A DNA stretch of 34,721 nucleotides, taken from assembly GCF_030604225.1 (NCBI RefSeq), contig NZ_JAUVWH010000014.1, positions 1 through 34,721 on the forward strand, read 5' to 3'. Positions 1-34,721 of the stretch are shown here, one piece after another. This DNA comes from Geoalkalibacter sp. (GTDB taxonomy: Bacteria > Desulfobacterota > Desulfuromonadia > Desulfuromonadales > Geoalkalibacteraceae). Position numbers and translations under genes: made by a program. The first letter of the stretch is position 1, and every line of letters starts with the position of its first letter. The notes below the pieces were generated by a model, which saw only the letters and a program-made list of their open reading frames with translations, had not been told where the DNA came from and made no database searches.

Positions 1-2
1 AA

Positions 3-665
3 AAGGAGGAGACCGAGGCGATGTTCTCCGGAGATCGCAGCTTCCTGCAAGGGCTGGATCCCGGCACCCTGCTGGTGGACATGGGCACCCACAGCCTGGA
101 AGTGACGATGGAACTGGCCAAGGCGGCCGCGGCTCGGCGCGCCATGTTCCTCGAAGCGCCGGTTTGGGGCACCAAGGAGCATGCCGTCAACGGCCTGCTG
201 ACGATTCTCGTCGGCGGCGATCCGACCCTGCTCAGCCGCTGCCGCGAGGCCTTTTCCTTCTTCGGCCTCAACATCATCCATGTCGGCGAGGTGGGGGCCG
301 CCACGCGCATGAAGTTCGTGGTGAACCTGGTGCAGGCGGAGCTCATGCAGGCGTTGGCCGAGGGCCTGACCCTGGGTGAAAAGCTCGGTTTCAGCGCCGA
401 CAAGATCATCGAGGTGCTGGATTCCGGCGGAGTTGCCTCGCCCCTGTTCAATGCCAAGGGCCGCTCCATCGCCCGCGGCGATTTCTCGCGCAACCTGGCC
501 CTTAAATACGTTTACGAAGGCTTGCAGTTGGCCCAGGATGCCGGGCACAAGGCGGGTCTCGACCTGCCCGCCGCCGAGGCGGTGAGCCGGGTCTATCGCC
601 AGGCCATCGAGGACGGTCGCGGCGAGGAGGATTTTTCCGCGGTGGTCAAGGTTCTCTGGAAATAG
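3..665 (+). CDS. NAD-binding 3-hydroxyacid dehydrogenase / glyoxylate-succinic semialdehyde reductase family (5'-truncated by window edge)
   Basis: Open frame continues upstream of the first ATG (KEETEAMFSGDRS...) to the window edge; LVDMGTHS, EAPVWGTKEHAVNGLLTILVGGD and K in MKFVVNLVQAELMQALAEG are typical of the beta-hydroxyacid dehydrogenase family. Confidence 0.8.
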   Translation, partial: KEETEAMFSGDRSFLQGLDPGTLLVDMGTHSLEVTMELAKAAAARRAMFLEAPVWGTKEHAVNGLLTILVGGDPTLLSRCREAFSFFGLNIIHVGEVGAATRMKFVVNLVQAELMQALAEGLTLGEKLGFSADKIIEVLDSGGVASPLFNAKGRSIARGDFSRNLALKYVYEGLQLAQDAGHKAGLDLPAAEAVSRVYRQAIEDGRGEEDFSAVVKVLWK

Positions 666-708
666 CTGGACGTCCGGCCCAGGCCGGATGTTCGGTTCAA
701 GGACAAGC

Positions 709-747
709 AAAGCGGGATGGCCTCAGGGGGCTGTCCCGCTTTTTTTA
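709..747 (+). terminator. Rho-independent terminator
   Basis: aaagcggga (709-717) / tcccgcttt (734-742) stem followed by a T run, downstream of the stop at 665. Confidence 0.75.
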
Positions 748-805
748 TCCTCGCAGGCATCCCGAGGGCGTGCTAATCTCCCCGTTCATTGTCCACGAGG
801 TGCGC

Positions 806-1699
806 ATGCTGTTTGTTCAGGTGGTCCTGCCCGTCTTCATCATCGTTTTTTCCGGCTACGTTCTGGAAAAATGCGCCAAACTCGACTTTCGCACCCTCAC
901 CCTGACCTCCCTCTACCTGCTGGCCCCGGCCCTGGTGTTCAGCGCCCTGATGAAACGGGAGTTCGACCTGGGCCTGGCCGGAAATCTTTTTTTGTTCATG
1001 TGCCTCTATACCGCGACGCTCCATGCCTTGTCGCGAGGCCTGGCGGCGCTGCTGCGTTTTGATGCGGAGAACCGCAGCGCCCTGCTCCTGACCACCGTCA
1101 TGATGAACGTCGGCAATTTCGGCCTGCCCCTCACCTTTTTCGCCTTCGGCGAGGCGGCCCTGGAAATCTCGGTGCTGACGTTCGTCCTGTTCAACATTCC
1201 CCTGGGCACCCTGGCCATCGTCATCGCCCAGGGCTCAGGCGCCTCCCTGCCGACCGCCCTGGTCAACATGGGCAAGATTCCCATTTTTCATGGGGTGCTG
1301 CTGGCCTTTGCCTGCAAGGCGATGGGCTGGCAGCCGCCGGACTTCATCCTGCGGCCCCTGGATCTGCTCGGCCAGGCGGCCATTCCCCTCATGCTGGTCA
1401 TGCTCGGCATGCAGCTTGCCCGTACTCAATGGCAAAGTCGCCTGGGATTTTTCTCCCTGGCGACCCTGGTGCGCCTGGGCGTGGCACCCCTGGTCGCCTG
1501 GGGACTGACGGCGCTTTTGGGCATCGAAGGATTGACCCGGGCGGTGGTCATTCTGCAGACCAGCACCCCGTCCGCGGTACTGCCCCTGCTCTACTCCCTG
1601 CGATTCGGCGGCCGCTCCGACCTGGTCGCCGGCACCATCCTGACGACGACGTTGCTCAGCGCGGTGACGCTGACGGTTTTGCTTTACCTTCTTCAGTAA
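806..1699 (+). CDS. AEC-family (auxin efflux carrier-like) transporter
   Basis: Hydrophobic ~297 aa protein; MMNVGNFGLPLTFFAFGE and QTSTPSAVLPLLYSLRFGG are AEC-like; the ATG at 806 is preferred over the 770 start. Confidence 0.8.
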   Translation: MLFVQVVLPVFIIVFSGYVLEKCAKLDFRTLTLTSLYLLAPALVFSALMKREFDLGLAGNLFLFMCLYTATLHALSRGLAALLRFDAENRSALLLTTVMMNVGNFGLPLTFFAFGEAALEISVLTFVLFNIPLGTLAIVIAQGSGASLPTALVNMGKIPIFHGVLLAFACKAMGWQPPDFILRPLDLLGQAAIPLMLVMLGMQLARTQWQSRLGFFSLATLVRLGVAPLVAWGLTALLGIEGLTRAVVILQTSTPSAVLPLLYSLRFGGRSDLVAGTILTTTLLSAVTLTVLLYLLQ

Positions 1700-1707
1700 C
1701 CTATATT

Positions 1708-1787
1708 GGACGCAGATATACGCAGAAAATACCTGGATTTTAGGGATCAAGCCCAAAAATCCGTGTTCATCCTGCAAATCTGCGTCC
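1708..1787. repeat. Intergenic nested inverted repeat (ggacgcagat ... atctgcgtcc)
   Basis: 10-bp perfect arms at 1708-1717 and 1778-1787, with inner arms ggatttt.aggg / ccc.aaaaatcc. Confidence 0.7.
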
Positions 1788-1810
1788 TATTTGTAAGGTT
1801 CATACAAAAT

Positions 1811-1847
1811 GTAGGTTGGGTTAGCGGTCTCATCGCGTAACCCAACA
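1811..1847. repeat. Intergenic palindromic element (gtaggttgggttagcg ... cgcgtaacccaaca)
   Basis: Inverted repeat ttgggttagcg / cgcgtaacccaa; resembles a dispersed element I recall from many proteobacterial genomes (not checked). Confidence 0.65.
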
Positions 1848-1864
1848 GTCCTAATTTGCCACAT

Positions 1865-1902
1865 GCAAAAAGCCCCCCGGCGCGAACCGGAGGGCTTTTT
1901 TG
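1865..1902 (-). terminator. Terminator of glnBA (possibly bidirectional)
   Basis: aaaaagcccccc gg cgcgaa ccggagggcttttt hairpin with A/T tails just beyond the glnA stop. Confidence 0.75.
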
Positions 1903-1926
1903 TGGTGCGGAGGTGCCGGCGAAGGA

Positions 1927-3336
1927 TCAGCAGTCGTAATACAGGGCGAATTCGAGGGGCACGGGGCGCATACGCACCGGGTTGACCTCGGCGTTCATCT
2001 TGTAGTCGATCCACATGTCGATGACGTCCTCGGTGAAGACATCGCCCTTGAGGAGGAATTCATGGTCGTTGCGCAGGGCTTCCAGGGCTTCATGCAGGGA
2101 GCCGGCCACGCCCGGGATGTCCTTGAGTTCCTCGGGGCTCAGACCGTAGATGTCCTTGTCGAGGGGATCGCCCGGATCGATCTTGTTCTCGATGCCGTCG
2201 AGGCCCGCCATGAGCAGCGCGGCAAAGGCCAGATAACCGTTGCAGGACGGGTCGGGCGTGCGGTACTCGACGCGCTTGCTCTTGGGATTGGTGGTCGCCG
2301 GGATACGGATCGAGGCCGAGCGGTTGCGGTTGGAGTAGGCCAGGTTGACGGGCGCTTCGTAGCCGGGCACCAGACGCTTGTAGGAGTTGGTGGTCGGATT
2401 GGTGAAGGCGCACAGGGCCTTGGCGTGCTTCATGATGCCGCCGATGTACCACAGGGCTTCCTTGGAGAGGCCGCCGTAACCATCGCCGTAGAACAGGTTC
2501 TTGCCGTCTTTCCAGATGGACTGATGGCAGTGCATTCCCGAGCCGTTGTCGCCGAACAGGGGCTTGGGCATGAAGGTCACGGTTTTCCCGTTGCGGAAGG
2601 CAACGTTCTTGATGACGTACTTGAACCACTGCAGGGTATCGCCCATGCGCAGCAGCGAATCGAAGCGCATGTCGATTTCGCACTGGCCGCCGGTGGCCAC
2701 TTCGTGGTGAGCGGCCTCGATGCGAATGCCGACATTCTGCAGCACCTGCACCATTTCGTTACGCAGGTCGATGAGGGAATCCGTCGGCGCACAGGGGAAA
2801 TAGCCTTCCTTGTGGCGGGGCTTGTAGCCGAGGTTGGGGAATTCCTCGCGGCCGGTGTTCCAGATGCCTTCCACCGAATCCAGGCAATAGAAGGACTCGT
2901 TGGCGCTGGAAGAGTAGCGGATATCGTCGAACACGAAGAACTCGGGCTCGGGGCCGAAATAGGCGGTATCACCAATGCCCGTGGATTTTAGGTAGGCTTC
3001 GGCCTTGGAGGCGATGAAGCGCGGGTCACGGCTGTAGCCTTCGCGGGTGAAGGGGTCGATGATGTTGCAGATCAGGCTCAGGGTCGGGATTTCGGGAAAA
3101 GGATCGATCTTGGCGGTGGTCGGGTCGGGCATGATCAGCATGTCGCTGTTGTGAATCGGCTGCCAGCCGCGGATGGAGGAGCCGTCAAAGCCGAGGCCTT
3201 CCTCGAAGATTTCTTCCCCGAATTCGCTGATCGGGGTGGTAAAGTGCTGCCAGACGCCAACGAAATCAAGAAATTTGTAGTCGACCATCTGACAGTTGTT
3301 TTCTTTGGCAAATCCAACGACTTCTCTCGGGGTCAT
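1927..3336 (-). CDS. glnA: Glutamine synthetase type I
   Basis: [27 protein letters not shown]...[13 protein letters not shown]...[34 protein letters not shown]; Tyr present in the putative adenylylation region (IYGLSPEE). Confidence 0.97.
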
Positions 3337-3429
3337 GCGCGTCTCCTTTGAACGTTCATTCGGTTTTGAGCTGTCTTCCCCTGTGAAAAACAACTCAAAG
3401 CTGGGCTGATAATCGGACGGGGAGCCGGA

Positions 3430-3816
<387 letters not shown>

Positions 3817-3893
3817 TTATAGGCTTCACATTTGGCGCGAGCAAGCGAATTCTCGGCAAGCATCCCGCGATGCTCTTGTCTTGCCCCAAGCAT

Positions 3894-3909
3894 AGCAAGG
3901 ACTTTGCCC
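3894..3909 (-). promoter_or_regulatory. Candidate sigma-54 (-24/-12) promoter for glnBA
   Basis: Minus strand reads GGGCAAAGTCCTTGCT: GG-N10-GC spacing and near match to TGGCACN5TTGCW, ~115 nt upstream of the glnB ATG after allowing for the TSS offset. Confidence 0.6.
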
Positions 3910-4171
3910 AATTTTTCAAAGCACCGGCGAATTGATGCCATCATATTGATTTAAATAGACATTCTTGACGAAACCTCAAGCTTGAGCGCAGTTGGCCGAG
4001 AAATGACGAGATGAAATTTTATACAGACCCCTGGCCTGCTGCACCCAAAATGGGCAGAAAAACCAAACGCCAACAACACACAGGAGATGCTCCAGCAATA
4101 ATTCTTTGACCTGCTTAAAAAGCTATTGTATAAAAATCACTAAACTTTCTCTTTCTTCGCCCCAAGGCATC

Positions 4172-5851
4172 ATGAAAAATAGCCCCACCATTCTCGTGGT
4201 TGACGACAGCCCCACCCAAGTGGCCATTCTGCGTGATGCCCTTGAGGACCAGGGGTTTCTTGTCGAAACCGCCGCCGACGGCATCGAAGCGATGGAGAAA
4301 GTCTACCAGAATCCTCCTCATCTGGTGCTCTCGGACATCCTCATGCCCGAACTCAACGGCTATCATTTGTGCCGCCTGCTCAAAAACGATCCCGCCACCG
4401 CCCAGATTCCCATCATTCTACTGACTCACCTCAGCGAACAGCATGACCGCTTCTGGGGCCAGCATGCGGGAGCCGACCTCTATCTGGAAAAAGCCTCGCC
4501 GACCTCCCAGATCGTCGCCGCCATCAGTAATCTGCTGGCACGTCGCCCGGTGGTTGAGGGCCGCCGCAAGCGTATCGCCCTCGGCGTTAATCTTCCTCGC
4601 GAGGACATCCAGGCCCGCCTGACCGCGATCCTCGACCGCTTGCTTTACGAATCGACCATTTCCAACGAAATCCTCAAGCTCAACAGCCTGGCCCAGGATG
4701 TGCGTGCGCTGTGCGGTGAACTGCTTGGTTTTCTTGGAGCCATCTGCCGCCACGACGCCGCCGGGCTGCTGCTATGCCACTCACCGGAGCGGCAGACCCT
4801 GGCTTTCTCCATCAATGCACCCATGCCGCCTTCATTCATCCAGCAAGCGCAAGAGCTGATGATCGCTCGTTGCGGCCTGCCCGCCGAGGCTGCCGCACGG
4901 ACTACGTTGCTGCTCTTTCCCGAGAATTCAGGACCTACCCAGGATGAACAGGCCACATTTCACCTGCTCCATGCCGTCGAAGTCAAAAACGGCGAGGATT
5001 TGCTGGCGTTGATCTGCCTGTTCACCCGCCATCCGCGGGTCGTCAGCGAAGGCATTGCCCAGGCCCTGCAACTTGTCGCCGACCGTTTTCGGATCGTTGC
5101 CGATTATTTGTGCAAACTGACGGAAATCGAGGAGGTCAAGGCGGATTTCATCTCCATGCTGGTGCACGATCTGCGCTCGCCCCTGACCAGCATCCGGGGG
5201 TTTTCCGACGTGTTGACCCAGGGCATGCTCGGCCCCCTCAGCGAGGACCAGAAAGGCGCCCTGGAAAACATCCAGGGAGGCAGCGACCGCCTGCTGTCGC
5301 TGATCGAGGACATCCTGCACCTTTCCAAGCTTGAAGCCGGGAAAATGGAAATCCATCCCGCGCCCTTTCATTTCGGCGCGATGGCGCGCCGCACCTTTCA
5401 GGACCTGGCCGCCCTCTTTCTGGAGAAGGATCTGCACCTGCGGTTCGATAATTGCGACGCGCTGCCGATCATCCAGGCGGATGAGCAGCAGTTGGGCCGG
5501 GTATTGACCAATCTGCTGACCAACGCGGCCAAATTCAGTCCACGCGGCGCCGAGATCATCCTGACCGCGCAACGTCTTGATCAAACGCCGGACAGTCCTG
5601 CGACCTTGCGCGTCGACATCAGCGATGCCGGTCCAGGCATCCCCGTTGATCAGCAAAAGGATCTCTTCGGCCGTTATCAGCAGGTGCGCGGTAAAAACGC
5701 CGGATCACGCAAGGGCACCGGCCTGGGGCTGGCCATTTGCAAGGAAATCGTGCATCTGCACGGCGGCCGCATCTGGGTCGAAAGCCCTCTCGCGAACGGC
5801 GCCGGAAGCCGCTTCAGTTTCACCATCCCCCTACCCGACCTGCACGCCTAG
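4172..5851 (+). CDS. REC-containing hybrid sensor histidine kinase
   Basis: N-terminal receiver (ILVVDDSP, LSDILMPELNGY), HisKA (DFISMLVHDLRSPLTSIRGF), HATPase (NLLTNAAKFSPRG, GTGLGLAICKEIVHLHGGRIWVES). Confidence 0.93.
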   Translation: MKNSPTILVVDDSPTQVAILRDALEDQGFLVETAADGIEAMEKVYQNPPHLVLSDILMPELNGYHLCRLLKNDPATAQIPIILLTHLSEQHDRFWGQHAGADLYLEKASPTSQIVAAISNLLARRPVVEGRRKRIALGVNLPREDIQARLTAILDRLLYESTISNEILKLNSLAQDVRALCGELLGFLGAICRHDAAGLLLCHSPERQTLAFSINAPMPPSFIQQAQELMIARCGLPAEAAARTTLLLFPENSGPTQDEQATFHLLHAVEVKNGEDLLALICLFTRHPRVVSEGIAQALQLVADRFRIVADYLCKLTEIEEVKADFISMLVHDLRSPLTSIRGFSDVLTQGMLGPLSEDQKGALENIQGGSDRLLSLIEDILHLSKLEAGKMEIHPAPFHFGAMARRTFQDLAALFLEKDLHLRFDNCDALPIIQADEQQLGRVLTNLLTNAAKFSPRGAEIILTAQRLDQTPDSPATLRVDISDAGPGIPVDQQKDLFGRYQQVRGKNAGSRKGTGLGLAICKEIVHLHGGRIWVESPLANGAGSRFSFTIPLPDLHA

Positions 5852-5936
5852 AAATCCCCCTTGCCGCCGCCCTTGGATGGTGCTATACCCTGGGCGTCAG
5901 CCGCCCATTCACTTCTAAAACGGAGAATTCCCGCCC

Positions 5937-6731
5937 ATGTCCGCTCGGATACATCCCAGTGCCCATGTCGACCCGACGGCGCGCCTCGCCGACGGGGTTG
6001 AAATCGGTCCCCAGGCGTTCGTCGACGCCGATGTCGTCATCGGCGAGGGAACCTGCCTGATGCACGGCGCTCATGTGGGGCGCTGGACGACCCTGGGCAA
6101 GAACAACCGCCTGTTCCCCGGCGCGGTCCTCGGGCACGAGCCCCAGGATCTGGGCTACAAGGGCGAGGAGAGCCACACCCTCATCGGCGACGGCAATGTT
6201 TTTCGCGAGGGCGTGACCGTCCATCGCGGCAATCGACCCGGCACCCAGACCCTGGTGGGTAACAACAATTATCTGATGGTCAACAGCCATGTCGCCCACA
6301 ACTGCATCCTCGGCAACCACATCATCCTGGTCAATGGCGCCCTGCTCGCCGGCCATGTCGAGGTGGGCGACCGCGCCATCATCTCGGGCAACTGCCAGGT
6401 GCATCAGTTCGTGCGCATCGGCGCCTTTGCCATGATGCGCGGCGGCTCGGGCGCGGCCAAGGACATTCCGCCTTTCTGCATCAATGACGGACTCAACTGG
6501 ATCCGGGCGATCAACACCGTGGGGCTGAAACGCAATGGTTACAGCGCCGAACGGATTCGCGCCATCAAGGAAGCTTTCAAGGTCATTTTTCGCTCGGAGA
6601 TGGGGCTCGAAGCCGCCCTGGAGAAAATCGAGGGAGAATTGAAGGTTACGGAGGATGTGGCGAGCATGCTCGCTTTCATCCGCGCCAGCAAGCGCGGCAT
6701 CGGCAGCGGACGGGGATCAAGCCGGGAGTAG
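5937..6731 (+). CDS. lpxA: Acyl-[ACP]-UDP-N-acetylglucosamine O-acyltransferase-like (LpxA family)
   Basis: Hexapeptide-repeat protein with VNSHVAHNCILGNH, FVRIGAFAMMRGGSG and C-terminal GLNWIRAINTVGLKRNGYS. Confidence 0.85.
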   Translation: MSARIHPSAHVDPTARLADGVEIGPQAFVDADVVIGEGTCLMHGAHVGRWTTLGKNNRLFPGAVLGHEPQDLGYKGEESHTLIGDGNVFREGVTVHRGNRPGTQTLVGNNNYLMVNSHVAHNCILGNHIILVNGALLAGHVEVGDRAIISGNCQVHQFVRIGAFAMMRGGSGAAKDIPPFCINDGLNWIRAINTVGLKRNGYSAERIRAIKEAFKVIFRSEMGLEAALEKIEGELKVTEDVASMLAFIRASKRGIGSGRGSSRE

Positions 6732-6766
6732 GCGAGGACGGAAAGCAGCCGCCAACGGTTGGTCTT

Positions 6767-7186
6767 TTAATTCTCGCGGCGCGTCAGAAAAATTTCCAGC
6801 AGGGAACTTTTCTCTCCCAGGAGGAATTTCTGGATTTCATCCCGCGCGATGTCGCGATCCCAGCCGCGCGCCACCAGCAGATCGAGAACTCTCTGAAACT
6901 TTTCGCGGCGCCGCCGACCTGGTTCGGTTTCATCGCGCCGGTCGCAGACATGCGCCAGCAGGGCGGACCCGCATCGGCAGTGACGGTAGAGTTGAACGAA
7001 GCTCAGGTCGTTGGGAGCGGGGATTGCCGGACGCGGGGCTCTGAAAAAGCGCCGGTTCTTGCGCAGGTAATCGTCGGGGGAATAAAACACCGCCCCGCAT
7101 TGGCCGCAGATTTTTGGAAACGTATCCGCGTGCAGGGCCTTGAGGTTTTCCAGAATGTGCTGTCGCGAGATTCCCTCCGTGGCCAT
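6767..7186 (-). CDS. Hypothetical protein with zinc-ribbon-like CGQC / CRC cysteines
   Basis: 139 aa ORF; KICGQCGAVFYSPDDYLRKNRRFFRAP...YRHCRCGSALLAHVCDRRD; lies on the same strand just downstream of the NFACT gene. Confidence 0.6.
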   Translation of the reverse strand: MATEGISRQHILENLKALHADTFPKICGQCGAVFYSPDDYLRKNRRFFRAPRPAIPAPNDLSFVQLYRHCRCGSALLAHVCDRRDETEPGRRRREKFQRVLDLLVARGWDRDIARDEIQKFLLGEKSSLLEIFLTRREN

Positions 7187-7280
7187 GCGCCACCTGCCTT
7201 TCCCGTCCGCTCCGCAGACTTAGAAAGATAAAATTAATTTAAACAAATATAACCAGGAAAAAACAAATTGCAAGGACTTT

Positions 7281-8714
7281 TTACGGCTCCGGCAATTTTT
7301 TCGGCTCCACCCTCACACTGCGGTAGGACCGCACCTGCACCAAGCCCGACGGCGCGCCTTTGGGCTTGCGCACCTCGGCGGCGCGCGTCACCATGACCTC
7401 CACCTTGCCGGCCTCGGCGCCCCGCGAATAACCGGCGGCCAAGGCCGCGGCATACAGCAGATCCTCTTCTGGAACGTCCTCGTCCTTACGCCACACCTTG
7501 AGCACCAGGTGACAGCCGGGCAGATCCTTGGCGTGAAACCACCAGTCGGCCGCCTCGGCCAGTTCGCGGCTGACATAATCGTTGGTGCGGTTGTTGCGCC
7601 CCCAGAAAATCCGGTAGCCTCCCGGGCTAAGGGTTGAACGCAGCCGGCTGCGCGGGTCCACCGGGGCTCGCTTGGCCAGGTTGCCCTGCGAAGGCAGCAG
7701 CCCGGCCTCTTCGAGTTCGCCGCGAATCATGACCACATCGACGGGTTCCTGCGCCTGGCGCAAGGCGTGCTGCACCGTTTCTAGCCAGGCCGTTTCCTCG
7801 GCGGTTTCCGCAAGGCGGCGCGCAATGTGTTCGGCGCCGCGCCGTCCTTTTTTATAGCGGCGAAAATACCGCTCGGCGTTTTCCGCGGGCGTCAGGCGCG
7901 GATCCAGTTCGATGCTGATGGGCCGTGGCGGCTCCTGATAGTAATCCTCCAACTGGATTTCGGCTTGCCCGCGTTTGATCCGGTAAAGGTTGGCCAACAG
8001 CAATTCCCCCAGTTCCCGCCAGCGGTCGGTCGCGGCCAAGGCCTGCTGCTCTGCGCGAATTTTTTCCAAACGCCCACGCACCCTGGTCAGACGGCGCTCC
8101 ACCAGGCGCAGGAGTTGCTTTTGTTCACCAACCTCGTCGGCGTCGACCAACAGCTGTCGATAATAGCTTTCGGCGACCGTCGACGGCGAGCCGGCGTTGC
8201 CGGTTTCGGCCATGGGCCGGCCTTGACCCCCTTGAACCTGGCGCGGCGCAGGCAAGCCGTAGGGCTGGCCCGGACGCAAATCGCGCAGGGTGTTTTCGCA
8301 TTTGTCGCGCTCCCAAAGATCGACGATCGTCCCTTGTTCATCGACCAGCAGCAGATTGGACCGTCGCCCAAGCAACTCCAAGGCAAGCAGGTAGGCTTCG
8401 CCCTGGGGGCCGGTGCAATGAAAATGTACAATGCGCTCCTCGGGCACCTGCTCGATACGGACCAGGCGGCTGAGTCGCGCGCGCAGCAACTGGGCGAACC
8501 GGGGCGGCGCGCCCGGATTGGGAAAGGCTTGCGTGGTCAGGTACAGCCGGGGAAAACGCGGCGAGGGCGAGACAAGCAAGCGCAGGCTGTCCCGCCCGTT
8601 CCACAGGCGAAAGATGAAGAGATCAGCCTCGGGCTGATAAATCTTGTCAAAACGGGCACCGGTGAGACACTGCTGCAATTCAGCCGTCACCGCTCGCAGG
8701 AGATCGATATCCAT
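7281..8714 (-). CDS. rqcH: NFACT family protein (RqcH-like ribosome quality-control factor)
   Basis: N-terminal MDIDLLRAVTAELQQCLTGARFDKIYQPEADLFIFRL, ELLGRRSNLLLVDEQG, and NFACT-R DYVSRELAEAADWWFHAKDLPGCHLVLKV. Confidence 0.88.
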   Translation of the reverse strand: MDIDLLRAVTAELQQCLTGARFDKIYQPEADLFIFRLWNGRDSLRLLVSPSPRFPRLYLTTQAFPNPGAPPRFAQLLRARLSRLVRIEQVPEERIVHFHCTGPQGEAYLLALELLGRRSNLLLVDEQGTIVDLWERDKCENTLRDLRPGQPYGLPAPRQVQGGQGRPMAETGNAGSPSTVAESYYRQLLVDADEVGEQKQLLRLVERRLTRVRGRLEKIRAEQQALAATDRWRELGELLLANLYRIKRGQAEIQLEDYYQEPPRPISIELDPRLTPAENAERYFRRYKKGRRGAEHIARRLAETAEETAWLETVQHALRQAQEPVDVVMIRGELEEAGLLPSQGNLAKRAPVDPRSRLRSTLSPGGYRIFWGRNNRTNDYVSRELAEAADWWFHAKDLPGCHLVLKVWRKDEDVPEEDLLYAAALAAGYSRGAEAGKVEVMVTRAAEVRKPKGAPSGLVQVRSYRSVRVEPKKLPEP

Positions 8715-8764
8715 GAAGGCTCCGGGAGCATCTAAAAACCGGTTGATCTTTTTCGCGGATTTGA

Positions 8765-10132
<1,368 letters not shown>

Positions 10133-10168
10133 GCGACCAGGCGAGCGGCTGCCGTCGCGCTGGGATGT

Positions 10169-10492
10169 TTACCTTGCCGGGGCGGGGTTTCCCCGCCCCT
10201 TTTCAGCGCCCGGACGCGTCAGCCTTTCCAACTCGGCCAATCGGGCCAGGGCCTCGGCCGCGTTCTCTCCGCACATATCCGGATGCGGCTGGAGGCTCAG
10301 GCATACCGCCGGACGCTGCGGCAGGCCGAAAAGCTCGCAGCGATTCTCGGCCGTGAGTTGCGCGCAGGGCATGCCGGCCGGCTTTCCCTGGGGCATTCCC
10401 GGAATGGATGACGAGATGGATGGCGCGATGCAGCAGGCGGCGCAGCCTGGCCGGCATTGCACGGCCGCGGACTTTTCTCTCCTCTTGGTCAT
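10169..10492 (-). CDS. YkgJ-family cysteine cluster protein
   Basis: CRPGCAACCIAPSISSSIPGMPQGKPAGMPCAQLTAENRCELFGLPQRPAVC cysteine pattern. Confidence 0.8.
   Translation of the reverse strand: MTKRREKSAAVQCRPGCAACCIAPSISSSIPGMPQGKPAGMPCAQLTAENRCELFGLPQRPAVCLSLQPHPDMCGENAAEALARLAELERLTRPGAEKGRGNPAPAR
10179..10203 (+). terminator. Terminator of metY, embedded in the 3' end of the convergent ykgJ-like gene
   Basis: ggggcgggg ttt ccccgcccc tttt perfect hairpin. Confidence 0.75.
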
Positions 10493-10613
10493 CCCTTCCT
10501 CCTTTGCACCCCGCGAAAAGCGGGCAAAAACCCGTTTGCCAATCGCCTGATTATCGGTAATATTACCCCCGTACACCCCTTATTTCACGCCGCCGCACAA
10601 GGAACGAAACGCC

Positions 10614-11417
10614 ATGAAAAACCCCTTTATCTGGGCTGGAATTCTGGTCGCCGGCGCCCTTGCCGTGTTTTTCTGGCAGGGCAGCCGCCCAGAAAAGCGA
10701 ATCGCCGTGAGCGAGGTGGAACGTCAGGCGATGCCGCAACCTCCCGCGCCGCCAAAGGTGCTCTATCCCATTCCGCTTCCTGTCCCGCCCGCGGAAACCC
10801 CGAAGGAAGAGGCTCCCGTGGAACCGCCGCCGCCTCTGCCCGATCTGGAGGAAAGCGATCCCCTCATGATTGAGACGCTTACGCGTTTTTTCCCGGTGCC
10901 GCGCCTTGAAGAGCTGTTTGTGCTCAACAATCTGATCAAGCGCATCGTGGTCACCATCGACAACCTGCCGCGCAAGGAAGTGCCCCTGCGCCTGCTGCCC
11001 ACCCGGCCGACGCCTGGATCCTTTCTGGTGGAGGGCGAAGGCGAAAATGCCATCCTCAGCCCGAAAAACTATCAGCGCTACACCCCGCTGGTCAATCTCT
11101 TCGCGGCGATCGACACCTCCCAGGCGGTTGACGTCTACGTCCGGCTCTATCCCCTGTTTCAGGAAGCCTATCGCGACCTGGGCTATCCCGACGGTTATTT
11201 CAATGATCGCCTAGTGCAGGTTATCGATCACCTCCTGGCCACGCCCATGGTTGATGAACCCATCCGCCTCAAGCCCCATATCCAGCGCTATCGCTATGCC
11301 GACCCGCAACTGGAGTCCCTGTCCGCCGGACAGAAGCTGATGATTCGCCTCGGCCCCGAAAACGCCGGGAAAATCAAGGAAAGGCTTGGGGATTGGCGAC
11401 AAAAGCTCACGCGTTGA
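10614..11417 (+). CDS. DUF3014-like membrane-anchored protein
   Basis: N-terminal TM helix, Pro/Glu-rich linker, LPDLEESDPLMIETLTRFF...LNNLIKRIVVTIDNLPR...LSPKNYQRYTPLV. Confidence 0.8.
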   Translation: MKNPFIWAGILVAGALAVFFWQGSRPEKRIAVSEVERQAMPQPPAPPKVLYPIPLPVPPAETPKEEAPVEPPPPLPDLEESDPLMIETLTRFFPVPRLEELFVLNNLIKRIVVTIDNLPRKEVPLRLLPTRPTPGSFLVEGEGENAILSPKNYQRYTPLVNLFAAIDTSQAVDVYVRLYPLFQEAYRDLGYPDGYFNDRLVQVIDHLLATPMVDEPIRLKPHIQRYRYADPQLESLSAGQKLMIRLGPENAGKIKERLGDWRQKLTR

Positions 11418-11680
11418 TTTCCCTTCGTTGGCCAGGGACCAGAGTCCTGCCGATTCGTCCCCCACATACCTGAAGCCGGATAAAACCGGCGAACTGGGCG
11501 CGTGCGCGCCAGGCCCTGTAACCCTGCCAACCGCGCTTTCCGCTCGCGACGGCCAGATCCACTGCCTGTCGGGTACGCGCGGCGCCGTCTGCCACACCGA
11601 TGAACCAGAGCGCGTCCAAAGAGATTGCATCGTCCGGATTCTGGTTGGCTTTTGATCTTTATTATTTTTTCATTTGCCGG

Positions 11681-11709
11681 TTGACTTGGAAATTAATAAA
11701 CGCTATTTT
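11681..11709 (+). promoter_or_regulatory. Candidate sigma-70 promoter for the REC-REC-PAS-GGDEF-EAL gene
   Basis: TTGACT (11681-11686), 17-nt spacer, TATTTT (11704-11709), in an AT-rich stretch ~60 nt before the ATG at 11771. Confidence 0.45.
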
Positions 11710-11770
11710 TTAAATCTATTTTATTGTCCTGTCTCATTTCACGGTGAATACTGATTAGGGCACCCCTTCG

Positions 11771-14266
11771 ATGTCTGAAGATCTGCATATTCTGCTCGTC
11801 AACAATGCCTCGGAAACCCGCCTTCAGCTGCGATCCCTGCTGGAAAAAGCCGGGCACCCGAATATCTCGGAAGCCGCGTGCAGCCGCAGCGCTTCCCAAA
11901 TTCTGCGCAGCCTTCCCGTCGACCTGCTGATCACCGAAATTGATATCCCCGGCCTCGATGGCTGGCGCCTGTCACGCCTGGTGCGCTCCGGGGTCTTCAA
12001 GTGCAAAAGCGACATTCCCATCATCGTCGTGGCCAAAACCTGGTGCGAACGCATTGCCGAAACCACCGCCCGCGAATTCGGCGTCAATGCCATGCTTGCC
12101 ATGGATCATCTGCCGAAACTGGGACAGGTGGTGCGCAATTGCCTCTCCCTTCCCGAGGAAACCCTGCGCAGACCACGCGCGCTGGTCGTCGAGGACAACC
12201 CCGACACGGCGGAAATCGCCCGACGCGTGCTGCGTCATCGCTTTGAGGTGGAAATCGCCGTCGACGGATCGGCGGGCTTGGCGGCCTGGACGGCACGCCG
12301 CCATGATCTGGTGCTACTCGACACCATGCTGCCCGAAATGTCGGGGCCCGAGGTGCTGCGGGAAATCCTCAGAATCGACCCTTCCCAACCGGTGGTGGTC
12401 ATGACCGCCTTCAGTTCCGTGGATCTCGCCGAGGATCTCATGCTCGAAGGAGCGGCGGATTTCATCGCCAAGCCGTTTCTCGCCGATCAATTGCGCCGCG
12501 TTTGCGAACTCGCCACCCGCCGCGAGGACTATCTGGTGAGCAATGCCCAGTTCGCCTCGCGTGTCAACCAGGTCAAGGAGCGCACCGAGGCCTACCGCAA
12601 GATCTCCGAGGATCACCAGCGCCTGCTGGACAACCTCAACACCATTGTCCTCGAGCTCGATCAAAACGGCGAAATTCAGTTTCTCAACCGCGCCTGGACC
12701 AAACTGACGGGGTTTTCCCTCGCCTACTCCCTGAACAAACCCCTGGCGGCCTTCCTGCCCCAGGATGTCGAAGGCGTCGCCAAATGGCTCCAGCCGCTGC
12801 TGGAGGGGAAAATTCATGAATCCCAGGGCGAATTGCGTCTGCTCGACAAGCAGGGAGAAGCCCTGTGGGTCGAATACCGCCTCGGCGCCGTGCCATCCGC
12901 GGACCGCGGCCGCGCAATCTTTGGCTGCCTCGATGATATTTCCGAGCGCAAGCGCACCCAGAAGCAGGTCGAATACCTGAGCATGCATGATTCCCTGACC
13001 GGCCTGCACAACCGCCATTATTTCGAGAATGAACTGCGCCGCCTGGCCGCCACCAGCGCCCGAGGCAAGGGCAGTCATGCCCTGGTGTTTCTCGACCTCG
13101 ACCATTTCAAGGTGATCAACGACAACTTCGGCCATCAGCACGGCGATGCCCTCTTGCGCGAACTTGGCCAACTGCTCAAATCGCGCTTGCGCCTCTCCGA
13201 TACCCTGTGCAGGCTGGGCGGCGACGAATTCGGCATCCTCATCCCCGCCGCCGACAAGGCCCAGGCCCGCCTGGTGGCCGAGGAAATGACGCAGCTCATC
13301 CTCGGACATCGCGTTGAAATCGACGGCCAGGAAACCGGCCTGAGCTGCAGCGTCGGCATCAGTGAAGTCAACGGCAAATTCGCCAACCCCGAGGAATATT
13401 TCAAGCAAGCCGACATTGCCCTCTACGTGGCCAAGCGCCGGGGCCGCAACCGCATTCAGATCTACGACCCCAAGGACAAGGAAAACGACGAGTTGCGCAC
13501 CAGCCTCGATTGGGTGCGCCGCTTGCGGCGCGCGGTGGATGAGGACCGCCTCAAGCTCTATTTTCAGCCGGTCATGCACATCGCCAGCGGGAAGATCGTG
13601 CACTACGAGGCCCTGGTGCGCCTCGACCTGCCGGAGACAGGGATTGCGCTGCCGCAGGAATTCATTCCCGCCCTGGAACGGGCCGGAGAAATGGCGCTCC
13701 TTGACCATAGCGTGATCAGGAAAGCGATTCTTCACCTCAAGGAAACCCCCGAACTGCAGCGCGTCGCCGTCAATCTCTCCGCGCAGGCCTTCGGCGACGA
13801 GGAGCTCGTCCCCCTCATCGAAAAACAATTGCGTGACCAGGGTGTGGAACCTCGGCGCCTGATGTTCGAGCTGACCGAAAGCGCCAGCATTGCCAATATC
13901 GCCGCCACCCAGCGCATGATCAAGCAACTCAACGAGCTGGGCTGCGAATTCGCCGTGGATGATTTCGGCACCGGCTTCAGCACCTTCGGTTTTCTCAAGC
14001 AGTTTCCCGCCGAATACGTCAAGGTCGACGGCAGCTTCATCACCCATCTCGACCGTGATCCCATCGACCAGGTTCTGGTCCGTTCCATGAGCGAGGTGGC
14101 GCGCGCCCTCAACAAGAAAACCGTTGCCGAATTCGTTCACAATGAAAATATCCTCAATTTGGTACAGAGTCTCGGCATCGACTATGCCCAAGGCTTTCAT
14201 ATCGGCAAACCTCTGCCCCTGGCCGAGCTCCAATTCCCTCCAGCCCCCCTTCTCCAAATTAATTAG
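11771..14266 (+). CDS. REC-REC-PAS-GGDEF-EAL cyclic-di-GMP signalling protein
   Basis: Second REC canonical (VVEDNPD, LLDTMLPEMSG, MTAF, KPF); PAS; GGDEF motif (RLGGDEFGIL) with RxxD I-site (RLSD); EAL (YEALVRL, FELTES, VDDFGTGFSTF). Confidence 0.95.
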   Translation: MSEDLHILLVNNASETRLQLRSLLEKAGHPNISEAACSRSASQILRSLPVDLLITEIDIPGLDGWRLSRLVRSGVFKCKSDIPIIVVAKTWCERIAETTAREFGVNAMLAMDHLPKLGQVVRNCLSLPEETLRRPRALVVEDNPDTAEIARRVLRHRFEVEIAVDGSAGLAAWTARRHDLVLLDTMLPEMSGPEVLREILRIDPSQPVVVMTAFSSVDLAEDLMLEGAADFIAKPFLADQLRRVCELATRREDYLVSNAQFASRVNQVKERTEAYRKISEDHQRLLDNLNTIVLELDQNGEIQFLNRAWTKLTGFSLAYSLNKPLAAFLPQDVEGVAKWLQPLLEGKIHESQGELRLLDKQGEALWVEYRLGAVPSADRGRAIFGCLDDISERKRTQKQVEYLSMHDSLTGLHNRHYFENELRRLAATSARGKGSHALVFLDLDHFKVINDNFGHQHGDALLRELGQLLKSRLRLSDTLCRLGGDEFGILIPAADKAQARLVAEEMTQLILGHRVEIDGQETGLSCSVGISEVNGKFANPEEYFKQADIALYVAKRRGRNRIQIYDPKDKENDELRTSLDWVRRLRRAVDEDRLKLYFQPVMHIASGKIVHYEALVRLDLPETGIALPQEFIPALERAGEMALLDHSVIRKAILHLKETPELQRVAVNLSAQAFGDEELVPLIEKQLRDQGVEPRRLMFELTESASIANIAATQRMIKQLNELGCEFAVDDFGTGFSTFGFLKQFPAEYVKVDGSFITHLDRDPIDQVLVRSMSEVARALNKKTVAEFVHNENILNLVQSLGIDYAQGFHIGKPLPLAELQFPPAPLLQIN

Positions 14267-14391
14267 ATCTTGCCGAATTCCGCACATCTCAATACGCAAT
14301 TAAGACGTTTTTTTTAATAAAAAAATATGCTTTAATGCCAGGACTGTCTCACCTGACCTGCAACCGTTTCCTGGTTTCGGAGGAGATCTCC

Positions 14392-16197
14392 ATGGCGGAA
14401 TCCAACCCCCTGAGCACGGCATCCAGCCAACTCGACGCGGCCCTGGCCAAGAAGCCTGAATTGGGCGATCTGGTCGTGGAATATTTGGAAAGCATCGGCG
14501 TCGAATACATTTTCGGCGTGCCCGGTGGGGCGATTGAACCCCTTTACAACGCCATGGCCCGAAGCGCGCGGCGTGGCGGGTTGCGCCCCATCGTCGCCCG
14601 CCATGAAGCCGGCGCGGCCTTCATGGCGGACGGCTACGCCCGGGAAACCGGCAAACTCGGCGTGTGCTGCGCCACCACCGGACCGGGCGCGACCAACCTC
14701 ATCACCGGGGTTGCCTCGGCATACGCCGACAACGTTCCCATGCTGGTCATTACGGCGCAGACCGCCCTGCCCCAATTCGGCAAGCGAACCTTGCAGGAAA
14801 GTTCTTGCACCGCCGTCAATACCGTGGCCATGTTTCAGAACTGCACGCGATACAGCAGCCTCATATCCCATCGCGGGCAACTCGAAGGCAAACTGCTGTC
14901 GGCGATTCTCGCCACCCAAGGGCCGCCGGCCGGTCCCGCCCACCTGAGCATCCCCATGGACGTGCTGGCTTCGCCGCGCCGCCTGCGTCCCGATGAATAC
15001 AAGCCCCTGTTTCACAGCCTGCTCAATGTTCACGACATGACCAATCCGCAGGCCATCGATGCCCTTTTCGATGAAATCGAAAAATCTCACCACATCCTCA
15101 TTGTGCTGGGCGAAGACTGTGGCGACGCCATCAAGCCGATCATGGAATTCGCGGAATTGATCAATGCCCTCATTGTCAGCGGCCCAAGCGGCAAGCGCTG
15201 GGCTCCCCATGGGCACTGGCTCTATCGCGGCGTGTTGGGATTTGGCGGCCATGCAAGTGCCTTTCAAGCTCTCAATGACGAACGCACCGACTTGGTGCTG
15301 GCGGTGGGCACCCGCATGGATGACCTGACCTTCGGCAGCCTGAATCGCAACAAGAGCTTGCAGGAAAAACTGATTCAGATCGATCTCACCTCCGAGAACT
15401 TTCATTTGGCCCCCCTGGCGCGCCTGCATGTCTGCGGCACCATACAAACTATTTTTCGCACCCTGAAAGAACGACTTCCCAAGGAGCATCGGCAGCGCTT
15501 TCGCCTGGTCCATGACCGAGGTTCCCAGCCCCGCAAGGATGAAATGATTTCAGATACCTGGGAAAGGGATAGCCTTGCCCATCTCGCTCTCAACGAACCG
15601 GAGAAATATCGCGCGAACACCACCCCCATCAAGCCACAGCGATTGATGCGGGAGCTATCGGTTAGATTTCCCGCATCGACCCGCTTCATCATCGACGCAG
15701 GCAACAGCTGGGCCTGGTCGCTTCATTACCTGCTGCCAAAAAGCCAGGGATTGTATCGGAATGCCATGGGTTTTGGCGCCATGGGCTGGGCCATCGGCGC
15801 CTCCGTGGGCACTGCCTTCGGCTGCCCCGCAACTCCCGTGGTCTGCTTGACGGGGGACGGTAGCTGGTTGATGAGCGGACAGGAATTGACGGTGGCGGTG
15901 GCGGAAAAACTGCCGGTCATTTTTGTGGTGCTCAATGACGGCGCCCTGGGGATGGTCAAACACGGTCAGCGTTTGGGAGGTGCCGAACCCGTTGCCTTTG
16001 AACTACCGCCGGTCGATTATGCTCAGATGGCCCATGCCATGGGGGCTGCCGGAGAGGATATCGCCGCGGTTACGGATCTTGAACGCCTCGACTTCGAGGC
16101 CATCTGCCGCCGAGCAGGGCCGACACTTCTGAATATCCGGATCGACCCGGAAGAGGTGCCCCCCATGGGACTACGCATGAAAACCTTGGGGAGGTAA
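14392..16197 (+). CDS. Acetolactate-synthase-like thiamine pyrophosphate-dependent enzyme of unknown substrate
   Basis: IFGVPGGAIEPLYNAM, ARHEAGAAFMADGYARETG (catalytic Glu), TTGPGATNLITGVASAYADNVPML, TPP motif GDGSWLMSGQELTVAVAEKLPVIFVVLND. Confidence 0.88.
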   Translation: MAESNPLSTASSQLDAALAKKPELGDLVVEYLESIGVEYIFGVPGGAIEPLYNAMARSARRGGLRPIVARHEAGAAFMADGYARETGKLGVCCATTGPGATNLITGVASAYADNVPMLVITAQTALPQFGKRTLQESSCTAVNTVAMFQNCTRYSSLISHRGQLEGKLLSAILATQGPPAGPAHLSIPMDVLASPRRLRPDEYKPLFHSLLNVHDMTNPQAIDALFDEIEKSHHILIVLGEDCGDAIKPIMEFAELINALIVSGPSGKRWAPHGHWLYRGVLGFGGHASAFQALNDERTDLVLAVGTRMDDLTFGSLNRNKSLQEKLIQIDLTSENFHLAPLARLHVCGTIQTIFRTLKERLPKEHRQRFRLVHDRGSQPRKDEMISDTWERDSLAHLALNEPEKYRANTTPIKPQRLMRELSVRFPASTRFIIDAGNSWAWSLHYLLPKSQGLYRNAMGFGAMGWAIGASVGTAFGCPATPVVCLTGDGSWLMSGQELTVAVAEKLPVIFVVLNDGALGMVKHGQRLGGAEPVAFELPPVDYAQMAHAMGAAGEDIAAVTDLERLDFEAICRRAGPTLLNIRIDPEEVPPMGLRMKTLGR

Positions 16198-16215
16198 AAG
16201 GAAATATCGCACAGA

Positions 16216-16252
16216 CGAGAAACGGCCAGGAAGGATCCCTGGCCGTTTCTCG
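16216..16252. terminator. Strong bidirectional hairpin between convergent TPP enzyme and citrate-synthase-like operon
   Basis: 15-bp perfect stem cgagaaacggccagg (16216-16230) / cctggccgtttctcg (16238-16252), 7-nt loop. Confidence 0.8.
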
Positions 16253-16263
16253 TTGAAACTGGA

Positions 16264-17091
16264 TTAAGGTTCCCCCGGCAAGGGAACGGGACGGGCAGAT
16301 GGACCCTGATAGTCGATGTCATCGCAGCGCATTGGAAGAAAGGATTCGGGAGGGCGCTCGAAGGTATCGACGTAACAGGCGGTGACACCGCTGGTCACCA
16401 GCACCGCGCATATTTGGTAGGCTTCCTGAGCGGTCAGCCCCTGGTCGGCAAGAAAGGCGCTGACATAGCCATTGAAATTCATGGCCTCGTCGAAATCCTC
16501 CAGCAGGACCTTCTCGATTTCCAGGGCCAAGGCAAGGTGTTCCCCAATGGAAAAACCCAAGCGCTTCTGGATGTTGTAAAATTCCGCCAACCGCTCATCG
16601 CCCTTGGCGATGGGCCGGGAATAGCCCATGAACTTCGGCTTTCCGCCATGCCGGGCACACTCTTGCGCCACGATATCCTTCGCGCTCTGGCCTTTTCTCG
16701 CCTCGGCGAGTGCTCGTTCAATAAATGCAAATCCTTCCAACAATGTCCCTTGGCCATAGGCACGGGAATCCGCGGCCAGTATCCCGGCGACCGTCGCTGC
16801 AACGACCGAGGAGCGCAGGGTGCCGCCGAGGGCGCCGATTTGGTTGCACCAGATGCGCGCGTCGGGCCAGCTCAAGCCGACGTGCATGGCCTCGAACCAG
16901 TCAGCCAGGGGTTTTTCCACGAGGCGGCCGGTGGCATTAAGAATCAGCACCTGAAAGAAGGAAACTCTGCCCATGAGATCCTTGTTCATCTCGAACCCAT
17001 GGCAGAAAACCCCCTTGCCCATGACCCATCCCCCCTTGCGGGAGAAAATGCGGCCACGGCGTTCGTCCCAGTAGCGGGTATCAGCAGGCAT
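16264..17091 (-). CDS. Citrate synthase / citryl-CoA lyase-fold protein 1 (catalytic residues not conserved)
   Basis: ~275 aa; CS-like C-terminal half (FMGYSRPIAKGDERLAEFYNIQKRLGFSIGEHLALALEIEKVL ... MNFNGYVSAFLADQGLT). SD gaggggg favours the ATG at 17091; overlaps the upstream stop (17081-17083). Confidence 0.7.
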   Translation of the reverse strand: MPADTRYWDERRGRIFSRKGGWVMGKGVFCHGFEMNKDLMGRVSFFQVLILNATGRLVEKPLADWFEAMHVGLSWPDARIWCNQIGALGGTLRSSVVAATVAGILAADSRAYGQGTLLEGFAFIERALAEARKGQSAKDIVAQECARHGGKPKFMGYSRPIAKGDERLAEFYNIQKRLGFSIGEHLALALEIEKVLLEDFDEAMNFNGYVSAFLADQGLTAQEAYQICAVLVTSGVTACYVDTFERPPESFLPMRCDDIDYQGPSARPVPLPGEP

Positions 17092-17911
17092 CGGCATCCC
17101 CCTCGATGACATAGTTCGCGTCGGAGGGAAACGGTAAGGCGGTCAAGGGCTTGTTGACCATTTCCAGGCCGTGGGCGAGCAGGCCGGGCGCTTGAAAATA
17201 CTGAAAAAGCCCCGCCCCGGCCCGCGGTTGAAAACCCATGTCCGCCAAGACCGCTGCCGCCACGCCGGGAAACAACCAGCCGATTCCATGCTCGCGAAGA
17301 GCTTCGGCGAAGGAACAGCCCCACCGCAACGCCTTGCCCGCGCCGGGAAGCCGGCTCAACTCGGTCGCCAGTTTGCCCGGCACCTCATCCACGCTGCCGA
17401 AGCGACTGCCGAACCCAGGAACGGGATGCCAATCACCCTGAGCCGGGCGCTGTTGTTCTTGAATCGCTTCGCGGCAAACGAGTCGCGGATCGCGCTTGGC
17501 CGCCTGGCGGAAAAACCGCATGGCATCCTCGACACAGCCGGCTCCCAGGTGAGTGCCGCCCAGGATGCTCAGGGCAATGGGCAGAATATGGGCGGGATTG
17601 GTTTTTCCGACACCGGCATGCATGGCCGCGCGGGTCGCCGGATGCCGGGGGCCGGGGTTGATCAGGCCGATCATCAACTTTTCCAGCATTCGGGATTGAT
17701 CGGTGGTGGGCAAATCACCCCTGAAGAGTAAAAACAGCACATCGACAAAGCTGCGTTTCCCCATCAACTCAAACAGGTCGTAACCATGGCAGCGAACCTC
17801 GGCTGCGATGTAGGGATTGTCCTCGCTGGGCCGTTCTTCCCAGATTCGGGTCGCGGGACGCTGAACGAAGGACTGCTCGCGACTGGTAATGTTCTCATGT
17901 TTGGATTTCAT
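17081..17911 (-). CDS. Citrate synthase / citryl-CoA lyase-fold protein 2
   Basis: GYDLFELMGKRSFVDVLFLLFRGDLPTTDQ, GGTHLGAGCVEDAMRFF, PGFGSRFGSVDE, GLLAHGLEM match the citryl-CoA lyase-like CS pattern; ATG directly after the TonB receptor stop (17914). Confidence 0.8.
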   Translation of the reverse strand: MKSKHENITSREQSFVQRPATRIWEERPSEDNPYIAAEVRCHGYDLFELMGKRSFVDVLFLLFRGDLPTTDQSRMLEKLMIGLINPGPRHPATRAAMHAGVGKTNPAHILPIALSILGGTHLGAGCVEDAMRFFRQAAKRDPRLVCREAIQEQQRPAQGDWHPVPGFGSRFGSVDEVPGKLATELSRLPGAGKALRWGCSFAEALREHGIGWLFPGVAAAVLADMGFQPRAGAGLFQYFQAPGLLAHGLEMVNKPLTALPFPSDANYVIEGDADAC

Positions 17912-17913
17912 GC

Positions 17914-20058
17914 TCAGAACCTGTAGCTGATTTCTGCCCAAACCTGGCGACCTTCGAGGGGATAGTCGCCGGGAATGACCGGGTTGCTCGGCTCACGCGC
18001 ATCCTCGTCAAAAAGGTTGCGCACCGCCAAAGCAACATCAAACATGCCAAAAGCCTGATTTCTTCTAAAAGTCACATCCACCAGGGAATAATTACCGATG
18101 GGACCGCGCGGGTCATCCGCGGCACGTTTGCGGCTGCCGAGCCATCGATATTGCGGACAAATGGACCAATCCGGAAGGAATTCCCAGTTTGCAGCAAGAT
18201 ATATTTTTTGACCGGGCGCGTCCGGAATTCTTTGCTTGCTATCCACGTCCTCGGAACGTTGCCAGGCGTAATGACCACGCAACCGCAAGGTTTCCAACAG
18301 TCGCCAATCGGCCTCGAATTCAAATCCGTGCCCATCCTGATCGCGGGCATTCCGCGCCGTCCGGGTTCCACCAGACGCGTCAGGCATAAATTCAATTAAA
18401 TCCCGGGCGCGATAGGCAAACAGGGAAAGGCTCGTTTGCAAATCGAACGTGGGCCGATAAGCAAAAGCGACTTCGAAGGTATCAATCGTTTCAGGGTTGA
18501 GATCGGGATTGCCGAGCGCCACCGGATTGTTCGTGGAGAATTGTTCAATGAATGACGGCGCGCGAAATGCCCGGCCATAGAGAATTTTGGTGGTCAGATC
18601 GTGCCGCGTTGCCCAAACCAGGGCAAGCCGCGGATTGACCGTATCGCCAAAATCCGAATAGTGATCATAGCGAACGCCAGCGGTCAGTTCCCAATTCCTC
18701 GCGAATTGCCATTCGTCCTGCAACGACAGGTACCAAACCGTTCGCGATGCATTGCGCAAGAAAACAAACCCGGTATTCGTAATGTCGGTCAACGTGCCGT
18801 CAACTTCGGGGGCTGTGCCGTCGATGACACCGGGACCAAAATTTTTTTCCTCTTTCGCCAAACTGAATTCGTACCATTTCATGCCGGCGCCCATGCGCCA
18901 GCGATGATCCGGCATGCCGGTATAAACCGCAGCGAAATCAACTCCGGCACCCGCTTCTTCCCCGGAAGGTTTGCCGATCATGCCCTCTGTGAACAACACG
19001 GGATTGGCGGACTCGGAAAAACTGATATTGCCGTCGCTTCCGATGGGAAGCCTGGCGCCCGGGGGAAAGGCGACAAACAGACTGTCGCTGTCCCGGTACA
19101 GGTAATGGACATTGGCGCTCAGATCCCAATCCTGGGCCAGATCCGAGGTCGCGTAAGTCAGGTCGATGAGATGCTGGGTCAGGTCTTCCTCGCCCACGGG
19201 GTCCAGGGCCAGCGCGCTGCCCGCCCCCAGCTCCGCATCCTGCTGCAGCCAGAGCCAATAACGCAGACGCCAGTTGTCGCGACTGAGGTTCACATGGGTA
19301 TCGAGCAACTCATAACGGGTGTTCAAGGGGCCGGGTGCCAGGGACGCATTGGTGGCGAAGGCGCTATCGAACAGGGTCTGCTGATCCGCGTCAATGCGCC
19401 GGTCACGGTCGCCGTCGCTGGTTTGCCACTCCAGGGAAAAGGCGATATCCCAGGCGCCATAGTGTTTGCCATGCTGCAGCCACAGATCCTGGGTATCGAA
19501 GGAGCCGACGCGCCCCCCGACCTCGGTGCCCTGAACGTCGGTCGCGTCCTTGGTAATGATGTTGACCACGCCGGCGAAGGCATCGGCGCCATAAACCGCC
19601 GAGCCGGGACCGCGGATGACTTCCACCCGGGCGATGGAACTTACCGGTAGACGAAATTGAAAAGGCCGACCTCCGGAAAAATGCGGGAAGGGAATGCCGT
19701 TCATCAGCACCAGCACCTGGGGATTGAAACTGGTGTGGATCCCGCGGATGGAGTAGATGGAATCCAGCCGCCCCTGGGTGGATGGCACCACATGCAGACC
19801 GGCCACGGTTTCGAGCACCTCGTCGAGATTGCGCGCCCCCATGGCCTTGATCTCGTCGGCGGTGATCACGGTGGCCACCGCCGGCGCCTTGTAAATCGGC
19901 TTGCGGCTGCCCGTGGCGATGGTAATGAACGCCTCGTCGCCGTAGAGATCCCGCATTTCCTTGATCGTCTGGGATTCGGCTTCCAACTCCTGCGCACCAG
20001 CCCACCAGGGCAAGGCCAGAGCCGCCATCAGCCCGAGATACATCAATCCCTTACGCAT
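17914..20058 (-). CDS. TonB-dependent receptor
   Basis: Signal peptide; plug domain (APAVATVITADEIKAMGARNLDEVLETVAGLHV...VEVIRGPGSAVYGADAFAGVVNIITKDA); C-terminal ...GRQVWAEISYRF beta-strand ending in F. Confidence 0.95.
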   Translation of the reverse strand: MRKGLMYLGLMAALALPWWAGAQELEAESQTIKEMRDLYGDEAFITIATGSRKPIYKAPAVATVITADEIKAMGARNLDEVLETVAGLHVVPSTQGRLDSIYSIRGIHTSFNPQVLVLMNGIPFPHFSGGRPFQFRLPVSSIARVEVIRGPGSAVYGADAFAGVVNIITKDATDVQGTEVGGRVGSFDTQDLWLQHGKHYGAWDIAFSLEWQTSDGDRDRRIDADQQTLFDSAFATNASLAPGPLNTRYELLDTHVNLSRDNWRLRYWLWLQQDAELGAGSALALDPVGEEDLTQHLIDLTYATSDLAQDWDLSANVHYLYRDSDSLFVAFPPGARLPIGSDGNISFSESANPVLFTEGMIGKPSGEEAGAGVDFAAVYTGMPDHRWRMGAGMKWYEFSLAKEEKNFGPGVIDGTAPEVDGTLTDITNTGFVFLRNASRTVWYLSLQDEWQFARNWELTAGVRYDHYSDFGDTVNPRLALVWATRHDLTTKILYGRAFRAPSFIEQFSTNNPVALGNPDLNPETIDTFEVAFAYRPTFDLQTSLSLFAYRARDLIEFMPDASGGTRTARNARDQDGHGFEFEADWRLLETLRLRGHYAWQRSEDVDSKQRIPDAPGQKIYLAANWEFLPDWSICPQYRWLGSRKRAADDPRGPIGNYSLVDVTFRRNQAFGMFDVALAVRNLFDEDAREPSNPVIPGDYPLEGRQVWAEISYRF

Positions 20059-20161
20059 CCACCACCTCCTGACCCAAGGGCCGCATCACTCCCCTTCTCC
20101 GTCCGGTGACGCGAACCGACTTTCACCTGTCCCCTCCTGAAGAAATGTCCCGCAAGGCACA

Positions 20162-21802
20162 TCAAAAACTACCGCTCTTTTCCACCGAATCCTCGAAACA
20201 CAGCTGTCCGTCATCCTCAATAGCCGCCTCCACAGGCACTTGGGCGACAACGGGCAGAGGGATGCGGATGCTGAACACGGAGCCTTGATTGAGCCGGCTC
20301 TGGACCTCGATGTGACCGCCCATCATTTCACAGAAACGCTTGGTGATGGTGAGACCGAGCCCCGTGCCCTCGAACTTGCGTGTATAGCTGCCGTCGACCT
20401 GACGAAATTCCTCGAAGATGATGCGTTGCTGCTCGGGCGAAAGCCCAATCCCCGTGTCGGTCACCTTGATGGTCAGGAGACGGGACGTTTGCATCACCTC
20501 CAGGCCGATCCGGCCGTCGCTGGTAAACTTGGCCGCATTGCTGAGAAGATTCAGGGTCGCCTGCAACAGTTTCTCCCGATCGATCTCAATTTTTCCTTCC
20601 GCCTTGACGGAGGTCTCAAGGGAGTTGCCGTTTTGCCGCAGGAGGGGTTGCACCGTATCGGCCGCCTCGCGCGCCAGTTCATGCAGATTGACGTTTTGCA
20701 ATTGCAGTTCCATGCGTCCGGCTTCGGCCTTGGCCAGGCGCAGAATATTGTTGATCAGGGAGAGCAGCCGCTCGGCATTGTGAATGACCCGCCGCAACTC
20801 TTCGGCATGCTCGTCCAGTCCCTCCATTTCAAGATCTTCCCGGACCACGTCGGCATACCCGATGATGGCTTGCAGAGGGGTGCGCAATTCGTGGCTGATG
20901 TTGGCGAGAAACTCCGACTTGTGCCGGTTTGCCGAGAGCGCGGCGTCGCGGGCTTGAACCAGTTCCTGGGTGCGGATGGCGACCTCGGTCTGCAGGATGT
21001 CCTTGTGCTCGCGCAAGCGGCGGTCGCGCTCCTCGAGGCTGGCCATCATGCGATTGTAGACCCCAGCCATGTGGGTGATTTCCGCCGGCCCGCTGAGATT
21101 GGCGAACACATAGGCGTTTTCCTCCTCGGACTTGCGCATCAGGTCGGAGAGTTGGGAAATCGGCTTGGTCAGCCGCTTGATACCGAGATTGAGGACCAGC
21201 AAAAGAACCAGGGAAAACGAGAATCCGATCAGCAGATTGTTGAAAAGGATTTGGAAATTGAGGGCATGGAGCGCTCGCTTGTTCATGCTGACATAGGCGT
21301 ATCCGAGCAATTCCCGGGGCAGCGGCGCCGGCTCGAAAGGCGAATCCAGGGCCTCGCGAAGCTCGGTGCCGGCGCCCGCGTACACGGGGGAAACGAAATA
21401 CCAGGCAAAGGGCGTCTCCGCGGCGATGACCGATTGCAGGGCGGCTTTGTCCCGTCTTTCTCGCGCCAACTCCAGGTTTTTCTCACCGAAAATCAGCAAG
21501 GGCCGGCCCTGATTGTCGAACACCCCGGCGCTGTCGACATTGGGAAAGGCCAGGATCGCCAGGAGCGGCTTTTCGGCATTTTCCGCGCTGCCGAACAGCA
21601 AGGCCAGGGCACTTTGGCCCGCCAGATGGCCGGTGATCTGCAATCCCTGGGCGATCATCTGATCCCGCGCCTGGGTGCTGCTGACCCAGGAGGTGGTCAA
21701 GGCCGAGGTCAGCGCCAGACAGAAAATCCCCAGCGTCACGATGCCGAGCAGGCGCGTGCGGAAACTGGTGAATTTTCTCATGGCGAAATGAAACAGGCTC
21801 AT
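20162..21802 (-). CDS. Membrane sensor histidine kinase (periplasmic CHASE8-like region, HAMP)
   Basis: N-terminal [20 protein letters not shown]-like region; His[27 protein letters not shown]; HATPase [31 protein letters not shown]. No receiver domain. Confidence 0.92.
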
Positions 21803-21815
21803 CGGTCCTCAACTC

Positions 21816-22763
21816 TCAACGGCTCGGAAAAACCAGATCGAAACGTTCCTGCTGACGCGGGGTGAAGCGCAGTCCAAGGTGAAAGGCGGTACGCAGGTTA
21901 ACGGCCAGTTGCAGGTTGGCCAAGGGCAGAACCGACGCATTGGCCTGGCCTTGGGTCTTGGTTGATGCCAGGCGCGCCAGGCTCTGCCCCATGGCGAAAT
22001 GGTCGGGAAACATGGAAAACAGGGTGCCGCGCTGGGCATGGGAGGGTTTGCTGGAAAACACCACCAACCCTCGATCCAGGGCGCCCTGCAGAACCAGGGG
22101 CAAGACCACCTCGTCATCCGCGGTGAGATTGTCGAGAGGCAGCCAGATCGCGTCGCTCAGCCCGCGCAGGGATTGCAGCAGCCTGCGGTATTCCAGCACC
22201 GCCTCGCGCAGCTCGGTAACGGGATAGGCCTGAAGCTTAAGGCCCCTTGCGCGGGCGGCGGCCTCGGCCAAGGGAATCAGCCAGGCCGTGGTCTCGGAAT
22301 AGACCACATGGACACGTTGCGCGCGCGGAACCAGATCCCTGAGGTGCTGAAAGAGCACCGCCGGATCGGGAGACAGGCTGATGCCGGAGAAGCCCTCGGG
22401 GGCCGTGGGCACCGCGCCGACAATGAGCGCGCGGTTGTTGTTGAGACTCTGGGCGGCCAGCGCCCCCTGCCGTCCCAAAGCAATAACCGTGTCAATCTTT
22501 TCCTGGGCAAGCCAACCCTCGAGGGTTCCAGGTTCCACCTGATCAGGCAAGGCGTTGGGGATGACGGGGCCGGAGGATTCGGATTCGATGCCGAGCAGAA
22601 TGTTTTGAAAAACCCCCAGGAAGGGTTCCTTGACATCGGGATAAAGCACGCCGATGCGGTTTTGCGCCACCGCGCCGCCGACCATGGGGATCAACAGCAA
22701 CAGCAGGGAAAGTACGAGCCGGGGGCCCGAAATTCGATGACGCAGGAACATGGATCTGCTCAA
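21816..22763 (-). CDS. ABC-transporter substrate-binding-like periplasmic protein (PF04392-like)
   Basis: Signal peptide; NRIGVLYPDVKEPFLGVFQNILLGIE...VIALGRQGALAAQSLNNNRALIVGAV...GLVVFSSKPSHAQRGTLFSMFPDHFAMGQSLARLA. Confidence 0.8.
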   Translation of the reverse strand: MSRSMFLRHRISGPRLVLSLLLLLIPMVGGAVAQNRIGVLYPDVKEPFLGVFQNILLGIESESSGPVIPNALPDQVEPGTLEGWLAQEKIDTVIALGRQGALAAQSLNNNRALIVGAVPTAPEGFSGISLSPDPAVLFQHLRDLVPRAQRVHVVYSETTAWLIPLAEAAARARGLKLQAYPVTELREAVLEYRRLLQSLRGLSDAIWLPLDNLTADDEVVLPLVLQGALDRGLVVFSSKPSHAQRGTLFSMFPDHFAMGQSLARLASTKTQGQANASVLPLANLQLAVNLRTAFHLGLRFTPRQQERFDLVFPSR

Positions 22764-22934
22764 TGGGCGGGTCTGGAGTTGGAAAGAAATTTCAATGAAA
22801 AAACAGATTTCTTAATCTCTCACAATGAAGGTTGTCTCGTCAATCATTGAAATGCCGTTCTTGCCCACCTCCTGAAAAAATATCCGAATTTTATGGTATG
22901 GTTTTGCAAATCACTTCCAGTCGAGGAGCCTCTT

Positions 22935-23567
22935 ATGAAAAAATTTATCTTTTTTGGACTCATGTTTCTCTTTCTGCTGCCCCTGTCCACCATGGCCGAG
23001 GTCTATGAAGCGCGGCCCGGCTTGAAAGTGGTTCTTCCGCCGCTTCCCGAACCCTGGATCGTGAGCCGCGAAGCCAGCCCGGCCCTGGTCGCGCACCTGG
23101 CGGAACATCTCAAGGAAGATGCCGAGAAACAGGGTCGCACCGTCACCGAGGAACAGGTGCTCAGTGCCGCCCGCCAGCGCCTGGCAAGCAATGAGCTGAT
23201 GATTTTCAACGAAAAATCCGAAGCCCATTTGTTGATCAGCTTTTCCCCCATTGGGGAAAAAGAGAAGGATCCCAACGCCAAGTCCGTTGCGATTTCCGCC
23301 CAATACGCGGCGGAAGGGGTGACGGATGAGGGCTGGACGGATGTCCAGGATCGTCACGAACCCATCGCGATCAAGGGCGCCATGCACGCCCAATGGTTCG
23401 AAATCAACTATAAGGAAGATGGAGCCTCCCACCTGTTCATGGGCGTGGTCGGGTACGCTCGTCCCTATTGGTTCTGGCTCTATGCCAACGATCATCTCAA
23501 GGATCCCGGTGACCGCGCGGTTCTGGAAAATATCCTGCGCAACATCGAGATCCGCGTGGAACCCTGA
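22935..23567 (+). CDS. Secreted/periplasmic hypothetical protein
   Basis: MKKFIFFGLMFLFLLPLSTMAEVYEA signal peptide; ~210 aa; no family recognised. Confidence 0.65.
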   Translation: MKKFIFFGLMFLFLLPLSTMAEVYEARPGLKVVLPPLPEPWIVSREASPALVAHLAEHLKEDAEKQGRTVTEEQVLSAARQRLASNELMIFNEKSEAHLLISFSPIGEKEKDPNAKSVAISAQYAAEGVTDEGWTDVQDRHEPIAIKGAMHAQWFEINYKEDGASHLFMGVVGYARPYWFWLYANDHLKDPGDRAVLENILRNIEIRVEP

Positions 23568-23589
23568 CTCTTCCATACCCTCGCTTCCC

Positions 23590-23623
23590 AACGCCCCTGA
23601 GCGTCCATCGCTTAGGGGCGTTG
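23590..23623 (+). terminator. Candidate terminator hairpin
   Basis: aacgcccctgagcg tccat cgcttaggggcgtt stem-loop after the stop at 23567; no T run, so weak. Confidence 0.45.
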
Positions 23624-23721
23624 CCCGTTGATCAGCCAAAAAAACAGGCATCCTGCTCACTTTTTCTTCATTGCCCTGGCGTAAACCCCGCCAAACCCGC
23701 CATTCTCACGCCCGGCAATCC

Positions 23722-23737
23722 TGGCGAAGCTCTTGCA
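23722..23737 (+). promoter_or_regulatory. Candidate sigma-54 (-24/-12) promoter for nifE operon
   Basis: TGGCGAAGCTCTTGCA: GG-N10-GC spacing, match to TGGCACN5TTGCW apart from the AC; ~70 nt upstream of the nifE GTG. Confidence 0.65.
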
Positions 23738-23808
23738 AAGGATGAATCCGATCCTCTTTTCTGCCGTATACCCCATGGGCACCATCTAGGTTCGGAAAGG
23801 ATGAGGCG

Positions 23809-25161
23809 GTGGCGAAAAAACCCAAAATCAGTGAACTGCTCGACGAGCGGGCCTGTGCCCACAGCGCGACGAAAAAAAGCGCCTGCAACACCCAGACACC
23901 GGGGGCGACCACCGGCGGCTGCGCCTTCGAGGGCGCCCAGATCGCCCTGTTTCCCTTCGCGGACGCCGCGCATCTGGTGCACGGGCCCATCACCTGTCTC
24001 GGCGCTTCCTGGGAAACCCGTGCCACCCCCACCAGCCACACCGGTCGTGACCTTACTCAGATGGGCTTCACCACCGCCGTGACCACCAACGATGTGGTCT
24101 TCGGCGGCGAAGACAAGCTGCGCGAGGCCATCGACTACCTCATGGAGCATTACGCACCCGCCGCCATTTTCGTCTACGCCACCTGCGTGACGGCGCTCAT
24201 CGGCGACGACATCGACGCGGTCTGCCGGCAGGCGCAAGCCAAGTACGGCATTCCCATGGTGCCGGTGCATGCCCCCGGTTTTGTCGGCAGCAAGAACCTG
24301 GGCAGCCGCCTGGGCGGCGAAGCGGCCTTGGCGAGCCTGGTCGGCACCCTGGAGCCGGAGACGACCACGCCCTTCGACATCAACCTGATCGGCGAATACA
24401 ACGTCACCGGCGATATGTGGCAGTACACGCCGCTGCTCGAGGAACTCGGCATTCGCGTGCTAGCGACCCTGAGTGGCGACGGCCGCATCCCCGCCATTCG
24501 CAGCGCCCATCGCGCCAAACTCAACGTCATCGTCTGCGCCAAGTCGCTGATCTCCCTCACGCGCAAGATGCAGGAGCAATTCGGCATTCCGTTCATCTCC
24601 CTGTCCTTCTACGGCAAACGCGACACCAGCAGCGGCCTGCTGGCCATTGCCGAGGCGTTGGGCGATACCGAACTGCTCGCGCGCACGCGCCGGCTCATCG
24701 CCCGCGAGGAGGCCGCCCTAGACGAAAAACTCCGGCCCTACCGCGCTCTGTTCCAGGGGAAGAAGGCGATTCTCAACACCGGGGGCAACAAGTCCTGGTC
24801 CATCGCCTCGGCGCTTCAGGATCTGGGCATCGAGGTGGTCGCGACCTCTGTGCGCAAGGCCACCGAGGCGGATCGGGAAAAAGCGCGGGAATATCTCGGG
24901 GAGAAGGGGATTTTGATGACCAATCCGGGCGCGGAGCAGGCGCGCATCATCGACCAGACCCGTGCCGACCTGCTCCTCGCTGGCGGCCGCAGCCTGTACA
25001 CCGCCATCAAGAAGCGCATCGCCTTTATCGACGTCAACCAGGAAAAAAAGAAAAGCTACGGCGGCTACCAGGGCCTGCTCAACCTGGCCGAGGATGTGAA
25101 GAATGCCCTGGAGAATCCCGTTTTCCGGATTGTCGCAACGAGGGCGCCATGGGAGAAATAA
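23809..25161 (+). CDS. nifE: Nitrogenase FeMo-cofactor biosynthesis protein NifE
   Basis: ACNTQTPGATTGGCAFEGAQIALFPFADAAHLVHGPITCLGASWE...VVFGGEDKLREAI...NVIVCAKSLISL; GTG start with SD ggaaagg. Confidence 0.93.
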   Translation: MAKKPKISELLDERACAHSATKKSACNTQTPGATTGGCAFEGAQIALFPFADAAHLVHGPITCLGASWETRATPTSHTGRDLTQMGFTTAVTTNDVVFGGEDKLREAIDYLMEHYAPAAIFVYATCVTALIGDDIDAVCRQAQAKYGIPMVPVHAPGFVGSKNLGSRLGGEAALASLVGTLEPETTTPFDINLIGEYNVTGDMWQYTPLLEELGIRVLATLSGDGRIPAIRSAHRAKLNVIVCAKSLISLTRKMQEQFGIPFISLSFYGKRDTSSGLLAIAEALGDTELLARTRRLIAREEAALDEKLRPYRALFQGKKAILNTGGNKSWSIASALQDLGIEVVATSVRKATEADREKAREYLGEKGILMTNPGAEQARIIDQTRADLLLAGGRSLYTAIKKRIAFIDVNQEKKKSYGGYQGLLNLAEDVKNALENPVFRIVATRAPWEK

Positions 25162-26441
25162 TTCGCAAGCCGCGCAAGCCCCTGCAGGTCAACCCCATCA
25201 AGCTCTCCCAGCCCATGGGCGCGGCCCTCGCATTTCTCGGCGTCAATCAGTGCATGCCGCTGATGCACGGCGCCCTGGGCTGCGCTTCCTTCACCAAGGT
25301 TTTTTTGACCCGACATTTCTGCGAACCCATCGCCATTCAGACCACGGCGGTGACCGATGTGACGGCGATTCTCGACGGCGGCGACTACAACATCGCCGAA
25401 TCCGTCAAGAACATCACCACCAAGGTCACCCCCCAACTCATCGGCCTGCATACCACCGGGCTTACGGAAACCAAGGGCGACGACATCCGCGGCGTGGCCT
25501 CACGCATCGACGTTCCCCTGGTGTACGTCAACACCCCTGATTTCGAGGGCGGCCTGGAGAGCGGTTGGGCCCTGGCGGTGAAGGCCATGATTCGTCAGCT
25601 GACGGCTCCCGCGAGCCAGGTCCAGCCACGCCGGTTGACCCTTCTGCCCCATGTGAGCCTTCAGCCCATCGAGGTGGAAAAACTCAAGGAATTCGTCGCG
25701 CTGTTCGGTTTCGAGGCCTGGGCCCTGCCCGACCTCTCCACCTCCCTGGACGGCTATCTCGGCGAGAAACAAGGCTCGCTGAGCAGTGGCGGCATCGAGG
25801 TCGCGGACATCCGCTCCCTGGCGCAAAGCCAAATCGTTGTGAGTATCGGCGAATCCATGCGCGGCTGCGCCGAGGCCCTGCGGGAGAAAAATCCCGCCAT
25901 GCGCCATCATCATTTCCCGCACCTGCAGGGCCTGGCGGCCACGGATGCCCTGGTGGCCATGCTGCTTGAGGAAAGCGGCCTGGAGCAACCACCGGCATCC
26001 GTCGTACGCTGGCGCAAACGTCTTCAGGACGCGCTCCTCGATACCCATTTCGCTCTCGGTCAAACGCGCTTTCTCGTCGCCGGAGAACCCGATCAGCTGG
26101 CCGGTGTCTGCCAGGCCCTGGGCGAAGCCGGCGGCCGGGTGCGCGTCGCCATCGCCACCGTTGAGTCCCCCCTGCTTGAGCAGGTGGTAGCGGAGAACAT
26201 CCTCGTTGGCGACCTGGAGGATGCCGAACACCTGGTGGACGACTACGACCTGATGATCTGTAATTTTCACGGCGAGGCCCTGGCGCGCCGCCATCACAAG
26301 GGGTTGATGACGCGGGGATTTCCCAACTGGGAGCAGATCGGCAACCAACTGAAGAATGACCTGCTCTACGAAGGAAGCTGCTATTTTCTTTTCGAGGCGG
26401 CCAATGCGGCCGAGGAGATGAGAAGGCACCGAAAGGACTGA
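25149..26441 (+). CDS. nifN: Nitrogenase FeMo-cofactor biosynthesis protein NifN
   Basis: RKPLQVNPIKLSQPMGAALAFLGVNQCMPLMHGALGCASFTKVFLTRHFCEPIAIQTTAVTDVTAILDGG; ATG at 25149 overlaps the nifE 3' end. Confidence 0.93.
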   Translation: MGEIIRKPRKPLQVNPIKLSQPMGAALAFLGVNQCMPLMHGALGCASFTKVFLTRHFCEPIAIQTTAVTDVTAILDGGDYNIAESVKNITTKVTPQLIGLHTTGLTETKGDDIRGVASRIDVPLVYVNTPDFEGGLESGWALAVKAMIRQLTAPASQVQPRRLTLLPHVSLQPIEVEKLKEFVALFGFEAWALPDLSTSLDGYLGEKQGSLSSGGIEVADIRSLAQSQIVVSIGESMRGCAEALREKNPAMRHHHFPHLQGLAATDALVAMLLEESGLEQPPASVVRWRKRLQDALLDTHFALGQTRFLVAGEPDQLAGVCQALGEAGGRVRVAIATVESPLLEQVVAENILVGDLEDAEHLVDDYDLMICNFHGEALARRHHKGLMTRGFPNWEQIGNQLKNDLLYEGSCYFLFEAANAAEEMRRHRKD

Positions 26442-26445
26442 ATCC

Positions 26446-27474
26446 ATGGCGGGCTATACGGATTGCATCCGCCGCTGGGCGGCCGACGCGCGCTACGCGG
26501 GCCACCTCGCCAATCCCGACGGCGTCGGTGAGGTGGGACTAGGCGAGGAAGAAGCGGGGCGACGCCTGGCCGTGCGCTTTGCGCTGCGCCTTCGCCAGAA
26601 CCGCATCGAACAGGTGCGCTACCAGGTCTTCGGCTGCGGCTTTACCCTCGCCACCTGTGCCGTGATGGCCCACCTGGCGGAAGGCAGCCGCTTGGAGGAC
26701 GCCCAAGGCCTGAACGCGGCCCAGATTGACGCCGTCCTGGAGGGATTGCCCGACGAACGAGGTTACTGCGCCACGCTGGCCGTCGAGGCCTTTCAAGCCG
26801 CCCTCGCCGCCGCCCGCACCAAAACCGGAACCCTCACGCGCAACCTACCCCAGGCCCCGGAGCATGGCGCCCGCGTTACGCTCTCCGATCCCCTCTATCA
26901 GACGCTTATGGCCGGCGAAGCGCCGCGATCGGTTCCGCCTGAGGATCGTCACCTCTTTGCCTGCCTGCTGGCCGTCGCGGCGCAGGAAACATCCCGGCCG
27001 TTCGTCGCCCTCGGCTGGACCGAAATCAACATGCAAGAGGTTTTGGACACCTTTTTCCCGAGGTTTGACTCGGCCCATTTTCGCGACCGGAGCGCTCCCG
27101 CCGAACGCCCGCTGCCTCAACCCAACGAGGCGGTGCTGCCCCTGCTGATGAACTACCTGCCGCAGGACGGCGACCGGCAACAGACCGCGCCGGCCGTGTG
27201 GCTCGCCAAAGCCATGGCCGCGCGCAGCGCCCATCCCGGCCACCTGTGGGTGGCCATGGGTTTGTTCGAGCGACCCGAGTTGACCGCCGCCATTCGCCGT
27301 CACCTGCCGGCCCTGGCCGCGGCCAACCACCAGGGCATGCGCTGGAAGCGCTTTGTCTTCAAGCAACTCTGCGATCTTCAGGGGGGCCTGCTGTGTCCCT
27401 CGCCGGATTGCGGGGTGTGCAGCGACTATCCCCTGTGCTTTCCTACTGAAGAGCCTCCGCGAAGCGCCGATTGA
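26446..27474 (+). CDS. NifU/IscU-like scaffold domain fused to NifQ domain
   Basis: N-terminal YQVFGCGFTLATCAVMAHLAEG...LPDERGYCATLAVEAFQAALA (NifU_N-like); C-terminal MRWKRFVFKQLCDLQGGLLCPSPDCGVCSDYPLCF with NifQ signature C-x4-C-x2-C-x5-C. Confidence 0.85.
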   Translation: MAGYTDCIRRWAADARYAGHLANPDGVGEVGLGEEEAGRRLAVRFALRLRQNRIEQVRYQVFGCGFTLATCAVMAHLAEGSRLEDAQGLNAAQIDAVLEGLPDERGYCATLAVEAFQAALAAARTKTGTLTRNLPQAPEHGARVTLSDPLYQTLMAGEAPRSVPPEDRHLFACLLAVAAQETSRPFVALGWTEINMQEVLDTFFPRFDSAHFRDRSAPAERPLPQPNEAVLPLLMNYLPQDGDRQQTAPAVWLAKAMAARSAHPGHLWVAMGLFERPELTAAIRRHLPALAAANHQGMRWKRFVFKQLCDLQGGLLCPSPDCGVCSDYPLCFPTEEPPRSAD

Positions 27475-28135
27475 CCTCGTTCCAGTTCACCACGTCCCAC
27501 CAGAAATTGAGATAGGCGCCGCGGCGATTCTGATAGCTCAAATAGTAGGCGTGTTCCCACACATCCACCCCCAGAATCGGCGTGCCCTTCACTTCGGCCA
27601 CATCCATCAGGGGGTTGTCCTGATTGGCGGTCGAGGTCACCGCAAGCTTCTTCTCCGCCGTAACGATCACCCAGGCCCATCCCGAGCCAAACCGCGCGGC
27701 CGCCGCCTGATTGAACTGTTTTTTCATCTCCTCCAGCGAACCGAATGCCCCGGTGATCGCTTTCAACAGTTCGGCGGACGGTTCCCCACCCTGCCCCGCC
27801 GGCGCCATGATTTTCCAGAACAGATCATGATTGTAATGTCCGCCGCCGTTGTTGCGCACCGCGGCATTGAAGGTGGAAATCCGCGCCATCAGGCTTTCCA
27901 GGGACATGCCCTCCAATTCCGGAAAGTTTTTCACCTGGGCGTTGAGGTTGTTGACATAGGCCTGATGATGCATGCCGTGATGGATTTCCATGGTCATCTT
28001 GTCGATGTAGGGCTCAAGGGCATCGCTGGCGTAGGGCAGCGGTTCAAGGGTAAAAGGCTGCGCCTGAGCCGTGACGGCAAAGACGCCCAGGGCACAAAGC
28101 ATCGTAACCAGAATCTTGAGACTGCGCATCAGCAT
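27443..28135 (-). CDS. sod: Superoxide dismutase (Fe/Mn family) with N-terminal signal peptide
   Basis: IHHGMHHQAYVNNLNAQ, NNGGGHYNHDLFWKIM, DVWEHAYYLSYQNRRGAYLNFWWDVVNW; leader MLMRSLKILVTMLCALGVFAVTAQAQ. Confidence 0.93.
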   Translation of the reverse strand: MLMRSLKILVTMLCALGVFAVTAQAQPFTLEPLPYASDALEPYIDKMTMEIHHGMHHQAYVNNLNAQVKNFPELEGMSLESLMARISTFNAAVRNNGGGHYNHDLFWKIMAPAGQGGEPSAELLKAITGAFGSLEEMKKQFNQAAAARFGSGWAWVIVTAEKKLAVTSTANQDNPLMDVAEVKGTPILGVDVWEHAYYLSYQNRRGAYLNFWWDVVNWNEVNRRFAEALQ

Positions 28136-28452
28136 GGAAGTTCTCCTTGAAAGATGGGGGCTTTTCCGCCCCGTTACTTTTGCCCCTTCATTAAAGCAAA
28201 AACAACCCAGCTTTCAAGCGCAGCGGTCATATCTGGGAAGCTGATCAGACAATTCAAGGATTTAGGGCGGGAGGAAAGTGCCCCAGCATCAATAGTGCGA
28301 CACGATTTATTTAAGTCACAATTCGTGTTACAACTCGCCGAAGCGAGGCTGGTGACGAATTTTTATCATGCGCCTTATGAGCCCTGGACCTGTTTTTTTT
28401 GCTTGCTTGACTTTGGTAATCCATTGGATTAGTTTTTATACAAGGCGCTTTT

Positions 28453-28785
28453 ATGATGACCATTGCCGAAACCGGGGAGTTTTCCAGACACTGCAAAAAT
28501 TTGCTCAATGAGGGAGAACGCAATGCCCTGATTGACTACCTAGCGGAACACCCGGAAGCTGGTGACCTGATAGAGGGCACCGGCGGAATTCGGAAATTAA
28601 GATGGGCCAGAGAGGGGCGAGGCAAAAGCGGCGGTGTGCGCGTCATCTATTATTTTCATAGCCAGCGAATGCCGCTTTACCTGCTGACGGTTTATGGCAA
28701 AAACCAAAAAGCCAATCTGACCGCCAATGAAAAATCCGCACTACGGGGACTGGTGGATCTTCTCAAAGCGGCTAATGGGCTATAG
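28453..28785 (+). CDS. RelE/HigB-like toxin (type II toxin-antitoxin)
   Basis: IEGTGGIRKLRWAREGRGKSGGVRVIYYFHSQRMPLYLLTVYGKNQKANLT typical of the RelE/HigB fold. Confidence 0.85.
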   Translation: MMTIAETGEFSRHCKNLLNEGERNALIDYLAEHPEAGDLIEGTGGIRKLRWAREGRGKSGGVRVIYYFHSQRMPLYLLTVYGKNQKANLTANEKSALRGLVDLLKAANGL

Positions 28786-28796
28786 GAGACTCGTGA

Positions 28797-29147
28797 ATGA
28801 GTGAACTTTTCGAAAGCATTAAACGCGGGTTGGAAGAAGCTATCGCGCACACCAAGGGTGAGAAATCAGGCGTCAGAGTTTTTACGCCGCGAGAAGTAGA
28901 CGTCAAAGACGTGCGACAAAAAACTGGGCTAACCCAAGACCAGTTCGCGGCCACATTCGGCATCAGCGTGGCCACCCTGCGCCACTGGGAACGCGGAGAC
29001 CGCAAGCCCCACGGCCCAGCCCTGGTATTGCTCAACGCCGCCGCCAACGACCCCGAAGGATTGTTGAAGATACTTTTGCCAAGTAAACGTACTAGGCGAA
29101 GAAGACAGGAAAGTAACCGGGAGTTCCGAGGCAACAGTCAATGCTAA
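28797..29147 (+). CDS. HTH antitoxin (HigA/NadS-like)
   Basis: DVRQKTGLTQDQFAATFGISVATLRHWERGDRKPHGPALVLL HTH_3; starts 11 nt after the toxin stop. Confidence 0.87.
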   Translation: MSELFESIKRGLEEAIAHTKGEKSGVRVFTPREVDVKDVRQKTGLTQDQFAATFGISVATLRHWERGDRKPHGPALVLLNAAANDPEGLLKILLPSKRTRRRRQESNREFRGNSQC

Positions 29148-29208
29148 CACCCTGGGAATAGCTGAAGAACACCTTTTTCACCGAGGAACCGCAAATTAAT
29201 TTGAGAAT

Positions 29209-29248
29209 AAAAACAGGGACTTAGCAACATAGCTAAGTCCCTGTTTTT
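29209..29248. terminator. Bidirectional terminator between TA module and tRNA-Arg
   Basis: aaaaacagggacttagc / gctaagtccctgttttt 17-bp stem, 6-nt loop. Confidence 0.85.
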
Positions 29249-29250
29249 AT

Positions 29251-29327
29251 TGGCGGCCCCGGCGCGATTCGAACGCACGACCTACCGCTTAGGAGGCGGT
29301 TGCTCTATCCTGCTGAGCTACGGGGCC
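29251..29327 (-). tRNA. tRNA-Arg (anticodon CCT), CCA encoded
   Basis: Minus strand GGCCCCGTAGCTCAGCAGGATAGAGCAACCGCCTCCTAAGCGGTAGGTCGTGCGTTCGAATCGCGCCGGGGCCGCCA folds as a cloverleaf with anticodon loop CTCCTAA. Confidence 0.95.
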
Positions 29328-29384
29328 CGAGGGTGAAAACTTATACACCAAAGGGGGGAAAGGAACAACCCCCGAAAACCTTTC

Positions 29385-29903
29385 TCAGTCGAACTGCAGC
29401 AGACTGAACACCTTGCCCTCGGGCAGCCGTTGCCGGCCGTTGAGGAACTTCAGCTCGGTCATGAACGCGCATTCGATCACCTCGGCACCCAGGCTGGTCA
29501 CGAGCTGGTAAACCGCCGCGACGGTTCCGCCGGTGGCCAGAAGATCGTCGGCTATGATCACCCGCGTGCCGGGCTGGAGAGCATCCTCGTGAATCTCCAG
29601 GGAATCCTCGCCGTATTCGAGCTGATAGCTTTGCTTGCGCGTGCGGTAGGGCAGCTTGCCGGGCTTGCGCACCAACGTGACCCCCGCGCCGAGTTTGTAG
29701 GCCAGGGCCGCTCCGAGAATGAAGCCGCGCGCCTCGACGCCCACCACCTGCGCGATATTCTGCCCGATGTAACGATGGGCGATCAGATCGATCATGCGGT
29801 GAAAACTCTTGGCATCGGCAAGTAAGGTGGTGATGTCCTTGAACAGTATTCCCTTTTTCGGGAAATCGGGAATATCGCGAATGATGGTTTTGAGATCTTC
29901 CAC
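29385..29903 (-). CDS. apt: Adenine phosphoribosyltransferase
   Basis: [28 protein letters not shown]...[22 protein letters not shown]...[17 protein letters not shown]. Confidence 0.97.
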
Positions 29904-29947
29904 GGTGAAGGGCTCCTCTCGGGTGGATCGAAAAGGCTGCTGGCGGT

Positions 29948-30928
29948 TTAAAAATCTTCCCGGAGGGCACGGGCGTTTTCTTCCCCCTCCTCCATGATGC
30001 GGCGCAGTTTCTCAAGGCTCTTCGCCTCGATCTGGCGAATACGCTCGCGGGTCACCCCAAACTTGCGCCCGATGGTATCCAGGGTCTGCGGTTCGCGGTC
30101 TTCCAGCCCGAAGCGCAGAGTCAGGATTTCCCGCTCGCTCTCGCTCAGGGTCGCGAGCCATTCCTCAACGCGCGTGAATTTTTCGAGATCCTCCACCAGC
30201 CCGGCCGGATCGACGGCCGTGGCATCCTCAATGGTATCCATGAGGCTGTAGTCACTGTTTTCGCCCATGGGGTGCTCGATGGAGTAGGTTTTCTTGACCA
30301 GCACCATGAGGCGACGGACATAGGCCGGATCCACGCTCATCGCCTCGGCCACTTCCTTGACCTGCGGCTCGCGATTGAGCTTCTGCTGCAATTCGCGGCT
30401 GATTTTGATGAGCTTGTTGATGTCGTCGGACACATGCACGGGCAGGCGGATGGTACGGCTCTGATTGACCAGCGCGCGCTCGATGGACTGCCGGATCCAC
30501 CAGGTGGCGTAGGTGGAAAAGCGGCATTCCTTGCTCAGCTTGAAACGCTCCACCGCCTTAATCAAGCCCATGTTGCCCTCCTCGATCAGATCGAGAAAAG
30601 GCAAGCCGCGATTCATGTAACGCTTGGCGATTTTCACCACGAGGCGCAGGTTGGATTCAATCATGCGGTCCCGCGCCGCCATCTCGCCCTTGGCAATGCG
30701 ACGGGCGAGTTCGCGCTCCTCCTCGGCGGTCAGCAGCTTGGTCTTCTGTATCTCTTTGAGATAGAGCTTGATCGCGTCATCGGAATGGTCACTGAAATCG
30801 CTCTTGGCTTCGACCTCTTCGCTTTCCTCTTCCAGATCTTCCTCGGCATCGACGGCGTCATCCTCAAGCTCGTCGGCCTCTTCCTCATCGATGTCGAGAT
30901 CTTCGAGATCACTGAGCTCATCGTTCAT
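29948..30928 (-). CDS. rpoS: Sigma-70 family RNA polymerase sigma factor RpoS
   Basis: [80 protein letters not shown], ...[18 protein letters not shown]; nlpD-adjacent. Confidence 0.92.
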
Positions 30929-30998
30929 AAAACTGATCCTTTGCTGTTGTAACTACCGAAAATTTATGAATATTGAAGAGTCTAGGCAAGCCCCGTCC

Positions 30999-31808
30999 CT
31001 ATGGCAAGTAAAAAAGAGGATCAACCGTCTCCTTGCCTTGACGAACCTCGAAATACAGGCGCGGCGCCCCGCCTCCGGGCGGAGTACCGACCGCGGCGAT
31101 TTGCTCACCCTTGCCGACAAAGGTACCGTCCTTGACCAGATTGCGCTCATTGTACGCATAGACCGTGAAAAAATTGTCGTCATGGCGCAGGATGATCAGA
31201 TTGCCATAGCCGCGCACCCCATCGCCGCTGTAAATGACCCGCCCGGCGGCCGCCGAGCGCACCGGGGTTCCCTTGCCTGCGGCAATTTCAATCCCCTGCC
31301 CAGGCCCGCTGTTTTTTTGTCCGAACCGCCGCACTACCTGCCCTTGCAGAGGCCAAGAAAAGTGGCCTTTGCCGATGCTTGATGCTGACGGAGGAGTCCG
31401 CGGCGCGGCGGAGACGGAAGGGGGGGAACTTGTTGGCGGCGGGGACGTCTTGGGCGGCGAAGTTGTCGGCCGAGGCGCGCTCGCGGGAGGAGCAGACGGA
31501 GGCGGGGTAACGGGAGATGGGGGTCTGGCGGTCGTCACGGGGGACGCGGCCGGCGGCGCGGTTGTCGCCGCCACTTTTTTTTCCTGGGAGACTCCGGGAA
31601 TGAAAATGCGCTGGCCGACACGCAACTGGGTGGGATCGTCGATGCCGTTGAGGCGCGCCAGATTTTTTTCATCGACGCCGTAAGCCCGGCTAATGCGATA
31701 AAGAGTCTGCCCCGGTTCAACCGTATGATAAACCCCGCGATGGGGCGTGCATCCCCACAGGTTGATCCAGATAAAAAAAGCTGCAAAGACTCCCACCCAG
31801 GTTCGCAT
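30999..31808 (-). CDS. nlpD: LysM + M23 (LytM) domain protein, NlpD-like
   Basis: LysM YHTVEPGQTLYRISRAYGVDEKNLARLNGI; Pro/Ser/Thr-rich linker; LytM-like GTPVRSAAAGRVIYSGDGVRGYGNLIILRH. Confidence 0.88.
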   Translation of the reverse strand: MRTWVGVFAAFFIWINLWGCTPHRGVYHTVEPGQTLYRISRAYGVDEKNLARLNGIDDPTQLRVGQRIFIPGVSQEKKVAATTAPPAASPVTTARPPSPVTPPPSAPPASAPRPTTSPPKTSPPPTSSPPSVSAAPRTPPSASSIGKGHFSWPLQGQVVRRFGQKNSGPGQGIEIAAGKGTPVRSAAAGRVIYSGDGVRGYGNLIILRHDDNFFTVYAYNERNLVKDGTFVGKGEQIAAVGTPPGGGAPRLYFEVRQGKETVDPLFYLP

Positions 31809-31869
31809 CTCGTCCTTCCGCCGGGCGTATCCGCCCGGATCATCGAGGTCACCTCGCGATTCACCGGTA

Positions 31870-32463
31870 TTAGAAGGCGTATTTTACCACCCAGACCCCG
31901 GCGACCAGAAGAATAAAAAACACCAATGCCAACAGATTGAAGTATTTTTCAATCAGAACGCGCACCGGCGGACCGAACCGGTAGAGAAACCAGGCCACCA
32001 GGAAAAATCTCAGAGAACGTCCCACGGCGGAGGCCAGCACGAAAACCGGCAGGTTGATATGAAAAGCTCCGGCGCCGATGGTGATGATCTTATAGGGAAT
32101 CGGGGTGAATCCGGCGGAAAAGACCACCCAGAAATTGTAGCGTTCGAACAGTTCCTGAACCCGCACGAAACCTTCGGGAGAAAACCCGGGGACATAGGCG
32201 TAAAAATAGGAATCCAGGACATGCCATAAACCAAACCCGAGCAGGTAGCCAAAAAGCCCGCCCAACACGGACCCACAGGCCGCGATCAGGGCGAAGCGAA
32301 ACGCGCGGGTCGGGACGGACAGCGCCAGGGCGATCAGCAGGACATCGGGAGGAACGGGAAAAACGGAAGATTCCGCGAAGGCGAGCAGAAACAGGGCGAC
32401 TCCCCCATAGGGAGTCCCTGCCCAGGACAAGACCCAATCGTAAAGACGCCGCAGGCCGAACAC
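31870..32463 (-). CDS. DedA/YqaA-family membrane protein
   Basis: FAESSVFPVPPDVLLIALALSVPTRAFRFALIAACGSVLGGLFGYLLG...SAGFTPIPYKIITIGAGAFHI. Confidence 0.88.
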   Translation of the reverse strand: MFGLRRLYDWVLSWAGTPYGGVALFLLAFAESSVFPVPPDVLLIALALSVPTRAFRFALIAACGSVLGGLFGYLLGFGLWHVLDSYFYAYVPGFSPEGFVRVQELFERYNFWVVFSAGFTPIPYKIITIGAGAFHINLPVFVLASAVGRSLRFFLVAWFLYRFGPPVRVLIEKYFNLLALVFFILLVAGVWVVKYAF

Positions 32464-32466
32464 GAA

Positions 32467-33120
32467 TCAATAATCCTCGTTCTGCCAGCCGTTACGGCCG
32501 ATCAGGGGCACAAACCGGCAGTCCAGCAGCCGTTCCTCGTCAAAACGTCCCGGCGACGCATGCGTCACGCGCATCAGGGTCTGGCTGCCCAGGCTGCCCA
32601 CGGGGATGACGAGGCGGCCGCCCGGAGCGAGCTGCCGCAGATAGCTCTGGGGTATCGAGGGGGCTCCGGCCGTCACCAGGATGCCGTCGAAGGGTTGTTC
32701 TTCCTCCCAGCCGAAGGTGCCGTCCGTCACCTTGATGTTGACGTTGGTGCAACCGATCTGGTCGAGAACGCGCCGGGCGCGGCGAGCCAATTCCGCGATC
32801 CGCTCCACCGTATAGACACGCCCGGCGATGCGCGACAGCACGGCGGCCTGATACCCCGATCCCGTGCCGATCTCCAGAACCTTCTCGCCGCCCTTGAGGC
32901 GCAGGGCCTCGGTCATGACGGCCACCATGTAGGGCTGGGAAATGGTCTGGCGATGTCCGATGGGAAGGGGAAAATCGCTGTAGGCCTGATCGCGCAGGGC
33001 TTCTTCGACAAACAGATGCCGCGGCACCTGGAGCATGGCGTCAAGGACCTGCGGGTCCCGAACGCCGCGCGATTTGATGTGCTGCTCCACCATGCGCCGG
33101 CGGGAAATAGAAAAATCCAT
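32467..33120 (-). CDS. pcm: Protein-L-isoaspartate O-methyltransferase
   Basis: [68 protein letters not shown]...[16 protein letters not shown]. Confidence 0.96.
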
Positions 33121-33140
33121 GGCTTGTCCCTGCATGCGCC

Positions 33141-33902
33141 TCAGGTTTCGTTGGCAAAGAGATCCCAGGTGGACAGTGCGTCAAAGGACGAATAATTGGT
33201 CAGGTCAAGATGAAGGGGCGTCAGGGAGACAAACCCTCGATGGACGGCATGAAAATCGGTGCCTTCAATATCCTTGAAATCCAGATCTCCGGCGCCGATC
33301 CAATAATATTTGCGCCCACGCGGATCGGTGTTTTCGATCACCAGGTCGCCATAGATCCGCTTGCCTTGTCGCGTCAGGCGCGCGCCCCTTAATTGTTCGT
33401 CCTTCAGGCAGGGGACATTGACGTTGAAAAACGTATCGCGCGGTAATCCACGTTCGAGCAGGGCTTGGGCAAGATGCGCGGAGAAGCGTGCCGCTGGTCG
33501 ATAATCGGCCTGCTGCTCCGAAACTACCGCCAGGGAAACGGCAAAGGCCGGAACCCCCATGAGGGTGGCTTCCATGGCCGCGGCCACGGTGCCTGAATAG
33601 GTGATGTCGTCGCCCATGTTGGACCCACGGTTGATGCCGGAAACCACTAGGGCCGGACGTTCGCGAAACAGACCATGGATGCCCAGGTTGACGCAATCCG
33701 TCGGCGTGCCGTCGATGGCGAACCACTGGGGACGGATTTCCTCGGCGCGCAGGGGCGAGTGCAGCGTGAGGGAATGACCGGTGGCGCTACGCTCGCGATC
33801 CGGAGCAACCACCGCGACCTGCCCCAGTCGGCCGAGTTCCTCGGCCAGGGCCGCCAGGCCGGGGGCATGGATACCATCATCGTTGGTGACGAGAATGAGC
33901 AA
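33141..33902 (-). CDS. surE: 5'/3'-nucleotidase SurE
   Basis: [23 protein letters not shown]...[17 protein letters not shown]...[14 protein letters not shown]...[27 protein letters not shown]. Confidence 0.97.
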
Positions 33903-33904
33903 GT

Positions 33905-34291
33905 TCAGGTGTCCGAGCGCAGGTTTGTAGAATGGTTGTGCGCGTTGGCGGCGCGGCGCAGCGAATCCCGCAGTTTTATGAGATCCAGACGGATTTCGCC
34001 GAGAAGATCGGGGGCGGAATCAAAAAGCGGCAGGGGAGCTTGCGCTGCCTCCGGCCGCTCTTCCTTGAGTTTCTTGCGGGCACCGGCAATGGTGTACCCC
34101 TCGTGATAGAGAAGTTGCTTGAGACGCAGCACCAACTCTATGTCCTTGCGTTGATAGAGTCGCTGTCGGCTGCGACTTTTTACGGGGGAGAAAGCCCCGA
34201 ACTCCTCTTCCCAGTATCGCAGGACATGGGGTTTGATCCCCGTGATCCGGGAAACTTCTCCAATTTTGAAATAAAGCTTATCGGGTATCAT
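33905..34291 (-). CDS. MerR-family transcriptional regulator
   Basis: YFKIGEVSRITGIKPHVLRYWEEEFGAFSPVKSRSRQRLYQRKDIELVLRLKQLLYHEGYTIAGARKKL. Confidence 0.93.
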   Translation of the reverse strand: MIPDKLYFKIGEVSRITGIKPHVLRYWEEEFGAFSPVKSRSRQRLYQRKDIELVLRLKQLLYHEGYTIAGARKKLKEERPEAAQAPLPLFDSAPDLLGEIRLDLIKLRDSLRRAANAHNHSTNLRSDT

Positions 34292-34329
34292 GTCATCCTT
34301 AACGGAGGCCCGACAGCAGAGATTCGCTC

Positions 34330-34611
34330 TCAGTCAGCGTCGTTGATGCAGGACTTGAGCACCTGGCTGGGCTTGAACGTCAGAATGCGACGCGAGGTAA
34401 TTTCAATCTCATCACCCGTCTGGGGATTTCTGCCCCGGCGCGAATCTTTTTCCTTCACCACGAAATTGCCGAAACCGGCAATTTTGATCTTTTCACCCTT
34501 CTCAAGAGTCCCCTTGATCAAGTCAAAGACCATCTCGACAATTTCGGCTGATTCCTTTTTGGAAAAGCCGGTTTTCAAATAAACGCTCTCGATAAGATCC
34601 GCCTTGGTCAT
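34330..34611 (-). CDS. ihfA: Integration host factor subunit alpha
   Basis: MTKADLIESVYLKTGFSKKESAEIVEMVFDLIKGTLEKGEKIKIAGFGNFVVKEKDSRRGRNPQTGDEIEITSRRILTFKPSQVLK. Confidence 0.93.
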   Translation of the reverse strand: MTKADLIESVYLKTGFSKKESAEIVEMVFDLIKGTLEKGEKIKIAGFGNFVVKEKDSRRGRNPQTGDEIEITSRRILTFKPSQVLKSCINDAD

Positions 34612-34721
34612 AGCACCTCCAGAAATCAAAACCCATGTCCTTGAATTTGCTGGTTTTATAACACAGGAATCGGGGTACCGCAACCGATTTTTTCAGCGAA
34701 TTTCAGCACCTAACTCATTTT

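What the first reader, a model, noticed from the sequence alone, without database searches (positions are those of the whole stretch)
16264..17911. Overlapping pair of citrate-synthase-fold proteins that appear to have lost the canonical His/His/Asp catalytic set
Seen: two ~275 aa CS/citryl-CoA-lyase-like ORFs overlap at the stop/start junction, so translation is probably coupled. By-eye alignment to the classical LHGG / GFGHR / NVD motifs: protein 2 keeps the first His (GGTHLGAG) but has GFGSR (His to Ser) and LFP in place of NVD. Protein 1 has AYGQG (first His lost), GYSRP (second His lost) and NFN (Asp to Asn). Inference: an obligate hetero-oligomeric pseudoenzyme or a CS-fold enzyme with different chemistry. 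I recognise no named system with this architecture.
Basis: partly seen in the sequence, partly recalled or inferred. Interest (0 to 1): 0.75.

Follow-up and report, generated by a model that had tools for sequence, protein, structure and literature searches.

The report
Paired remodelled citrate-synthase-fold proteins
Two overlapping bacterial genes encode citrate-synthase-shaped proteins that have both lost the normal catalytic residues yet are kept as a pair in many bacteria, in genomes that also carry one particular thiamine enzyme and usually beside receptor and sensor genes, so they probably form an unstudied two-part enzyme that helps make a secreted small molecule.

Summary
Confirmed and extended. 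On the minus strand, P2 (17081-17911) and P1 (16264-17091 or 17112) overlap and follow a TonB-receptor gene. AlphaFold models (pLDDT 91-92) match citryl-CoA lyase (CCL) best. Both subunits lack the CCL His of GHR and Asp of NVD in every aligned orthologue (91 P1, 85 P2). P2 keeps the CCL third His (82/85); P1 instead has invariant Arg-Pro and Asn, and Cys at the third-His position (90/91). A scan gave 342 relatives; all 101 loci examined have both genes. dN/dS is 0.03-0.10. Nearby are a TonB receptor (58/62 long-flank loci), a ThDP enzyme closest to alpha-hydroxy-beta-keto-acid synthases (52/62), orphan binding proteins, histidine kinases, GGDEF-EAL regulators and sometimes an SDR, once fused to P1. 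The ThDP enzyme was found in all 24 P1 genomes of the class sample (3 as contig-end fragments) against 14 of 253 without P1. Most likely this is a neofunctionalised heteromeric CS-fold enzyme working with the ThDP enzyme to make a secreted, self-sensed molecule. Fold, residue loss, pairing and linkage are shown; heteromer, chemistry and product are inferred.

The parts
16264..17112 (-). P1, CS/CCL-fold subunit A (likely ATG at 17091; ORF opens at 17112)
17081..17911 (-). P2, CS/CCL-fold subunit B (ATG 17911; a longer TTG start is at 17941)
17914..20058 (-). TonB-dependent outer-membrane receptor, first of the TBDR-P2-P1 run; such a gene lies within about 7 kb in 58 of 62 loci with long flanks
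14335..16197 (+). ThDP (TPP) enzyme, convergent with P1; nearest solved relatives BbmA/CsmA; catalytic Glu (HE) and GDG..N motif kept
16216..16252 (.). perfect 15-bp inverted repeat between the convergent genes, possible two-way terminator
   Evidence: read directly; not reported by the terminator scan
20162..21802 (-). membrane histidine kinase (HAMP/HisKA/HATPase, weak sCache match)
21816..22763 (-). periplasmic substrate-binding protein (PF04392) with no ABC permease found beside it
11771..14266 (+). response regulator REC-REC-PAS-GGDEF-EAL (c-di-GMP), conserved neighbour

Best explanation
P1 and P2 are the two subunits of a heteromeric enzyme built on the citryl-CoA-lyase fold that has exchanged CCL chemistry for another reaction. 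It acts with the cluster's ThDP enzyme (probably joining two 2-oxo acids into an alpha-hydroxy-beta-keto acid) and, in many species, an SDR reductase, to make a small molecule. The product leaves the cell, is bound by the cognate TonB receptor and periplasmic binding protein, and is read by the histidine kinase and a c-di-GMP regulator, as a self-produced signal or metallophore. Shown: fold, loss of CCL residues, new invariant residues, strict pairing, linkage to the ThDP enzyme and TonB receptor. Inferred: the heteromer itself, the P1 Cys/Arg/Asn site being catalytic, the order of steps, the product, and its signalling role.
For: Fold. Residue loss, and new invariant R-P, N and C in P1 with His kept in P2. 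Pair in 101/101 loci on one strand. Purifying selection and P1-P2 r 0.89. ThDP orthologue in 21/24 P1 genomes at E<=1e-70 against 14/253 others (Fisher p 2e-19); the other three have it as fragments on the same contig as P1. In eight genomes where it is not beside the pair it lies elsewhere at 44-58% identity, against about 30% for ordinary acetolactate-synthase-type hits. P1-SDR natural fusion in L103. Tailoring genes in some loci: sulfotransferase, O-methyltransferase and lipid-A-type acyltransferase, condensation domain. TonB receptor directly upstream on the same strand in 47 loci. No ABC permease or CoA ligase among the recurrent gene families scanned.
Against: No product, assay or complex structure. 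The ThDP enzyme also occurs without P1 in 14 genomes of the class sample (two of these, G130 and G133, are incomplete relatives of P1 carriers), and in five such loci read in full the pair, binding protein and kinase are absent, so it does not need the pair. P1-ThDP tree similarity is only 0.44. The most divergent pair (L173) has no TonB receptor or ThDP gene in the stretch read, only sensor and binding-protein genes, though that genome has a ThDP homologue at a contig end.
Confidence: 0.5

Rival explanations
1. A non-catalytic CS-fold heteromer that binds CoA esters and regulates or scaffolds the ThDP enzyme or SDR.
For: All CCL catalytic groups but one His gone across both subunits; ThDP enzyme present in every P1 genome of the class sample; P1-SDR fusion.
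Against: Invariant polar residues and Cys at the old active-site positions in P1; low P1-ThDP co-evolution (r 0.44); the ThDP enzyme occurs alone elsewhere.
Confidence: 0.2
2. A catabolic module: the TonB receptor brings in a scarce substrate which the ThDP enzyme and CS-fold pair break down.
For: TonB receptors usually import nutrients (established knowledge); intact CCL-like relatives sit in catabolic-looking loci with CoA-transferase-like and transporter genes (L184/L185).
Against: No inner-membrane permease, CoA ligase or CoA transferase recurs in the families scanned; binding proteins are orphan and tied to kinases; sulfotransferase, O-methyltransferase and acyltransferase neighbours point to synthesis.
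Confidence: 0.13
3. An intracellular acyl-CoA sensor pair feeding the two-component and c-di-GMP proteins.
For: Sensors are frequent neighbours; the divergent pair in L173 lies between binding proteins and a histidine kinase.
Against: Every P1 genome of the class sample also has the ThDP enzyme; no signalling or DNA-binding domain was seen fused to P1 or P2.
Confidence: 0.1
4. Ordinary citryl-CoA lyase or citrate synthase.
For: Fold and weak family matches.
Against: GHR His and NVD Asp absent in all aligned P1 and P2; P1 and P2 each form a clade apart from CCLs; the genome has a full-length citrate synthase match on another contig.
Confidence: 0.03

Closest known systems
Citryl-CoA lyase (Hydrogenobacter thermophilus CCL, PDB 6hxp; NCBIfam PRK06224; CSH module of ATP-citrate lyase)
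   Same: Fold and length; P2 keeps the third His; P1 keeps a C-terminal Y-x-G-x-x-x-R segment like that of the CCL in L177
   Different: GHR His and NVD Asp lost in both; two distinct co-encoded subunits; P1 has Arg-Pro and Cys at catalytic positions; gene context unlike that of L177, which sits beside citryl-CoA-synthetase-like genes
alpha-hydroxy-beta-keto acid synthases CsmA/BbmA (PDB 8x3z, 8x3x), for the neighbouring ThDP enzyme
   Same: Best sequence match in the PDB, 285 bits against 178 for the best acetolactate synthase
   Different: I found no report of a CS-fold pair beside CsmA or BbmA; the structure paper could not be read and is known only through a citing paper, PMC13307353
ATP-citrate lyase CSH domain with a proposed non-catalytic role (PMC10115795)
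   Same: Precedent for a CS-homology module proposed to act allosterically through CoA binding, with H900 and D1026 at that site
   Different: There those residues are present and the module is one domain of a larger enzyme

Membership tests
Citryl-CoA lyase | CS-type fold of about 260 residues | tested here: met
   AlphaFold plus Foldseek, best hit 6hxp for both
Citryl-CoA lyase | His of GHR motif | tested here: not met
   Arg in 91/91 P1; no His in 85/85 P2
Citryl-CoA lyase | Asp of NVD/NID motif | tested here: not met
   No Asp in 91 P1 or 85 P2
Citryl-CoA lyase | Third His (VAH/IAH) | tested here: inconclusive
   Kept in P2 (82/85), Cys in P1 (90/91)
Citryl-CoA lyase | Family model above cut-off | tested here: not met
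   Best scores 50 and 95 bits against cut-offs of 193 or more
Citryl-CoA lyase | Citryl-CoA cleavage | not testable with these tools
   Needs an assay
Citrate synthase | His/His/Asp catalytic set | tested here: not met
[quoted passage not shown]
   Three TPP domains; conserved HE and GDG..N motifs
[quoted passage not shown]
   Needs an assay

The most novel reading that the evidence does not exclude
A widespread, undescribed chemical-signalling (or metallophore) system in which a ThDP enzyme and a heteromeric CS-fold enzyme with a new Cys/Arg/Asn active site make a secreted molecule that is read through a TonB receptor, an orphan binding protein, a histidine kinase and c-di-GMP.
Probability: 0.3. 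Interest if true: 0.9.

Novelty: new variant of a known kind. Interest (0 to 1): 0.7.

Why it matters
A CS-fold lineage that replaced its catalytic groups across two co-encoded subunits would be a new reaction for one of the best-studied enzyme folds. The linked receptor and sensor genes would turn hundreds of proteins now matched only to 'citryl-CoA lyase' and 'acetolactate synthase' models into a recognisable biosynthesis-and-sensing module in Cellvibrio, Teredinibacter, Colwellia, Gallionella, cable bacteria and Desulfuromonadales, several of them in culture and open to direct test.

Tried and rejected
Link to nitrogen fixation (nitrogenase-type genes lie at 24417-27474): rejected, since nifH is common in the class sample (195/271) and not found in some P1 carriers such as G063 and G127. 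Defence system: no PADLOC match for P1, P2, the ThDP enzyme or the TonB receptor. Plasmid-borne: no P1 match in PLSDB. RNA elements: only a tRNA. Possible P2-P1 fusion in L086: only an upstream extension of the P2 frame, which ends at its own stop. Literature: no paper in the held open-access library joined these terms; subscription papers are not held, so this does not prove absence. P1 found no PDB relative by phmmer, so its fold rests on the model and profile matches.

Full report
Observation. Two ORFs on the minus strand, P2 (17081-17911) and P1 (16264-17091 or 17112), overlap and directly follow a TonB-receptor gene. A GAGGGG sequence inside the end of P2 sits 7 nt before an ATG at 17091, which fits coupled translation. 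The convergent ThDP gene (14335-16197) is separated from P1 by a perfect 15-bp inverted repeat. The motif reading of the first stage is correct.

Fold and catalytic residues. P2 weakly passes the Pfam citrate-synthase cut-off; both proteins match NCBIfam citryl-CoA lyase models at a fraction of the cut-offs. AlphaFold models built on 58 and 60 sequences (pLDDT 90.7 and 91.6) retrieve Hydrogenobacter citryl-CoA lyase first. I aligned P1 and P2 with a genuine-looking CCL (L177, beside citryl-CoA-synthetase-like genes) and other CCL-like proteins. The GHR His is Arg in 91/91 P1 and never His in 85 P2; the NVD Asp is absent from both; the third His is Cys in 90/91 P1 and His in 82/85 P2. P1 also keeps R-P and N without exception, and its other invariant residues include P-D-x-R-x-W and a second Cys in the first set aligned. 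Such invariance at old catalytic positions speaks for a new function rather than decay; dN/dS to congeneric copies is 0.03-0.10.

Pairing and distribution. A scan of named genomes gave 342 loci encoding P1 relatives, the best 80 of which were kept: Gammaproteobacteria by title (Cellvibrio, Teredinibacter, Colwellia, Gallionella and others), Desulfuromonadales, Desulfobulbaceae, the cable bacterium Electrothrix, Magnetococcales, and single MAGs labelled Nitrospirae or Chloroflexi. The nearest matches to the window are Desulfuromonadales. All 101 loci examined match both P1 and P2 on the same strand. P1 and P2 each form one clade apart from CCLs, with the most divergent pair (L173) at the base of both. 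Their distance matrices correlate at 0.89, against 0.86 for each with the TonB receptor and 0.37-0.44 with the ThDP enzyme. P2-like matches at about 30% identity that occur without P1 are, in the two loci read, intact CCL-like enzymes beside CoA-transferase-like and transporter genes.

Neighbourhood. In the 62 unique loci with at least 6 kb on both sides, a TonB receptor lies within about 7 kb in 58, the ThDP enzyme in 52, the GGDEF-EAL regulator in 34, the binding protein in 20, the SDR in 12, and histidine kinases of three families in 18, 13 and 12. Sulfotransferase, O-methyltransferase, lipid-A-type acyltransferase and condensation-domain genes appear in some. One Cellvibrio genome encodes P1 fused to the SDR. 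No ABC permease or CoA ligase was found among the recurrent families scanned.

Link to the ThDP enzyme. Among 277 genomes of the class sample, 24 have P1. Of these, 21 have the ThDP enzyme at E<=1e-70, against 14 of 253 without P1 (Fisher p 2e-19; related genomes are not independent, so the p-value overstates the case). The other three have it as a fragment on the same contig as P1. Eight genomes from other lineages where it is not beside the pair have it elsewhere at 44-58% identity. The reverse does not hold: some genera have the ThDP enzyme alone. [quoted passage not shown]

Mechanism. I commit to a heteromeric, neofunctionalised CS-fold enzyme acting with the ThDP enzyme and SDR in making a secreted molecule that is sensed through the TonB receptor, binding protein, kinase and c-di-GMP (0.5). 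Shown: fold, residue loss and replacement, pairing, linkage. Inferred: heteromer, chemistry, product, signalling. The absence of a permease favours sensing over import, but a metallophore is possible.

Verdict. As a protein family it is a new variant of the CS/CCL superfamily; the whole module may be new, a judgement limited by an open-access-only literature search.

Noticed in passing
window 24417-27474 (+): Nitrogenase component-1-type (Oxidored_nitro) gene followed by a protein with NifU_N and NifQ domains, near the cluster; similar flanking genes occur in L032 and L035. No general nif link.
   Followed up: partly
L174 4509-5405 and the following ORF to about 6400: A second tandem pair of CCL-like proteins with other altered motifs (GLGQP; GVSGL), beside aldehyde-ferredoxin-oxidoreductase-like and CoA-transferase-like genes; a separate clade in the tree.
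   Followed up: partly
L103 9956-11536: Natural fusion of P1 with a short-chain dehydrogenase in Cellvibrio sp. UBA7671.
   Followed up: yes
L180, L181, L182, L183, L186: Relatives of the ThDP enzyme (42-48% identity) standing alone, without the CS pair, binding protein or kinase.
   Followed up: partly
L173 5594-13420: Most divergent P1/P2 pair, set between extracellular binding-protein-like genes and a dCache histidine kinase, with no TonB receptor or ThDP gene in the stretch.
   Followed up: partly
L064 7850-8470 and L070 4232-6565: YfiR/HmsC-like DUF4154 domains near the pair or fused to the cluster's kinase in gammaproteobacteria.
   Followed up: no
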